Below are positions 1 to 64,000 of a stretch of 64,000 bases of DNA, piece after piece. This stretch comes from Alphaproteobacteria bacterium (GTDB lineage: Bacteria; Pseudomonadota; Alphaproteobacteria; MPNO01; UBA830), in the NCBI GenBank assembly GCA_022822405.1, contig JAJEBT010000170.1, positions 1 through 64,000 of the forward strand, in the 5' to 3' direction. A model generated the notes under the pieces. It was not told the origin of the DNA. It searched no databases and saw only the letters and a list, made by a program, of their open reading frames with translations. A program made the translations under genes and the position numbers. Each line of letters starts with the position of its first letter. The stretch's first letter is position 1.

Positions 1-103
1 TCGCCTGTACCCGCCCCCGACAGACCGCCATGGACGCAACGCAGGGCAAAAAATGACCCCCGGAACCCCAAAGATCCCCGCAACAGCGCTCCAGCAGACA
101 AAT

Positions 104-232
104 TCAGAGCTCACCACCCCCGTGGTGATTTTTGCGGGCTAGTGGTGCGCGCGCCCGGCGGCGCTTGTCAGCCTCCTCCGGCAGAGCGCTGACAGCGTAG
201 AGCAATATGTTGGTGTCAACGAACCGCTTCAC
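104..232 (-). pseudogene. VapC-like PIN-domain toxin, truncated remnant
   Basis: From a GTG at 232 the frame reads VKRFVDTNILLYAVS, the typical first strand of a PIN-domain ribonuclease toxin with its first catalytic Asp (FVDTN). It continues through an EEADKRRRAR helix and ends after 42 residues at a stop at 104. VapC proteins are normally about 130 residues and need three or four acidic residues, so the active site is incomplete. The last dozen residues look unrelated to PIN proteins, which suggests a deletion or junction near position 140. The 5' end overlaps the upstream antitoxin remnant by 17 bases, the usual vapBC coupling. I read it as a dead toxin gene. That it is the relic of a functional pair is an inference from the adjacent antitoxin. 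Confidence 0.72.
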
Positions 233-506
233 GGTCGTGGAGCGTCTCGCGGGAAATGTTGTCGGCCGCCTCGAATCCGCCGCGCGTGGTGAGGATGTTC
301 TCGAACAAGTCATCGAGGAGCCTGCGGTGGCGTTCGTGTTCCGTCTCCAATACGTCCGATTCAGGCGCAGCCTCGACCTCCCGGTCTCGAATGAGGCTCC
401 TCAGGTAGCTCCTCACCGGTGCCGAGACGGACGTATCCAACTCGACCGCTCGGATACGGGCGAGTCAATGGGTCTCGTCGTCAACTGATACCGTAATGTT
501 CTTCAC
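216..506 (-). pseudogene. Ribbon-helix-helix (VapB-like) antitoxin with internal stop
   Basis: A GTG at 506 starts MKNITVSVDDETH, a classic ribbon-helix-helix antitoxin N-terminus. Codon 14 (465–467) is TGA. The same frame then continues as LARIRAVELDTSVSAPVRSY and on for about 80 residues to 216. The homologous position in this antitoxin type is normally Arg, so a single CGA-to-TGA change explains the stop. The only downstream restart is a TTG at 440, which would lack the DNA-binding strand. The gene sits directly upstream of the truncated VapC remnant, so both halves of the pair are broken. Confidence 0.75.
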
Positions 507-642
507 GAACAGTGCCTCAGGTTTTCTGTGTTTCACAGTGTCGGGGCACGCCGGGCGCATCACAACACCAAAGCGCGGCGATCAGGTGCGCTTCTCGCGT
601 TGGTCGAGATCGGCCAGATCCTCCCAGCGTGAGCTGCTCCAC

Positions 643-671
643 TTGACTTTTATATTGTCTAAAAATATCGT
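643..671 (+). promoter_or_regulatory. Promoter of the AbiE-like operon
   Basis: TTGACT (643–648) and TATCGT (666–671) are separated by 17 bp. They lie in a locally A+T-rich stretch just before the first gene. The -10 lies inside the left arm of an inverted repeat (655–707), so a repressor bound there would block polymerase. Confidence 0.5.
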
Positions 672-707
672 GTTGCCTGGAATGCGCAACATGGTAATAC
701 AAGACAA
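655..707 (+). promoter_or_regulatory. Inverted-repeat operator of the AbiE-like operon
   Basis: Two 21-bp arms, 655–675 and 687–707, are imperfect inverted repeats matching at 15 of 21 positions. The outermost six bases (TTGTCT / AGACAA) and innermost five (TGTTG / CAACA) are identical. The spacer is 11 bp. The arms cover the -10 region and the stretch up to the likely start codon. Known AbiEi antitoxins bind inverted repeats in their own promoter and repress it, so autoregulation by the first gene is the natural reading, though not demonstrated here. Confidence 0.55.
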
Positions 708-711
708 CATA

Positions 712-1743
712 ATGATGCGCGATGCCCAGGAGGTACTCCGGGCACGGTTGCCGGACGGCTGGCGGATCGATTTCGACCAAGCAGAGGGCGCGCGCAACAA
801 CAAAAGAGCCGATACCCGTCTTCAAGTAAGCGGACCGGACGGGCGCTCGGCGCGTCTGGCGGTCTATTCAAGGCGGTCGCTCCAACCCCGTGGCGTGCTC
901 GTGCTTCGTGCGCAGCTTCAGGATTTCCCAGAGGACGATTTGATGGTCGTGGCGCCATACCTCAGCCCGTCGGTCCGTGAGCGCCTCGTGGAAGCCGGTC
1001 TGGGGTTCGTCGACCTCACCGGGAATGTGCGGGTCGCGCTCAGCAGCCCGGGCCTGTTCATCGAGACCAGCGGCGCCGACGTGAATCCGGATCGGTCAGC
1101 TCGCCCTTCACGGTCACTTCGCGGGGGCAAGGCAGGCCGCATTGTCCGGACGCTACTCGACCGCAAGGAACCATCCGGTGTACGTGCGCTCGCCGCGATC
1201 GCCGGCGTCAACCCTGGCTACGTCTCACGCATCGTGACGCTGCTCGACGACCAGGCTCTGATTGAGCGGAGCGGGCGGGGGCGTATCGTGAGCGTGGACT
1301 GGCCTCGTCTTCTCGATCGGTGGTCGCAGGATTCCCCCTTGTCCTCGCGCGGCCCGCAAGCGATGTGTCTGGAACCGAGGGGCCTCGCCGAACTGACGTC
1401 ACGGCTTGGCACATCCGGCCTCCATTACGCGGTCACGGGGACGTTGGCCGTGTCGGGGCTCGCTCCCGTCGCGGCTGCGCACCTTGCCGTCGTCTATGTC
1501 GACGATGTCCGCTCTGCGGTCTCGGCCCTCGACCTTCGTATCGCCGAGAGAGGGGCCAACGTCATGCTGATCGAGCCGGAAGACGAGTGGGTCTTCGAAG
1601 GGAGTGCTTTACGAAGCGGCCTGAGTGCGGTTTCGATCAGCCAGGCGGCGGCCGACCTGCTCACAAGTCCCGGTCGTGGCCCTGCCGAAGCCGAGGCACT
1701 GATTGCGTGGATGCGCGAGAACGAAGGGGCATGGCGTGGATGA
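712..1743 (+). CDS. AbiEi-like antitoxin/transcriptional regulator (type IV TA)
   Basis: 343 residues from ATG 712; in-frame ATGs at 682, 691 and 715 are alternatives, and no clear Shine-Dalgarno decides. The N-terminal third resembles a nuclease-like fold common in this family, with the block VDLTGNVR near residue 100. A winged-helix/HTH segment follows at about 154–185 (GVRALAAIAGV…YVSRIVTLL). The C-terminal domain runs to ADLLTSPGRGPAEAEAL near the end. This domain order and its partner gene match two-gene systems annotated as AbiEi antitoxin plus nucleotidyltransferase. The product would neutralise the toxin encoded next and repress the shared promoter through the 655–707 repeat. The stop overlaps the next start by 8 bases, indicating translational coupling. 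Family assignment is by pattern memory; activity is inferred. Confidence 0.7.
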   Translation: MMRDAQEVLRARLPDGWRIDFDQAEGARNNKRADTRLQVSGPDGRSARLAVYSRRSLQPRGVLVLRAQLQDFPEDDLMVVAPYLSPSVRERLVEAGLGFVDLTGNVRVALSSPGLFIETSGADVNPDRSARPSRSLRGGKAGRIVRTLLDRKEPSGVRALAAIAGVNPGYVSRIVTLLDDQALIERSGRGRIVSVDWPRLLDRWSQDSPLSSRGPQAMCLEPRGLAELTSRLGTSGLHYAVTGTLAVSGLAPVAAAHLAVVYVDDVRSAVSALDLRIAERGANVMLIEPEDEWVFEGSALRSGLSAVSISQAAADLLTSPGRGPAEAEALIAWMRENEGAWRG

Positions 1744-2563
1744 GCTGTACGTCCTGGCTCGGCGAGTGCTTCTCGATGCGCTTAATGCGCTCGGGTCACA
1801 TCGTGACGCGGTCATCGTTGTCGGTGCGCACGCCGTTTACATGCGGACAGGGGACGCGGACCTCGCGGTCGCCCCGCACACCACGGACGGCGACCTCGCC
1901 ATCGAACCGGCAGCTCTCGGCAAGACCCCGCCTCTGGAACAGGCGTTCACGCACGCGGGTTTCCTGCCAAGAGGGGGCGACAGCGTCGGCGTATGGGTTA
2001 CGCATCGCCCTGCTTCAGCAAACACGACAACCGAATTTGCCATCGATCTGCTCGTTCCGGACTCGATCAGTCCCGGCACGGGCAGACGCGCCGCAAGACT
2101 GCTTGGACACGACGATCGTTTGGCCCGAAACGTAAAGGGGCTTGAGGGGGTGATCGCCGACGCGGATGTCATGGGCGTTCGAGCGCTCGATGCATCGGAC
2201 GACCGAAAGTTCGATGTCCGGGTCGCGGGCTCCGCCGCGTTGCTGGTGGCCAAAGTGCACAAGATCCAGGATCGCTCCGGCACGGCGCGGTCGACCGACA
2301 AGGATGCTCTCGACATCCTTCGCCTCCTCCGCGGAACGGCGACCGATGATCTCGCCGGCCGCATGCAGCAACTTCTGCGAGACAACGATGCGCGGCCGGT
2401 CGCAGAAGAGGCTCTCGATCTGCTCAGGTCGCTGTTTGCCAATCGTGCCGGAGAGGGGATCGAGATGGCCGTCAGGGCCATCGGTGCGCTCGGCGATCCG
2501 GTGGAAATCTCCGCCTCTTGCGAGGTGTTGTCCGGCGATCTGCTCAGAGCCATGGGCCGCTAA
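1736..2563 (+). CDS. AbiEii-like nucleotidyltransferase (probable toxin)
   Basis: 275 residues from GTG 1736; a TTG at 1703 would only add 11 residues overlapping the upstream gene. Residues about 28–40 read VVGAHAVYMRTG, equivalent to the glycine-containing motif of the DNA polymerase beta-like nucleotidyltransferase fold. TTDGDLAI at about 50–57 supplies the Asp-x-Asp metal pair. A later stretch, LLVAKVHKIQDR and DKDALDILRLL, matches the helical part seen in AbiEii/AbiGii-type proteins. AbiEii-family toxins transfer nucleotides onto target RNA and arrest growth, classically as phage-exclusion modules. Partner and overlap with the HTH gene support a toxin role. It might instead be a non-toxic nucleotidyltransferase with its regulator. 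All core motif residues are present, so it looks intact. Confidence 0.68.
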   Translation: MDELYVLARRVLLDALNALGSHRDAVIVVGAHAVYMRTGDADLAVAPHTTDGDLAIEPAALGKTPPLEQAFTHAGFLPRGGDSVGVWVTHRPASANTTTEFAIDLLVPDSISPGTGRRAARLLGHDDRLARNVKGLEGVIADADVMGVRALDASDDRKFDVRVAGSAALLVAKVHKIQDRSGTARSTDKDALDILRLLRGTATDDLAGRMQQLLRDNDARPVAEEALDLLRSLFANRAGEGIEMAVRAIGALGDPVEISASCEVLSGDLLRAMGR

Positions 2564-2569
2564 GCCGCA

Positions 2570-2781
2570 TCCTGCATGAAGCCGGAGATTTCTGTTTTCT
2601 GCGCGCTGACCCGCATTTTTCGGTCAGTACTGGAGTCGATTGCGCCCGAGACAAATCGGTTCCCCACAGCGCGGTGCGGCGCATCGTCTCGAGCAGGGCG
2701 TAGGCCAGTGCCGCGAGCAGCACCCGGTACTGATTGGTCCACCACTTCGTGCTCGAAGTGCGTCGTGGTCCGATCGCGGGA
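2570..2781 (-). mobile_element. IS1380-family transposase C-terminal relic
   Basis: The minus strand encodes pieces of an IS1380-type transposase C-terminus in two frames. DRTTTHF is in one frame. Directly after it, one base out of register, comes KWWTNQYRVLLAALAYALLE, continuing through RRTALWGTDLSRAQ. The WWxNQ(F/Y)R…LAYALLE…GT(D/E)L(S/A)RAQ spacing is characteristic of the family's end. The catalytic DDE region, the rest of the gene and terminal inverted repeats are absent, and a frameshift separates the two parts. It abuts a truncated antitoxin start at 2782, so this is a recombination scar rather than an active element. Confidence 0.62.
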
Positions 2782-2826
2782 CAGCCGGTAGGTTTCCTCG
2801 TCGACGGATACGGTGACGTTCTTCAT
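2782..2826 (-). pseudogene. Second ribbon-helix-helix antitoxin, 5' fragment only
   Basis: From ATG 2826 the frame gives MKNVTVSVDEETYRL and then runs directly into transposase relic sequence. These 15 residues are the DNA-binding strand of a VapB-type antitoxin and closely resemble the start of the decayed antitoxin at 506 (MKNITVSVDDETH). No toxin partner follows. The two fragments flank the intact AbiE-like pair in the same orientation. Confidence 0.6.
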
Positions 2827-3007
2827 CTTGGGAGTCCTCGGCCTCGGATTGAGCTCCGAAGTTCAACGTTTGGGATGTCTCTCCACAAGGGCAGCGTGGC
2901 AGGGGTCGGTCTTGCCTGCGTTACCAAAGTTTCGGCATAGGCCGCCGATTGCCGGTGATCGGTCGCTACCGGAACGGACAGGACGTGGAGAGGCATTTCC
3001 GCGCCGG

Positions 3008-3865
3008 TTACGCGGTATGCGTGACCTCCGCCGTCATCGCCAGCGCGCCGGCACCGGTCATCGCCCAGAGGAGGCAGCCATCGTCCCGGGGAGCACCGTG
3101 CACGGAGAAATCCGCAATGTCGTAGATCGGTGCCACGGCCCGAAGGTCCATCGATGTGAGCGTTGCGTCCGGCATCTCCCGGCGGAACAGTTCGAGCATC
3201 AACGTCATGGTCAACGGGCCGTGCACCAGCAGGCCGGGATGGCCCTCGACCTCGCGCACATAATCCCGGTCGTAATGGATGCGGTGGCTGTTCATGGTCA
3301 GCGCCGAGTAGCGAAACAGCAATACGCTCGACGGGTGGACGGTGTGGCTCCAGACCGCTTCGACGGGGGCCGGTCGCGGCCGTGGCGGCGGGGCGTCGGG
3401 ATCGGGCGCCCCGCGATAGACCCGGGTGCGCTCCTCCCGCGTCGTCAGCCGTCCGTCCTCGCCCAACACGTCCTCGGTCGTGGTAATGAAATGAAGCGGG
3501 CCCGTCTTTCCGTCCTTGACCGAGATGTCCGATATCGTGATCACCTTGCGCAGCTTCTCGCCGATGCGTATCGGGTCTTGGAACTGCATCTTCGAGCCTG
3601 CCCACATGCGCCTTTCTGCCGGAAACGGCGGCGTGAAATCGCCTTTCTCCGCATGCCCGTCGACCCCGGTGAGCGCCAGCGGCACCGCCTCGTGGAAACA
3701 GAAATAGTGCCAGCCTGGCGGCAGCGGGTCGCCATCCCGGAACGGCGGATCCTCCTGATCGAGCGTGGCGGCGAAACAGTTGGCGGCCTGCGCCGTTGCA
3801 AGGCCGTCCTCGGCCACCGAGCGGCCGACCCAGTCCCCGAAATCCCCTGACGCTGTTCCGTTCAT
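3008..3865 (-). CDS. MaoC/HTD2-type acyl-CoA hydratase (mesaconyl-C4-CoA hydratase-like)
   Basis: 285 residues in a double hot-dog layout. The N-terminal half (about 1–140) contains PPGWHYFCF and the WAGSKMQFQDPIRIGE stretch typical of FAS1-like dehydratase N-domains. The C-terminal half holds the hydratase motif: YSALTMNSHRIHYDRDY followed by GLLVHGPL, supplying the catalytic Asp and His. Family members hydrate enoyl-CoA or mesaconyl-C4-CoA. The ATG overlaps the stop of the CoA-transferase by 4 bases, so the three genes 6152 to 3008 form one operon. A coherent reading is CoA transfer, dehydrogenation and hydration of a branched or dicarboxylic acid; the exact substrate is not visible. Confidence 0.75.
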   Translation of the reverse strand: MNGTASGDFGDWVGRSVAEDGLATAQAANCFAATLDQEDPPFRDGDPLPPGWHYFCFHEAVPLALTGVDGHAEKGDFTPPFPAERRMWAGSKMQFQDPIRIGEKLRKVITISDISVKDGKTGPLHFITTTEDVLGEDGRLTTREERTRVYRGAPDPDAPPPRPRPAPVEAVWSHTVHPSSVLLFRYSALTMNSHRIHYDRDYVREVEGHPGLLVHGPLTMTLMLELFRREMPDATLTSMDLRAVAPIYDIADFSVHGAPRDDGCLLWAMTGAGALAMTAEVTHTA

Positions 3866-4998
3866 GCGGCAAACTCCTTCCTGATCGCGTCCGAATGCAC
3901 GCCTGCCGCGGGGATCGGGCCCGGTACGCGGACACGGCCGTCGAACCGCGCCGGCGGCGCCACCATGTCGACGGGGCCGCTCGGGGCGTCGACGCGCACC
4001 CGCTCAAGCGCCGGATGGCGCGAGAGCCCGCCGATGTCGTTCACCTCGCCGAAGGCGATCCCGGCATCCCGCAGACGCTGCACCAGCTCGTCGCGATCGG
4101 TGTTCGCGAAGATCGCGTCGATGACGGCGTCGAACTCGCTGCGATGCGCGCAGCGCGCCTCGTTGTCGGCGAAGCGCGGGTCGTCGGGAAGGCTTGCGTC
4201 CTGCAGCACCCCGGCGCACAGGCGCGCGAACTCGCGCTCGTTCTGGATTGCGATCAGGATCTGTCCGCCGCCGCGCGTATCGTAGGCGCCGTAGGGGTGG
4301 ATCGAGGGATGGTTGAGGCCGACCCGTTTCATGGTATGCCCGCCATAGTCGTAATGCAGCAGCGGAACCGTCATCCAGTCGGCCATGCCCGCGAACAGCG
4401 ATGTCCGGATCGACGTTCCCTCGCCCGTCCGCCCGCGCGCGATCAGGGCCTCGAGCACGCCCGCATACGCGTACATGCCGCAGGCGACGTCGCAGGCCGA
4501 CACCCCGACCCGACCCGGCCCCTCGGGACGCCCGGTGATCGAGCACAGGCCCGATTCGGCCTGGACCAGGAGGTCGTAGGCCTTCATGTCGGCATAGCTC
4601 CCGGCGTCGCCATAGCCCGAGATGTCGACGGTGATCAGGCGCGGATTGCGCCGCCGCAGGTCCTCCGAACCGAACCCGGCGCGCGCCGCGGCGCCGGGCG
4701 CGAGGTTCTGGACGAAGACGTCGGCGCGCTCGAGCATGCGGCAGATCAGGGCCTGGTCGCCGGGGTCCTTGATGTTTGCGGCCAGCGACTCCTTGCCGCG
4801 GTTGAGCCACACGAAATAGGCGCTCTCGCCGTGGACGACGCTGTCGTAGTGGCGCGCGAAGTCGCCGTCGGCGCGCTCGACCTTGATGACCCTGGCGCCG
4901 GCATCCGCGAGCCGCGACGTGCAGTAGGGCGCGGCGACGGCCTGCTCGATGGAGACGACGAGGACGCCGTCGAGCGGTCGGGGAATGCCCTCGGCCAT
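3862..4998 (-). CDS. Class III (CaiB/BaiF-type) CoA-transferase
   Basis: 378 residues. The start region PLDGVLVVSIEQAVAAPYCT and the block RVIKVERADGDFARHYD are typical of the class III CoA-transferase N-terminus. The segment YDLLVQAESGLCSITG carries the conserved Asp that forms the acyl anhydride with CoA substrates. Family enzymes move CoA between carboxylic acids without ATP. The start ATG shares its A with the TGA of the upstream acyl-CoA dehydrogenase, and its stop overlaps the downstream hydratase, so the three are translationally coupled. Close relatives include succinyl-CoA:mesaconate, itaconate and citramalate transferases; the hydratase neighbour makes a C5 dicarboxylate plausible but unproven. 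Confidence 0.83.
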   Translation of the reverse strand: MAEGIPRPLDGVLVVSIEQAVAAPYCTSRLADAGARVIKVERADGDFARHYDSVVHGESAYFVWLNRGKESLAANIKDPGDQALICRMLERADVFVQNLAPGAAARAGFGSEDLRRRNPRLITVDISGYGDAGSYADMKAYDLLVQAESGLCSITGRPEGPGRVGVSACDVACGMYAYAGVLEALIARGRTGEGTSIRTSLFAGMADWMTVPLLHYDYGGHTMKRVGLNHPSIHPYGAYDTRGGGQILIAIQNEREFARLCAGVLQDASLPDDPRFADNEARCAHRSEFDAVIDAIFANTDRDELVQRLRDAGIAFGEVNDIGGLSRHPALERVRVDAPSGPVDMVAPPARFDGRVRVPGPIPAAGVHSDAIRKEFAA

Positions 4999-6152
4999 CA
5001 GTAGGATCGCGGCAGTCCGAGCACGTGCTCGCCGACGAACGACAGGACCAGATTGTTGGAAATCGGCGCGATCCGGTAGAGCCGGGTTTCCCTGAACTTG
5101 CGCTCGATATCGTACTCTTCGGCGAAGGCGAAGCCGCCATGGGTCTGCATGCACATGTCGGCGGCCTTCCACGAGGCCTCGGAGGCGAGATACTTGGCCA
5201 TGTTGGCGGCCGGGCCGCAGGGCTCTCCGGCCTCGAACTTCCGCGCTGCCTCCTCGACCATCAGGTTGGCCGCCTCGGTATGCATGTGGGCTTCGGCGAT
5301 CGGAAACTGGATGCCCTGGTTCTGGCCGATCGGGCGCCCGAAGACGTTGCGGTCGCCGGCATAGTCGGTGGCCTTGCGGATGAACCAGCGGGCGTCGCCG
5401 ATGCATTCGGCGGCGATCAGTATCCGCTCGGCGTTCATCCCGTCGAGGATGTAGCGGAACCCCCGGCCCTCCTCGCCGACCAGCGCGTCGGCCGGGAGGT
5501 GGAGGTTGTCGAAGAAGACCTCGGTGGTCGCGTGGTTGATCATGGTGCGGATAGGCTTGATTTCCATGCCGTTGCCGCGTGCCTCGCGCATGTCGACGAT
5601 GAACACGGACAGCCCTTCGGTGCGCTTCTCGACCTCGGCGGCCGGTGTCGTCCGCGCCAGCAGCAGCATCAGGTCCGAATGCTCGGCGCGCGAGGTCCAG
5701 ATCTTCTGGCCGTTGACGATGTATCCGGAATTACCTTCCTTAACCGCCGTGGTGCGCAGGCTCAGCGTGTCGGTGCCGCTCGTCGGCTCGGTCACGCCGA
5801 AGGCCTGGAGGCGGAGGTCCCCGGACGCGATTCCGGGAAGGTAGGCCTGTTTCTGCTCCTCCGAGCCGTGCCGCAGGATCGTGCCCATGATGTACATCTG
5901 GGCGTGGCAGGCGGCGCCGTTGCAACCGGACTTCTGGATTTCCTCCATGATCACCGATGCCGCCGTGAAGCCGAGGCCGGAGCCTCCGTAGCGTTCGGGA
6001 ATGAGGACGGACAGGTAGCCGGCTTCGGTCAGGGCGCGCACGAATTCCGTGGGATAGGAGCGGTCGGCGTCGAGCCGGCGCCAGTACTCGCCGGGAAAGC
6101 GTTCGCAGAGCCTGCGCACCTGTTCGCGGATGTCGGCATGAACGTCGGTCAT
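4998..6152 (-). CDS. Acyl-CoA dehydrogenase
   Basis: 384 residues from ATG 6152. It shows the expected order: an alpha-helical N-domain with YGGSGLGF; a middle beta-domain with QAFGVTEPTSGTDTLSLRT and GQKIWTSRAEHSD, which bind FAD and substrate; and a C-domain with RNVFGRPIGQNQGIQF. The last part, MQTHGGFAFAEEYDIERKFR, carries Glu in the position of the usual catalytic base. It is a soluble flavoenzyme that oxidises an acyl-CoA to the 2-enoyl-CoA and passes electrons to ETF. It is first in the operon with the CoA-transferase and MaoC-type hydratase. A 274-bp gap without a recognisable gene separates it from the transporter genes. Confidence 0.88.
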   Translation of the reverse strand: MTDVHADIREQVRRLCERFPGEYWRRLDADRSYPTEFVRALTEAGYLSVLIPERYGGSGLGFTAASVIMEEIQKSGCNGAACHAQMYIMGTILRHGSEEQKQAYLPGIASGDLRLQAFGVTEPTSGTDTLSLRTTAVKEGNSGYIVNGQKIWTSRAEHSDLMLLLARTTPAAEVEKRTEGLSVFIVDMREARGNGMEIKPIRTMINHATTEVFFDNLHLPADALVGEEGRGFRYILDGMNAERILIAAECIGDARWFIRKATDYAGDRNVFGRPIGQNQGIQFPIAEAHMHTEAANLMVEEAARKFEAGEPCGPAANMAKYLASEASWKAADMCMQTHGGFAFAEEYDIERKFRETRLYRIAPISNNLVLSFVGEHVLGLPRSY

Positions 6153-6426
6153 GTTCGGCACCTTTCGGTTTCGGCGCGATGGCGTGGACATGGTGCGGGG
6201 AGCGCGGTCGGAGCCGTTGGGATCGCGGACGCCTGCCACGGCGGCGAAATGCTCCCGAAACCGCCGCTGCGCCATCCGTTTCCGCGTCGATTTCAATGAA
6301 CGACCGTCGCGCCGGAGCAATACGCCAATGCCCGTTCGATGGCAAGTTCGCGCCGCTGTAGCCACCTGTCCGATAGGCGGGCGAGGGCGGCGGGCGGCTG
6401 GAGCGCCGGCGCGCAGGCCGTGCGGT

Positions 6427-7434
6427 TCAGCTCTCCGCCGACGGCGTTTCCGGCTCGCCGAACGGGCACGCGGCAATGTGTCCGTGGCCGACTTCGCTGA
6501 GCAGCGGGCGCTCGTCGGCGCAGGACGAACGGGCAACCGGACAGCGGGTCCGGAACACACAGCCCGAAGGCGGCGCGAGCGGTGATGGCGGATCACCTTC
6601 GAGGACCGTTGCACGGCGTGCCGCTTCCGCTTCCGGATCCGGGATCGGCACGGCCGAGATGAGCGCGCGGGTATAGGGATGGCGCGGCCTCTGTACGAGA
6701 TCCCGGGCCGCGGCATATTCCATGACGCGGCCGAGATAGAACACCATGATGCGATCGGAGATGTGCTTCACGACGCTCAGGTCGTGCGCAATGAAGATCA
6801 GCGAGAGGCCGAACTCGCGCTGCAGGTCCCGGAGCAGGTTGATGATCTGCGCCTGGACGCTGACGTCGAGCGCCGAGACGGGTTCGTCGCAGATCACAAG
6901 CCGCGGCTCGATGATCAGGGCGCGGGCAATGTTGATGCGTTGGCACTGGCCGCCGGAGAATTCGTGCGGGTATCGGTTGACGTGGTCGGGAAGAAGACCC
7001 ACGCGCTCCATCATCGCCGTCACTCGCGCCCGGATACGGGTCCGCGGCAATTCGGGTGCATGGACGGCGAGCGGCTCGGCGATGATTTCGCCCGCGGTCA
7101 TTCGCGGGTCGAGCGATGCCAGGTGATCCTGGAAGATCATCTGGATCTCACGCCTGTGCGCCCGGCGCTCGGCACGGCCCATGGCCAGCAGATCCCTGCC
7201 GTTCCACAGCGCCCGCCCGCCTGCAGCCGGCACCGTGCCGACTAGCGCCCGCGCCAGCGTCGATTTTCCCGATCCGCTCTCGCCCACCACGCCGAGGGTT
7301 TCGCCCGGTGCGAGATCGAAGGACGCACCGCTTACGGCGTGCAGCCTGCGGCTGCGATCCCACGGGCGTCCGCTGTCGGGGCGCACGGCGAAGGTGACCG
7401 ACAGGTCCCGGACGGACAGGCCCGCGGCGCTCAT
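6427..7434 (-). CDS. Opp/Dpp-type ABC transporter ATP-binding protein (OppF/DppF-like)
   Basis: 335 residues. Walker A GESGSGKS is at 51–58, the Q-loop is FQD at 101–103, the signature FSGGQ is at 159–163, Walker B IC(D183)(E184)P follows, and the switch His is H217. The C-terminal tail has the cysteine-rich region GCVFRTRCPVARSSC found in oligopeptide-importer ATPases, including those that bind an Fe-S cluster. It pairs with the next ATPase to power import through the two permeases. The ATG overlaps that gene's stop by 4 bases. It is the last gene of a five-gene operon running down from 11949. Confidence 0.92.
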   Translation of the reverse strand: MSAAGLSVRDLSVTFAVRPDSGRPWDRSRRLHAVSGASFDLAPGETLGVVGESGSGKSTLARALVGTVPAAGGRALWNGRDLLAMGRAERRAHRREIQMIFQDHLASLDPRMTAGEIIAEPLAVHAPELPRTRIRARVTAMMERVGLLPDHVNRYPHEFSGGQCQRINIARALIIEPRLVICDEPVSALDVSVQAQIINLLRDLQREFGLSLIFIAHDLSVVKHISDRIMVFYLGRVMEYAAARDLVQRPRHPYTRALISAVPIPDPEAEAARRATVLEGDPPSPLAPPSGCVFRTRCPVARSSCADERPLLSEVGHGHIAACPFGEPETPSAES

Positions 7435-8399
7435 GTCCGGCTTTCCCCCGCCCTGTGGCAGGCGCTCGCATGGCCGGGCGCGCGCAGGACGAGCGCCGGA
7501 AGTTCGTCGTGGCAGCGCCCGATCACGGACGGGCAGCGCGGAGCGAAGGGACAGCCGGCGGGCCGGCGGGCCGTGTCGGGAGGATCGCCGGGTATGGCCG
7601 CGAGGCTGTCGTCGTCGCGGTCGAGGCGCGGCACCGCCTGCAGGAGGCCGCTGGTATAGGGATGCTGCGGCGCCGCAAAGACGCGCCGCACCGGACCGCT
7701 TTCCATGATCCGGCCGCCATAGAGGACCATCACCTCGTCGCAGTTGCCGGCAACCAGGCCAGCATCGTGGGTCACGAGGATGATCGCGGTGCCGAACTCG
7801 GCTCGCATCCGGGCGAGCAGCTGCATGATCTGGGACTGCACCGTGACGTCGAGAGCGGTTGTCGGTTCATCGGCGATCAGCAGGCGCGGCCGGCACAGGA
7901 GCGCCATCGCGATCATGACGCGCTGGCGCATGCCGCCGGAGAACTCGTGGGGATACATGGTGATGCGCCGCCCTGCGTCGGGAAGGCCCATCGCGTCGAG
8001 GAGTTGCACCGCCTCGGCCAGCGCTTCGCGCGGTTTCATGCCGCTGTGGACGGTCAGCACTTCGGTCATCTGGTCCGAGATGCGCATGTACGGATTGAGC
8101 GAGGTCATCGGATCCTGGAAGATCATCGCGATCTGCCGTGCGCGCACCCGGTTGAGCGCGGCCTCTCCGAGCCCGAGGATCTCGGTGCCGTCGAATTCGA
8201 CCGACCCCGTCGCGGCGCCGTTGCGGGCGAGAAGGCCCATGATGGCGAACATGATCTGGCTCTTTCCGGAACCGCTCTCGCCGACGACGGCCACGGATTG
8301 CCCGGCGCTGACCGCGAGATCAACGCCGTTCACCGCGTTGACCTCGCCGTCGGCGGTCTCGAAAGACACATGCAGGTTGCGCACCTTCAGCAGGCTCAC
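7431..8399 (-). CDS. Opp/Dpp-type ABC transporter ATP-binding protein (OppD/DppD-like)
   Basis: 322 residues from GTG 8399. Walker A GESGSGKS is at 40–47, and the protein contains FQDPMTSLNPYM, signature FSGGMRQR, Walker B LLIADEPTTALD and switch ILVTHD. It ends with the cysteine motif CPFAPRCPSVIGRC typical of oligopeptide-importer ATPases. It is the first of two non-identical ATPases, as in canonical Opp/Dpp systems. It lies 3 bases downstream of the OppC-like permease stop. All catalytic motifs look intact. Confidence 0.92.
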   Translation of the reverse strand: MSLLKVRNLHVSFETADGEVNAVNGVDLAVSAGQSVAVVGESGSGKSQIMFAIMGLLARNGAATGSVEFDGTEILGLGEAALNRVRARQIAMIFQDPMTSLNPYMRISDQMTEVLTVHSGMKPREALAEAVQLLDAMGLPDAGRRITMYPHEFSGGMRQRVMIAMALLCRPRLLIADEPTTALDVTVQSQIMQLLARMRAEFGTAIILVTHDAGLVAGNCDEVMVLYGGRIMESGPVRRVFAAPQHPYTSGLLQAVPRLDRDDDSLAAIPGDPPDTARRPAGCPFAPRCPSVIGRCHDELPALVLRAPGHASACHRAGESRT

Positions 8400-8402
8400 G
8401 GC

Positions 8403-9335
8403 TCAACGGTCCCTGGGGTCGAGGGCATCGCGCAGCCCGTCGCCCACGAAGAAGAAGGAGAACAGCGTCGTGACGAAGAAGAACAGCGGGAACAGCAGTT
8501 GCCAGAGAGTGCCGTACTGCATCTGGCCGGCACCGTCATTGATCAGAGCGCCCCAGCTCGTGTTCGGTTCCTGAACTCCGAGTCCGAGAAAGCTGATGAA
8601 GCTTTCGTAGATGATCATCGAGGGCACCAGCAGCGTCGCGTAGACGATCACCACACCGAGCAGGTTGGGGATCACGTGCCGCATGATGATCCGGGTGGGC
8701 CGGACGCCGATGGCCACCGACGCCTCCACGAACTCCCTGTTCTTGATGCTGAGGGTCTGGCCCCGGGCGATGCGGGCCATGTCGAGCCAGCTGACCAGGC
8801 CGATGCCGATGAAGAGCATCAGGATGGATCGGCCGAACACGACCAGGAACACGATCAGCACGAACATGTAGGGGACGGCCATCAGTATGTCGACGACGCG
8901 CATCATCACGCTGTCGAGCCGCCCGCCGAAATAGCCGGCGGTAGCCCCGTAGAGCGTGCCGACGACGACCGAGATCAGGGCGCCGACGATGCCCACCATC
9001 AACGAGATCTGGGTGCCCTGCACGGTTCGCGCGAACAGGTCGCGCCCCAGCTTGTCGACCCCGAAATAGTGTCCGTTGCCGAGCGACGGCGCCCCGTCGC
9101 GGGCCACGTTGCCGAGCATTGACCAGTCGATCTCCTCGTTGGACCAAGGCGTGACCAGGTTGCCGAACAGCGCGAAGCCCGCGATCAGCGCGAGCGCGAC
9201 CAGCCCGGCCATGGCGGCGCGGTTGCGCAGGAAACGCGCGCGGGCGTCGTGCCACAGCGAGCGCCCGGGAGGAGTTCCCTCCGAAGCGTGTCCGGCGATT
9301 GCAGCGACGGTGCGTCGTCCGAAGATCAGTGGCAT
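8403..9335 (-). CDS. Opp/Dpp-type ABC transporter permease (OppC/DppC-like)
   Basis: 310 residues. The N-terminus has a cytoplasmic arm (LWHDARARFLRNRAAMAG) followed by a first membrane helix (LVALALIAGFALFGNLVTPW), the OppC_N pattern. GVDKLGRDLFARTVQGTQIS opens the binding-protein-dependent permease domain, and the coupling loop (EFVEASVAIG…IIMRHVIPNL) contacts the ATPases. Five to six hydrophobic segments are visible. It lies 4 bases after the OppB-like permease stop and forms the heterodimeric inner-membrane channel with it. Confidence 0.92.
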   Translation of the reverse strand: MPLIFGRRTVAAIAGHASEGTPPGRSLWHDARARFLRNRAAMAGLVALALIAGFALFGNLVTPWSNEEIDWSMLGNVARDGAPSLGNGHYFGVDKLGRDLFARTVQGTQISLMVGIVGALISVVVGTLYGATAGYFGGRLDSVMMRVVDILMAVPYMFVLIVFLVVFGRSILMLFIGIGLVSWLDMARIARGQTLSIKNREFVEASVAIGVRPTRIIMRHVIPNLLGVVIVYATLLVPSMIIYESFISFLGLGVQEPNTSWGALINDGAGQMQYGTLWQLLFPLFFFVTTLFSFFFVGDGLRDALDPRDR

Positions 9336-9339
9336 CGCG

Positions 9340-10263
9340 TCAGTACCTGATCCTGGGATCTATCCAGGCATAAAGGACGTCGACGAGGAGATTGAAGAGC
9401 AGGGTCAGCGCGCCGGTCAGGATCGTGATCCCCATCAGCACGGGGTAGTCGCGATTGAGCGCGGAATTGACGAAGAACTGCCCGATGCCGCCGGTGGCGA
9501 AAAACACGTCAATGACGACGGACCCCGTGACCATCGCCACGAACACCGGACCGAGATAGGAGATGACCGGAAGCATTGCCGGCTTGAGCGCATGGCGCAG
9601 CACGATGCGCCGCATCGGCAAGCCCTTCGCGCGGGCCGTGCGGATGAAATCGGCGTGCAGCACTTCCAGCATTGAGGCTCGCGTGATGCGTGCGATCGAT
9701 GCCATGAACGACGTCGAGAGCGCGATGACCGGCATGATGACGTAGGGCCAGTGCCCGCCCTGCCAGCCGCCCCCGGGCAGCCACCCCAGCCACAGCGTGA
9801 AGACCAGGGTGAGGATCGGCGCCATGACGAAGTTCGGCAGCACCTGGGCTCCGATCGAGACGCCCACGGCCAGAAAGTCGAGAATCGAGTTGTGGCGCAG
9901 CGCCGCCGCCACGCCGAGCGAGACGCCGGTAGCGACGGCGACTGCGAAGGACCACGCGCCGTAGGTCAGCGTCACCGGAAAACCCTGGCGAATGATGTCG
10001 TTGACCGTCTGGTCCGTGTAGCGGAAGGACGGGCCGAAATCGAACTGGGTGACGATCGAGACGACGTAACGCCAGATCTGCATGACGAGCGGCTGGTCCA
10101 GACCGTATTTGCGTTCGAGATTGGCGAGAATCTCGGGCGGCAGCGGGCGCTCGGAATCGAACGGTCCGCCCGGTGCCGCGTACATGAGCGCGTACGAGAC
10201 GATGATCAGGATCAGCAGGACCGGTATCGCTACGGCAAGCCGCCTGAGGACGTAGATCAGCAT
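9340..10263 (-). CDS. Opp/Dpp-type ABC transporter permease (OppB/DppB-like)
   Basis: 307 residues. It begins with MLIYVLRRLAVAIPVLLILI, the membrane anchor typical of OppB. The periplasmic loop with ERKYGLDQPL and the coupling motif DFIRTARAKGLPMRRIVLRH follow, then GSVVIDVFFATGGIGQFFVN. It forms the channel with the OppC-like subunit. It starts 48 bp downstream of the substrate-binding protein stop. Order SBP–B–C–D–F is the canonical Opp/Dpp operon order. Confidence 0.92.
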   Translation of the reverse strand: MLIYVLRRLAVAIPVLLILIIVSYALMYAAPGGPFDSERPLPPEILANLERKYGLDQPLVMQIWRYVVSIVTQFDFGPSFRYTDQTVNDIIRQGFPVTLTYGAWSFAVAVATGVSLGVAAALRHNSILDFLAVGVSIGAQVLPNFVMAPILTLVFTLWLGWLPGGGWQGGHWPYVIMPVIALSTSFMASIARITRASMLEVLHADFIRTARAKGLPMRRIVLRHALKPAMLPVISYLGPVFVAMVTGSVVIDVFFATGGIGQFFVNSALNRDYPVLMGITILTGALTLLFNLLVDVLYAWIDPRIRY

Positions 10264-10311
10264 TCCGCCGTCCGCGGGGCCGGCGCCGTCCCGCCGAGGC
10301 GCCGGCCGGGG

Positions 10312-11949
10312 CTATTTCGCGACGCGGTAGAGGTTCTTCGAATACCAGTTGTTTTCCACATTGTCGTACGGCCAGCCCTTGATGTCGTCCGACAGCAGGA
10401 ACGTGTTGGCGTAGTGGTAGATTGGCACGATCGCCATGTCCTCGGCCGCGATCCGCTCCACCTCGGCATAGATGCCGGACGGGTCCTTCGCCGTCTTCGA
10501 TTTCCGCATCAGCTCGTCGACTTTGGCGTTCGAGTACTTGCCGACATTGGCGCCGTGGGTGGTGGTGAGGAGGTCGAGGAAGGTCGAGGCCTCGTTGTAG
10601 TCGCCACACCAGCCCGAGCGTGCGATGTCGAACTGCTGGCTGGCGCGGATCTTGAGGTAGGTCTTCCACTCGAAATTGGCCAGTTCCGTCCTGACGCCGA
10701 GCTTCTGTTTCCACATCTGGCTGATCACGGTGGCGACCTGCTTGTGGGATTCCGAGGTGTTGTAGATCAGCCTGAGCTTGAGAGTTCCCACGCCGGATTC
10801 GGCCATCAGCTTCCTGGCCTTGCCATCGCGCTCGGCCTGGCTGAGCTTGCTGTAGGCGATGTCGGGCATCATGAAGCCCGCGGTCTTGAAATGGGTGAAG
10901 TTGTAGGCTGGCCACTGGCCGCCCTTGAGCACCTGCCTGACGATGACGTCACGGTCGATGGCAAGACTCAGCGCCCTGCGGACACGCACGTCGCGAAGCG
11001 CCGGGTTGCCGCTCCGGGAATGGTTGATCGCGTAGTAGTAGGAGCACAGGCGCGGCACGCTGACGGCCTCGGCGGGCCGCTCCTTCTTCAGCCGCGGGTA
11101 CTGCCCGGGCGGAAGCGGCTCGAGATGGTCGAGTTCTCCGGCGCGGTAGCGGGTCAGCGCCTGGTTGTCGTCGTTTATGACCAGTCCGGTCACTTTCTCG
11201 ATGATGACCCTGCCAGCGTCCCAGTACATCGGGTTCCGGACGCGCGTGTGATACTCGTTCAGCACCAGCTTCTCGAGGGTATAGGCGCCATTGGAGACGA
11301 TCTTGCCGGGCGCGGTCCAGTCGGCGCCATGGGCTTCCACCGTCGGACGGTGCACCGGATACAAGGTCGCGTAGGTCGTCATCGCCGGGAAATAGGGAAG
11401 CGGCGCTTCAAGCCGGACCCTGAGCGTGCGGTCGTCGGGAGCGCTCACACCGAGTTCCGCCGGGGGCCGGTTTCCCGCCAGGATCTCCCTGGCGTTCACG
11501 ATCCCTGTAAGCTTGAGATACCAGCCATAGGGAGACGCTGTCGCGGGGTCGGCGGCGCGGCGCCAGGCGTAGACGAAATCATGCGCCGTCACCGGATCGC
11601 CGTTGGACCACCGCGCGTTGTCGCGCAGCGTGAAGGTGTAGGTCGTGTTGCCGCCGGACACCGTATAGCCGGTGGCTACGCCCGGCACGAGCCGGCCCTT
11701 CGCATCCTGGTTCAGGAGCCCCTCGAAGATATCGCGGATCACGTGAAAACCGGCGACCTCCTCGTTCAACTGCGGATCGAGCGTGGGGAACTGGTCGAGC
11801 AGCCGGTAGGTGAAGGTCTGGTTGTCCGACAACCGCTCGCCGGTCTCGGGGTGGACACCGGCGGCGCCTGCCGGCAGGGCGGCTGCCATGGCGACGAGAA
11901 CTGCCGCAATCCATGTCAGCTTCAGAGGCCGTGTCGCCGTGTTCCACAT
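10312..11949 (-). CDS. Extracellular solute-binding protein, family 5 (OppA-like)
   Basis: 545 residues. Residues about 1–30 form a signal peptide (basic MWNTATRPLKLTW, hydrophobic IAAVLVAMAAALPAGAAG). The mature protein has the family 5 hallmarks: LDPQLNEEVAGFHVIRDIFE, then YTFTLRDNARWSNGDPVTAHD, and later RRALSLAIDRDVI. It captures a peptide or similar ligand in the periplasm and delivers it to the permeases encoded next. The motif DPVTAHDFVYAWRR is common in oligopeptide-binding OppA proteins, so peptides are the most likely cargo. Confidence 0.9.
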   Translation of the reverse strand: MWNTATRPLKLTWIAAVLVAMAAALPAGAAGVHPETGERLSDNQTFTYRLLDQFPTLDPQLNEEVAGFHVIRDIFEGLLNQDAKGRLVPGVATGYTVSGGNTTYTFTLRDNARWSNGDPVTAHDFVYAWRRAADPATASPYGWYLKLTGIVNAREILAGNRPPAELGVSAPDDRTLRVRLEAPLPYFPAMTTYATLYPVHRPTVEAHGADWTAPGKIVSNGAYTLEKLVLNEYHTRVRNPMYWDAGRVIIEKVTGLVINDDNQALTRYRAGELDHLEPLPPGQYPRLKKERPAEAVSVPRLCSYYYAINHSRSGNPALRDVRVRRALSLAIDRDVIVRQVLKGGQWPAYNFTHFKTAGFMMPDIAYSKLSQAERDGKARKLMAESGVGTLKLRLIYNTSESHKQVATVISQMWKQKLGVRTELANFEWKTYLKIRASQQFDIARSGWCGDYNEASTFLDLLTTTHGANVGKYSNAKVDELMRKSKTAKDPSGIYAEVERIAAEDMAIVPIYHYANTFLLSDDIKGWPYDNVENNWYSKNLYRVAK

Positions 11950-12169
11950 GTGTCTTTCCGGGATTGTGGTTGCCTGCGGTCCGGTCCCGGCGGGCTCCCG
12001 CCGGCTGCAGACCGGTGCCGCTGATGCGTACTGCCGTACGCGCCGTTCCCGATTATCAGGATTTCGGCCGTGACGGGCAAGCCGTCGGACCGGGACTGCA
12101 GGCGTCGGTGTCGGCGCTACGCCGGCGGGGGGCTTCGGTTCTGCCGTTCTCGCCGGTGCCGCCGGAGGG

Positions 12170-14038
12170 CTATCGCGCGTCCGCTCCCGCCCTTCTCTTC
12201 TCTTCCCACCACGTCTCGAGGACGGTTCCGTAGAGCGGCGTGACCTCGGGCCGGCCGAATCGGTTCCAGTAGGCTATGCGGTCGGTCTTCGCGTGGTAGA
12301 GCGGGATGAAATAGTGGCCCCACAACAGCACACGGTCCATGGCGCGGACGGTATTGGCAAAGGCTTCGCGCCCGCGGGCCTTGGTCATGAGGTCGATGAG
12401 GCCGTCGACGACCGGCTCACGGATTCCGGGATAGTTGCGCGTGCCTTCCACGTCCGCGGCGGCGCTGCCCCAGTAGAAGGCCTGTTCGTTCCCGGGCGAC
12501 AGCGACATCCCCCAGCGGTAGATGATCATGTCGAAGTCGTAGGCGGTCAGGCGGTTCTGGTATTGCGACGAATCGACGGTGCGGACCTCCGCATCGATCC
12601 CGAGCCGTTTGAGGTTGCGGGCGAACGCCAGCGACAGCTTCTTCTTCTCCGGATCAACGAGCAGGATCTCGAAAGCCATGGGCAATCCGTCCGGTCCGCG
12701 CCTGAGTTTCCCGTCGCTGACGCTCCATCCTGCTCCGGCGAGCAGATCCCTGGCCGTCTTGAGATTGGCGCGCGCCCGCCCGCCGTCTCCGGGCGGCGCG
12801 TACGGCCTCTCGAACAGCTCCGGCGGCAGTCGTTGGCGATGGGGCTTCAGCAGGTCGAGTTCGCCTCCCGCCGGCACGCCGCGCGAGGCGAGTTCCGAGT
12901 TGTCGAAGATGCTGCGGGTGCGGGCATATGCGTTCCGCAGCAGGGTCTTGTTGATCCAGGTGAAGTCGAGGGCGTGCGCCAGCGCAAAACGCACCGTGCG
13001 GTCGGCAAAGATTTCCCGTCGCGTGTTGAAGGCCAGGGCCAGCATCCCCGACGGTCGGCCGTGCGGGACGACCTCGAGCTTGACACGGTCTCCCTTCGCG
13101 GCCGGAAAGCGGTATGCGGTCGCCCAGCGCGTGGCCGAGTATTCGCGGCGCAGGTCGTAAAGCCCGGCCCTGAAGGCCTCCATCATGACGCTGTCGTCCC
13201 GGTAGTAGTCGTACCGGATGCGGTCGAAATTGTACTGGCCGCGGTTTATGGGGAGGTGCCGGCCCCAGTAGTCCGGGTTCCGCCTGTAGGTAATGCTGCG
13301 CCCGGCGTCGAGCGTCTCGACGGTATAGGGTCCGGTGCCAAGCGGCGGCTTGAGTGTCGTCCTGTCGAAGGGCGCGGCCGAGAAATGGGCTTTCGACAGC
13401 ACCGGCATGAGGCCGATGATGAGCGGCAGTTCCCGGTCCGGCTCGTCGGCATCGAACACGAAACGCACGGTGCGGTCGTCGGGGCGCTCCAGGCGTTTGA
13501 CCTTGCGGTAATAGAGCCGGTGGTTGGGCCGGCCCTTTTCCTTCAGCGTCTCCCAGGAAAACACGACGTCGTCCGCGGTGACCGGGCTGCCGTCATGGAA
13601 GCGCGCCTCCGTCCGCAGCCTGAACGCGATCGAGGAGCGGTCGTCGGGCATCTCGACCGATTCCGCGATCAGGCCGTAGAGCGAGAACGGCTCGTCCCAG
13701 CTCCGCTTCATGAGGCTTTCGAACATCAGGTGCCGTCCGTGCGCCTTGGCGCCCTTGACCATGAAGGGGTTGAGGTTGTCGAAGGTGCCGATGACGGCGA
13801 GTCGAAGTTCCCCGCCCTTGGGGGCGTCGGGATTCACGTAGTCAAGATGGCGGAAGTCGGCAGCGTATCGAGGCGCGCCATGCATTGCGATCCCGTGTGT
13901 CTCGCCCGCTGCGGCGGGGCTGCTGGCGACCGACAGGGCAATGAAGGCGGCGGCAAGACACGCCGGCACCGTTGTCCCGATGCCGGCACCTCGGGCTGGC
14001 CCCCGTCCCGGTGCCGATCCGGCACGCTTGTCGCACAT
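12170..14038 (-). CDS. YejA-like extracellular solute-binding protein
   Basis: 622 residues from ATG 14038; upstream codons in the same frame are low-complexity and would hide the signal peptide. A signal sequence (about 25–50, VPACLAAAFIALSVASSPAAAG) precedes HGIAMHGAPRYAADFRHLDY and NPDAPKGGELRLAVIGTFDN, the signature of YejA/microcin C-type binding proteins. Later motifs DEPFSLYGLIAESVEMPDD and PRSIFDNSELA-type text (TRSIFDNSELASRG) agree. No yejB, yejE or yejF partner is nearby; the only linked permeases and ATPases are the Opp-type genes downstream. It is therefore either an alternative receptor for that channel or works with a distant one. It is separated from the OppA-like gene by 220 bp. 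Confidence 0.85.
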   Translation of the reverse strand: MCDKRAGSAPGRGPARGAGIGTTVPACLAAAFIALSVASSPAAAGETHGIAMHGAPRYAADFRHLDYVNPDAPKGGELRLAVIGTFDNLNPFMVKGAKAHGRHLMFESLMKRSWDEPFSLYGLIAESVEMPDDRSSIAFRLRTEARFHDGSPVTADDVVFSWETLKEKGRPNHRLYYRKVKRLERPDDRTVRFVFDADEPDRELPLIIGLMPVLSKAHFSAAPFDRTTLKPPLGTGPYTVETLDAGRSITYRRNPDYWGRHLPINRGQYNFDRIRYDYYRDDSVMMEAFRAGLYDLRREYSATRWATAYRFPAAKGDRVKLEVVPHGRPSGMLALAFNTRREIFADRTVRFALAHALDFTWINKTLLRNAYARTRSIFDNSELASRGVPAGGELDLLKPHRQRLPPELFERPYAPPGDGGRARANLKTARDLLAGAGWSVSDGKLRRGPDGLPMAFEILLVDPEKKKLSLAFARNLKRLGIDAEVRTVDSSQYQNRLTAYDFDMIIYRWGMSLSPGNEQAFYWGSAAADVEGTRNYPGIREPVVDGLIDLMTKARGREAFANTVRAMDRVLLWGHYFIPLYHAKTDRIAYWNRFGRPEVTPLYGTVLETWWEEKRRAGADAR

Positions 14039-14250
14039 GGTCTTCAAGACTGCTCTCCCGCCCTGCCGCTGCTTCCGGCCTCCATCGTACCGCGAAGCGC
14101 GATGCCGGGTCGAGGAGACCGGGCATCGCCTCTGTGGCGCGCCGCCTTCCGGTTCCGCGTCCGTTTCCGGATCAGTTGCCGGGGGCCGGTCGGATATCGG
14201 TCCGCCGTTATTGTGATATGATCCCGGCCTTGCCATCCGGAGGTTCCGAC

Positions 14251-15426
14251 ATGCCTGTCATCAACCGCATCGCCGAATTTCACAAGGAGATGATCGCCTG
14301 GCGACGGCACATTCATGCGCATCCGGAAACCGCCTTCGAGGAACACCAGACCTCCGATTACGTGGCGCTCCGCCTCCATGAATTCGGCGTCGACGTCCAT
14401 CGCGGCCTCGCCGGAACCGGCGTCGTCGGAACGCTGAAGGGGAATCGGGCGGATGGCCCGGCCATCGGGCTCCGCGCCGACATGGACGCTCTCGACATCG
14501 AAGAGAAGAACGAGGTCGAGCACAGGTCGCAGAACCCCGGCAAGATGCATGCCTGCGGGCATGATGGACATACCGCGATGCTGCTCGGCGCGGCCAAGTA
14601 TCTCGCCGAGACACGGAACTTCGCCGGGACCGTGCACTTCATCTTTCAGCCCGCCGAGGAGAACGAGGGCGGTGCCCAGGTCATGGTGCAGGATGGCTTG
14701 TTCGAGAAGTTCCCTGTCGAATCCGTCTACGGAATGCACAATATGCCCGGCATTCCGGTCGGCGAGTTCGCCGTGCGGTCCGGACCGATCATGGCGGCGT
14801 CCGATCTGTTCGAGATCAACCTGACGGGAACCGGAACCCATGCAGCGACGCCGAATCTCGGCCGCGACGCCATCGTGGCCGGCGCTCAGCTCATTACGGC
14901 GCTTCAGACCATCCGCAGCCGCACGACCAGCCCATTCGACGCGGCAGTGGTCTCGGTCACCCAGATGCGTGCAGGCACTACCTGGAACGTCATTCCGGAA
15001 GAGATCGTGGTGCGGGGCACGGCGCGCACCTTCAGCAGCCGTGTCCAGAGCCACGTCGAGGCCGAGATCCGGCGGATTGCCGACGGCGTGGCGCGAACCT
15101 TCGACGTCGCCGCCAAGGTCCGCTACGAGCACCACTATCCGGCGACCGTGAACACGCCCGAAGAGACCGGCCTCACCACCGACGTCGCACGGGAGGTGGC
15201 CGGTTCGGGCAAGGTGTCGCTCGACAAGGATCCGATGATGGGGGCAGAGGATTTCGCGTTCATGCTGAACGAGAAGCCGGGCGTCTACATGTGGATCGGC
15301 AACGGTCCGCGCGACGGCGGATGCATGCTGCACAATCCGCATTACGACTTCAACGACGATATCCTGCCGCTCGGCGCAAGCTACTGGTCGCGCCTGGTCG
15401 AGACCCGGCTCCAGGACGCGGGCTGA
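14251..15426 (+). CDS. M20-family amidohydrolase (hippurate hydrolase/N-acyl-amino acid deacylase-like)
   Basis: 391 residues from ATG 14251, preceded by a good GGAGG ribosome site. WRRHIHAHPETAFEEH begins the protein. The dinuclear-metal ligands appear in MHACGHDGHTAMLLG (Cys, His), FQPAEENEGGAQVM (Glu-Glu) and late in HNPHYDFNDD (His). A dimerisation lid lies between about 180 and 295. Family members split N-acyl or N-carbamoyl amino acids, peptidic conjugates or indole-3-acetyl conjugates. No signal peptide is present, so it acts on imported substrates. It is divergent from the YejA-like binding protein, across 212 bp, which suggests the transporter feeds it. Confidence 0.86.
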   Translation: MPVINRIAEFHKEMIAWRRHIHAHPETAFEEHQTSDYVALRLHEFGVDVHRGLAGTGVVGTLKGNRADGPAIGLRADMDALDIEEKNEVEHRSQNPGKMHACGHDGHTAMLLGAAKYLAETRNFAGTVHFIFQPAEENEGGAQVMVQDGLFEKFPVESVYGMHNMPGIPVGEFAVRSGPIMAASDLFEINLTGTGTHAATPNLGRDAIVAGAQLITALQTIRSRTTSPFDAAVVSVTQMRAGTTWNVIPEEIVVRGTARTFSSRVQSHVEAEIRRIADGVARTFDVAAKVRYEHHYPATVNTPEETGLTTDVAREVAGSGKVSLDKDPMMGAEDFAFMLNEKPGVYMWIGNGPRDGGCMLHNPHYDFNDDILPLGASYWSRLVETRLQDAG

Positions 15427-15592
15427 CGCGGGGCCGCGCCGGACGCGCGCCGGCTCTCCGAACGGACCGGCCGGCGGCAGCCGTCCCCGCCCCCGCCCCG
15501 CCAGCGGTCTTCCGGTTTCCCAGGCGCCGGGGCGCGGTTGACTTGCCGGCGTCCATTGCTGACAGTCGGTCGCGGCGTACAGGAGAACTCTC

Positions 15593-17170
15593 ATGGCATC
15601 CGATGTCTTCGCGGGCGTGCGTCTGGCACGCTCGCCGGTCTACGGCACCCGCGGCATGGTCGTCTCGGGGCATTCCCTGGCCTCCACCGCGGGGTTGAGA
15701 ACGCTGGACCGCGGCGGGTCCGTGGTCGACGCGATGATTTCGACATCGGCCGCCCTGTCGGTGACAATTCAGCAGGCAACCTCGCTCGGCGGCGACGCGT
15801 TCTTTCTCTATCACGATGCCGGAGAAGGGAAGACGGTCGGGCTCAACGCCACGGGCCACGCTCCCGACGGCGCGACGACGGACTATTACGCGGCCGGTAT
15901 TCCGTCTCGGGGCCCGAACGCGGTGAGCCTTCCCGGCATGGTACGGGGCTGGGAACGGCTCCACGAGAGATACGGGGTCCTCCCGTGGCCGGGCTTGTTC
16001 GAAGACGCAATCGAACTGGCCGAGGCGCATCCTGCATCGCGCGTGCTGACGGCCGGGCTCGACCTGTTCCGTGACGACGTGCGCGCGGATGAGGGCTGCC
16101 GGGCACTCTATTTCTCCGGTGACGACCGCATCCGGGCCGGCGACATATTGCGCCAGCCGGCCCTCGCCGAAACGCTTCGCAGGATCGCCGCCGGCGGCAG
16201 CGCCGCCTTCTACGAAGGAGAGATCGCGGAAACCCTCGGCGCATGCATCGCGGAGCATGGCGGTCTGCTCGATGCCGGACAGTTCGCGGGTTACGAACCC
16301 GAATGGGTCGAACCGCTGTCGACCGACTATCGCGGCCTTGCGGTTCGGGTCATGCCCCCCAACTCCTACGGCATGCTGATGCTCATGCAGCTCAACGGCC
16401 TGTCGGGTCTGCGATCCGAACAGCTGGCCGGCGACGATACCGACCGGCTGGACTATCTGATTCGGGCGATGCAGGCCGCGTTTGCGGCCGGGCAGCCCTA
16501 CATCGCCGACCCGCGCGGTGCGGACATCCCGGTCGACAGGCTTCTCGGCGCGGAGATGACCCGGCAACTCCAGGACTGCGTCGTCAACGGCGCGCCTCCG
16601 ACGACATTCCGAAACGGCGGCGGAACATCGTGCATCGTGATCGCGGACGGCCGGGGCAACGCGATGTCCGTGGTCCAGAGCGTGTTCCACGTGTTCGGCA
16701 GCGCCTTCCTCGATCCGGGTACCGGAATCCTGATGAACAACAGGATGACCGGTTTCCGGGTCGATCCCGGGGACAGAAGGTGTGTGGCGCCGCGCATGCG
16801 GCCGCCCCATACCCTGAATCCGGTCATGGTCCTGCAGGACGGTCGGCCGAGATACCTGATGACGACGCCCGGCGGCCCGGGACAGACCCTATCGATGGTT
16901 CAGGTCCTGACCAATCTCGTCGACCGCGGCATGGAACTGACCGCGGCCGTGGAGGCGCCGCGCTGGAGCGTCAGCCTCGATGGCGAGTTCCTGCTCGAGG
17001 AAGGCTATCCCGAAACGGTTGCGCGGGGGCTCGAGGAACGCGGACACAAGGTTGCGCACGGGTCGGGTTCGTCCTATTTCGGGTCGGCAAAGACCATAGA
17101 GGTCCTTGCCGACGGCGTGCTCGCGGGCGGCGCCGACACCCGGAGAGAGGCCTACGCGGCCGGCCGCTGA
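15593..17170 (+). CDS. Gamma-glutamyltransferase-family Ntn-hydrolase
   Basis: 525 residues from ATG 15593 with AGGAG just upstream. The N-terminal part has GMVVSGHSLASTAG and GGSVVDAMISTSAALSV, matching the substrate pocket region. Self-cleavage would occur before Thr345 in NGGGTSCIVIADGRGNAMS, which becomes the nucleophile. The C-terminal part holds MNNRMTGF and TTPGGPGQTLSMVQV. No signal peptide is visible, unlike periplasmic GGTs, so it is probably cytoplasmic. Relatives hydrolyse gamma-glutamyl amides, acyl-homoserine lactone analogues or cephalosporin side chains. The M20 enzyme upstream and two further hydrolases downstream suggest a dedicated amide-degradation route. Confidence 0.83.
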   Translation: MASDVFAGVRLARSPVYGTRGMVVSGHSLASTAGLRTLDRGGSVVDAMISTSAALSVTIQQATSLGGDAFFLYHDAGEGKTVGLNATGHAPDGATTDYYAAGIPSRGPNAVSLPGMVRGWERLHERYGVLPWPGLFEDAIELAEAHPASRVLTAGLDLFRDDVRADEGCRALYFSGDDRIRAGDILRQPALAETLRRIAAGGSAAFYEGEIAETLGACIAEHGGLLDAGQFAGYEPEWVEPLSTDYRGLAVRVMPPNSYGMLMLMQLNGLSGLRSEQLAGDDTDRLDYLIRAMQAAFAAGQPYIADPRGADIPVDRLLGAEMTRQLQDCVVNGAPPTTFRNGGGTSCIVIADGRGNAMSVVQSVFHVFGSAFLDPGTGILMNNRMTGFRVDPGDRRCVAPRMRPPHTLNPVMVLQDGRPRYLMTTPGGPGQTLSMVQVLTNLVDRGMELTAAVEAPRWSVSLDGEFLLEEGYPETVARGLEERGHKVAHGSGSSYFGSAKTIEVLADGVLAGGADTRREAYAAGR

Positions 17171-17198
17171 TCTGCCGCCTGCCGGAACGGGGAAAGGC

Positions 17199-18884
17199 AT
17201 GTCGGAACCTGTAGCCGATCTGATTGTCACCAACGCCAGGATCATCACGGTGGATGCCGCGGACCGGACCGCCGAGGCGGTCGCCTGTCGGGGCGAGCGG
17301 ATTGCCGCCGTCGGGTCCGCGCGCGACATCCACGGGCTCGCCGGCGAGCGGACGAAGATGGTCGACGCCGGCGGTAGGGCCGTCGTCCCCGGCCTCATTG
17401 ACGGCCATGCCCACATGGACCGTGAAGGGCTGAAGAGCGTCTTTCCCTCTCTGGAGGGATGCCGTTCGGTCCGGGACGTGCTGGATCGCATCGAGGCCCT
17501 GGTGAAGGATGCGGCTCCTGGCGAGTGGATCGTGACCATGCCGGTGGGCGATCCGCCCTACTACTGGAACGTTCCCGGATGCCTGAAGGAAAACCGCTTT
17601 CCGACGCGCCGCGAACTCGATGAGGCCGCTCCCGACAACCCGGTCTACATCCGCTCGATATGGGGATTCTGGCGCCACGAGTTGCCACTTGAATCGGTCG
17701 CCAACAGCCGCGCCCTCGAACTTGCCGGCATCGGCCGCGACACCGAGCCCGAAACCGCAACCATCGAGTTCGAACGCGACGGTGCCGGCGAGCTCACCGG
17801 GCTGATCCGCGAAACAACCTACATGCCGGTGGCGGAGCTCGGTTATTTCCATGTCGCGCCGGGTTTCACGCATGAGGATCGCGTCGGCGGCCTCACCCGG
17901 GCAATGCGGATCTACAACTCCACGGCGACCACGAGCGTTCTCGAGGAGCACGGCGCGGCCCAGGAGCTGATCGACGCCTATCGCGCGGTCCATGCCGCCG
18001 GCACTGCAACAGCGCGCGCGCGCCTGGTGTTCAGCCCGCCGTGGGGCGGCGCCCCGGACATAGATTACGCGAAGGTGCTGGGCGAGTGGGCCGGCTGGCT
18101 CGGCGGCCTTGGAGAGGGCGACGACTGGTTCCGCCTCGGAGGGATGTTCACCGACACCAATCTCAACGCCGACGCGCTGTTCCGCGCCACTGCCGCACCC
18201 TACACGGGATGGTCCGGCTTCAACTACGACACCGGCGTTCCCGAGGAGCGCATGATCGAATTCATGACAGAAGCGGCGCGCTGCGACATCCGGCTCGCGG
18301 TGATCGGCCCGCGGTTTCTCGACCTGTTCGAAGAGGTGGACAGGAAGGTTCCGATCGCCGGCAAGCGGTGGATCATCGGCCATCTCGACGTCATGGACGA
18401 CCGCAAGATCCGGCAGGCCGCGGACCTCGGTGTGGTCATGACCACCCACACCAACCGCTACATCTACAAGCACGGCCACGTCCTGCGGGACGAACTCGGA
18501 CCTGCGCGGGAGGACGACATCGTTCCGCTGCGCCGGCTGCTCGATGCCGGAGTGAGCATCGGACTTGCCACCGATAACGTGCCGACGACGCTCTTCTTTC
18601 CGGTATGGCACGTGGTTTCGCGCTGGAACATGTTTTCCGAAGACCGCATCGCTCCCGGGCAGGCGCTGTCCCGCGAAGAAGCCCTGCGCTGCGCGACGAT
18701 GGGTGGAGCGTTCCTGACCTTCGACGAAGCGAGCAAGGGGTCGATAGAGGCCGGCAAGCTCGCGGACATGGCGGTGCTGTCCGACGATCCCCTTACCTGC
18801 TCTGAGACCGCGCTGAGGGACATCGTTGCCGAGACCACCATCGTTGGCGGGAAGATCGTTTACGAAAGGGGCGGCGAAGGATGA
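17199..18884 (+). CDS. YtcJ-type amidohydrolase
   Basis: 561 residues from ATG 17199, 29 bp after the previous stop. It opens with LIVTNARIITVDA and VVPGLIDGHAHMD, the metal-binding His-x-His of the amidohydrolase superfamily, followed by a long insertion as in YtcJ-type enzymes. Late features are VMTTHTNRYIYKHGH, a metal-proximal Asp in SIGLATDNVPTT and the closing beta-sandwich GSIEAGKLADMAVLSDDPL. It should hydrolyse a C–N bond of an amide or cyclic substrate in the cytoplasm. Its stop overlaps the next start as ATGA, so the pair is translationally coupled. Substrate unknown. Confidence 0.82.
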   Translation: MSEPVADLIVTNARIITVDAADRTAEAVACRGERIAAVGSARDIHGLAGERTKMVDAGGRAVVPGLIDGHAHMDREGLKSVFPSLEGCRSVRDVLDRIEALVKDAAPGEWIVTMPVGDPPYYWNVPGCLKENRFPTRRELDEAAPDNPVYIRSIWGFWRHELPLESVANSRALELAGIGRDTEPETATIEFERDGAGELTGLIRETTYMPVAELGYFHVAPGFTHEDRVGGLTRAMRIYNSTATTSVLEEHGAAQELIDAYRAVHAAGTATARARLVFSPPWGGAPDIDYAKVLGEWAGWLGGLGEGDDWFRLGGMFTDTNLNADALFRATAAPYTGWSGFNYDTGVPEERMIEFMTEAARCDIRLAVIGPRFLDLFEEVDRKVPIAGKRWIIGHLDVMDDRKIRQAADLGVVMTTHTNRYIYKHGHVLRDELGPAREDDIVPLRRLLDAGVSIGLATDNVPTTLFFPVWHVVSRWNMFSEDRIAPGQALSREEALRCATMGGAFLTFDEASKGSIEAGKLADMAVLSDDPLTCSETALRDIVAETTIVGGKIVYERGGEG

Positions 18885-19975
18885 AGGTTGCCGAACTCGA
18901 CACCCCCGTCCTCCTGCTCGATGCCGATGTCCTGGCGGGCAACATCACGTACATGAAGGAGATGACGGAGGCTGCCGGAATCCGGTACCGTCCGCATTCG
19001 AAGACCCACAAGTCGCCGGTCATCGCCCGCATGCAGGCCGAGGCCGGAGCGGTGGGAATCTGTTGCGCCAAGCTTGGCGAAGCCGAAGTGATGGCCGCGG
19101 CCGGCGTCGACAACATCCTGATCACCACGCCGGTGGTCGGCGAAAGCAAGATCGGCCGCCTGCTCCATGCCCGGAACACGGCCAGGATCGCCGTGGTCGC
19201 CGACAACGCGGACAACGTTGCCATGCTGGGCGACTGTGCCCGGATGTCGGGAACCCGACTCGACGTCCTCGTCGAGGTCGATGTGGGCCAGGGGCGTTGC
19301 GGCGTAAGGCCGGGAGCCGAAGCGGTGGAACTTGCCCGCGCGATTCACCGCCATCCGGGGCTCGAGTTCGCCGGGTTGCAGGGCTACCAGGGCCGTATAC
19401 AGATGGTCGAGGATGCGGCCGAACGCAGGGCGGCAACCGAGTCGGGGCTTGATCTTCTTGAAACGACGGTCAGGGCTGTCGAGGACGACGGCATGCCCGT
19501 CCCGGTCAGGACCGGCGGCGGTACCGGCACCTCGCCGTTCGATCTCGGACGGGACACTCTCACGGAAATCCAGCCCGGAAGCTATGTCTTCATGGATTCC
19601 CGCTATGGCGGCATCGGCTGGCCCGACCGCAACGCGCCACCCTTCGGGCAAGCGCTCCACATCCTTACGAGTGTGGTCAGCAGGCCTGCGGCCGACCGCG
19701 CCATCCTCGATGCCGGGCTGAAGGCGGCGAGCTGCGACCACGGACCGCCCCGGATTGCGGATCTGGAAAACGCCCTGTTCGAGTTCGGCGGCGACGAGCA
19801 CGGCATCGCGCGGATGGAGGGGGGCGGCGAGGTACCGCTCGCGCTTGGAGAAAAGCTTCGCCTTGTGCCGAGCCATTGCGACACGACGGTCAATCTCTAC
19901 GAGCAGTTCATGATCGTGCAGGGCGGCAATGTCGTAGACGTCTGGCCAATTGAAGCGCGGGGACGCGTTCAGTAG
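18881..19975 (+). CDS. D-threonine aldolase / D-serine dehydratase-like PLP enzyme (alanine racemase N-fold)
   Basis: 364 residues starting within the upstream stop. LDTPVLLLDADVL opens a fold-type III PLP barrel. The internal-aldimine Lys lies in YRPHSKTHKSP. Phosphate-binding glycines follow in RTGGGTGTSP. The C-terminal metal site is LVPSHCDTTVNLY with His and Cys, as in DSD1, D-threonine aldolase and D-threo-hydroxyaspartate dehydratase. These enzymes cleave or dehydrate D-beta-hydroxy amino acids. Coupling to the amidohydrolase implies that a D-configured amino acid may be released by the preceding hydrolases. Which reaction it performs cannot be told from sequence alone. Confidence 0.8.
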   Translation: MKVAELDTPVLLLDADVLAGNITYMKEMTEAAGIRYRPHSKTHKSPVIARMQAEAGAVGICCAKLGEAEVMAAAGVDNILITTPVVGESKIGRLLHARNTARIAVVADNADNVAMLGDCARMSGTRLDVLVEVDVGQGRCGVRPGAEAVELARAIHRHPGLEFAGLQGYQGRIQMVEDAAERRAATESGLDLLETTVRAVEDDGMPVPVRTGGGTGTSPFDLGRDTLTEIQPGSYVFMDSRYGGIGWPDRNAPPFGQALHILTSVVSRPAADRAILDAGLKAASCDHGPPRIADLENALFEFGGDEHGIARMEGGGEVPLALGEKLRLVPSHCDTTVNLYEQFMIVQGGNVVDVWPIEARGRVQ

Positions 19976-20226
19976 ACCGGTTTCCCGATTGGCCTCGACG
20001 GTGCCGCGCCGATACCCTTGTGCGGGTTGGCGTCGATGTTGGCATGGTGCTGGTCCAGAGGGTCCGTTTGGGCATGCCGACCACCTTCGGACCATCAAGG
20101 AGATCAGGAGACCGTCTGCACCGCCTTGGCAAAACGTTCACGGACAGCGTTTGGCTATCCACTCCGCAAGATGGACGCTCGTTTCAGTGTGGCGGGGGCG
20201 GCTCAGCCGAACAGCAGCATTGGAAC
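19976..20226. other. Intergenic stretch before mazEF
   Basis: About 250 bp with only short, uncharacteristic reading frames; I see no gene or RNA here. The composition is close to that of the surrounding genes, so a decayed gene is possible, but nothing recognisable remains. The mazEF promoter begins at 20227. Confidence 0.5.
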
Positions 20227-20255
20227 TTGACCCGACACATCCTTTATTATATTAA
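20227..20255 (+). promoter_or_regulatory. mazEF promoter
   Basis: TTGACC (20227–20232) and TATTAA (20250–20255) with exactly 17 bp between them, 22 bp before the mazE start. The -10 lies inside a 30-bp palindrome, so occupancy of the palindrome should shut the promoter. Confidence 0.6.
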
Positions 20256-20269
20256 AATATAATAAAGGA
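20240..20269 (+). promoter_or_regulatory. Palindromic operator overlapping promoter and ribosome site of mazEF
   Basis: Perfect 14-bp arms (TCCTTTATTATATT at 20240–20253 and its reverse complement at 20256–20269) surround a two-base centre. The left part covers the -10, and the right arm contains the AAAGGA core of the Shine-Dalgarno sequence of mazE. MazE-type antitoxins bind palindromes in their own promoters, so this is the expected autoregulatory site. As RNA the same element could fold and hide the ribosome site. It is strikingly A+T-rich for this genome. Confidence 0.68.
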
Positions 20270-20276
20270 GACGCAT

Positions 20277-20534
20277 ATGCATACCACAAATCTGCGCAAG
20301 GTCGGTGGCTCTGTGATGCTTACCGTGCCTCCAGCGCTTCTCGACCTCCTGAATCTCGGGGCTGGCGCCAAAGTAGACATTGGCGTCGAGAATGGCCGCC
20401 TGATCGTTGCGCCGAGGACGCGCCCAAGCTATTCGCTCGACGAACTTCTGGCGCAATGCGAAGAGACCGCCCCGCCCGACGACGGGGATCGCGCCTGGCT
20501 TGACGCCAAGCCTGTCGGCAATGAACTGCTGTAA
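20277..20534 (+). CDS. mazE: MazE/AbrB-type antitoxin
   Basis: 85 residues. MHTTNLRKVGGSVMLTVPPA is a swapped-hairpin AbrB/SpoVT N-terminal DNA-binding domain (Arg-Lys-x-Gly-x-Ser pattern). The rest is an acidic tail (CEETAPPDDGDRAWLD) that would wrap around the toxin. An AAAGGAG ribosome site precedes it inside the palindrome. The TAA shares its last base with the ATG of the toxin gene. It should neutralise MazF and repress the operon. Confidence 0.88.
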   Translation: MHTTNLRKVGGSVMLTVPPALLDLLNLGAGAKVDIGVENGRLIVAPRTRPSYSLDELLAQCEETAPPDDGDRAWLDAKPVGNELL

Positions 20535-20866
20535 TGGAACGGGGGGATATCTGGCTTGTCAGCCTCGATCCCACCGCCGGCCATGAGCAGCAGGGGACCC
20601 GGCCGGTCGTGATCGTATCTCCGGCGCGGTTCAACCAACTGACCGGAACGCCGGTCGTTCTGCCCGTCACCACCGGCGGCAGTTTTGCACGCCGACGCGG
20701 CTTCGCGGTTTCGCTCGACGATGCAGGCACTCGAACGGTCGGGGTGATCCGTTGCGATCAGCCTCGGGTCCTCGACCTTGCCGCTCGCAACGGGAAACAC
20801 GTCGAAACCGTTCCCGAGCCGATCATGGACGAGGTGCTCGCCCGCCTTGCCACGATCCTGACATAG
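20534..20866 (+). CDS. mazF: MazF-type endoribonuclease toxin
   Basis: 110 residues. MERGDIWLVSLDPTAGHEQQ gives the GDIW…LDP…GxEQ(Q/G) core of the MazF/PemK/ChpB fold with the catalytic-region Arg and Gln. RPVVIVSPARFN and LPVTTGG follow, then GVIRCDQPRVLD with the second conserved Arg/Asp. Family members cut mRNA at short sequences. Length and motifs are complete, so it should be active. Start and stop are fused with mazE, giving tight coupling. A 7-bp hairpin ends 24–28 bases after the stop. Confidence 0.9.
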   Translation: MERGDIWLVSLDPTAGHEQQGTRPVVIVSPARFNQLTGTPVVLPVTTGGSFARRRGFAVSLDDAGTRTVGVIRCDQPRVLDLAARNGKHVETVPEPIMDEVLARLATILT

Positions 20867-20872
20867 ACGGCG

Positions 20873-20894
20873 AGACAGGAATTCCCTGTCTTTC
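20873..20894 (+). terminator. Candidate terminator after mazF
   Basis: AGACAGG (20873–20879) pairs perfectly with CCTGTCT (20885–20891) across a 5-nt loop and is followed by TTTC. The stem is 7 bp and the T-run short, so this is a moderate intrinsic terminator candidate closing the mazEF unit. Confidence 0.45.
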
Positions 20895-21025
20895 AGTCCA
20901 CGGATGGCTCGACCGGTCTGTCTCCATGACGATCGGATGCTCCTTGCCAACAGGAGACCGCTCGATCCGAACGAAATTCGTTTTTTCCCGGGGCAGTTGC
21001 CCTTCCGAGAATTCGGCGGAATCCG

Positions 21026-21964
21026 TCAGGCCGCGTTCCTGAAACGCTCAAAACGCATTGCCAGCCGATCGCGGTCCGGTTGGTCCTGGTCCCGATTCGG
21101 GAGATGCAGCCTGTTGCCCTGAAGCTGCTTCAGCGCTTCCAGGAGCGGCCCGTCCTGCTGTCCGAGGAGGCGCCCGGAAACGTGTACACGATAATCCGGA
21201 TCGATGCCGATCAGGTGCGAATCGAAGGCGGCGTGGTGAAGCTTCGACAGCGGCAGGCCGTTCTCCACGACGGGCTGACCCATCGTCTCGTCCGTGTCGG
21301 AAACGATGTGCGCCGCATCGAGAAGACGGGGCTCGCGCAATCCCGACAGGGCGCAGCGGCCCCTGTAGGCTGTGATCACGGCTGCCCGGAACGAGGCCTG
21401 GTGCAGGCGCCGTTTCACGGCGGTCAGCGCATAGCGGCGTTCGGTATCGTTCCCGGGCGCTGTCATACGTTCCTGGTCGGGGACGCCGAAGACGACCTGC
21501 GCCTTGAGCGCTGCCGGATCCCATCCGGAAATGAAGCTCGGGACAATCGCATGATAGCGACCGGGAGCAATGCCGAGGAAGTAGATCACCGGAACCCGGT
21601 TCTCGTGCGCCTCGCGTAGCCATCGGTTGTCGGCCGCATCTGGATTCGCGCCCATGAAGGCGTAGTCGACAGCTTCGTCGCCCTCGAAGATCTGCCGGTG
21701 TACGTGGCGCTGGTCGTCGTACCAGACCCGGCCGCCAGGTCTCGGGAAGACGGTCTTGATCGACAGCAGGAATCGCATCTCCCTTGGCTTGAAGATGCCC
21801 CGCTGCGGATTAACGAGGGGTATGCGCCTGCCCTCGAAGGTGAACCCCGGCTTGAACTCGGCCGCCGTCAGTTCGCCGTGGATCTCGGACAGCTTTCGAA
21901 CCTGTTCGAAAGCCGCAAGGCGCATCCGGGCGTCGGGTTCGGGCAAATCGGAAATGTCGATCAT
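21026..21964 (-). CDS. HNH endonuclease (restriction-type, stand-alone)
   Basis: 312 residues. The C-terminal half carries the nuclease: YRGRCALSG, then LLDAAHIVSDTDE and NGLPLSKLHHAAFDSHLIGI, giving the His, Asn and His of a beta-beta-alpha-metal site. The N-terminal half (FKPREMRFLLSIKTVFPR…VWYDDQRHVH) resembles the DNA- or base-recognition part of HNH proteins annotated as putative restriction endonucleases. No DNA methyltransferase or specificity subunit is next to it. It could therefore be a modification-dependent nuclease or a solitary defence enzyme. It is transcribed toward mazF, 159 bp away. Family call is good; biological role is inference. Confidence 0.78.
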   Translation of the reverse strand: MIDISDLPEPDARMRLAAFEQVRKLSEIHGELTAAEFKPGFTFEGRRIPLVNPQRGIFKPREMRFLLSIKTVFPRPGGRVWYDDQRHVHRQIFEGDEAVDYAFMGANPDAADNRWLREAHENRVPVIYFLGIAPGRYHAIVPSFISGWDPAALKAQVVFGVPDQERMTAPGNDTERRYALTAVKRRLHQASFRAAVITAYRGRCALSGLREPRLLDAAHIVSDTDETMGQPVVENGLPLSKLHHAAFDSHLIGIDPDYRVHVSGRLLGQQDGPLLEALKQLQGNRLHLPNRDQDQPDRDRLAMRFERFRNAA

Positions 21965-22087
21965 TGCGCGTCCGGACGTATCAACCTTCTGATCGACCCA
22001 TGATTCCCGTTCGTCCGTCGCGGCTCAAGCCCGGCATGGCGGCAGGCTGAAGGCAGGGTCTGCTCCGCCTGTTGGTCCTGTCGGCGA

Positions 22088-22546
22088 TCAGGACAGCCGG
22101 ACCTTTCCGCCGAGGTCCGCGCAGTCCTCGTCGGCCCTGAAGCCGCAGACGCGAATCCCGTGGGTCGCCAGCTCGTCATCCCGTTCCTGGGTGTCGCCGG
22201 TGACGCCGACGGCGCCGATGACCTGCCCCTCCGAGTCTCGGATCAGGCGTCCGCCGCCTTCGGGAAAGATGCGGTCGTCCGAAGCCTTGATCAGGTACTC
22301 CATGAAGAGCGGCCGTTCCTCGGCGCGAATTCGGACCAGGTTTGAGGAGCGACCGAGCGCAAGCGCTGCGTAGGCCTTCCCGTAGGCCATTTCGAAGCGC
22401 AGCATGGCTCCGTGATCCTCCTTCTGGAACGCCTTGACGACCGATCCGGGCTCGACCACCACCACGGCAAGCGGCCGGCAATCGAGTTCGCGGCCCCGGG
22501 CGAGTATCGCGGCGATGACGGCGTTTGCCTGACTGAGAGTGATCAT
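22088..22546 (-). CDS. GlcG/HbpS-family protein
   Basis: 152 residues covering the whole GlcG/HbpS domain: ITLSQANAVIAAILARGREL, PLAVVVVEPGSVVKAFQKED, MAYGKAYAALALGRSSN and FPEGGGRLIRDSEGQVIGAV. Homologues bind haem or sit in glycolate and tricarboxylate gene clusters with no settled function. It is the last gene after the tripartite tricarboxylate transporter, 106 bp downstream of it. No signal peptide is seen. A small-molecule or haem-binding accessory role is the most one can say. Confidence 0.8.
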   Translation of the reverse strand: MITLSQANAVIAAILARGRELDCRPLAVVVVEPGSVVKAFQKEDHGAMLRFEMAYGKAYAALALGRSSNLVRIRAEERPLFMEYLIKASDDRIFPEGGGRLIRDSEGQVIGAVGVTGDTQERDDELATHGIRVCGFRADEDCADLGGKVRLS

Positions 22547-22652
22547 GGCCGACCTGTCTCCTTGCTCCGGGAGCCGGCAGCGCCGCCGAAGCGGCGGGCC
22601 CGGCCTGCCCGCGTTGCGCGACGGCGGCGCCTCATGGCGCCTCGGATGCGGC

Positions 22653-24605
22653 TCAACTGAACAGCAGCGACGGATACCAGATCACCGCCACCACCCTTTC
22701 GAACATGACATAGAGAAAGACCGCCCCGCCGCCCGCATACAGCAGTCCGAGGCGCCAACTGTAGCCGCCCCAGGCAAGCATGTAGAGCGCCATGAACAGC
22801 GGCAGGGCGACAAGCTGCCCGGCGATGACGGTGGCAAGGCCGAGTCCTGCCAGCCACAGGAAGAAGTTGCCGGCCCGGAGCAACACGGGAAGTTCGAGGG
22901 CTGCCGCCGCGTCTTCCCGTCCCGCGAACGCACGGAAGGTTTCGAACAGCGCCAGCAGGCACAGCGCGAGGCCGGGTATCGCCGTGACGATCGGGATGCG
23001 CCCCGAATCCGCCGGCCAGGAAATGGCGGGGACCAGCGAATAGACGAATGCCGCGACGATCAGGACCAGCGTCAGCAGCGACATGCGCGGATCCCAGGTC
23101 TCGGTTTCCGCAAATCTCTTGCGGTTTTCGCTGCGGCGCTCGCGGATCCGCGCCCGCGCAGCAAGTACGAGCGCCGCCAGGATGATCGCGACGATGATCA
23201 GCGATATCGGGCGCGTCGCCAGATCGGACCAGCTGTATCCCTCGGCCGTGATGTGAAGGGCGTCCTCCATGATCGGTCCGAGTATGAAGCCGAGGACCAG
23301 GGGCGGCCGGGGAATGCCGCCCTGCTTCATGAAGTACCCGACAACCCCGAAGATCAGCACGGTAGCGAGGTCGCCGGGACTGTTGTTCGAAAGCCATGCG
23401 CCCATGAACACGAACATGCACACGACGGGAACGATCAGGTGGCCGCGGACAAACGTCACCTTGGCTATCTGCTGGCCCCAGATCATGAGCAGCACGGCGC
23501 CAGCGACATTGGCGATCACCAGGGTCCACATCATCGAGAAGGTGATGTGGAGATTCGTCGTCAGCATCTGTGGTCCGGGCTGCAGTCCCTGGATGAGCAG
23601 CGCCCCGAGCAATATGGCCATCGAGGCGCTGCCCGGAATGCCGAAGGCAACCGTCGGAATCAGTGCACCGCCCTTCATGGCGTTGTTGGCCGTCTCCGGC
23701 GCGATCACGCCGCGCACGTCGCCCTTGCCGAACATCGACTTGTCGCGAGAGCTCTGCACGACATGACCATAGGCCACCCAGTCCACGATGGCGCCGCCGA
23801 GCCCCGGCAGCATGCCCACATAGGCTCCGATCGCAGTCGATCGCAGGACCAGCCACCAGTTCCGCGCCGCGTCCTTCATGCCGTGCACGATCGAGCTTCC
23901 TGCCTGGTCGCGGGCGACGCGCGATATCGAGGTGTCGCGCACGGCGAGTTCGAGTATCTCGGGCAGGGCGAAGAGCCCGAGCACGACGGGGATGAGCGGT
24001 ATGCCGTCGAGCAGATAGGTAAGGCCGAGCCAGTAGCGCGGGGTTCCGCCGGTGACCGAATAGCCGACATAGGAAAGGGTCAGGCCGAACAGTGCCGCGA
24101 CAAGACCCTTGACCATCGAGCCGCCGCTCAGCGAGCCGACCATGGTCAGGCCCAGCACGCCGAGCAGGAAGAACTCCGGCTGTGCGAAGGACAGGATGAG
24201 CGGCTTGACGATGGGGATGGATATTCCGAGAACGATCGCGCCCAGCAGTCCGCCGACGGCCGACACCGTGAAGGCGGCCCCGAAAGCCCTGGCGGCCTCG
24301 CCGCGCATGGCCATCGGGTAGCCGTCGATAATCGTTGCCTGAGAGGCGGCGGTGCCGGGGATTCCGAGCAGCACCGAGGCGATCGTGTCGCTGGTCGTGG
24401 TGACGGCGAACATGCCGAGAAGGAACGCAAACGCGGAGACCGGTTCCATCCCGAAGGTGAACGGCAACAGGATCGCCATGCCGACCAGGCCGGAAAGGCC
24501 CGGAACGGCGCCAAAATAGAGCCCAATCAGTACGCCGAGACCGAGCCAGCCGACGGCCGGCCAGGCGACGACCGACAAGAGACCGGTTGCGACCGCTTCG
24601 AACAT
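22653..24605 (-). CDS. tctA: Tripartite tricarboxylate transporter, fused TctA–TctB membrane protein
   Basis: 650 residues from ATG 24605 (GTG 24608 is equally possible). Residues 1 to about 490 are TctA: LGVLIGLYFGAVPGLSGLVG and GIPGTAASQATIIDGYP near the start, then the second half-repeat with AYVGMLPGLGGAIVDW and VAFGIPGSASMAILLGALL. Residues about 495–650 contain four more membrane helices (LLTLVLIVAAFVYSLVPAI… AVIWYPSLLFS), the size and layout of the small subunit TctB. Normally tctB is a separate gene of about 150 codons; here it is joined in frame and no separate tctB is present. It imports a carboxylate with the TctC binding protein encoded just upstream. Confidence 0.85.
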   Translation of the reverse strand: MFEAVATGLLSVVAWPAVGWLGLGVLIGLYFGAVPGLSGLVGMAILLPFTFGMEPVSAFAFLLGMFAVTTTSDTIASVLLGIPGTAASQATIIDGYPMAMRGEAARAFGAAFTVSAVGGLLGAIVLGISIPIVKPLILSFAQPEFFLLGVLGLTMVGSLSGGSMVKGLVAALFGLTLSYVGYSVTGGTPRYWLGLTYLLDGIPLIPVVLGLFALPEILELAVRDTSISRVARDQAGSSIVHGMKDAARNWWLVLRSTAIGAYVGMLPGLGGAIVDWVAYGHVVQSSRDKSMFGKGDVRGVIAPETANNAMKGGALIPTVAFGIPGSASMAILLGALLIQGLQPGPQMLTTNLHITFSMMWTLVIANVAGAVLLMIWGQQIAKVTFVRGHLIVPVVCMFVFMGAWLSNNSPGDLATVLIFGVVGYFMKQGGIPRPPLVLGFILGPIMEDALHITAEGYSWSDLATRPISLIIVAIILAALVLAARARIRERRSENRKRFAETETWDPRMSLLTLVLIVAAFVYSLVPAISWPADSGRIPIVTAIPGLALCLLALFETFRAFAGREDAAAALELPVLLRAGNFFLWLAGLGLATVIAGQLVALPLFMALYMLAWGGYSWRLGLLYAGGGAVFLYVMFERVVAVIWYPSLLFS

Positions 24606-24673
24606 CACGCTGTGCCCTGCGTCCCGAAGCCGTCAGGTCCGGGACGCAGGGAATGCGGCTTTCCGCGTTCCGG

Positions 24674-25753
24674 TTACTTCTTCTTGCCGGCTGCGGAGAA
24701 CTCCTTCAGATAGGCGACGATCTTTGGATCGACATTCTTGAGGGAGTCGATGTGCTTGCGCGCGCCTTCGGCGAGAATGATCTTCGGCGGCGCCTTGAAG
24801 GCCTTGGTGTATTCGGCGGCGAAATCCTTGTCGCCGGGCAGCGCCGCCCAGGCCGTGCGCAGTTCCGCCAGCGCCGCTGCCGGCACACCCTTCGGCACGT
24901 AGGATCCGCGCAGCATGTAGGTCGTCAGGTTGTTGACGAACCTCAACACGTCCCACTTGATGCCGGACGGCTTGCCTCCCTTCACCTTGGCGTAGAATTC
25001 CTGGAAGGTCATGATCCCCTCGAGGTCGGCGAACTTGATGTCGCTGCCGTCATCGCCCACCGGCGCATAGTAGTAGGTGGTCGATGCGATTCCGGGCTTG
25101 ATCAGCGTCGGCTCGACCTTGCCCCGGAAGTTGGGCACGGACCCGCAGGAATACTGGGTCTCGTTCTGAAGGACCGCGGCCGAAACCTTTGCGAGCCCGC
25201 GATAGCCGGTCACGTAGGTGTATTTCGCGCCGAGAAGGTCGAGGGCAAGGCGAAGCCGGAGATCATGGCTCGACGTGTTGCGCATGCCCGCGGCCTTGAA
25301 GCCGGAGATCTTGGTGATGTCCGCCGTCGACTTGATACCGCCGCCCGCATCCTTGCGGACATAGCATACCTGCGGCTGTCCGACTCCGGCGAGCCATTCG
25401 AATTTCGAGAAATCGGCCTTGAGGCCGGGATCGCCCAGGACCTGGGACATCACCGGTGGCGTATGGATGGCCACGGTCATCCCGTCGGGCTTGGCAACCT
25501 CGGCCATGAAGTTGGTGCCGACGATTCCTCCGGCTCCGGGCCGGTTCTTGACCACCACCCGCGGCTTGCCGGGAATGTGCTTGGCGAGATGCTTCGCGAT
25601 CAGCCGGCCTTCCACGTCGGTCGGGCCGCCGGCGCCGTAGTTGATGATCACCGTGATGCTCTTGCCCTTGTAGAACTGGGCCCCGGCCGGTGTCGCGGCC
25701 AGCACGAGCAGGGGTGTGACGGCGAGCAGGCCGTTCCTGAGAATCTTCTTCAC
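24674..25753 (-). CDS. tctC: Tripartite tricarboxylate transporter substrate-binding protein (TctC/Bug family)
   Basis: 359 residues from GTG 25753, with AAGGGAGA ahead. A signal peptide (KKILRNGLLAVTPLLVLAATPAGAQ) precedes FYKGKSITVIINYGAGGPTD and VVVKNRPGAGGIVGTNFMAE, the canonical Bug-family motifs that close over a carboxylate ligand. At 359 residues it is somewhat longer than the usual 320–330. It delivers substrate to the fused TctA–TctB channel encoded 68 bp downstream. The neighbouring acyl-CoA genes suggest an organic acid that is activated after uptake. Confidence 0.88.
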   Translation of the reverse strand: MKKILRNGLLAVTPLLVLAATPAGAQFYKGKSITVIINYGAGGPTDVEGRLIAKHLAKHIPGKPRVVVKNRPGAGGIVGTNFMAEVAKPDGMTVAIHTPPVMSQVLGDPGLKADFSKFEWLAGVGQPQVCYVRKDAGGGIKSTADITKISGFKAAGMRNTSSHDLRLRLALDLLGAKYTYVTGYRGLAKVSAAVLQNETQYSCGSVPNFRGKVEPTLIKPGIASTTYYYAPVGDDGSDIKFADLEGIMTFQEFYAKVKGGKPSGIKWDVLRFVNNLTTYMLRGSYVPKGVPAAALAELRTAWAALPGDKDFAAEYTKAFKAPPKIILAEGARKHIDSLKNVDPKIVAYLKEFSAAGKKK

Positions 25754-25806
25754 TGTCTTTCTCCCTTGTCGCAGTTTGCAGTCTTGCCGTTGTTGCGGCG
25801 CTTCCC

Positions 25807-26649
25807 TCAGTTGCCCTTCTCTTCGTCGGAGCCGAGCTTGAAGGGTTCGAAAGTCGGCTTGTAGCTCTTTTCGTCGAGGAACTGGCTGAGTCCGGTATTG
25901 TAGGAATCCTCGGTGTCTCCGACCTTGATGGCCATGCCCTTCTCCGCCAGGTAGTCGTAGGACTGACCGAAATCCATCGACCGGACATTGCGCACGGCCT
26001 GCTTGGTCGCCCGCAGCACGCGCGGGCTCTTGGCCATGAGCTTGTTGGCAAGTTCGGTGACCTTGTCCTCGACCTTGGTGGGCGGCACGGCGAAATTGAC
26101 CATGCCGATGCGTTCCGCCTCCTTGCCGTCGAAGGGCTCCCCGAGGCAGCAGTAGTAGAGCGCATGCCGCGGCAGCACCGTGTCGGCGACGACCTTGCTC
26201 ACCAGGGCGCCCGGCAGGATGCCCCAGTTGACCTCGGAAAGGCTGAAGGTCGCGTCCTCGGCCGCGACCGCAAAGTCGGTTGCGAGCAGCTGCATGAACG
26301 CGCCGCCGACGCAGTACCCTTCGACCATCGCGATTGTCGGCTTGTCGTAGTTGTAGAGGAGTTCCCAGCGCCAGCGGTTGGCAGCACGCTGGGCCTTCTT
26401 GCGGCCGAGCGGATTGTTCTCGTTGGCGCGGAAGAAGAGTTTGAGATCCTGCCCGGCGGAAAAGTTGCCCCCGGCGCCGGCCACCACCACCACCTTGGCC
26501 TCCGGATCGACCTCAAGCGTGGTAAGCGCCGCTTCCATCTCCTCGTGGAGCTGGGGGCTCATGGCGTTGCGCTTCTCGGGCCGGTTGAGCCGGACCCAGG
26601 CTATGCCGTCGGCCAGCTTCACGTCTACGCATTCAAAATTGTCGTACAT
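25807..26649 (-). CDS. Enoyl-CoA hydratase family, p-hydroxycinnamoyl-CoA hydratase/lyase-like
   Basis: 280 residues from ATG 26649 with AGGAGAAG upstream; an in-frame start at 26694 is less likely. The crotonase fold is clear: LNRPEKRNAMSPQLHEEME, AGQDLK (oxyanion loop), then VEGYCVGGAF and LSEVNWGILPGALVSK. Alignment by eye to hydroxycinnamoyl-CoA hydratase/lyase is strong through the whole chain. It keeps the catalytic Glu (E139 here, E143 in the Pseudomonas enzyme) and a Tyr in YDYLAEK. The Ser of that enzyme (S123) is Met119 here. It would hydrate a cinnamoyl-CoA and possibly split it to aldehyde plus acetyl-CoA. It is separated from the upstream dehydrogenase gene by a strong hairpin. 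Confidence 0.78.
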   Translation of the reverse strand: MYDNFECVDVKLADGIAWVRLNRPEKRNAMSPQLHEEMEAALTTLEVDPEAKVVVVAGAGGNFSAGQDLKLFFRANENNPLGRKKAQRAANRWRWELLYNYDKPTIAMVEGYCVGGAFMQLLATDFAVAAEDATFSLSEVNWGILPGALVSKVVADTVLPRHALYYCCLGEPFDGKEAERIGMVNFAVPPTKVEDKVTELANKLMAKSPRVLRATKQAVRNVRSMDFGQSYDYLAEKGMAIKVGDTEDSYNTGLSQFLDEKSYKPTFEPFKLGSDEEKGN

Positions 26650-26884
26650 GGGCTTCTCCTGCTCCTGTTCCGCAATGGGCGCTCCCCGGAACACATGCCT
26701 CGTCCATACAGCCGGGGCTTACGGGCTCACGGCGCCTGCCCGATCATGGCGATCAGGGGTGTTCGACCCGTCGCGTGCCTGTCTGGTGACGGCCAGGGCG
26801 CTGCCTCGGGCACCCCCGTCGTCGGCGATAACGAACTTCGGTGCAGTTTGCTCCAATAATTGCGAACCACGCAAGCAAAATCTT

Positions 26885-26909
26885 GGCGGCCGGACGCCGT
26901 CCGGCCGCC
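26885..26909 (-). terminator. Strong hairpin between the acyl-CoA dehydrogenase and the hydratase/lyase genes
   Basis: An 11-bp perfect stem (26885–26895 with 26899–26909) around a 3-nt loop begins 4 bases past the dehydrogenase stop. On the minus strand it is followed by AAGATTTTG, an imperfect U-run. It probably ends or attenuates transcription of the synthetase–dehydrogenase unit, leaving the hydratase/lyase and transporter genes to a second promoter in 26650–26880. Confidence 0.55.
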
Positions 26910-26912
26910 GAT

Positions 26913-28070
26913 TCAGGATCCGTACTGGCGCAGGACGTGGCGCGCGAGCGCCATCTTGAGGATTTCCGTCGGACCTTCGGTGATGATGAAGCTTCTCTGG
27001 TCCCGCCACATGCGCTCGATCGGCAGGTCCGTCGTCAGACCGAGCCCGCCATGGATCTGCATGCATCTGTCCGCCGCCTCGAACGACTTCGTGTCGCCGA
27101 AATACTTCACGATGTAGGAATCGTAGCGGACATCCTCGCCGGCGTCGTGCCGGGCAGCCGCGTCGTAGACCATGAGCCGCAGCATGTGCAGGTCGGCATG
27201 GGAATCGACCAGCATCCACTGCACCGCCTGGCGTTCGGCAAGCTTGCGGCCGAACGTCACCCGCTGCTGCGCGTACGAGGTGCCGAGCTCCAGGCAGCGT
27301 TCGATCACGCCGATGCCGCGGGCGCCGTGGCGTATGCGCCCGGCCGTGATCCAGTTCTGCGCGAACCCGAAGCCTTCGCCCTCCTCGCCGATGCGGTTCT
27401 CGGCCGGCACTCGCACGTCTTCGAACGCGATTTCCCACGGGCGATCGTGCATCATCGTTTCCTGCTGGCGCAGAAGCCTGACGCCGGGAGTGTCCATGTC
27501 CACGAGGAACGCCGAAATGCCGCCACGCGACCCCTTTTCCCGGTCGGTGGCCGCAAACACCTGGGCAAAATGCGCGTCGCCGGCGCCGGTGATGAACCGC
27601 TTGGTGCCGTTGATCACGTAGTGGTCGCCGTCGCGGACAGCCGTTGTCCGCATGGCGCCGGGATCGCCGCCGGCATCCGGTTCGGTCTGCGCGAAGCAAT
27701 GGCGGAGCTTTCCCTCCAGGACCGGGTAGAGATAGCGTTGTTTCTGTTCGTCGTTGAGGAAGTAGAGGATCGGGCTGACGTTCGGGCCGAAGACGTACGC
27801 CGCGCGCGAGGGCAGCGCCACCGTGCGCGCGAGCTCGGCCCACACCACTGCCCGGGCGAGCAGCCCGAGGCCCTGGCCGCCATACTCGGTCGGGACGTCG
27901 TAGAGCCAGAGTCCGACGGCCTTGGCCTTTTCCTCGAGATCGGCCTGGAGATCGGCCCGCAGTTTCGGCCCGTCAAGGCTTCCGTTCTCGACCGGGATGA
28001 GCTCGCGATCGACGAAACGCCGCACGGTCTCCTTCAGCATGCGCAGTTCTTCGGGGAGCTGGTAGTCCAT
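26913..28070 (-). CDS. Acyl-CoA dehydrogenase
   Basis: 385 residues. N-domain with YGGQGLGLLARAVVWAE; middle domain with CFAQTEPDAGGDPGAMRT and INGTKRFITGAGDAHF; C-domain with VTFGRKLAERQAVQWMLVDS; then MQIHGGLGLTTDLPIERMWRD. The residue following GGLGLTTD is not Glu; the alternative base position in GPTEILKMALARHVL retains Glu, as in isovaleryl- and related dehydrogenases. It lies 21 bp after the NDP-forming acyl-CoA synthetase, in one transcription unit. In an aromatic-acid pathway it would convert a phenylpropanoyl-CoA to the cinnamoyl-CoA used by the hydratase/lyase; this is inference. Confidence 0.87.
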   Translation of the reverse strand: MDYQLPEELRMLKETVRRFVDRELIPVENGSLDGPKLRADLQADLEEKAKAVGLWLYDVPTEYGGQGLGLLARAVVWAELARTVALPSRAAYVFGPNVSPILYFLNDEQKQRYLYPVLEGKLRHCFAQTEPDAGGDPGAMRTTAVRDGDHYVINGTKRFITGAGDAHFAQVFAATDREKGSRGGISAFLVDMDTPGVRLLRQQETMMHDRPWEIAFEDVRVPAENRIGEEGEGFGFAQNWITAGRIRHGARGIGVIERCLELGTSYAQQRVTFGRKLAERQAVQWMLVDSHADLHMLRLMVYDAAARHDAGEDVRYDSYIVKYFGDTKSFEAADRCMQIHGGLGLTTDLPIERMWRDQRSFIITEGPTEILKMALARHVLRQYGS

Positions 28071-28091
28071 GGGCGACCTTTCCTGCGGGTC

Positions 28092-30176
28092 TCAGGCGTC
28101 CGGAGCTCGCGCGGCAATGCGGAGATCGACGGCGCACACGCCCTCCCCCCGGCCGAACACGACCAGCGGATTGATCTCGATGCCGTCGAGGCAGTGGCAG
28201 AATTCGGTATAGGTCTCGCACAGCGTCACGGCCGCGGCAACGAAGGCATCGACGTCGCGCTCCGGGGCTCCGCGGACGCTGCCGAACAGGGCGCTGCATT
28301 GCAGTTCGCCGATCATGGCGGCGACATCGCCGTCGGTGACGGGAAGCTGGCGAAACACGACGTCGTTGATCGCCTCGACGAGGATGCCTCCGAGGCCAAG
28401 CGCCAGCACGGGCCCGAACTGCCGGTCGGCATGTATGCCGACGATGGTCTCGAGCCCGGTCACCATTTCCTGGACGACGAAGCCGTCGATTCGGGCCTCG
28501 GGATGCACGGCCCTCAGCCGGGCCTCCATCTTGCTGGCGGCGTCGATTGCCTCGTCCGGCCCGGTGACGCCGAGCGCCACGCCGCCGACCTCGGTCTTGT
28601 GCACGGCCTGCGGCGAAACGATCTTGACGGCCACCGGAAAACCGACCGCGCCCACGGCATCGCCGACGGCGGTGGAGGATGCTGCCTGGGCCGAGCGCGG
28701 CGGCCTGACCCCCCGCGCGGCGAGCAGTTTTTCGATTTCGGCGGGTTCCGCGATCCGTGCCAGCGGCGGAACGAACGGCGCCGCGCCGCGCCTCCGCGCC
28801 TCCGCGCAGGCCGACATGGCGCGGAGCGTCCGCCCCACTTCGGGCAGGCGTTGCAGGAACGGGATGCCCGCGGCTTCCTGGAAGGCGCGCCCGGCGTCAG
28901 TCACGGTCTGCGACATGCGGTTGTGGGCGATGACAGGTTTCTCCGTCGATTCCCTGACCGCACGGAACAGTTCGGGGTCGCCTTCCGCCCCCTCCGCGAG
29001 CGGCAGCTGCCCCTGCACCGAGACCATGTCTATGTTGGGGTCGGCGGCGACGATCTTGCATATCTCGGCAAAGTCCGCGAAACGGCGCGCCAGCCCGGCT
29101 CCGGTGTCGAGCGGATTGCTCGGCGGCACGCCGGCATCGATGCGTTCCGCGAGCTTCGCCCTGGTGTCGGGCGTGAATTCGGGCAGATCGAGTCCGATCT
29201 CGTCGGCATAGTCGCTGAAGAGGCCCTTGGCGCCGCCGGAATATCCAACCATCGCGATGCGCGGTCCGGCGGGCAGGCGGCCGTTCGCGAACGCCAGCGA
29301 CGCCTCGATAAGCTCGTCGAGGGTCTCGACGCGGGCAATGCCGTATTTGCGGCAGAAGGCGTCGAAGACCCTGTCGTCGCTCGCCAGCGCGCCGGTATGG
29401 CTGACCGCCGCGGCCTCGCCCGCGGCCGAACGCCCGATCTTGAGCATGACAATGGGCTTGCCGGCCTCGAGCGCGCGCGCGGCAGCGGCCATCAGGGCGT
29501 CGGCGCGGCGCACACCTTCCATCATGCAGGCGATGACCCGGGTATGAGGATCGTCGACGAGGAAATTGATGTAGTCCGCGGCATCGAGATCGAGCTCGTT
29601 GCCGCTCGATACGGCGTAGGAGTAGCCGAGTCCCCGCGCCGCGCCCTGCTCCAGCCAGAACTGGAAGGTCCCGCCCGACTGGAAGATCACGCCGACCGGC
29701 CCGGCGCCGATCCCGCGCACGCGGGCCGTGGGGTAGAGCAGGAGCCGTTCGGGCAGCGATAGCGAGCCCATGCAGTTGGGCCCGGCGATCCTGAGCCCGG
29801 TCTCGGCGGAGAGCGAACGCAGCCGCTCGGCCCGGCGTGCGCCGGCGGGGTCGCCGCCCTCGCCAAAGCGCGCCGCGTAGACGAGCGCGCAGCCGAGATC
29901 TGCTTGGGCGGCTTCGGCGAGCACGTCGGGCACCGCCTCGGCCGGGATGATCACGATCGCGAGATCGATGCGTTCGGGCAGCGAGGCGAAATCGGGGTAG
30001 ACCGGGCGGCCCCAGAGCTCGTCGCGGCGCGGATTGACGAGATGGACGCGCGCCGGGAAGTCGTGATGGGCAAGATTTTCATAGACCCCCCGGGGCCAGC
30101 CACCGCCGCCCCGGTCCGAGGCGCCGACGATGGCAACGGTCCTGGGGCGAAAGAGGAACTCCGCCGATCTGAACAT
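28092..30176 (-). CDS. NDP-forming acyl-CoA synthetase (fused alpha/beta, FerA/Acd-type)
   Basis: 694 residues from ATG 30176. The order is: CoA-binding domain (PRTVAIVGASDRGGGGW, VNPRRDELWGRPVYP); succinyl-CoA-ligase-like domains with IAGPNCMG, VIFQSGGTFQFW and the phosphohistidine loop AAVSHTGALASDD; then a C-terminal ATP-grasp domain (FPVAVKIVSPQAVHKTEVGG, FGPVLALGLGGILVEAINDV, EINPLVVFG). Such fused enzymes activate organic acids with ATP, releasing ADP and phosphate. Feruloyl-CoA synthetase FerA of Sphingobium SYK-6 belongs to this superfamily, which fits the neighbouring hydratase/lyase-like gene. It is first in its operon and divergent from the peptidase gene across 420 bp. Confidence 0.86.
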   Translation of the reverse strand: MFRSAEFLFRPRTVAIVGASDRGGGGWPRGVYENLAHHDFPARVHLVNPRRDELWGRPVYPDFASLPERIDLAIVIIPAEAVPDVLAEAAQADLGCALVYAARFGEGGDPAGARRAERLRSLSAETGLRIAGPNCMGSLSLPERLLLYPTARVRGIGAGPVGVIFQSGGTFQFWLEQGAARGLGYSYAVSSGNELDLDAADYINFLVDDPHTRVIACMMEGVRRADALMAAAARALEAGKPIVMLKIGRSAAGEAAAVSHTGALASDDRVFDAFCRKYGIARVETLDELIEASLAFANGRLPAGPRIAMVGYSGGAKGLFSDYADEIGLDLPEFTPDTRAKLAERIDAGVPPSNPLDTGAGLARRFADFAEICKIVAADPNIDMVSVQGQLPLAEGAEGDPELFRAVRESTEKPVIAHNRMSQTVTDAGRAFQEAAGIPFLQRLPEVGRTLRAMSACAEARRRGAAPFVPPLARIAEPAEIEKLLAARGVRPPRSAQAASSTAVGDAVGAVGFPVAVKIVSPQAVHKTEVGGVALGVTGPDEAIDAASKMEARLRAVHPEARIDGFVVQEMVTGLETIVGIHADRQFGPVLALGLGGILVEAINDVVFRQLPVTDGDVAAMIGELQCSALFGSVRGAPERDVDAFVAAAVTLCETYTEFCHCLDGIEINPLVVFGRGEGVCAVDLRIAARAPDA

Positions 30177-30510
30177 TCGCGTCTCCGCATGGCCGGGTGT
30201 TCCTCCCGGGTCCCGGTTTCCCTGAGCGGGCAGTATTTCCGGCCTGCCGGATCCGGTCAAATGCACTGCGGCGGCTTGCGAGGAACCGGAGTGGACAGGA
30301 TGTCCGCTCGACAGATCGATACATGCGACCATTGCCCATGGAATATCCCTGAGGAAATTTTCGGCCTGCCATCGTTTGCGAAATCGAAAATCTGTTCGAT
30401 ATCCGGGGTGGCTCCGCGCTCAGGCATCGACTCGCACATGGTCACGTTTCGGGTGGAGAGTGCCGCAATCCGGCCTCGATCCATGCCTGCCGGGTTTCGT
30501 CTCGATTCGG
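30177..30510. other. Divergent intergenic region
   Basis: The start of a 420-bp gap between two divergent genes. It must carry the promoter of the acyl-CoA synthetase operon, but I see no convincing -35/-10 pair on that strand. No gene or RNA is recognisable. The peptidase promoter follows at 30511. Confidence 0.45.
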
Positions 30511-30538
30511 TTGCTCTTGACGTTTCGTCTGATATCCT
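30511..30538 (+). promoter_or_regulatory. Promoter of the M23 peptidase gene
   Basis: TTGCTC (30511–30516) and TATCCT (30533–30538), spacing 16 bp, about 59 bp ahead of the start codon. Partial consensus match only. Confidence 0.4.
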
Positions 30539-30596
30539 GCGCGCTTGTACCGTCACGTTTTCCACGAATAATCCAGAAGACCAGACAGAACAGTTG

Positions 30597-31934
30597 ATGC
30601 ACGACATCGCCCGGCACTGGCAGGCCCGATTTCCTGTTGCGCGCACCGTGCGCGCGGCGGCCCGCCACCTTGTATGTCCGGCGGTCACCATTGCCTGCGT
30701 TCTCATGGTCCTGTTGCCGGGAGGCCCGCTTGCCGCAGCGCCCGGCGACGGAGTCCAGCCGCGCCAGGCCGGGCTAGGCCCGCAACCGGCCCCCGCGGTT
30801 GCCGCGCTGTCATTGCCGTCTGCCAAGACCGCGGTCCGCGAGTTCCGGGTCCGGCGCGGCGACACCCTGGCCAGGATCCTGCGCCGCGCCGGCATAGATC
30901 GCACCCAGGCTCACGACGCAGCCATGGCGCTCGGCAAGGTCTTCGATCTGCGCAAGCTTAGGCTCGGCGAGGTGATCCGGATCACGCTGTCGGCGGAAAA
31001 GCGCCTTCAGGAAATCCGCATCGACCGGGGGCCGGAAGAATACGTGCTGACGCGCGGGGACGAGGCCGGCGTCCCCTTCGCCGCCGTCAGGACGGAAAAG
31101 GCGCTGACGAAGGAGCTCGTGCTTGCCGCCGGCAGAATCAGCACCAGCCTCTACGTGTCCGCCAAAAGGGCCAAGGTGCCCTACAATATCCTTGCGCAGA
31201 TGATCAGGCTCTACAGCTGGTCGGTGGATTTCCAGCGCGAGATCCAGCCGGGCGATACCTTCGAGATCGCCTATGAGCGGTTCTCGGATGCGGCCGGGAA
31301 CGTCCTGGTGGATGGCGAAATCGTCTATGCGCAGATGGTCCTGTCAGGCGATGACATGCCGCTGTTCCGCTTCGAGACCAAGCCCGGGAGGATCGAGTAT
31401 TTCGACGACAAGGGCCGTGGCGCCCGCCGCACCCTGATGCGTACACCGATCGACGGCGCGCGGTTGTCATCCCGTTACGGCAAGCGCCGGCATCCCATCC
31501 TCGGCTTCACCAGAATGCACCGCGGAGTCGATTTCGCGGCGCCGCGCGGCACGCCGATCTACGCCGCAGGCGACGGCGTTGTCAGATACCGCGGATGGAA
31601 GGGCGGATACGGGCGATACGTCCAGATCCGCCACAACAGCACCTATTCGACGGCATACGGGCACCTGAGCAGGTACCGGCGTGGCGTGACCAGGGGGTCA
31701 CGGGTTCGGCAGGGCCAGATCATAGGCTATGTCGGCAGCAGCGGTCTTTCGACCGGTCCCCATCTCCACTACGAGGTTCTCGTGAACAACCGCAAGGTCA
31801 ACCCGTTGTCGCTCAGGCTCCCCGCGGGCACGCGGCTGAAGGGGCCGGCGCTTGCGCGTTTCCACGCCGAGCGCCGGCGAATAGCCCGCGAGGCCGCGTC
31901 ACTGCGCCTGCTTGACACTGCCGGGCTTCTCTAG
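30597..31934 (+). CDS. M23-family peptidoglycan endopeptidase (MepM-like)
   Basis: 445 residues from ATG 30597. A long basic N-terminus leads to a membrane/signal segment (VCPAVTIACVLMVLLPGGPL). VRRGDTLARILRRAGI is a LysM/OapA-like wall-binding module at about 83–98. A second mixed domain follows, and the C-terminal LytM/M23 domain has the zinc ligands in MHRGVDFAAPRGTPIYAAGD and HLHYEVLVNN plus the His of AYGHLSRY. It should cut peptide cross-links in the periplasm to allow wall growth. All three metal-site motifs are intact. It converges on clpB with 19 bp between the stops. Confidence 0.85.
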   Translation: MHDIARHWQARFPVARTVRAAARHLVCPAVTIACVLMVLLPGGPLAAAPGDGVQPRQAGLGPQPAPAVAALSLPSAKTAVREFRVRRGDTLARILRRAGIDRTQAHDAAMALGKVFDLRKLRLGEVIRITLSAEKRLQEIRIDRGPEEYVLTRGDEAGVPFAAVRTEKALTKELVLAAGRISTSLYVSAKRAKVPYNILAQMIRLYSWSVDFQREIQPGDTFEIAYERFSDAAGNVLVDGEIVYAQMVLSGDDMPLFRFETKPGRIEYFDDKGRGARRTLMRTPIDGARLSSRYGKRRHPILGFTRMHRGVDFAAPRGTPIYAAGDGVVRYRGWKGGYGRYVQIRHNSTYSTAYGHLSRYRRGVTRGSRVRQGQIIGYVGSSGLSTGPHLHYEVLVNNRKVNPLSLRLPAGTRLKGPALARFHAERRRIAREAASLRLLDTAGLL

Positions 31935-31953
31935 GCCGCGCGAAGGGCCTTCG

Positions 31954-34551
31954 TCACGCTGCCTCCAGGCTCTTTTCTTCCTTCCCTGAGATCACGAGGC
32001 CGGTCGCGTCGGCGCGGACCGAAACGGTTTCGCCGTCGCCGATGCTGCCGTCGAGAATCCTGGCGGCAAGCGTGTTCTGCAGGCTGGTCTGGATGACCCG
32101 CTTCAGCGGTCGCGCGCCGTAGGCGGGGTCGAACCCTTCCCTGGCCAGCCAGGCCAACGCCGTGTCGTCAACCTCGAGCGTGATCTTGCGGTCGGCCAGC
32201 ATCTCCCTGAGGCGGTCGAGCTGGATGGCGACGATATCGGCCATCTGCTCGCGGCCGAGGCGGCTGAACAGCAGCAACTCGTCGAGCCGGTTCAGAAACT
32301 CCGGCCGGAAGGCGGCGCGCACGATATCCATGACCCGGTCGCGAACAGCGTCGACCTCCTCTCCCTCTTCCTGGCCGGCCAGGATCTCGCTGCCGAGGTT
32401 CGAGGTCAGAATGATCAGCGTGTTGCGAAAGTCGACGGTCCGCCCCTGGCCGTCTGTCAGCCGTCCCTCGTCGAGAACCTGGAGCAGGATGTTGAAGATG
32501 TCGGGATGGGCTTTCTCGATCTCGTCGAACAGAACCACCTGGTAGGGGCGTCTGCGCACGGCCTCGGTCAGTGCGCCCCCTTCCTCGTAGCCGACATAGC
32601 CGGGCGGCGCCCCGATCAGCCGCGCTACGGCGTGTTTCTCCATGTATTCCGACATGTCGAGGCGCTGCAGGGCGGCTTCGTCGTCGAACAGGAAGGCGGC
32701 GAGCGCCTTGGTCATCTCGGTCTTGCCGACGCCGGTCGGACCGAGAAACAGGAACGAGCCGAGGGGACGATGAGGATCCTGCAGCCCGGCGCGGGCGCGG
32801 CGCACGGCGTTGCTGACGGCGGCCAGGGCGGTCTCCTGGCCGACCACCCGCTGCCCGAGGACCTCCTCCATCCGCAGGAGCTTCTCGCGTTCGCCTTCCA
32901 GCATCCGGTCGACCGGAATACCGGTCCAACGCGAGACGACGGTGGCGATGTGGTTGTCTGCCACCTCTTCATCCAGCATCCGCTGCCCGTTGCTGGATTC
33001 GACGTCCAGCTTCCGTTCCAGTTCCGGGATGATGCCGTAGGCAAGCTCGCCGGCCCGCGCCAGATCGCCGTCCCGCTGCGCCCGCTCCAGATCGCTGCGT
33101 GCGGTATCCAGTTCCTCCTTGACCCTCTGCGACGCCGCCAGCAGGCTTTTCTCCGACTGCCAGACATCGGTCAGTTCCCTCGACTTCTCTTCCAGCCCGT
33201 CAAGATCCTCCTCGAGCTTCTCAAGGCGCTCCCTCGACGCCCTGTCCGGTTCCTTCTTCAGCGCCTCGCGCTCGATCTTGAGCTGAATGATGCGCCTGTC
33301 GAGCTCGTCGATCTCCTCGGGTTTAGAATCGACCTCCATGCGCAGCCGCGACGCCGCCTCGTCCATCAGGTCGATCGCCTTGTCCGGCAGAAACCGGTCG
33401 GTGATGTAACGGTCGGACAGGGTTGCGGCGGCGACCAGCGCTCCGTCGGTAATCCGCACGCCGTGGAAGACCTCGTATTTCTCCTTCAGTCCGCGCAGGA
33501 TGGAAATAGTGTCCTCGACCGACGGCTCGGCCACGAAGACGGTCTGGAAGCGCCGCGCAAGGGCCGCATCCTTCTCGATATGCCGACGATGCTCGTCGAG
33601 CGTGGTGGCGCCGATGCAGTGGAGTTCGCCGCGCGCGAGCATCGGCTTGAGCATGTTCGAGGCGTCCATCGAGCCCTCGGCGGCGCCGGCGCCGACAAGC
33701 GTGTGCAACTCGTCGATGAACAGGATGATGTTACCGTCGTCCGCCTGGATCTCCTGGAGCACGGCCTTCAGCCGCTCCTCGAATTCGCCGCGGAACTTGG
33801 CGCCGGCGACGAGCGCGCCGAGGTCGAGCGACATCAGGCGCTTGCTGCGCAGGCTCTCGGGAACGTCGCCGTTGACGATGCGCTGCGCGAGGCCCTCGAC
33901 AATCGCGGTCTTGCCGACGCCGGGTTCTCCGATCAGCACGGGGTTGTTCTTGGTCCGGCGCGCCAGGACCTGCATGGTCCGGCGAATCTCGTCGTCCCGC
34001 CCCGTGACCGGGTCGACATCGCCCTTTCTCGCGCGCTCGGTCAGGTCGACCGCGTACTTCTTCAGCGCATCGTAGCTGTCTTCAGCCGTGGCGCTGTCCG
34101 CCTTGCGCCCCTTGCGCAACTCCTCGACGACCTGGTTGAGCGATTGGGGGGTGACCCCGGCACCCGCCAGCGCGTCGGCCGCCGGCGTGCCGGTGGCCAG
34201 CGCCAGCGCGATCAGGAGCCGCTCGACGGTGACGAAACGGTCCTCGGCCTTGTCGGCAAGCTGGCGCACGCTCTCGAAAAGCCGCGCCATCTCGGGCGCG
34301 AGATAGAGCTGTGTCGCACCCGTACCCTCCACCTTAGGCAGCCGGTCGAGCGCCTCCTGCACGAGCTGCCGGGCCTTCTCTGGGCTGCCGCCGGCGGCGG
34401 CGATGAGGTTCGAGGAAAGGCCCTCGCCGTCGTCGAGAAGGACCTTGAGCAGATGTTCGGGCTTGAAGTGCTGGTGTCCGGCAGTCTGTGCTGCCATCTG
34501 GGCAGCTTGTACGAAACCGCGCGCTTTCTCGGTATAGGAATCGAAATCCAT
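31954..34551 (-). CDS. clpB: ATP-dependent disaggregase ClpB
   Basis: 865 residues from ATG 34551, with GGAG 9 bases upstream. The Clp N-domain occupies the first 145 or so. The first AAA+ module has Walker [14 protein letters not shown] and Walker [11 protein letters not shown]. The coiled-coil M-domain, rich in Glu, Arg and Lys, spans about 410–525 and distinguishes ClpB from ClpA. The second AAA+ module has [15 protein letters not shown] and the pore loop [13 protein letters not shown]. It solubilises aggregated proteins with DnaK. A sigma-32-like promoter lies 92–119 bp upstream. DUF4167 next door is the usual alphaproteobacterial neighbour. Confidence 0.97.
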
Positions 34552-34642
34552 GGTCGGCAACTCCGCTGTCAGACGTTGCGATACTGCCCCCGCAGAGCGG
34601 CAGGCAAAAGTGACGGACCCGCCAGGCGGCGTCCGCTATCTG

Positions 34643-34670
34643 ATATGGGAGAGTGCGCCCGAATTGCAAG
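34643..34670 (-). promoter_or_regulatory. Sigma-32 (RpoH)-type heat-shock promoter of clpB
   Basis: Read on the minus strand, CTTGCAA (34670–34664) and CCCATAT (34649–34643) are separated by 14 bp. This matches the RpoH pattern CTTGAAA–N11-14–CCCCATNT well. Transcription would start near 34636, giving a leader of about 85 nt. Confidence 0.6.
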
Positions 34671-34729
34671 GGCGACGCCGGCACCGGCGGTCGCACGCGG
34701 CCGGTTCCGGAGACGCAGGAAATGCCAGG

Positions 34730-35275
34730 TCAGGCGCCGGCGGTCTTCTCCGCCTCGTCGTTCTTGGCCTCGGCGGCGGGAGCGTCGCCCTTGTCCTCGG
34801 CGACGAAGACCTGCGGCTGGGGTTCGTTTGCCGGATCCCGGGTGGGCTTGGGTGGAGCCGGGTTACGGTGGCCGGAGGCGCCGCCACCCTTTGCCATGAC
34901 CTCGGGCTGTCCGCCGTTGAGGTCAGCGGACGCCGGGGACGGCGCCTGAGCCGGAGCGTTCTGTGCCTGTCCGGGTTCGCCCGTGCCTGCGCCTGCGTTT
35001 CCGCTGCCATAGCGCCGGTTGTTCGGCACGTTGGCGGAATTGAGTATGCGAAAATAGTGTTCGGCGTGCTGGTAATAGCTTTCTGCGGCGATCCGGTCGC
35101 CGGACGACGAGGCGTCGCGCGCCAGCGCGAGATACTTGTCTACGACCTGCTGTGCGTTGCCGCGAACCTTCACGTCGGGACCGTTGCTGTCAAAAGACTG
35201 GTTGCGCGGATTGGGCAGTCTCCTGCCATTGCTCCGCCCCCTCATGCGCTTGTTGTTGTGCGGACCCTGTTTCAT
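34730..35275 (-). CDS. DUF4167 domain protein
   Basis: 181 residues. The N-terminal 75 residues carry the conserved domain: MKQGPHNNKRMRGRSNGRR, then VRGNAQQVVDKYLALARDA and AESYYQHAEHYFRILN. The basic start and helical pair are typical. The remainder is a low-complexity tail rich in Ala, Pro, Gly and Glu. The domain is almost confined to Alphaproteobacteria and its function is unknown; the basic N-terminus suggests RNA or ribosome contact. It is 178 bp upstream of clpB on the same strand. Confidence 0.85.
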   Translation of the reverse strand: MKQGPHNNKRMRGRSNGRRLPNPRNQSFDSNGPDVKVRGNAQQVVDKYLALARDASSSGDRIAAESYYQHAEHYFRILNSANVPNNRRYGSGNAGAGTGEPGQAQNAPAQAPSPASADLNGGQPEVMAKGGGASGHRNPAPPKPTRDPANEPQPQVFVAEDKGDAPAAEAKNDEAEKTAGA

Positions 35276-36054
35276 CGTGTCTTCCGTATGGTTATTGGTC
35301 TGGTCAGTGTTCGTGCGTTGCTATCGATCGACGGCGTCCTGTTCCACGTGGGCGGCATCGCCACCCTGTTGCCTGGCGCGGAGCCGGGGCCGAAATTTGC
35401 GCCGCGACCACGAACTTGTCGCCGGGTTGTGCATGGTCCGGCTGATCGCCTGGCCACCCGGAATTCCGTATCGGCGCGGCCGTGTGCGGTTTTCGAGCCC
35501 TTGTCCTCACCTCGGCCGCCGTTCGCATCCTGAACAGGCCTTCAAGCGACCCGTCCCGGCGGTTTTATGCCCTTCCGACCCGCCGGCAACCGTCCTGTCC
35601 GTCTGCCAACGTCATGCATGGCTGCCCGTTCCTTCGATTTCAGCAGCAATGCCGAACCGGTTCATCCGCGGCCGGTCGTCTCTTCCGGTTTCAGCAGTTC
35701 TTCTTCGCGGCCTGCTTCCGTCGCGCCATCCCCGCCGGCGGATCACCACCCGGTGCCGGGGCGCCTTGCCAGCCGATCATGCTTCGAACGTGGCGGCGAG
35801 GGCCTTTCGGCGACGCAAGGCGAAAACGTATGGACCGGGTGTCCGGATCACCGGAACCGTTCACATGCCTGCCCGTGAACCGGTCCACCATACCGGCACC
35901 CTAGCCCGAACAGGTGCGGTCCATCCCGTTGCCGCAATCCTAGAAGGAATCCCGCGCCGAGGCAACCATCCGCAACGGGAAACTCTCAAGGCGGCGGAAT
36001 CCTAGCATCCTGCGGCGGCATGTCAAAGCCCGGTGGGAAGGCGTGGTGCGGAGT
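35276..36054. other. Long intergenic region without a recognisable gene
   Basis: Some 780 bp between DUF4167 and aspS, both on the minus strand. In many alphaproteobacteria prmC lies upstream of DUF4167; no trace of it is visible here. Frames of up to 289 residues exist on the plus strand, but they continue from the antisense side of DUF4167, are rich in Arg, Cys and Ser and have no recognisable motif. I see no tRNA-like fold. It may hold the DUF4167 promoter and an untranslated or small RNA. Confidence 0.5.
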
Positions 36055-37839
36055 TCAGCGCGGCAGGTCGATACGGACCGACAGCTCCTTGAGGCGGTCC
36101 TCCGGAACCGGCGCCGGCGCATTCATCATCAGGTCCTGGGCCTGCTGGTTCATCGGAAACAGCGTTACTTCCCGGATGTTGGGTTCGTCGGCAAGGAGCA
36201 TGACGATGCGGTCGACGCCGGGTGCCGATCCGCCGTGCGGCGGGGCCCCGAACCTGAAAGCGTTGAGCATCCCGCCGAACTGCTCCTCGACCTCGTCTTT
36301 CGCATAACCGGCTATCTCGAACGCCTTGTACATGATCTCGGCCCGGTGATTCCGTATGGCGCCGCTCGACAGCTCGACCCCGTTGCACACGATGTCGTAC
36401 TGGTAGGCGAGAATGTCGAGGGGATCCCGGGTCTCGAGCGCTTCCAGTCCGCCCTGGGGCATGGAGAACGGGTTGTGGCTGAATTCGATGCGGCCGGTGC
36501 TCTCGTCGCGCTCGTACATCGGGTAGTCCACCACCCAGCAGAACCGGAAACTGTCGCTCTCGATCAGTTCGAGACGCTCTCCGATCTCGCTTCGCGCGCG
36601 CGCCGCAAAGGCCGCGAAATCCGCCGGCTTGCCGCACACGAAGAACACCGCGTCGCCGCCCTCCGGCGCGTGGCCGGACGGAAAGGCCTCGCGCAGCAGC
36701 CGGAGCCTGTCTTCCCCGAGATTGCGCGCGATCGGTCCCGCCGCCTCGTCGTCGCGATAGAAGATGTAGCCGAGTCCCGGTTGCCCCTCGCCCTGGGCCC
36801 AGCTGTTCATGCGGTCGCAGAAGGCGCGCGATCCGCCGCCGGGAGCCGGAATCGCCCATACCCGGATGTCGCCGTCGCCGGCGATCATGTCGGCGAAGAT
36901 GCGGAAATCCGAACCCCGAAAAACATCGGTGACGTCGCGCATCTCGATCGGGTTGCGCAGGTCCGGCTTGTCCGTGCCGTAGCGTGCCATCGCGTCCGCG
37001 TAGCTGATCCTCGGAAACGGGCAGTCGGAGACCGTGCGCCCCGCGGCAAACTCCCCGAACAGGCCGTGAAGCAGCGTTTCGACGACATGGAGGACATCGT
37101 CCTGGGTCGCGAACGACATCTCTATGTCGAGCTGGTAGAACTCGCCCGGAGAGCGGTCGGCCCGCGCGTCCTCGTCGCGAAAACAGGGCGCGATCTGGAA
37201 GTACCGGTCAAAGCCGGCGACCATGATCAGCTGCTTGAACTGCTGCGGCGCCTGCGGCAGGGCATAGAACCGGCCCGCGTGGAGTCTGCTCGGTACCAGG
37301 AAGTCCCGCGCGCCCTCGGGGGAGCTCGAGGTGAGGATCGGAGTCTGGAATTCGGTGAACCCGAGCCCGTTCATCCGCGTCCGGATGCTCGTGATCACCT
37401 GCGAGCGCAGCATGATGTGGTCATGGACCCGGGCGCGGCGGAGGTCGAGGAAACGGTAGCGCAGCCGCACCTCCTCGCCGTAGTCGCGGTCGCTGTTCAC
37501 TTCCAGGGGAAGGGGGTCGCTCGGCCCCAGCACTTCGCAGGCGTCGATGCGGAGCTCGACCTCGCCGGTCGGGAGGGTTTCGTTGCGCGTCTCCTCGGAC
37601 CGCCTCTCGATGCGTCCGGTGACGCAGATCACGGTCTCGAGGCGGAGCGCGGTGATTTCGTCGAAGCCCGGTGCGTCGACTTCGATCACGCACTGGGTCA
37701 GGCCGTAATGATCTCTCAGGTCCACGAACAGGAGATTGCCATGGTCCCGCTTGCGATGGACCCAGCCCGACAGCCGTGCCTCGGTGCCGGCATCGGTGAC
37801 GCGCAGTTCACCACATGTGTGGGTGCGATAGGGATGCAC
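36055..37839 (-). CDS. aspS: Aspartyl-tRNA synthetase, probably non-discriminating
   Basis: 594 residues from GTG 37839 ([12 protein letters not shown]), with a GGGG ribosome site. The N-terminal OB-fold anticodon-binding domain contains [11 protein letters not shown]. Class II motif 2 is [21 protein letters not shown], and motif 3 is [14 protein letters not shown]. The GAD insertion domain sits at about 290–410. His33 in RDHGN matches the residue (H31 in Pseudomonas) linked to non-discriminating AspRS, whereas discriminating enzymes such as E. coli's have RDLG. If so it also charges tRNA-Asn, to be corrected by GatCAB. Divergent from rnd. Confidence 0.95.
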
Positions 37840-37923
37840 GATTTGCCCCTTTTTTCCGGCAGGAGGCGCGGCCGGGCAGGTGGTTGCGGGCACCCGGCCT
37901 GACCGTGCGGATTTGCGGCGGTT

Positions 37924-37950
37924 TGTATACCCGTATCCGCGGCGCTTCAA
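37924..37950 (-). promoter_or_regulatory. Candidate aspS promoter
   Basis: On the minus strand TTGAAG (37950–37945) and TATACA (37929–37924) lie 15 bp apart, about 85 bp upstream of the GTG. The spacing is short. Its -35 overlaps the -35 proposed for rnd on the other strand, so the two genes may share a compact divergent promoter. Confidence 0.3.
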
Positions 37951-37974
37951 GTTGCCCTTGCCGGGGTGTATACA
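37946..37974 (+). promoter_or_regulatory. Candidate rnd promoter giving a leaderless transcript
   Basis: TTCAAG (37946–37951) and TATACA (37969–37974), spacing 17 bp. The -10 ends only 5 bases before the ATG at 37980, so the mRNA would begin at or next to the start codon. No Shine-Dalgarno is present. Confidence 0.4.
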
Positions 37975-37979
37975 CGCGC

Positions 37980-39242
37980 ATGCACCCGATCATCAGCAGC
38001 ACCCCGGACCTCGCCGCGTTCTGCGCGCGCGCCGAGGCCTTCCCGTCGGTCGCCGTCGACACGGAGTTCATGCGCGACCGCACGTTCTGGCCGGTGCTCT
38101 GCCTTGTCCAGGTCGCCACCCCCGACGAGGCGCTTGCCATCGACGCGCTTGCCGACGGCATCGACCTCTCGCCGCTTTTCGCTCTGCTGTCCAACCGCCG
38201 CGTCCTCAAGGTCTTTCACTCCGCACGCCAGGACCTGGAGATCTTCCACATGCTGACGGGCCGCGTTCCGGAACCGGTCTTCGACACGCAGCTTGCGGCC
38301 ATGGTCTGCGGCTACGGCGACTCGATCGGCTACGAAAAGCTCGTCCGCGACATCACCGGCCATTCGGTCGACAAGGCCCTCCAGTTCACCGATTGGGCGA
38401 AGCGCCCCCTGAGCGAGAAGCAGGTCGCCTACGCGCTGAGCGACGTGACGCATCTGCGGAAGGTCCATGCCAGCCTTTCGAAGCGGCTCGAATCGCGGAA
38501 CCGCGGCCCGTGGCTTGCTGAGGAGATGGCGATCCTGGCCGATCCTGCCACCTACCGGAGTGATCCCGAAGACGCCTGGAAACGCCTGAAGGCCAGAGCC
38601 CGGAAGCCGCTCAACCTGGCGATGCTGCGGTCGCTCGCCGCGTGGCGCGAACGCGAGGCCCAAGCGCGCGACGTGCCGCGCAACCGGGTTCTTGGCGATC
38701 GGATGATCACCGAGATTTCGGCGGCGGCGCCGCGCACCGCATCCGAGCTCCGGTCGCTCCGCGCCATCGACCGGGGGCGCCTCGGCAAGGACGCCGCGGC
38801 GCGGATCGTGGCCGTTCTCGATGAAGTCAGGAACGCCGATCCCTCGTCCTGGCCGCGGCCGCCCGACGAACGGCCGCAGCAGCAGGGCAACGGCGCGGTG
38901 GCAGGCCTCCTGAGGCTCCTGCTGCAGATCAGGTGTGAGGAGCACGGAGTCGCCCCGAAGCTTCTCGCCTCGTCCGCCGATCTTGCCGCGATCGCGCAGA
39001 GCGACACGGCCGATGTCCCGGCGCTTCAGGGCTGGCGCCGCGAGATCTTCGGGGCCGATGCGTTGAGGCTCAAGCACGGCGAGATTGCGATCGTCATCCG
39101 GGATTCGCGGCCCGCCCTGCTGGAGGTCGGTTCCGGGGTGCCGGGCGGAACGGTCATTCCGGCTCAGGCGGGTGACGCTCCAGAGCCTCCCGCACCACGG
39201 ACAGGGTCACGCCGCGCCGCGCGGCGAGCGCGGCGCGGTTGA
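37980..39242 (+). CDS. rnd: Ribonuclease D
   Basis: 420 residues from ATG 37980. DEDD exonuclease motifs are [10 protein letters not shown] (Asp, Glu), [13 protein letters not shown] (Asp) and YALSDVTHL with the Tyr/Asp pair. The HRDC-type helical domains follow with [20 protein letters not shown]. It trims 3' ends of tRNA and other stable RNAs. The last 30 or so residues ([19 protein letters not shown]) are low-complexity and arise because the frame runs 89 bp into the antisense 3' end of hdaA. Typical RNase D proteins are about 380–390 residues. No ribosome site; see the promoter entry. Confidence 0.92.
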
Positions 39243-39828
39243 TCTCCGCGACCAGCCTTTCCGCTGCCGCGAAGGACAGTTCCATGCGGGTCACGAGATA
39301 GGTCAGCACGTTGTCCGCGATGTCGAGATGCAGGTCGGCAAGCATCTTGACGACGATCGCCGAGATCAGCGCCTCGTCGGGTGAACCGATGCTGGCCGTC
39401 GGCGCCGCGGCGAGCCGCGATACCAGATCGGGCAGGCGCCCGGCCCAGCGCGCCGGCGGCTGCCTTGCCGTGACCAGGACGTGGCCGCCGTTCTCGATGA
39501 TCGCGTTGTAGAGGTGCAGCACCGCGGTGTCGCTTGCCTGCCTGTCGGCGTCTTCGATGATGACGCTGCCGCTGCCGCTTTCCCCGAGCCCGGGGACCGC
39601 GTCCGCCTCGAAGACCCGCGCCTGCGACCTTGTCCGCCACACCTGTCCGAGATGGCTCTTGCCGCTGCCCGGTGGGCCGACGAGCACCAGGGCGGGGCCG
39701 GGCCAGTCGGGCCAGCGGTCGATCCATGCCGCGGCTTCGGCATTCGATGACGATACCAGGAAATCTTCGCGCCCCATTGCCGGATGATGGCGCAGGTCGA
39801 GTGCGAGCTGCCGTGTCCCGTGCTTCAT
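39154..39828 (-). CDS. hdaA: DnaA-related regulator HdaA
   Basis: 224 residues. The N-terminus RQLALDLRH contains a QLxLDL sliding-clamp-binding motif. AAA+ features are VLVGPPGSGKSHLGQVW (Walker A), SVIIEDAD (Walker B) and an arginine-containing LPDLVSRLAA box. It ends with a short DnaA-like helical lid and lacks a DNA-binding domain IV. HdaA stimulates ATP hydrolysis by DnaA once the clamp is loaded, preventing re-initiation. It overlaps the upstream CDP-alcohol transferase gene by 4 bases and the convergent rnd gene by 89 bases. Confidence 0.9.
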   Translation of the reverse strand: MKHGTRQLALDLRHHPAMGREDFLVSSSNAEAAAWIDRWPDWPGPALVLVGPPGSGKSHLGQVWRTRSQARVFEADAVPGLGESGSGSVIIEDADRQASDTAVLHLYNAIIENGGHVLVTARQPPARWAGRLPDLVSRLAAAPTASIGSPDEALISAIVVKMLADLHLDIADNVLTYLVTRMELSFAAAERLVAEINRAALAARRGVTLSVVREALERHPPEPE

Positions 39829-40385
39829 GGCGCGGCCGGCGGTCCGTTCTTCCCGTTGCCGGCCGTCTGGCGGGCCCAGTAGACCAGGTAGCTGGCGCCG
39901 GAAGCCGCGGTCGTCGCCGCGACGAGATAGATCATCGCGCTTTCCACCAGGTCGACGTGGACGTCCAGCGCCAGCTGCCCGAGTACGAAGGCGGCAAGGC
40001 CGATCTGGACGGCCGTGTTCAGCTTGCTGATGGCCAGCGGCCGGATCCTGACCTCGACCCGGACCAACGGCGCCAGCACGGCGCCGCCAATGATGAGGAG
40101 ATCGCGGAAGACCACGAGAACGACAAGCCAGTTGGGGAGGTCTCCCTGCAGGCCCAGCGTCACATAGATGCTGACCAGTAGCGTCTTGTCGGCAAGCGGG
40201 TCCAGGAACGCGCCGAGCCGCGTCGTCTGGTTGTAGCGCTTGGCCAGGTAGCCGTCGAGGGCGTCCGATATCCCGGCCGCGACGAACAGCAGGAATGCGG
40301 CCATGTACGCCGTCTGCATCAGCAGGTAGACGGCGACCGGCACGCTCAGAAGCCGGCCAAGCGTGATGAGATTGGGAAGGTTCAC
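39825..40385 (-). CDS. CDP-alcohol phosphatidyltransferase family protein
   Basis: 186 residues from GTG 40385 ([16 protein letters not shown]). The family signature is complete: SDALDGYLAKRYNQTTRLGAF followed by LDPLADK, supplying the Asp residues that bind CDP-diacylglycerol. Five to six membrane helices are evident. It is close to PgsA in size and start, but copies in this DUF2066–hdaA context are often second family members, so the acceptor alcohol is uncertain. The GTG overlaps the DUF2066 stop and the stop overlaps the hdaA start, giving a three-gene coupled operon. Confidence 0.85.
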   Translation of the reverse strand: MNLPNLITLGRLLSVPVAVYLLMQTAYMAAFLLFVAAGISDALDGYLAKRYNQTTRLGAFLDPLADKTLLVSIYVTLGLQGDLPNWLVVLVVFRDLLIIGGAVLAPLVRVEVRIRPLAISKLNTAVQIGLAAFVLGQLALDVHVDLVESAMIYLVAATTAASGASYLVYWARQTAGNGKNGPPAAP

Positions 40386-41584
40386 TGTCGGCGTCCGCTG
40401 CCGGAGCGCCGGGAAGAGGCGGCGGTGAGCGTCCACGACCCGGCCTTGCCGGCGAGAGCTATCCCGCGTTGGGCAAGGGCCAGGCGGAACTGTTCGACGG
40501 TGCCGTAGAATCCGAGCCGCACGGCCGCGGCGCGGCGCGAGACAGCGATCAGCTGCATGTCCCTCAGCATGGCGACGGAGCCCAGCGTCCGGCGAACCGC
40601 GATCCAGTCGGCAAGGCGGGCAAGCGGCATGTGGGCAATGATCTCGTCGCGGCTCGCGAAACGGAGCAGTGTCCGACGTTTCCAGTCCTCTTCGAGCCGC
40701 GCCGTTACTTCCCGCGCGGCGCGGGCAATGATCGTGTCGCGGTCCTCGTCCTGCCCGCGGGCCAGACTCACGATCTGCGGTTCTTCCGTCTCGCCGCCGC
40801 CGAACCGCCGGAGCGAAACCTCGAGTATGCGTCGGCCAGAGCGGAGATCGGCGCGGAAGCGGGCAACCGCGGCGAGCACCGACACGGCGCGATAGCGTGC
40901 CGCGAGCGCGGCCACCGGCCGGCGGTCGCCGGCGACGGCCTGTCCGGCGCCGAGATCGCGGATGTCCGCAAGGCTGCCATCCGGCAGGAATATCGGGACC
41001 AGCCCGTCGGACGGCGGCAGCGCCTTCCACGCCTCGAACCACGGGTTGGGCCGTTCCCAGAGCGCAAGGGCGCCGGCATTGTCAAGGATCGGAAGAACGA
41101 GTATCGGCCGCGCTGCGGTCTCGGCGAACTCGATGCCGCGCGACCGCAGCAACCGGCGTACTTCTTGGCGCCGGAAGCGGAAAGTCATGGCGGCCAGATA
41201 GCGGACGTCGGATGTCTTCTCCGAATCAATCGTGAAGCTCTCGACCAGCGGGGCGATCCGCGCCGCGTCCGGATCCGGCAGCCGCGGCCACTGCGTGCGC
41301 AGCACCAGCCGGCGGACCAGCCGGCCAAAGGCAATGCGATGCGCCGTGGAAATGGCCGTTTCGCGGGCGGCGGCGGCGGTCTCGGCCTCCTCGTCGACCC
41401 GCACGTCGCTGATCGCGAACACGTCCCCGAGAAGGGCATCGGGAGAAGCGCCGGCGGCACCAGGAACGAGAAGGCAGGCGGCTGCCAGCGGTGCCAGCAG
41501 GCGGGCGGCGGCGGCGGCCGGCCCGTTCCGGAGGGCGAGGGTTTCGGCTATGCTGCGGAAGCGTGATGTCCGGTTCGGCTTCAT
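40382..41584 (-). CDS. DUF2066 domain protein
   Basis: 400 residues. A long basic start leads to a hydrophobic signal/anchor segment ([20 protein letters not shown], about 29–48). The mature part begins [20 protein letters not shown]. It has the alternating strand/helix pattern of DUF2066, including [20 protein letters not shown] and PILVLPILD. The C-terminal third, including [20 protein letters not shown], may be a small repeat domain. Function is unknown; a periplasmic or envelope location is implied. It heads the operon with the CDP-alcohol transferase and hdaA and is divergent from purM. Confidence 0.8.
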
Positions 41585-41613
41585 GCGTCCATTCTACAAT
41601 CTTCATTCGGGGC

Positions 41614-42677
<1,064 letters not shown>

Positions 42678-42690
<13 letters not shown>

Positions 42691-43340
42691 AGGTCGCGGT
42701 GCTGATATCGGGCCGGGGTTCGAATCTCGCGGCGCTTGTCGATGCCGCGCGCGATCCGTCCTGGCCGGCGGAGATCGTGCTCGTCGTCTCGAATGTCCCG
42801 GAGGCTCCCGGGCTCGCGCATGCCGCCGAGGCGGGAATTGCTGCGGTCACGGTCGATCACCGGCGCTACGCGGACCGGGAACGGTTCGAGGACGCGATCC
42901 ACGAGCGCCTGGTTGCGGCCGATGTCGGACTCGTCTGCCTTGCCGGCTTCATGCGGCTCCTGACGGCGGGTTTCGTCGGTCGCTGGACGAACCGGATGAT
43001 CAACATTCATCCTTCGCTGCTGCCCGCCTACAAGGGTCTTCGCTGCCACGAGCGCGTGCTCGCGGACGCCGCGCGCATCACCGGGTGCACGGTCCATTTC
43101 GTGAGCCCCGGAATGGACGAGGGGCCGATCATCCTGCAGGCCGCCGTGCCGGTGCTCGACGGCGACGACGCGGCCGGCCTCGCCCGGCGCGTGCTGGCGG
43201 CCGAACACCGCTGCTACCCGCTTGCCGTCAGGCTGATCGCCGAGAATCGGGTGCGCGTCGAGAACGGCCGGGTCCGGGTCGATTGCGGCGTCGAGGAGGA
43301 TGCGGTGCTGTTCTCGTCGATGCCGGCCCGGGGACGCTGA
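42678..43340 (+). CDS. purN: Phosphoribosylglycinamide formyltransferase
   Basis: 220 residues. [18 protein letters not shown] binds the phosphate of GAR. The catalytic triad is visible in [15 protein letters not shown] (Asn, His) and [15 protein letters not shown] (Asp). It transfers a formyl group from 10-formyl-tetrahydrofolate in purine synthesis. The ATG lies within the last codons of purM. After the stop there is a 90-bp gap with a 7-bp inverted repeat at 43373–43388. Confidence 0.95.
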
Positions 43341-43379
43341 CGCCGCTCCGCCGCGGGACTCCGCTGCTGCGTCCCGTTC

Positions 43380-43408
43380 TTGAACGGGTCCGATGCGTGC
43401 TGTATTTT
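43380..43408 (+). promoter_or_regulatory. Promoter of the small cytochrome oxidase gene
   Basis: TTGAAC (43380–43385) and TATTTT (43403–43408), spacing 17 bp, 23 bp before the ATG. The -35 lies within a 7-bp inverted repeat CCCGTTC–TT–GAACGGG (43373–43388), which may be an operator or the weak 3' hairpin of purMN. Confidence 0.5.
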
Positions 43409-43430
43409 CGCGCCGTCTAAACCGGCTCGA

Positions 43431-43580
43431 ATGGATCTGGAGAGTTTGCAGATGGCCCTGGACATGGAGAAGGAGATCGCCCGCCACACCAAGGGGTGGG
43501 AAGGTTTTGCGAAGTTCCTGTTCATCTCGACGGCGGCCGTGATAGCCGTTCTCGGGCTGATGGCGCTCACGCTTCTCTGA
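43431..43580 (+). CDS. aa3-type cytochrome c oxidase subunit IV (small bacterial form)
   Basis: 49 residues from ATG 43431. A short amphipathic start with MEKEIARHTKGWEGFAKF precedes one membrane helix (LFISTAAVIAVLGLMALTLL) that ends the protein. The pattern of a (Q/T)xxWxGF segment before a single C-terminal helix is that of the bacterial aa3 oxidase subunit IV. It would sit beside the catalytic subunits, which are not in this window. ATG 43452 is an alternative start. A GC-rich hairpin follows directly. Confidence 0.75.
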   Translation: MDLESLQMALDMEKEIARHTKGWEGFAKFLFISTAAVIAVLGLMALTLL

Positions 43581-43581
43581 C

Positions 43582-43598
43582 GGGGCGGCGCCCGCCCC
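43582..43598 (+). terminator. Hairpin after the small oxidase subunit gene
   Basis: GGGGCGG (43582–43588) pairs with CCGCCCC (43592–43598) over a 3-nt loop, immediately after the stop. No T-run follows, so termination may be weak or Rho-assisted. Confidence 0.35.
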
Positions 43599-43695
43599 AT
43601 GCGCCACGGCGTTGGAGTGGCGGGCGCTCTGCAGGATCTCGGAAGGCTGCCGGACCCGGCCGCCGGCCGGTCTTGCTGGCCGGTCTGCTCTCCCG

Positions 43696-44118
43696 TCAGC
43701 CGACGATATCGGTTCCCGAAAAGAAGAACGCGATTTCCGCCGCCGCGGTTTCCGGAGCGTCGGATCCGTGGACCGAATTCGCCTCGACGGACTCCCCGAA
43801 TTCCTTGCGGATCGTTCCCTCTTTCGCATTCGCGGGGTTGGTGGCGCCCATCACGTCGCGATTCCTGGAGATCGCGTTGTCGCCCTCGAGGACCTGGACG
43901 ACGATCGGCCCCGAGGTCATGAAATCGCAGAGGTCGTCGAAGAACGCCCTGTCTCTGTGCACGGCATAGAACTGTTCGGCCTGGGCGCGGTCTATGCGCA
44001 GCCGCTTTTGCGCGACCACCCGCAGGCCTGCCTCCTCGAGCTGAGCGGTGATCGCTCCCGTAATGTTGCGGCGGGTGGCGTCCGGCTTGATGATCGAAAG
44101 CGTGCGTTCCACGGCCAT
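43696..44118 (-). CDS. ndk: Nucleoside diphosphate kinase
   Basis: 140 residues from ATG 44118, with an AGGAG ribosome site. [17 protein letters not shown] is the usual start. The nucleotide-binding and active-site region includes [33 protein letters not shown] and [16 protein letters not shown], containing the phosphorylated His. It balances NTP pools by ping-pong phosphate transfer. Length is standard. It is a single gene with its own promoter. Confidence 0.97.
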
Positions 44119-44149
44119 GAATATACACTCCTGATGCGAAATCGGTGGC

Positions 44150-44178
44150 CTTATAGACCGTTCCATGACAGCGGGCAA
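44150..44178 (-). promoter_or_regulatory. ndk promoter
   Basis: On the minus strand TTGCCC (44178–44173) and TATAAG (44155–44150) are 17 bp apart, 31 bp upstream of the ndk start. One of the better sigma-70-type matches in the window. Confidence 0.55.
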
Positions 44179-44259
44179 TAGCGGGGGACGGACCCTCCGA
44201 CACGCTCGCCCGGCCTGTGGAGGCAGGAATCGGGGCCCGGATTCCCTCGCCCGCCCGGG

Positions 44260-44712
44260 TCAGCCGGCCTTCTTTTCCCAGCCGCCCCGCGGGGTCTGCT
44301 GCCAGTAGGTCAGCGAATGTCCGGCGTCCCTGCACTGCGCCCAGCGCCGGCGCGCCGCTGACAGCGAGGCCGCGTTGCGGCCGTCGAAGAGGTCGAGGCA
44401 GCGCTCGAAGCCCGCAAGGTCCGATGCCTCGGCGCCGTCGACCAGGACGAGGATTCCGGCGCTGTTCGGGTTCTCCTCGTCCGGCGTGATCCAGAGCGGC
44501 TGTTCTTCCGCGTCGCCGTCGCGCGCCGTGCCGTGGGCCAGGAACGAGCCCTGATCGGCGGTCCACAGCAGGTTGCTGAGGAACTCCGCGCGCTCGCCCG
44601 ACTCGGTGCGGATCACCGCGCGCGCGCCGCTGTCGAGGACCTTCTGCATCAACTGAGGAAGCGCCTGTTCGAGCGGCGTGCGCGACAGGTGATAGAAGCC
44701 GATGTCGGTCAT
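44260..44712 (-). CDS. holC: DNA polymerase III subunit chi
   Basis: 150 residues. MTDIGFYHLSRTPLEQALPQ and LMQKVLDSGARAVIRTES are the typical chi N-terminus. LLWTADQGSFLAHGTARDG and EEQPLWITPDEENPN follow. Chi links the clamp loader to single-stranded DNA-binding protein. It starts 13 bp after the pepA stop; the pepA–holC pairing is common in proteobacteria and suggests co-transcription. Confidence 0.93.
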   Translation of the reverse strand: MTDIGFYHLSRTPLEQALPQLMQKVLDSGARAVIRTESGERAEFLSNLLWTADQGSFLAHGTARDGDAEEQPLWITPDEENPNSAGILVLVDGAEASDLAGFERCLDLFDGRNAASLSAARRRWAQCRDAGHSLTYWQQTPRGGWEKKAG

Positions 44713-44725
44713 CGACCGGGGCCGC

Positions 44726-46225
44726 TCAGCTCTCGTAGTGTTCCGATACCAGTCGGTCCAGCAGGCGCACCCCGAATGCCGTTCCGCCCTTGGGCACCGT
44801 CGCGGCGCTCTTGTTCGACCACGTCACGCCGGCGATGTCGAGGTGGGCCCACTTGACGTCGTCCTTGACGAAGCGGTTGAGAAACTGGGCCGCGGTGACG
44901 GCGCCGCCCCAACGGCTGCCCACGTTCTTCATGTCGGCGATGTCCGAATCGATCATCTTGTTGTAGGCGTCGCCGAGCGGCATGCGCCAGACCGGTTCGC
45001 CGACGGCTTCCGCGGCGCCCGCGAGCCGCCCCGCCAACTCGTCGTCATTGGCGAACAGGCCCGCATTGTGGTGGCCGAGGGCGACGATGATGGCGCCCGT
45101 CAGCGTCGCCAGATCGATCATCGTGTGGGGCTTGAACCGATCCTGGCAGTACCACATCGCATCGGCGAGCACGAGGCGGCCTTCGGCGTCGGTATTGATC
45201 ACCTCGACGGTCTGGCCGGACATCGTGTGCACGACGTCGCCGGGCCGCTGCGCGGTTCCTGACGGCATGTTTTCGACGAGGCCGACGATTCCGACGGCGT
45301 TGACCTTCGCCTTGCGCCCGGCAAGCGCCTTCATCAGCCCGAGGACGACGGCGGAGCCGCCCATGTCCCACTTCATGTCTTCCATGTTGGCCGAAGGCTT
45401 TATCGAGATTCCGCCGGTGTCGAACGTCACGCCCTTGCCGATGAAGGCGATCGGTCTTCCGCTCGGCGCGTTCCCCGTCCCGTCCCAGCGCAGGACGACG
45501 AGCCGCGGCTGGTGGGCCGAGCCCTGGGCGACGCCGAGCAGCGCGCCCATCTTGAGGCGCGCCATCCGTTTCTCGTCGAGGACCTGAACCTTGACCCCCA
45601 TCGTGGCCAGTGTTTCCGCCTCCTTGGCAAGCGTTGCGGGATAGATGACGTTCGCGGGTTCCGAAACGAGGTCGCGGGTAAAGAAGACGCCGTCGGCAAT
45701 CTTGTCGAGCGGCCGCCACAGCCGTCTCGCGGCGGCGGCGCCGTCCGTCGAGATGGTCAGCCCGTCGAGACTCGGCTTGGCGTCGGGTTTCTCGCGGGTC
45801 CGGTACTTGTCGAAACGGTAGGATGCGAGGCGGGCGCCGTAGGCGACGTTGGCCGCGATGTCGCTGCCGCCGAGATCCGCGCCCTCGATCGCGTCGACGG
45901 CGATCGTTGCCGTCTTGTTGCCGTGCCCCGACACATGCCTGTAGGCCGCACCGCCGAAGGCCTGGGCCGCAAGGCGGTTGAACTTTGCCGGGTCGCCGAG
46001 ACCGATCAGCACGACGCGGCTCGCGCCGGTTCCGGCCGGCGCTAGGATGGTGAGGGATTGTCCGCTGTCGCCCCGGAAACGGCCGGCCTTCATGGCCCTG
46101 CCGACCGCTCCGCCGGTGATCTCGTCCACCTGCTGCGCTGTATCCAGAAGCTTGCGGTCGGCAAGTACGCCGACGACGAGCGGATTGGCCTTCGGCAGGG
46201 TGGGCGATGCAAACCTGATCTTCAT
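44726..46225 (-). CDS. pepA: Leucyl aminopeptidase
   Basis: 499 residues. The C-terminal M17 catalytic domain holds VTFDTGGISIKPSANMEDMK with metal-binding Lys and Asp, and the signature VINTDAEGRLVLADAMWY with Asp, Glu and catalytic Arg. The N-terminal domain (1 to about 170) is the variable hexamer-forming part. It is a cytoplasmic dimetal exopeptidase that may also bind DNA, as PepA does in E. coli. Divergent from lptF across 179 bp, an arrangement typical for LPS-export genes in proteobacteria. Confidence 0.95.
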   Translation of the reverse strand: MKIRFASPTLPKANPLVVGVLADRKLLDTAQQVDEITGGAVGRAMKAGRFRGDSGQSLTILAPAGTGASRVVLIGLGDPAKFNRLAAQAFGGAAYRHVSGHGNKTATIAVDAIEGADLGGSDIAANVAYGARLASYRFDKYRTREKPDAKPSLDGLTISTDGAAAARRLWRPLDKIADGVFFTRDLVSEPANVIYPATLAKEAETLATMGVKVQVLDEKRMARLKMGALLGVAQGSAHQPRLVVLRWDGTGNAPSGRPIAFIGKGVTFDTGGISIKPSANMEDMKWDMGGSAVVLGLMKALAGRKAKVNAVGIVGLVENMPSGTAQRPGDVVHTMSGQTVEVINTDAEGRLVLADAMWYCQDRFKPHTMIDLATLTGAIIVALGHHNAGLFANDDELAGRLAGAAEAVGEPVWRMPLGDAYNKMIDSDIADMKNVGSRWGGAVTAAQFLNRFVKDDVKWAHLDIAGVTWSNKSAATVPKGGTAFGVRLLDRLVSEHYES

Positions 46226-46392
46226 CTTCGAAACTCCATCTTGTCAGGGTCCGGAGGGCGGCCCCGTGTCCGGAAAGCCGCGACGTCCCGGCGCGGCGAG
46301 ACCGGCCGCGACAGGGGCTGCCAGCGCTTCGATCGGGCCGCGGGACGGGCGGTTGAAGGTGCGCGGCTGATGGCAACGCCGGGCCGAGCGAC

Positions 46393-46398
46393 TATAAT
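46393..46398 (+). promoter_or_regulatory. -10 element of lptF, consensus TATAAT
   Basis: A perfect TATAAT ends 6 bases before the ATG, so transcription should begin at or within a base of the start codon. There is no Shine-Dalgarno before the ATG, consistent with a leaderless mRNA. The -35 is poor. Confidence 0.5.
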
Positions 46399-46404
46399 GA
46401 GTCA

Positions 46405-47532
46405 ATGGGTAAACTCCAACTGTACATCCTCCGGCAGTTGTTCTGGGCCACGGTGGCCATCATCGTTGCCCTTGCCTGCATTGTCTGGCTCACCCAGTCC
46501 CTGCGTTTCGTCGACATGATCGTGAGCCGGGGCCTTTCGCTGACGGCGTTCATCAGTTTCACGCTGTTGCTCCTGCCGACCTTTCTCGCGATCATCGGGC
46601 CGATCGCCCTGTTCGTCGCAACCCTGTTCATCTACAACAAGATGATGCACGACCGCGAGCTCGTCATCTTCAGCGCGAGCGGCCTCGGACCCGGTTTCAT
46701 CTCCCGTCCGGCCATTTTGCTGGCTCTCGTGCTGGTGGTTTTGGGCTATTTCAACACGCTCTATCTCATGCCGACGGCGTTTCGCGAATTCAAGGACCTC
46801 CAGCGGGCCTTTCGCGCCGATCTTTCGCACCTCTTCGTCCAGGAGGGCGTGTTCAACTCGATCATCGATGGCGTAACCGTCTTCGTCCGCGAGCGCAGCG
46901 GCCGCGGGCGCTTCAAGGGCATCGTGGTGCATGACGAGCGCGATCCCGAGATACCGGTCACGATCATGGCCGAACAGGGTGCGATCCTTTCCGGCAACCG
47001 TGGGTCACGGGTGGTGATGACGAAAGGCAACCGCCAGGAAGTCAGCCACAAGGATGGCCGGCTCACGTTGCTGCATTTCGACAGCTATACGCTCGACCTC
47101 GCGGCGCTGGATTCGGGCGGGACCACCTATGTGCGCGAACCGCGCGAACGCTTTCTGCACGAACTGTTTCTTCCCGAACCCGTGTCGGGCCCGTCCGCCA
47201 ACCACCAGAGGTTCAGAATGGAGGGGTTGTCGCGCCTGGCCATGCCGCTTCTCTATCCCTGCTTCGCGCTGATCGCCCTCGTTGCGCTGCTGTCGGGCGG
47301 TTTCGATCGCAGGGGGCATCTGCATCGCATCCTGGTCGCCGCATGCGTGGTTGCCGTCGTGCAGCTCGGGTTCTTCGGCGCCATGAGCGTGGGCACGGTG
47401 ATGCCTGAGCTGGAATCGCTGATACTGGTCCTGCCGGTGGCCGCCATCGCGATCTTTGCGATCCTCCTCGTCAGGTCGGGCCGGACAATGAACCGTCGGC
47501 GCATGCCTGCCGGACCGGGAGTCCCGCCGTGA
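46405..47532 (+). CDS. lptF: LPS export permease LptF
   Basis: 375 residues. Three N-terminal membrane helices (LFWATVAIIVALACIVWLTQ, then a second and third), a periplasmic beta-jellyroll of about 130 residues and three C-terminal helices. MHDRELVIFSASGLGP is the conserved coupling segment contacting LptB. With LptG and LptB it extracts LPS from the inner membrane and feeds the periplasmic bridge. Its stop overlaps the lptG GTG. Probably leaderless. Confidence 0.94.
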   Translation: MGKLQLYILRQLFWATVAIIVALACIVWLTQSLRFVDMIVSRGLSLTAFISFTLLLLPTFLAIIGPIALFVATLFIYNKMMHDRELVIFSASGLGPGFISRPAILLALVLVVLGYFNTLYLMPTAFREFKDLQRAFRADLSHLFVQEGVFNSIIDGVTVFVRERSGRGRFKGIVVHDERDPEIPVTIMAEQGAILSGNRGSRVVMTKGNRQEVSHKDGRLTLLHFDSYTLDLAALDSGGTTYVREPRERFLHELFLPEPVSGPSANHQRFRMEGLSRLAMPLLYPCFALIALVALLSGGFDRRGHLHRILVAACVVAVVQLGFFGAMSVGTVMPELESLILVLPVAAIAIFAILLVRSGRTMNRRRMPAGPGVPP

Positions 47533-48626
47533 GACCATTCGGATCGCTTTCCGTATATCTCGGGCGCCAGTTCCTCTTCTGGTTCGTCTGCTTCGCGTTC
47601 GCGCTCCTGGCCGTCATCATGCTCGTCGACATGGTCGAGATCTTTCGGCGGGTGTCGCAGCGCGGGGAGGGAGGCGGCCTCTTCGTGGTTCTCCGGATGG
47701 TCCTGCTCAAGGCGCCGTCCATGCTGGAGAAGGCGATCCCGTTCGCGGCGCTGTTGGGCACGGCGGCAATGCTGTGGCGCCTCAACCGTCACCACGAAAT
47801 CGTGGTGATGCGGGCGTCGGGCGTCTCGATCTGGCAGATTCTTGCGCCGGTCGTGGTGCTTGCGATCGCCATCGGCGTGGTCAAGGTCACGGTGATCAAT
47901 CCGTTCTCGTCGGCGGCACTGCTGAACTACGAAATTCTCGAGGCAAAGCATATCCGCGGCAGGACAAACCTCGCCGCGGTCGCGAGAAACGGGCTGTGGT
48001 TCAGGCAATCCCTGCCCGAGGGCAGTTACATCCTGCATGCGCGCTCGATCTCGATCGAGGATGTCCGCCTGAAGGACGTCGTCGTGTTCCGTATGCGCGA
48101 CGGCGACAAGTTTGTTGCTCGGATCGATGCCCCTGCGGCGGTTCTCGAAGGCGGGCACTGGCGGATCGAGAACCCGACCATCGCCGCGCCGGACTCGCAA
48201 CCCACCCGCCCAGAAACGATCCGTCTGTCCACGGACCTGACCCCCGAGAATATCAATGACAGTTTTGCTCCGCCGGAGACGATCTCGTTCTGGGCTTTGC
48301 CGTCCTTCATCCGTGTCCTCGAGAATGCCGGATTCTCCGGCATTCGCCACAAGCTGCACTGGCATGCCGAACTCGCACTGCCGCTGCTGCTGGCCGCCAT
48401 CGTCTTGCTGGCGGCCACGTTTTCCCTGAGGCCGGCAAGACAGCGCGGCGGCATCGTCGTCGTGGCGGCGAGTCTCGGCACGGCGTTTCTGCTCTACTTC
48501 CTGACCGACATTGCCCATGCGCTGGGTTCGTCAACTAGGATCCCGATCCTGATGGCGGCGTGGGCGCCGGTGCTGGTCGGTCTCTTTGCTGGCGTCGGCG
48601 TCCTGTTGCATCTCGAGGACGGCTGA
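47529..48626 (+). CDS. lptG: LPS export permease LptG
   Basis: 365 residues from GTG 47529, overlapping lptF by 4 bases. Same 3+3 helix plan with a periplasmic jellyroll. The coupling segment is LNRHHEIVVMRASGVSIWQI. C-terminal helices include HAELALPLLLAAIVLLAATF and LLYFLTDIAHALG. It is the partner of LptF. Its stop is followed one base later by the lptD start, making lptF–lptG–lptD a single operon. Confidence 0.94.
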   Translation: MRPFGSLSVYLGRQFLFWFVCFAFALLAVIMLVDMVEIFRRVSQRGEGGGLFVVLRMVLLKAPSMLEKAIPFAALLGTAAMLWRLNRHHEIVVMRASGVSIWQILAPVVVLAIAIGVVKVTVINPFSSAALLNYEILEAKHIRGRTNLAAVARNGLWFRQSLPEGSYILHARSISIEDVRLKDVVVFRMRDGDKFVARIDAPAAVLEGGHWRIENPTIAAPDSQPTRPETIRLSTDLTPENINDSFAPPETISFWALPSFIRVLENAGFSGIRHKLHWHAELALPLLLAAIVLLAATFSLRPARQRGGIVVVAASLGTAFLLYFLTDIAHALGSSTRIPILMAAWAPVLVGLFAGVGVLLHLEDG

Positions 48627-48627
48627 A

Positions 48628-50823
48628 ATGCGATCCGCTGCCAGGCTGGCCGCGGCGGCCGCCCTGCTGCTTGCGCTGCCGGTGGCGGGCGCGGCTCCGG
48701 CAAGCGCACAAATTGCGGATCCGTCCGGCGATACCGGGCCTGTACTGTTCGAGGCCGACGATGTCCGCCATGACCGCGAGACCGGCCTCGTGGTGGCAAT
48801 GGGACGTGTCCGCTTCAGCCGCGGCGACAGGACCCTGCTCGCCGACCGCGTCGCCTACGACCAGCGCGCCGGCACTGTTACGGCTTCCGGCAACGTCCGG
48901 CTGCATGAACCGACAGGGGAGGTCGTGTTCGCCGACAAGATGGTCCTGGACGATCCGCTCAAGGAAGCAGTCGTGGAGAATATCGCGCTGCGGTTCACGG
49001 ATGACTCCCGCGTCGCCGCGGCCAGCGGACGCCGAACGGGCAACGGGATCACGGAATTCCGAAAGATGGTGTATTCGCCGTGCAAGCTCTGCGAGGACGA
49101 TCCTGACAGCGAGCCCATATGGCAGCTCAAGGCCTACAAGGCGACCCACGACCAGAACACGGACGACATCATCTACGAGGGCGCCTTTCTCGAGTTCTTC
49201 GGACTTCCGGTATTCTATGTGCCATGGTTTTCCCATCCCGATCCCACCGTGGAACGGCGATCCGGTTTCCTGCTGCCCTCATACATAAGCGACGACGATC
49301 TCGGCGTGGTCGTCAAGACGCCCTACTACCTCGATCTGGCGCCGAACATCGACCTGACTTTGACGCCGGTGCTGACGACGCGCGAAGGTGCCGGCGCCGA
49401 GATGCGGTTCCGGCATCTCCTCGACAATGCGGAGTACGACATATCCGGCAGCGCCTATTACGAATCCGATGCCGACAGCGCCGAAGTAGGCGAACTGCGG
49501 GGCGCCGTGCGTTCCCGTTCCCGCCTGCATATCGACGACATCTGGCGTGCGGGCGCCGACCTGCGTCTGGCATCGGACGATACCTATTTGCGCAAGTACG
49601 AGTTTGTCGCCGAGGACACGCTCGAGAACCGGTTGCGCCTCGAGGGCTTCATGGGCACGGACTACGCTGCGGCAACCGGCTACTATTTCCAGAGCCTGAG
49701 GCCCGACGACCGTTCCGGAGAGATTCCGGTTGTGCTGCCGATGCTCGATTACAGCTTCGTGGGCGATCCGGGGCCACGAGGCCAGTTGTGGAAGGTGGAC
49801 ACCAACATCCTCAACCTGTACCGGGCGGACGGCACGGATACCCGCCGCGCTTCGGTCAGGACCTGGTGGGAGTTGCCCGGTGCAACCGGCGCCGGGGACA
49901 TCTACCGCCTGTTCGGGTCGCTTCAGGCAGATGCCTACTGGACCAACTACGCGGATTCGGACGGGGCCAGCGAGCGGGGCCGGCTGTTTCCGCAGGTCGG
50001 CATCGACTGGCGCAGGCCGCTGTTCCGGGTGTCGCGGAGCCACACCGAGATCCTGGAACCGGCGGTGACCCTGATTCTCGCGCCTGACGCGCAGAACACG
50101 AAGCGCATTCCCAACGAAGACAGCATCGGCGTGGAGTTCGACGACGCGAATCTGTTTGCCACGAACCGCAATACCGGAATCGACCGGGTCGAGGGCAATC
50201 CGCGCATCAGCTACGGGCTCCACGGCGGTGTCTACGGCAAGCAGGGCGGCCTCACCACGTTCTTCGTCGGGCAGAGCTATCGCTTCAGCGGCGACAACGA
50301 TTTCGGCGCGCGCACGGGGCTCAAGAGAAAACTGTCGGATGTCGTGGGCAGCGTCCGGGTGTCGCCCGGTGACAGATTCGATCTCCTCTACCGGTTTCGC
50401 ATCGACAATGCGAGCTGGTCGATGCGCCACAGCGAACTCCAGAGCTCGGCCGGAGGGTCTCGGCTCCGCCTCGACGTCAGCCACCTGCTGATCAAGGAGC
50501 AGGATGCCGGAGTCTCGGTCGACCCGGACTATCCCTTCGACGAGCGCGAGGAGATCAGGGCGGAAATCTCATCGGGTTTCGCGCGGTACTGGCGCTCCGG
50601 GGTCAATCTTCATCGCGACCTCACCGGCGGCGGCCGCTCACTCCGCCACGGCGCATACCTGATGTATGACGACGAGTGCTTTCATTTCCGCATCGACTAT
50701 TCGCGGAGGTTCACCCGCAGCCGACTGCTGCGGCCGCAGGACACGATTTTCCTTCGCGTCGGCCTGAAGACGCTGGGCGAGTCCGGTTTTCCGGGGTTCC
50801 TGAAGCCGCATCGCGGCCAGTAG
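48628..50823 (+). CDS. lptD: Outer-membrane LPS translocon LptD
   Basis: 731 residues from ATG 48628. Signal peptide (LAAAAALLLALPVAGAAPAS). Residues about 35–180 form the OstA/LptA-like jellyroll (VLFEADDVRHDRETGLVVA, TVTASGNVRLHEPTG). The remainder is the 26-strand barrel with the conserved GLPVFYVPWFSHPDPTVERR near its start. Cysteines in YSPCKLCEDD could form part of the disulfide network. It inserts LPS into the outer leaflet with LptE. The usual next gene, surA, is displaced by an A+T-rich insertion. Confidence 0.93.
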   Translation: MRSAARLAAAAALLLALPVAGAAPASAQIADPSGDTGPVLFEADDVRHDRETGLVVAMGRVRFSRGDRTLLADRVAYDQRAGTVTASGNVRLHEPTGEVVFADKMVLDDPLKEAVVENIALRFTDDSRVAAASGRRTGNGITEFRKMVYSPCKLCEDDPDSEPIWQLKAYKATHDQNTDDIIYEGAFLEFFGLPVFYVPWFSHPDPTVERRSGFLLPSYISDDDLGVVVKTPYYLDLAPNIDLTLTPVLTTREGAGAEMRFRHLLDNAEYDISGSAYYESDADSAEVGELRGAVRSRSRLHIDDIWRAGADLRLASDDTYLRKYEFVAEDTLENRLRLEGFMGTDYAAATGYYFQSLRPDDRSGEIPVVLPMLDYSFVGDPGPRGQLWKVDTNILNLYRADGTDTRRASVRTWWELPGATGAGDIYRLFGSLQADAYWTNYADSDGASERGRLFPQVGIDWRRPLFRVSRSHTEILEPAVTLILAPDAQNTKRIPNEDSIGVEFDDANLFATNRNTGIDRVEGNPRISYGLHGGVYGKQGGLTTFFVGQSYRFSGDNDFGARTGLKRKLSDVVGSVRVSPGDRFDLLYRFRIDNASWSMRHSELQSSAGGSRLRLDVSHLLIKEQDAGVSVDPDYPFDEREEIRAEISSGFARYWRSGVNLHRDLTGGGRSLRHGAYLMYDDECFHFRIDYSRRFTRSRLLRPQDTIFLRVGLKTLGESGFPGFLKPHRGQ

Positions 50824-50934
50824 TGCGGGCCGCGGCCATTCAAAATTCGATCCGGGACGCAATGTTTTGCATTTTTATGCCATCGTTTCATTTACCCTTC
50901 GGCAAGTGTTTGAAAATCCGCCGATCAACCAAAG

Positions 50935-51756
50935 TCATTCATCCAAAGGTTCAAACATTCCATCCCTTGTTCGTGAAATTTTAATTCCATCGTAATATGC
51001 TATTGTACCAAATTTCGAAGCATCCCAGTTGCGAGATACAAAGCTACGATATACGCCGTATTTGAAATATACTCCTTTCTGGCAAAACATAGTTTTGCCC
51101 TTATAATTGAATTTTAGTTTCCCATTTACCCAGATTTGGAACCAACCGTCATCTGAACGGGACCATTTGGCGTGAACTACAAAATCCATCCATTTGTTTA
51201 TGTAATCGGTTGTCAAGAAATAATATGACCTTAGCCAGTTGTCGGCAGACGAATTGAGTCTATCGGCATTGGGAAAATAGGCCATGACTTCTCCCTTGTC
51301 GGACCTGATTTTTGTTTCCAATAATTGGAATATAGGACCGCAACCAAGAGGCTTGAATTCAGCATAAGACACTTTTGTTTTCCATAAATTTTTGTGGCCT
51401 TTGGGAATGAATAGCGACCACCTGTACCAATATTCATCGTCATTGTGATATATAATATCTCTATTAGATGCCATTTCTGTGCGTTCCCTGTCATTTTCGC
51501 AATCGCTCCATTTGCCGTTTTCCGTAACGCCGCAATCCCCGGGCCGGACGTCAAATCGCTCGCTTCGCTTTCCGTATCGAACCGGATGCCCATTGTCGGA
51601 CGAGACCACTTGATGATTGTGGTTGTCCAATCCCCAAGGCGTATTTATGCGAAAATTCCACCCATCATGGCTAATCCTGTTGAAATTGGATGATGCCATT
51701 GCCAAGTCGATGGTCATGGTAATAACCACTATCGCTGCCGGGATCGGATTTTTCAC
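50935..51756 (-). CDS. Secreted polysaccharide lyase (heparin lyase I/glucuronan lyase-like, PF14099 type)
   Basis: 273 residues from GTG 51756. A short signal peptide (MKNPIPAAIVVITMTIDLAM) precedes a single jellyroll domain. Motifs HPVRYGKRSERFDVRPGDCG, WSDCENDRERTEMAS and EYWYRWSLFIPKGH recall polysaccharide lyases annotated as heparin lyase I family; FQIWVNGKLKFNYKGKT follows later. It probably cleaves an acidic extracellular polysaccharide in the periplasm or outside. The base composition is far below its neighbours (16 G+C in the 60 bases from 51061, against 43 in the 60 from 50581). It lies antisense between lptD and surA, which points to horizontal acquisition. Substrate not predictable. 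Confidence 0.72.
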   Translation of the reverse strand: MKNPIPAAIVVITMTIDLAMASSNFNRISHDGWNFRINTPWGLDNHNHQVVSSDNGHPVRYGKRSERFDVRPGDCGVTENGKWSDCENDRERTEMASNRDIIYHNDDEYWYRWSLFIPKGHKNLWKTKVSYAEFKPLGCGPIFQLLETKIRSDKGEVMAYFPNADRLNSSADNWLRSYYFLTTDYINKWMDFVVHAKWSRSDDGWFQIWVNGKLKFNYKGKTMFCQKGVYFKYGVYRSFVSRNWDASKFGTIAYYDGIKISRTRDGMFEPLDE

Positions 51757-52107
51757 GGAGCCGCCCTTTGGGCCAGTTTCGCGAGGCTGCCCAAATTGTG
51801 TCGGGCCGTTGCGAAGTCACAAAAAGCGTTCGCGCTTTCCCGCCTGTTCGCCGGACATGGGGCATCAGGCAGTGGGCGCCATATTCAGCGGGCGACCCGA
51901 ACTGGCGCGGGTGCCTTTTGGTCGTTCACGGGTGGAACGCTAGTCAGGGCAAAAATGGCTGTCAAACCACCAAGTCCCGACAGGAAAGCGGCTTTCCCCC
52001 TCTTCACGGGAATTTGCCTGCCTGGCCCTGGATTTCGCCCGCAAAGGGATGGGCGGTGTCAGCGATGATGCCCTTCCTCGTCTTTTCGACGAGCGCGCCG
52101 GCCGGTT
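51757..52107. other. Intergenic region upstream of surA
   Basis: Composition returns to normal here. No gene is recognisable; short frames have no family features. It includes a 6-bp stem with a TTCG tetraloop (51823–51838) and leads into the surA promoter at 52108. It must also carry the promoter of the lyase gene on the minus strand, which I cannot place. Confidence 0.45.
51823..51838. terminator. UUCG-tetraloop hairpin
   Basis: AAAGCG–TTCG–CGCTTT is a perfect 6-bp stem with an exceptionally stable tetraloop, flanked by A-runs on the left and Ts on the right. It could act in either direction. It lies just upstream of the foreign lyase and may insulate the core operon from it. Confidence 0.35.
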
Positions 52108-52135
52108 TTGGACGGAAGGTCTTCTGCGCTATATT
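52108..52135 (+). promoter_or_regulatory. Candidate surA promoter
   Basis: TTGGAC (52108–52113) and TATATT (52130–52135), spacing 16 bp, about 42 bp before the start. It would let surA–pdxA–rsmA be transcribed independently of the lpt genes after the insertion. Confidence 0.42.
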
Positions 52136-52176
52136 CGGCCTGATGCCCCTACCGAATTTTCCCGGCGCCCGGTCCG

Positions 52177-53454
52177 ATGCTGCATAGCCGAATCCTGCTG
52201 CAAATGTTTCTGGGTTGCGCGCTTGCAGCGCTCGTTGCGGTCTCCGGATTCGCCCAGACGAGCCACCGCATCGCTGCCGTCGTCAATGACGACATGATTT
52301 CCGCCTATGACCTCGATGCCCGCACCGGCCTCGTCATCTTCTTCGCGCGCCTCGAAGACAGCCCCGATGTCCGCAGGCGCATCAGGGGCTCGGTCCTGCG
52401 CTCACTGGTCGACGAGCGCCTGAAACTCCAGGAGGCGCGGCGGAGCAGAATTTCCGTGAGCCAGAAGGATATCGATCAGGAGTTGGCGGATTTTGCGCGG
52501 CGGCAGAATCTTTCCCGGGGCGCGCTGGAGAGGATTCTCAGGGACCGGGGCATATCCGTGAACACGCTGCTGGCGCAGTTGAGGGCCGAAGTCGCATGGG
52601 CCAGGTTCGTCGGGCGCCGCTTTGCCCCGCGGGTCCAGATTGGCAACGAGGAAGTCCAGGACGAACTCGATCAGCTCAAGGCTCGCCAGGGCCAGACCGA
52701 GTATCGTCTGGCCGAAATCGTCCTCGCGGTCGACCGGCCTCGCGACGAGGCGAGAATCCGCGAGGCAGCGGCCCGGCTTGGTGCCCAGATCCAGCGCGGC
52801 GCGCGGCTCCCTGCGCTTGCGCGGCAGTTCTCGCAGAGCGCCACCGCCGCTGTGGGCGGCGACCTTGGCTGGGTCAACCGGTCGGCGCTCGACGAAGAAC
52901 TGCGCGCCATCGTTCCGCAGATGGAGAGGGGCGCGGTCTCGGATCCGATCAGGACTGTTGACGGCTACCGCATCGTTCGCCTGGTCGACAGGAGGAAGGT
53001 TGCCCAATCGGACGAGGATGACGTCGTCGTTTCGTTGCGCCGCCTGCTTATGCCGTTCCCGGCCGAAGCCGGCGGCGATGCCGCACGCAAGCTGGCGGCA
53101 CGGGCGCGGAGCGTTTTCGAAGGCACGAACGGCTGCGACGATTTCGCCGGTCGGGCGCAGGCGGCGGGGGTGCCGGCACCGTCCGGCGTCGCAAAGCTGG
53201 CGTTGCGGGAACTGGCAGCCCCCATCCGCAGGATCGTCCGCGGCCTCGAAGTCGGCGCGGCGAGCGCGCCGCTGCCGGTGCGCGAGGGCGTAGTCGTTCT
53301 CGCGGTCTGCGCGCGTGAGACGGCAGGATCGGACCGCGGCCTGCCTGACCGCGATGCGATTGCCGACCGCCTGCTGCAGCGGCGCCTCGCGCTTCTGGCC
53401 CGGCGGCACCTGCGCGATGCCAGATTGTCGGCGGTCATCGACGTGCGCGGATGA
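52177..53454 (+). CDS. surA: Periplasmic chaperone/prolyl isomerase SurA
   Basis: 425 residues. Signal peptide MLHSRILLQMFLGCALAALV to SGFAQ. The SurA N-domain begins RIAAVVNDDMISAYDLDARTG and continues through LVDERLKLQEARR. One parvulin domain is evident from TEYRLAEIVLAVDRP to GDLGWVNRSALDEELRAI and VDGYRIVRLVDRR; a second is not convincing. It escorts outer-membrane proteins, including LptD, to the BAM complex. It is followed 4 bp later by pdxA, then rsmA, the standard order. Confidence 0.9.
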   Translation: MLHSRILLQMFLGCALAALVAVSGFAQTSHRIAAVVNDDMISAYDLDARTGLVIFFARLEDSPDVRRRIRGSVLRSLVDERLKLQEARRSRISVSQKDIDQELADFARRQNLSRGALERILRDRGISVNTLLAQLRAEVAWARFVGRRFAPRVQIGNEEVQDELDQLKARQGQTEYRLAEIVLAVDRPRDEARIREAAARLGAQIQRGARLPALARQFSQSATAAVGGDLGWVNRSALDEELRAIVPQMERGAVSDPIRTVDGYRIVRLVDRRKVAQSDEDDVVVSLRRLLMPFPAEAGGDAARKLAARARSVFEGTNGCDDFAGRAQAAGVPAPSGVAKLALRELAAPIRRIVRGLEVGAASAPLPVREGVVVLAVCARETAGSDRGLPDRDAIADRLLQRRLALLARRHLRDARLSAVIDVRG

Positions 53455-53458
53455 TCCG

Positions 53459-54517
53459 GTGCCGGCCGATCTTCCACTGGCCGTCACCATGGGGGACCCG
53501 GCGGGAATCGGCGGCGAGATAGCGCTGAAGGCGTGGCGGGACCGGCGCGCGGACCTGCCATGCTTCTTCATGCTCGACGATGCGCGGCGTCTTCGCCGCC
53601 TGGCCCGACGGACCGGTCTCGACTGCCCCGTCGAGACGATCGGCTCGGCAGCCGAGGCAGGCGGCGTCTTCGGCGACGCGCTGCCGGTCCTGCAGCTCAG
53701 CGGGGAGGTGAACTGCGAACCCGGTGGGGACAGCACGTCCTGCGGCGCCATGACGATCGAGGCGATCGACCGGGCCGTCGACGAGGCGATGGCTGGCCGC
53801 GTGGCCGGCATGGTGACCAATCCGGTCACCAAGAGTCGTCTTTATGCGGCCGGTTTCCGGTCTCCGGGCCACACCGAATATCTCGGCGAACGCGCCGACC
53901 TTGACGGGCCGCCGGTGATGCTTCTCGCCGGACCCCGCCTGAAGGTCGTGCCGGTGACCGTCCATCTCGCGCTGTCACAGGCAATCGAGGCGCTGACGAC
54001 GGAGGCGATCGTCCATGCGCTTCGGACGACGTGGCAGGCGATGAGGGAGGATTTCGGGATTGCCGATCCGCGAATCGCGGTGGCCGGCCTCAACCCCCAT
54101 GCCGGCGAAGGCGGCCATCTGGGCCGTGAGGAAGCCGAGCTGATCGCGCCCGCGATCGCCAGCCTGCGCGCCGGAGGGGCCCGCGTCTCGGGTCCGCTGG
54201 CAAGCGATTCGATGTTCCACGAGGCAGCGCGGGACAGTTATGACGTTGCGGTGTGCATGTATCACGACCAGGCGCTGATCCCGCTCAAGACTCTGGATTT
54301 CGACGAAGGGGTGAACATTACGCTCGGCCTCCCGTTCGTGCGCACCTCCCCCGACCACGGCACCGCCTATGACATCGCCGGGACCGGAACTGCGAACCCG
54401 TCGAGCCTCGTGGCCGCGATACGAGCCGCTGCCGAAATCGCCGGATGCCGCCGCCGGCTTTCGCGGCCGCGCGCGGCGACCGGCACGGCAACCCGATGCC
54501 CTTCGGCGGCGTCCTGA
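53459..54517 (+). CDS. pdxA: 4-hydroxythreonine-4-phosphate dehydrogenase
   Basis: 352 residues from GTG 53459. LAVTMGDPAGIGGEIALKAW is the family start. Metal ligands are the His residues in SPGHTEYL, GLNPHAGEGG and MYHDQALIPLK. The end includes TSPDHGTAYDIAGTGTANPS. It oxidises 4-phosphohydroxy-threonine in pyridoxal phosphate synthesis. The C-terminal 25 residues are low-complexity and Arg-rich, slightly beyond the usual end. Confidence 0.94.
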   Translation: MPADLPLAVTMGDPAGIGGEIALKAWRDRRADLPCFFMLDDARRLRRLARRTGLDCPVETIGSAAEAGGVFGDALPVLQLSGEVNCEPGGDSTSCGAMTIEAIDRAVDEAMAGRVAGMVTNPVTKSRLYAAGFRSPGHTEYLGERADLDGPPVMLLAGPRLKVVPVTVHLALSQAIEALTTEAIVHALRTTWQAMREDFGIADPRIAVAGLNPHAGEGGHLGREEAELIAPAIASLRAGGARVSGPLASDSMFHEAARDSYDVAVCMYHDQALIPLKTLDFDEGVNITLGLPFVRTSPDHGTAYDIAGTGTANPSSLVAAIRAAAEIAGCRRRLSRPRAATGTATRCPSAAS

Positions 54518-54564
54518 CCGGCAGGCCGGCGGCGCGCGATGCCGCCGGTCTGGCCTGACGGAAC

Positions 54565-55431
54565 ATGCCGTTGGCCGAATTCCCGGCAATCGCCGCCCTT
54601 CCGCCGCTGCGCGAAACCATCGCCGCGCACGGGCTGTCGGCACGGAAATCCCTTGGCCAGAATTTTCTCCTCGATCTGAATGTCACCCGGCGCATCGCGC
54701 GCGCCGCGGGACCCTTTGACGGGGTTTCGGTGCTTGAGATCGGTCCCGGGCCGGGCGGCCTCACGCGGGCCCTGCTTGCCGAAGGCGCCGGACATGTCGT
54801 CGCCGTCGAGAAGGACCGGCGCTGCATTGCCGCGCTCGGCGAGCTTGCCGCCGTGGCGGACGGCCGGCTCGAGATTGTCGAGGCCGACGCGCTCGCTGTC
54901 GATCCCGGGCAATGGTCCGGGGATACGGGACGGCTGCGTGTGGTCGCCAATCTGCCGTACAACATAGCTACCGCGCTGCTTGTCCACTGGCTCGACGATG
55001 TCGGCATCTTCGACCGGCTGGTCCTGATGTTCCAGAAGGAGGTTGCCGACCGGATGGCGGCCGGGCCCGGGAGCCGGCGCTACGGGCGCCTCTCGGTCGC
55101 CGTGCAGTGGCGGTGTGACGTGCAGCGCCTGTTCGACCTGCCTCCGCAGGTGTTCGTGCCGCAGCCCGCGGTCCGCTCCTCGGTTGTGATGTTGACGCCG
55201 AGAAGCGCTACGCTCGGCGCCGCTGATCCTGGACTGTTCGGAGAGGTCGCCTCGGCAGCCTTCGGACAGCGGCGGAAGATGCTGAGGTCCGCGCTCGGTG
55301 CCCTTTTCGCGTGTCCGGACGCGGCGCTGGAACGTTGCGGAATAGTCCGCGACGCCAGGGCAGAGAATCTCGAGGTGGAGGCGTTCAGCGCCCTGGCGCG
55401 GGTGCTCGAGGAAGAAAGGGCGGCGCAGTGA
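54565..55431 (+). CDS. rsmA: 16S rRNA (adenine1518/1519-N6) dimethyltransferase
   Basis: 288 residues. SARKSLGQNFLLD and VLEIGPGPGGLTRALL form the S-adenosylmethionine site. The catalytic NLPYNIATALL motif follows, then FQKEVADRMAAGPGSRRYGR and a small C-terminal helical domain. It dimethylates two adenines in helix 45 of 16S rRNA late in 30S assembly. Last gene of the surA–pdxA–rsmA unit. Confidence 0.96.
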   Translation: MPLAEFPAIAALPPLRETIAAHGLSARKSLGQNFLLDLNVTRRIARAAGPFDGVSVLEIGPGPGGLTRALLAEGAGHVVAVEKDRRCIAALGELAAVADGRLEIVEADALAVDPGQWSGDTGRLRVVANLPYNIATALLVHWLDDVGIFDRLVLMFQKEVADRMAAGPGSRRYGRLSVAVQWRCDVQRLFDLPPQVFVPQPAVRSSVVMLTPRSATLGAADPGLFGEVASAAFGQRRKMLRSALGALFACPDAALERCGIVRDARAENLEVEAFSALARVLEEERAAQ

Positions 55432-55504
55432 CCCGGGCCGGAGACCGTTTGACCTCGCTAACGGCCGCTGTCAGGTTCCGCCGCATGGAAAACGGGAACC
55501 GACC

Positions 55505-56563
55505 ATGAGCATTCTGCTGTTGAAACCCTCCGACCTCCAGGGACTCGTCGGGATGAAGGACGTGATAGATGCGATCGAGCAGGGCTATCGCGAATCGACG
55601 GAGTTCCCGGTGATCAACGCGCCGCGGCGGCGGGTCCATTCGCCGGCCGGCGTGCGCGTCTCGAACTTTCCCGGCGGCGTTCACGGGCTCGGTGTGATGG
55701 GAGCGCAGGTGCGTGCCGAACTCGTGGTGCAGGACGGAGCGAACCAGCGATACGCCCATCGCGAACACCCGGTACACGTCCTCCACGACTCGTCGACCGG
55801 GCAGATGCTCGCCATCCTTTTCGGCGAGATCGACGAGAAGACCATCGGGCCGACGAGCCTGATGGCGTTCCGCACGGCCGCGACCAGCGGCATCGGCTTC
55901 CGCCATCTCGTGCGCGAGGATGCGGAAACCGTCGGGCTCTTCGGCACCGCGGGCCAGGCGGCGAACCAGCTCTGGGCGCTGAAGACCGAGCGCGCAGGCA
56001 TCCGGTCGGTAAAGGTCTACGGGCGCGATGCCGGCAGGCGGAAGAAGTTCGCTGAGACCTGGAGCGAGAAATTCAGCCTCGACATCACCCCCGTCGACGA
56101 TCCTGACGAGGTCATCGAGGATGTTGACGTGGTGCTGTGCGCCACCAATACCAATGTCGAGCTGTTCGACGGCGACCGTCTCGTCGCGGGCCAGCACGTG
56201 ACCGGAATCATCGGCGGCAACAAGCAGCTCGTCCAGGGCGGATTCCTGCCCCGGCCGCGGCGCGAGATAGATGACAACACGGCGGTCCGGGCCGGCGTCA
56301 TCGTGACCAATCTCAAGGAGTCCATGGTTTCCGAGGAGCAGGGCGACCTCTACGGGCCAATCCAGGCCGGCCTTATCGGAATCGACGACGTGTTCGAACT
56401 CGGCGATCTCGCGACCGGACGGCATCCGGGCCGGACTTCGGCGGATCAGATCACCTATCACAAGAACAACAACGGGACCGGGTCGTCCGAGATGGCGATC
56501 GCCATGACAGCCTACCGGGCGGCCCGCGAACACGGGCGCGGCATCGAAATCGATCTCGACTGA
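55505..56563 (+). CDS. Ornithine cyclodeaminase/mu-crystallin family protein
   Basis: 352 residues from ATG 55505. The N-terminal part forms the substrate domain (LLLKPSDLQGLVGMKDVIDA, GAQVRAELVVQDG). The Rossmann domain has TVGLFGTAGQAANQLWAL in place of the usual GxGxQA and carries VVLCATNTNVELFDGD. DDVFELGDLATGRHPGRT closes the active site. Members include ornithine cyclodeaminase, alanine dehydrogenase and ketimine reductases using NAD(P)H. A catabolic role with imino or amino acids is likely; substrate not deducible. Confidence 0.83.
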   Translation: MSILLLKPSDLQGLVGMKDVIDAIEQGYRESTEFPVINAPRRRVHSPAGVRVSNFPGGVHGLGVMGAQVRAELVVQDGANQRYAHREHPVHVLHDSSTGQMLAILFGEIDEKTIGPTSLMAFRTAATSGIGFRHLVREDAETVGLFGTAGQAANQLWALKTERAGIRSVKVYGRDAGRRKKFAETWSEKFSLDITPVDDPDEVIEDVDVVLCATNTNVELFDGDRLVAGQHVTGIIGGNKQLVQGGFLPRPRREIDDNTAVRAGVIVTNLKESMVSEEQGDLYGPIQAGLIGIDDVFELGDLATGRHPGRTSADQITYHKNNNGTGSSEMAIAMTAYRAAREHGRGIEIDLD

Positions 56564-56669
56564 CCGTCCCGCACGGAAACCTCCCGGAATGTCCTCGGTC
56601 CGGCCGGCCGCGGCGCCGGCGCGGATGAAGCCAGGCCCGGCGCGTGGGCTCTGATCCACGGGGCGCGAC

Positions 56670-57410
56670 ATGACGATCGATCTCGATATCACCTGGGCCG
56701 AGGCGGCCATCATCGCCGCGACGGCCTTCGTCGCCGGCGTGATGCGCGGATTCTCCGGTTTCGGGTCGGCCCTGACCATCGTTCCGGTCACTGCCGCCGT
56801 GGTCGGGCCGCTGGTTGCGGTGCCGGCGGTGGTGGTGATGCACATCGCGACCAGCGGCCAGCTGCTTCCGGGCGCCCTTCGCGCTGCTGACTGGGGCCGT
56901 GTCTGGCCGTTGTCGATATCCGGCGTAATCGGGGTCCCTGCAGGCGCGTGGCTCCTGGTATCGCAGGATCCGGAACACCTGCGGCGCGGCATATCGCTGT
57001 TGATCGTCCTGTTCGCGCTCCTGATGCTGCGGGGGTGGCGCTACCGGGGTCGGATCACCCACTGGATCACGACCGCGGTAGGCGGCTTCGGAGGAGTCGT
57101 TTCCGGCGCCGCCATGATCGGCGGACCGCCGGTGATCATGTTCCTGCTCGCGGGCCCCCACCAGGCGGCGCAGAACCGCGGCACCATCATCCTGTATTTC
57201 CAGTTCACCCAGCTCGCCGCCTTCGCGATCTACTGGTTCGAGGGCCTCCTGGTGTGGGTGGTCCTGTGGGTCGCCTTGCTCACCGCTCCGACGCTCATGG
57301 CCGGGATGTGGTTTGGCCAATGGCTGTTCTCCCGGGCTTCTGAAGCCATGTTCAGGCGGGTCGCGCTGTTTTTCCTCCTGGCGGTCGGCGTGACCACGTT
57401 CTTCGCTTAG
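56670..57410 (+). CDS. TauE/SafE (TSUP) family membrane permease
   Basis: 246 residues with about eight membrane helices in two halves. The first half begins AAIIAATAFVAGVMRGFSGF, with the conserved G-x-S/R-G-F-G signature of TSUP proteins (RGFSGFGSAL). The second repeats it in FGGVVSGAAMIGGPPVIMF. Family members export or import sulfite, sulfonates, or other small anions. It lies 106 bp after the cyclodeaminase-family gene and may serve the same pathway. Confidence 0.85.
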   Translation: MTIDLDITWAEAAIIAATAFVAGVMRGFSGFGSALTIVPVTAAVVGPLVAVPAVVVMHIATSGQLLPGALRAADWGRVWPLSISGVIGVPAGAWLLVSQDPEHLRRGISLLIVLFALLMLRGWRYRGRITHWITTAVGGFGGVVSGAAMIGGPPVIMFLLAGPHQAAQNRGTIILYFQFTQLAAFAIYWFEGLLVWVVLWVALLTAPTLMAGMWFGQWLFSRASEAMFRRVALFFLLAVGVTTFFA

Positions 57411-57723
57411 CTGGAGGCGGATCGCGAGGACCGGCGACTGGGCCCGCCTGCCTGAGCGATTTCACCGGGAGACCGAGCGCGATCATGTGGCGCTGATCCC
57501 ACGGTACCGTTGAATCTCGGTGATCGGGGCGGTCCAGATGGCGGGTTTGCAGCTGTCCGGACAGGCCCATGCTGCGAGTTGGCTGTCCGTAAAGGAACGG
57601 GGATGGCTGGCGCCAGCACAATGACGACAAGGCTTTCGGTTTCTTCCCAATGGGCAAAACGGCGTTGATCGCGGACGGGCGAGGCTCCAAAATGCCTGGC
57701 ATTCAATGTGCCGGGAGCCGAAC
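57411..57723. other. Intergenic region before the ACMSD-like gene
   Basis: About 310 bp. The frames in it are Pro/Arg-rich without recognisable domains. I considered a transposase fragment but found no family motif. No promoter or RNA can be assigned with confidence. Confidence 0.4.
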
Positions 57724-58719
57724 ATGTACATCGACATCTATACTCACATCTTTCCGGCCGAGTTCTACCAGCGAATGGGCGAGATCGCGCCGAGGCTCGA
57801 AAACATCGGCAAGCGGATGCAGTCGGTAACCGAGGTCCACGATCTGGACGCCCGTTTCCGCGCCATGGACCCGTTCGGCGACTACCGCCAGATCGTCTCG
57901 CTCCCCAACCCGCCGATCGAGGACATCACCACGCCCGGCCAGGGCATCGAGCTCGCCCGCATCGGCAACGACGCCATGGCCGAGCTCGTGGAACGGAACC
58001 GCGATCGTTTCCCCGGCTTCGTCGCCGCGCTGGCGATGCATTCGATGGACGAGACTATGGAGGAACTCCACCGCGCCATTCGCGACCTTGGCGCCGTGGG
58101 TGTCCAGATATTTACCAACATTGCCGGCCGACCGCTCGACCATGATGATTTCGAGCCGGTGTTCGCGGCGATGGCCGAATACGACCTGCCGATCTGGATG
58201 CATCCGGCGCGGTCGGCCGCGATGACCGATTATGCGGCCGAGGAGAAGTCGCGCTACGAGATCTGGTGGGCGCTCGGCTGGCCCTACGAGACCTCGGCGG
58301 CGATGATCCGCCTCGTGCTGTGGGGCCTGTTCGACCGCTATCCGGACATCAAGATCATCACCCACCACCTCGGCGGCATGATTCCGTATTTCGAGGGGCG
58401 CGTCGGGCCCGGGCTGGATGTCCTCGGTGCGCGGACCTCGGACGAGGACTATTCGCAGGTCCTGCCGTCGCTCAAGAGGCCGCATGCGGAGTATTTCCGG
58501 CTGTTCTACGGCGATACCGCGATGTTCGGATCGCACCTGGCATTCCAGGCCGGCATGGAGTTCTTCGGCCCCGAACGCGTGGTCTTTTCGACCGACGCAC
58601 CGTTCGCGCCGGTGCGCGAGACCTTCGAGTCGCTCAAGGTCATGGAATTCGACGACGAGGTCAGCAGGAAGCTCTACAGTGAGAATGCCGAGCGCCTGAT
58701 GAAGCGCAGTTTCGCCTGA
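57724..58719 (+). CDS. Amidohydrolase-2 (ACMSD/decarboxylase-like) protein
   Basis: 331 residues from ATG 57724. It begins MYIDIYTHIFPAEFYQRMGE, the beta1 metal motif, here Tyr-x-His where ACMSD has His-x-His. WMHPARS supplies the next His, and IKIITHHLGGMIPYFEGR the following His pair. A late Asp is in VVFSTDAPFAP. Family members decarboxylate or hydrolyse small aromatic or dicarboxylic acids. Apart from the first His all ligands are present. It follows the TSUP permease on the same strand, suggesting an accessory catabolic role. Confidence 0.8.
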   Translation: MYIDIYTHIFPAEFYQRMGEIAPRLENIGKRMQSVTEVHDLDARFRAMDPFGDYRQIVSLPNPPIEDITTPGQGIELARIGNDAMAELVERNRDRFPGFVAALAMHSMDETMEELHRAIRDLGAVGVQIFTNIAGRPLDHDDFEPVFAAMAEYDLPIWMHPARSAAMTDYAAEEKSRYEIWWALGWPYETSAAMIRLVLWGLFDRYPDIKIITHHLGGMIPYFEGRVGPGLDVLGARTSDEDYSQVLPSLKRPHAEYFRLFYGDTAMFGSHLAFQAGMEFFGPERVVFSTDAPFAPVRETFESLKVMEFDDEVSRKLYSENAERLMKRSFA

Positions 58720-58793
58720 CCCCGACCGCTTTCGGAATTCCCGTTCCCGGAAGCTGGGGCGCGAAGACCGCGCTGGCCGCGGGCCCGGAGAGC

Positions 58794-61700
58794 CTATTCC
58801 GCGGCTTGGGGCACGGCCTTGGTCTTGCGCATCCGCCTCTGTTCGACGATTCCCACGGTCATCGACATCATCGGTGGCACTATCGCCATGGTGAGAACCG
58901 CCGAGAGTGCCAGCCCGCCAAGGACCACGGATCCGAGACCGCGGTAGAGTTCGGAGCCGGCTCCCGGGAACAGCACCAGCGGCAGCATGCCGAAGACCGA
59001 AGTCAGTGTCGACATAAAGATTGGCCGGATCCGGTTGGCCGTCGCCGTCTCGATGGCCCAGATCACGCTGTGGCCGTCGACCCGTATGTGATACAGCGTC
59101 TGGTGAACGAGCAATATGGCGTTGTTGACCACAATGCCGACCAGAATGACGAATCCCAGCATGGTCAGCATGTCGAGGGGCTGGTTGACGTAGACGTTGA
59201 GCAGCGCCAGTCCGCCCAGCCCGCCCGCGGCGGCAACCGGGACGGAAAGCATGACGACCCAGGGGTACAGGAAGCTTTCGAACAGCACCGCCATCACCAG
59301 ATAGACGATCACCAGAGCGAGGAGCAAGTCCATCACCATGTGGTTCCAGGTCGTCAGCAGCTTGTCGGCGCTGCCGGACATGCGAACCCGCACCCCCTCG
59401 GGCAGCCCGCCGATGCGGTCCGGCGTGAGCACCTTTTCGTCGATCAGGTTCATCGCCTCCTGAAGCGGCATCGTGCGTTGCGGACTGACCCGGATGGTCA
59501 TCGTTCGCGCCCGGTCGATCCTCTGGATCTCGGTTGGCCCCGTAGTCACGGCAACGTCCGCCAGATTGCCGACGGACACTATTCGGCCGTCCGATGCGAC
59601 CACCGGCAGTGCGCGGATCGCCTGGGTGGACTCCCTGTCGACGTCGGGGCCCCTGAGAGTCAGGTCAATTCGCTTGCCGTCGACGGTGATCTTGGCGACG
59701 CGGACTCCGTCGTTGAAGGCGTCGACCGACTCGCCGAGTTCCCGGGCCGACAGGCCGTTGTCAGAGAGCCGCACGCGGTCCGGGGTGATCCTGACCTCCG
59801 GTTCGCCAAGCGTCAGCGCCGGACGCGGGCGCACGCGATGCCCCTTGTTCGGGGGCATGGCGCTGCGGGTCGCAAAGAAGATGTCGCGACCGGCACTGTA
59901 GACGGTCTCGAGATCCGGTCCGGCAATCTCGATGTCGATGGAGCGGCCCGAACCTATCGACCGGCCGAACAGCGAGGGCTGGAACACGAAAGCCATCACG
60001 CCCGGCTCGCGCCGTGCGGGAGTCTGCAGGATCGGTATCAGCTCATGCGCCTTGCGCGGGTCCACATGGGTGGCGGCTATGAACATGCGGCCGAGACGGG
60101 CGACGTAGAAGAAGCGGTCGATCTTGCGGTCTTCGGGCGGATTGGCCTCTGCACCGGGACCGCGCGACCAGTGTTTCCTTGTGGCATCCGAGACGTTCTC
60201 GGCGATCGCGTGATTGGTGTCGATGTTGTAGCCGGCAGGGGGAAGGATGAAACCGATTGCGAAATTGCGGTTGCCGGTCGGCAGGTAGTCGAGCTTGGGC
60301 ATGATCGCCACGGTGATGACGGACGCGCCGGCGACGATGGCGGCGACGAACACCAGCGCGACGGGCTTGTTCTGGGTCACGAGGCGCGCGTAACGAACCC
60401 AGAACCTGACGAACCACTTCCCGAAACCGTCGATGACGGGAAGCCGCACCCGGAAGTCCTCCTGGTCTATGCGTGCGCCGAACAGGCTCTTGGACAGGGC
60501 CGGGATGAGGGTGACGGCGACGAGCAGGGACAGCATCACCGAGACCGAAATCGCGACCGCTATGTCGCGGAACAGCTGGCCTACCTCAAGATCCATGATC
60601 AGAATCGGAATGAAGACCATAACCGTGGTCAGCGCCGAGACGAGAACGGCCGGCCACACCTGCTGCGCACCGTCATAGGCCGCCTCGACCGCCGATCTGC
60701 CCTGCTGGCGCATCCGGAAGATGTTCTCGAGAACCACGATCGCGGCATCGACGACCATCCCGACCGCGAACGCTATTCCGGCCAGGCTGATCACGTTGAG
60801 CGACCGGCCGAGGACGGCCATGGCGACGAAGGAGCCGATGACCGATACCGGGATTGCCATCGCGACCACCACCGTCGGCCGCCACGAACGCAGGAAGATC
60901 ATCAGGATGACGATCGCCAGAATGCCGCCGACATAGATGTTCTGGATGACGAGATCGATCGAGGAGTTGATGTAATCGGTCTCGTCGTAGACCTGCTCGA
61001 CGTCCAGTTGCTGCCTCTTCAGCGGTCCTTCCGCCAGTTCTGCCACGGCCCGGCGGACCTCGGCCATCGTCTTGATGACGTTGGCGCCCTGCTCGCGCGT
61101 GACGTTGAAACCGAGCGCCGGCTCGCCGAGCTGGCGCAGGCGCGCCTGCGCCTGCTTGTAGCCGAGCGAAACCGTGCCGATGTCGCGCAACTCGACGCGG
61201 CCGATGCCGCGGCGGTTCGAATCGGACCGCAGGACCACGGACTCGACCATCTGCGTGGTGGTAAGCTCGCCGTCGGTCCTGACCACATAGCGGCGCTTGC
61301 CTTCCTCGACATCGCCGCCGGTGATCGACGCGTTCGCAGCCCGGAGGCGGCGCAGGACGTCGCTCACCGTCATGCCGTAGCGCGCGAGCGCGTGGGGGGT
61401 GACGGTGACGCTCATCTCGCGGTCGGTGTCGCCGAAGATGTTGACGCCGGCCACGCCCTCGACCCGTTCGAGCCGCTCCTGGACGACATTGATCAGGAAG
61501 TCGCCGTAGGACGTCATGTCCCGAGTGTTGCCGTCCGCCCGCGTGAGCACGAACCAGGCGATGGCGTTGTCCTCGGTTCCCGAGGTGGACAGCACCGGTT
61601 CGTCGGCCTCGGCCGGATAGCCCGATATACGGTCGAGGCGATTGGCGACGAGCAGCAGGGCGCGCTCGAAATTCACCCCCGGGGAAAACTCCAGGGTGAT

Positions 61701-61970
61701 CGTGGCGCGACTGCGCTGCGCGCGCGAGGTCATCTTGTTCACGCCCTCGATGCCCTTGAGTTCGTCTTCCTGCGGATTGACGATCTCGCGCTCGACCTCG
61801 GCCGGCGCCGCGCCGCGCCAGTTGGTCTTGACGATGATTACCGGCTGGCGAACGTCCGGCGCCATCTGGATGGGAATTCTTTGCAGGGCGACATAGCCGA
61901 ACAGGATGATCATCAACACCAGCGCAACGACGGCGATCGGGCGTTGAATCGAAAGGCGGATGATGTTCAT
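58794..61970 (-). CDS. RND efflux transporter permease (AcrB/HAE1-like)
   Basis: 1058 residues. Twelve membrane helices in the 1+5 / 1+5 plan with two large periplasmic loops. The start NIIRLSIQRPIAVVALVLMI and VEREIVNPQEDELKGIEGVN are standard. In the proton relay, helix 4 reads GMVVDAAIVVLENI with Asp408 but Ala409 instead of a second Asp. Helix 10 reads GIVVNNAILLVHQ with Asn949–Asn950 where AcrB has Lys940. Such substitutions occur in a large RND subgroup. The start codon overlaps the stop of the adaptor gene by 4 bases. No outer-membrane factor gene is adjacent. Confidence 0.93.
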   Translation of the reverse strand: MNIIRLSIQRPIAVVALVLMIILFGYVALQRIPIQMAPDVRQPVIIVKTNWRGAAPAEVEREIVNPQEDELKGIEGVNKMTSRAQRSRATITLEFSPGVNFERALLLVANRLDRISGYPAEADEPVLSTSGTEDNAIAWFVLTRADGNTRDMTSYGDFLINVVQERLERVEGVAGVNIFGDTDREMSVTVTPHALARYGMTVSDVLRRLRAANASITGGDVEEGKRRYVVRTDGELTTTQMVESVVLRSDSNRRGIGRVELRDIGTVSLGYKQAQARLRQLGEPALGFNVTREQGANVIKTMAEVRRAVAELAEGPLKRQQLDVEQVYDETDYINSSIDLVIQNIYVGGILAIVILMIFLRSWRPTVVVAMAIPVSVIGSFVAMAVLGRSLNVISLAGIAFAVGMVVDAAIVVLENIFRMRQQGRSAVEAAYDGAQQVWPAVLVSALTTVMVFIPILIMDLEVGQLFRDIAVAISVSVMLSLLVAVTLIPALSKSLFGARIDQEDFRVRLPVIDGFGKWFVRFWVRYARLVTQNKPVALVFVAAIVAGASVITVAIMPKLDYLPTGNRNFAIGFILPPAGYNIDTNHAIAENVSDATRKHWSRGPGAEANPPEDRKIDRFFYVARLGRMFIAATHVDPRKAHELIPILQTPARREPGVMAFVFQPSLFGRSIGSGRSIDIEIAGPDLETVYSAGRDIFFATRSAMPPNKGHRVRPRPALTLGEPEVRITPDRVRLSDNGLSARELGESVDAFNDGVRVAKITVDGKRIDLTLRGPDVDRESTQAIRALPVVASDGRIVSVGNLADVAVTTGPTEIQRIDRARTMTIRVSPQRTMPLQEAMNLIDEKVLTPDRIGGLPEGVRVRMSGSADKLLTTWNHMVMDLLLALVIVYLVMAVLFESFLYPWVVMLSVPVAAAGGLGGLALLNVYVNQPLDMLTMLGFVILVGIVVNNAILLVHQTLYHIRVDGHSVIWAIETATANRIRPIFMSTLTSVFGMLPLVLFPGAGSELYRGLGSVVLGGLALSAVLTMAIVPPMMSMTVGIVEQRRMRKTKAVPQAAE

Positions 61971-63736
61971 GGCCGGCCGGTCTCCGTCGGGGCAAGCCTG
62001 TTGGCGATGACGCTCACATCAGCGCCCGGAGGCAGGGCTTCGTTTCCATAGGTGATGACCTTGTCGCCGGCCTTCAGGCCCGAGAGCACGATGAAGCGGT
62101 TGCCGATGGCGTCGCCGAGCCTGATCTGCCTCGGAAACGCCTTGCCGCGCCGCGCGATATAGACGCTCCGGTTGTCGCCGCGATGGACAATGGCGTCCTT
62201 GTGGACCGTGGTGACCTCCCTGATCTCGCCGATCGGAACCATCACGGTGACGCTCTGGTTCACGGCAAACCGCGCCGAGGCGTCCGCGAACTCCGGGATG
62301 AAACGGACCGGCCGGGTTCGCGTGCGCGGATTCTCGTTGGGGATCACGGCGCGGACCGTGCCGCGCAGCCAGGTTCCGTTGTCCAGCTGAAGGCGGACCC
62401 GGACGCCCTCCCTCAGCGCGGCGATCCGGTCGGACGGAACTTCGGCTTCGACTTCGATCTCCTTGTCGTTGATCAACCTGACCACCGGCGTTCCGGTGCC
62501 GACATAGGCGCCGACCTCGACGTGCCGTTCGATGACGGTTCCGTCGTAGGGCGCGCGTATCTCGGTGTTGTCGAGGTCGATCTCGATGCGCTTGAGATCG
62601 GCCCGCGCTTCACGCTCGAGCGAGCGCCGTTCCTCGACCACCGCGCGGCGCGTCCGCACGTCGCTCTCGAGGTCCTCGAAGCGGGCGCGCGAGAACGACG
62701 ACGATTTCCTGAGCCCCTTCATGCGTTCGAATTCCCGCTTCTTCTTGGCAAGTTCGGCCTCGGCCGTCTTGACCATGTTGCGCCTGGTGGCAAGCGCGGC
62801 GGCGAACTTGTCGCGGAGCGCGGTCAGGGATTCCCGATGCAGGGTTGCGATGACGTCGCCCTTGCTCACGCGGTCGCCGACTTCGACATCCATCTTCTGC
62901 ACGGCGCTGCTGATGAGGGCCGCGACACTGCCGGCGCGGCGCGCGACCAGACGCCCGATCACGGGATCCGTCTGCGACTGCGATTCGACGATCACCTCGT
63001 CGACGCGAACGGGGCGCGGCGGACGTCCGCCGGATCGCGGCGCGGCTCCGGTCCTGCCGGCGGATCGGGCCGGCCCGCCGGCGGCGGGTTTCGAGGCGGG
63101 GGCTGCGGTGGTCTTCGGGCATCCCTGTCCGGTAAAGAAACCGCGGATTTCTGCGCCGTCGAGGGTTCCGGACTTGTTGCAGTCCATGTCATCGAAGTTT
63201 GCGGCAAGCGGCCCTCCGGCCTCGTTGCGGTCGATGACGCCGTTTCCGTTTGTGTCGCGTTCCTTGGCGCGGCCGCCGAGCGGCGGGGTCTGTGCGGTGG
63301 CGGCCGGTTTCGGGGTGGGGGCTGCGGCTGTTTTCGGGCATTCCTGTCCGGTGAAGAAACCGCGGATTTCTGCGCCGTCGAGGGTTCCGGACTTGTTGCA
63401 GTCCATGTCATCGAAGTTTGCGGCAAGCGGCCCTCCGGCCTCGCTGCGGTCGATGACGCCGTTCCCGTTTGTGTCGCGTTCCTTGGCGCGGCTGGAAAGC
63501 GCCGTGTCCTGGGCAGCCGCGAAACCTGTCGCCGCAAGCAGCAGGATCATGGCGCAGAAAACGGCCAGACTCGAACCGGTTGTGCGGCCCAGGCACCCAG
63601 CGATGGGGTTTCGGGTCGGGATCGGGCCTCCGTGCTGTCCATCGGACCGGCGACCTGGAACTGTCGCCGATGCGCGGTGCGCGGTCGCCCTGTCAGGATG
63701 TCGCGCCAGCCCGGACGCCTGCAATGTTTCGTTCAT
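61967..63736 (-). CDS. RND periplasmic adaptor with N-terminal EF-hand repeats
   Basis: 589 residues from ATG 63736. A 54-residue leader precedes a hydrophobic signal/anchor (about 55–76, ending AAAQD). Two tandem near-identical blocks follow, each with two EF-hand loops: 88–99 (DTNGNGVIDRSE), 112–123 (DCNKSGTLDGAE), 161–172 and 185–196. After a Pro/Ala linker the membrane-fusion protein proper starts at about 243: VIVESQSQTDPVIGRLVARR, a barrel-sandwich half, a coiled-coil hairpin (REKF-type, about 305–385), then NTEIRAPYDGTVIERHVEVG and a beta-barrel. It should bridge the inner-membrane permease to an outer-membrane channel. Calcium loops on such an adaptor are unusual. Confidence 0.85.
   Translation of the reverse strand: MNETLQASGLARHPDRATAHRASATVPGRRSDGQHGGPIPTRNPIAGCLGRTTGSSLAVFCAMILLLAATGFAAAQDTALSSRAKERDTNGNGVIDRSEAGGPLAANFDDMDCNKSGTLDGAEIRGFFTGQECPKTAAAPTPKPAATAQTPPLGGRAKERDTNGNGVIDRNEAGGPLAANFDDMDCNKSGTLDGAEIRGFFTGQGCPKTTAAPASKPAAGGPARSAGRTGAAPRSGGRPPRPVRVDEVIVESQSQTDPVIGRLVARRAGSVAALISSAVQKMDVEVGDRVSKGDVIATLHRESLTALRDKFAAALATRRNMVKTAEAELAKKKREFERMKGLRKSSSFSRARFEDLESDVRTRRAVVEERRSLEREARADLKRIEIDLDNTEIRAPYDGTVIERHVEVGAYVGTGTPVVRLINDKEIEVEAEVPSDRIAALREGVRVRLQLDNGTWLRGTVRAVIPNENPRTRTRPVRFIPEFADASARFAVNQSVTVMVPIGEIREVTTVHKDAIVHRGDNRSVYIARRGKAFPRQIRLGDAIGNRFIVLSGLKAGDKVITYGNEALPPGADVSVIANRLAPTETGRP
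63087..63271 (-). repeat. EF-hand coding direct repeat, copy 2
   Basis: About 185 bp nearly identical to 63306–63490, offset exactly 219 bp (73 codons). It encodes the second EF-hand pair plus the Pro/Ala linker. The reading frame is preserved, so this is an in-frame tandem duplication within the adaptor gene. Confidence 0.85.
63306..63490 (-). repeat. EF-hand coding direct repeat, copy 1
   Basis: First copy (5' on the minus strand) of the 185-bp duplicated segment, encoding EF-hand loops 1 and 2 and the linker. The few differences from the other copy include synonymous changes and conservative linker substitutions, so the duplication is recent or homogenised. Confidence 0.85.
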
Positions 63737-64000
63737 CTGCGATATTCCCGTCACCGGAACATCGGACCTGCCCTGTTGCGCGCACGCTGACGTATTGCGT
63801 ACGCGGGGATGCCCGATACCCATCCTTCGATTCCTCCCGGGCGCGATGCGGTCCGGTTGTCGCGGGCGGGTTGCCGGTATGCATTATGGCCCCGGACAAC
63901 TCGATCAACGGGAGCCTCTTTCCGGCAACGCCACCGACATCGTTTGCCACGGACGAGGTGAAGCCGCCGTTCTCCGGGCCCCGCCAAGTTTGGTCATCCG

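Follow-up and report, generated by a model that had tools for sequence, protein, structure and literature searches.

The closest described counterparts of the locus analyzed here are adaptors of RND metal pumps that carry metal-binding terminal domains, i.e., CusB, with its N-terminal domain, and SilB, with its C-terminal CusF-like domain (PMC4446572). Adaptors are linked to the inner membrane via the N-terminus or an N-terminal strand (PMC4446572), and Mg2+ and pH reportedly modulate AcrA (PMC11195059). Within the window, i.e., the whole stretch of 64,000 nucleotides of alphaproteobacterial DNA under analysis, we found an adaptor that resembles CusB and SilB in having a predicted metal-binding domain fused to its end; however, this domain is an EF-hand module rather than a Met-rich or CusF fold, and the accompanying permease is nearer to multidrug-type than to CusA/CzcA models. 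The terminal domains of CusB and SilB are thus the nearest precedents. The initial annotation knew of no described RND adaptor with EF-hands, and we likewise found none in the open-access papers searched, including adaptor and tripartite-pump reviews of 2015, 2021 and 2026; the fusion looks both real and undescribed.

Results

The adaptor gene and its permease partner

The two genes and the main parts of the adaptor are as follows.

58794..61970, minus strand: RND permease, 1058 aa (PF00873 (ACR_tran), 672 bits; adjacency to the adaptor)
61967..63736, minus strand: RND periplasmic adaptor with N-terminal EF-hand module, 589 aa (TIGR01730; Pfam HlyD_3/HlyD_D23/EF-hand_1)
61997..63022, minus strand: membrane-fusion core, i.e., lipoyl, alpha-hairpin, beta-barrel and membrane-proximal domains (Pfam; AlphaFold2 pLDDT ~96; Foldseek to AcrA/MexA/MacA)
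63509..63571, minus strand: hydrophobic core of the signal peptide, ending in ...AAAQ|D, lipobox cysteine absent (sequence)

The initial annotation described an RND adaptor gene overlapping a permease gene, and both points hold: the protein scores 190.3 bits with the TIGR01730 profile (cut-off 94.9), and there is a 4-nt overlap between the permease start ATG and the adaptor stop. Pfam matches above cut-off are HlyD_3 (78.8 bits), HlyD_D23 (69.3 bits), EF-hand_1 (PF00036, 32.4 bits, cut-off 25.4) and EF-hand_6 (PF13405, 28.1 bits, cut-off 25). The protein thus shares with the RND multidrug adaptors AcrA, MexA, MexJ and MdtA the TIGR01730 match, the four-domain core and a gene that adjoins and overlaps that of an RND permease, whereas the two EF-hand pairs ahead of the core and the lack of a lipobox cysteine set it apart from them. 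In an AlphaFold2 model built on 45 sequences the core has pLDDT ~96 with a long alpha-hairpin, and Foldseek puts the whole model near AcrA, TMexC, MacA and MexA (barrel-sandwich, alpha-hairpin, beta-barrel fold). The ...AQ signal site is also present in orthologues. It should be noted that the start codon is uncertain: the ATG at 63736 puts an unusually long stretch of ~55 residues, not seen in the relatives, ahead of the hydrophobic core of the signal peptide, and no other in-frame ATG, GTG or TTG was found between residues 5 and 63.

Adjacency of adaptor and permease is kept at every locus with enough sequence, with or without EF-hands, while the other neighbours differ; no outer-membrane factor was recognized in a Pfam scan of neighbouring proteins. 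The permease fits multidrug-type models better than metal-pump models (599 bits versus 307 with CusA/CzcA) as judged from profile scores, all of which are below the cut-off of the respective model. Both heavy-metal RND profiles also stay below their cut-offs, TIGR00914 (CusA/CzcA) with 307 bits against 701 and TIGR00999 (the CusB/CzcB adaptor side) with 129 against 319. The TM4 motif GMVVDAAIVVLEN (VDAAIV) contains a single Asp, the same in all members checked with and without EF-hands, whereas that of AcrB has two. In TM10, GIVVNNAILLVH (NN) is the same in every such member that reaches this segment. The permease is possibly from an uncharacterized RND subfamily.

EF-hand pairs and their duplication

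The EF-hand module consists of the following features.

63067..63504, minus strand: 219-bp direct tandem duplication with both EF-hand pairs, copies 63067-63285 and 63286-63504 (sequence comparison)
63332..63499, minus strand: EF-hand pair 1, residues 80-135 (unit profile E=7e-35; AlphaFold2 pLDDT 92-94 over most of the pair)
63440..63475, minus strand: EF loop 1, DTNGNGVIDRSE, residues 88-99 (sequence)
63368..63403, minus strand: EF loop 2, DCNKSGTLDGAE, residues 112-123 (sequence)
63113..63280, minus strand: EF-hand pair 2, residues 153-208 (unit profile E=3e-34; AlphaFold2 pLDDT 94-95 over most of the pair)
63221..63256, minus strand: EF loop 3, DTNGNGVIDRNE, residues 161-172 (sequence)
63149..63184, minus strand: EF loop 4, DCNKSGTLDGAE, residues 185-196 (sequence)

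As first proposed, four complete EF-hand loops lie between the signal segment and the fusion domain; all of them have D1, N3, N or S at position 5, D9 and E12, so that every ligand position is filled. Across the 21 units available from the relatives and the window, positions 1, 3, 5, 9 and 12 of both loops hold an oxygen donor without exception, and D1 and E12 of both loops, as well as N3 and N5 of loop 1, are invariant; the linkers around the units are unconserved. Two cysteines, one at position 2 of loop 2 and the other behind the exit helix, occur together in every unit of families f1 and f3 and are absent in f33 and f106; they might form a disulphide.

The two 219-bp copies are ~89-90% identical. 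Since 24 of the 219 bases differ over 73 codons, the second copy is not an echo of the assembly. Comparison of the copies gave dS 0.11 and dN 0.04 for the EF core and dN 0.36 and dS 0.40 for the linker; both estimates are based on few sites and are indicative only. The likeness between unit copies (93% in the window, 71-96% in f3) suits recent duplication or gene conversion.

The model shows two compact EF-hand pairs (pLDDT 92-95) joined by segments with values below 50, and the pairs are therefore predicted to sit on disordered tethers. Modelled alone on 8 sequences, the EF module has a mean pLDDT of 69, and its Foldseek matches are weak (best E 2e-3), most of them being to EF-hand proteins such as calmodulin and troponin C.

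Relatives and history of the fusion

In four alphaproteobacterial families, orthologues have one or two EF units at the same position of the adaptor. The initial annotation regarded absence of the fusion from related genomes as the sign of an artefact; instead, there are 17 EF-bearing adaptors in these four families, and assembly artefact or chance is ruled out by recurrence of the unit with conserved ligands in all of them. Among 61 genomes, EF-bearing orthologues are present in G002-G005, members of the window's family, and in G008, G011, G013, G015 and G019, which represent a second family of its order; two EF copies are also present in G004, of the window's family, and in the sister family f3. 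The loci of G003 and G001 are interrupted by contig ends. The adaptor of G015 (L050:12-1833) is split by a frameshift between the EF part and the core, which may be a sequencing error or a pseudogene. A search of 385 genomes of the class with a profile of the EF unit gave strong matches in 8 (the window's own and 7 more), all in adaptor-sized ORFs with the fusion core, from families f1, f33 and f106, and one weak match to a free-standing protein.

We reconstructed a tree of the fusion core, with the EF unit excluded, from 55 adaptors (17 with and 38 without EF-hands). A single branch (support 100/98, recovered in 100% of bootstrap trees) separates all 17 EF-bearing adaptors, with no EF-less member among them, from the rest, and in a quick tree of the permeases their partners are likewise set apart by one branch (SH-aLRT 100). 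Because both partners form one branch each, it is most likely, judging by these trees, that the module was gained once and not lost within the sample. The number of pairs, one or two, varies within families; therefore, pairs have been duplicated or lost more than once. EF-less adaptors of the same family are widespread: at E 1e-40, 69 of 372 genomes from the class give a match, each at a single place. In most EF-less adaptors, the fusion core begins right after the signal peptide. In nine f2 adaptors (L021-L024, L026-L028, L031 and L137), a Lys/Arg/Gly-rich stretch replaces the EF module between the signal peptide and the core.

Further afield, profile searches of Pseudomonadota (399 and 349 genomes) yielded EF-hand proteins that stand alone, and none of the larger ORFs inspected was an adaptor; a diverged fusion could be missed by such a search, because PF13499 failed to pick up even the adaptor of the window itself. 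The best plasmid matches cover the adaptor core only, with no place covering 80% of the query. A free-standing EF-hand partner gene beside EF-less pumps, expected under gene-fusion logic, was rejected, since no ORF with an EF loop was found in 21 EF-less neighbourhoods. In G025 and G026 (L101:1369-2649 and L102:718-1998; f2, same order), a dienelactone-hydrolase-like protein (PF01738, 30 bits) bears two EF-hand pairs, flanked by the same cysteines; therefore, f2, whose adaptors lack EF-hands, has a similar module on another exported protein.

The probable metal

The adaptor matches the NCBIfam lanmodulin model below the cut-off (43 bits, cut-off 135), and its PDB matches include 8fns and 6mi5; the sub-cut-off match led us to examine a lanthanide reading. 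The hallmarks of lanmodulin (LanM) are four EF-hands, a spacing of 12-13 residues and Pro at loop position 2 (PMC10232371). The window adaptor has four EF-hands, and the spacing agrees within each pair, where 12 residues lie between the loops as compared to ~25 in classical EF-hand pairs, but not between the pairs, which are 37 residues apart. It is a protein of 589 rather than fewer than 200 residues and lacks Pro2, which is found in none of the 42 loops of the EF-bearing adaptors. Carboxylates are also fewer than in LanM: loop 1 has three and loop 2 usually three or four, with one exception. As a control for spacing, we used 30 ordinary EF-hand proteins found here, in which 12 is likewise the commonest loop gap. 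Ordinary bacterial paired EF-hand proteins resemble the module in this gap, in ~36 residues between pairs and in 3-4 carboxylates per loop; they differ in being free-standing, mostly of ~200-300 aa, while the module is fused to an adaptor. No PQQ alcohol dehydrogenase match was found in 14 of the 15 EF-bearing genomes. Given the absence of Pro2, 3-4 carboxylates per loop, a within-pair spacing also common in ordinary EF-hand proteins and a PQQ alcohol dehydrogenase match in only one of 15 genomes, Ca2+ is the likeliest metal of the EF-hand pairs.

Discussion

We propose that the ancestor of this adaptor, encoded in a two-gene RND efflux operon, would have gained an ordinary bacterial EF-hand pair once, between the signal peptide and the membrane-proximal strand, and that the unit would have been duplicated later in some lineages. 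After export, each pair would bind Ca2+ in the periplasm, fold to a compact domain and stay constitutively loaded. Flexible Ala/Pro/Lys-rich tethers would hold the modules at the N-terminus of the adaptor, the usual end of inner-membrane attachment, where they would most likely serve as Ca2+-stabilized docking or spacer modules around the pump's membrane-proximal collar, not as a switch, with up to ~24 EF sites per six-adaptor ring. Two named relatives, FRAM18_bin083 (labelled UBA830) and ERR599075_bin.90, are metagenome-assembled genomes for which a marine source is given; we take the sample names FRAM18 and ERR599075 to mean Fram Strait and Tara Oceans. Seawater contains ~10 mM Ca2+. Since these relatives come from seawater, ordinary EF-hands would be permanently loaded there, presupposing micromolar to sub-millimolar affinity. 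The constitutive docking or spacer module, proposed from the position of the pairs and their tethers, is our tentative preference, with somewhat less than an even chance of being correct. It is favoured over gating because the pairs are tethered at the N-terminus and would be loaded in seawater. Stabilization of the pump by calcium, also envisaged by the initial annotation, is plausible.

The other suggestion of that annotation was a calcium-gated pump, in which the EF-hand pairs would change conformation with periplasmic Ca2+ and switch coupling of adaptor and permease on or off. The loops are complete and conserved in all EF-bearing members, the pairs adjoin the membrane-proximal domain, and there is the precedent of AcrA modulation mentioned above; however, the modules are on predicted disordered tethers, calcium hardly varies in the marine habitat of the named relatives, and the same pump family occurs without the module in most of the class, as the 38 EF-less adaptors in the tree illustrate. 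Gating is thus unsupported and, in our estimate, unlikely. The stronger statement, that periplasmic calcium switches activity or assembly of the pump through up to 24 EF sites on the adaptor ring, is rather improbable as well.

Another reading is metal capture and delivery: the pairs would gather Ca2+ or some other metal from the periplasm and pass it to the permease, in the manner of the N-terminal part of CusB with Cu/Ag. The terminal domains of CusB and SilB are in line with this reading, as is the second best NCBIfam match of the adaptor (CzcB/NccB, below cut-off), whereas the better match of the permease to a multidrug-type model and the lack of any such domain in most of the orthologous adaptor family argue against it, making it quite unlikely. 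Slightly less probable again is a passenger domain that plays no part in the pump, being either cleaved off or neutral in function. The variation between one and two pairs per adaptor and the unconserved linkers would be expected in that case; conversely, ligands and EF core residues are kept in distant members, in which identity of the adaptor core fell to ~34-52%, and no loss is seen among the 17 EF-bearing members. Finally, a lanthanide-responsive, lanmodulin-like module was rejected as very improbable because of the loop chemistry, the spacing seen in ordinary EF-hand proteins and the near absence of PQQ alcohol dehydrogenase matches, the LanM-like features and database matches notwithstanding. 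In descending order of probability, we rank docking or spacer, gating, metal delivery, passenger and lanthanide readings.

Adaptors decide assembly and coupling of RND pumps, and a conserved, predicted calcium-binding module in an adaptor would naturally connect divalent cations with efflux in a way open to experiment. It would also carry the concept of metal-binding adaptor domains over from metal pumps to a multidrug-type pump; if calcium switching were true, calcium would act directly on an RND pump through the module.
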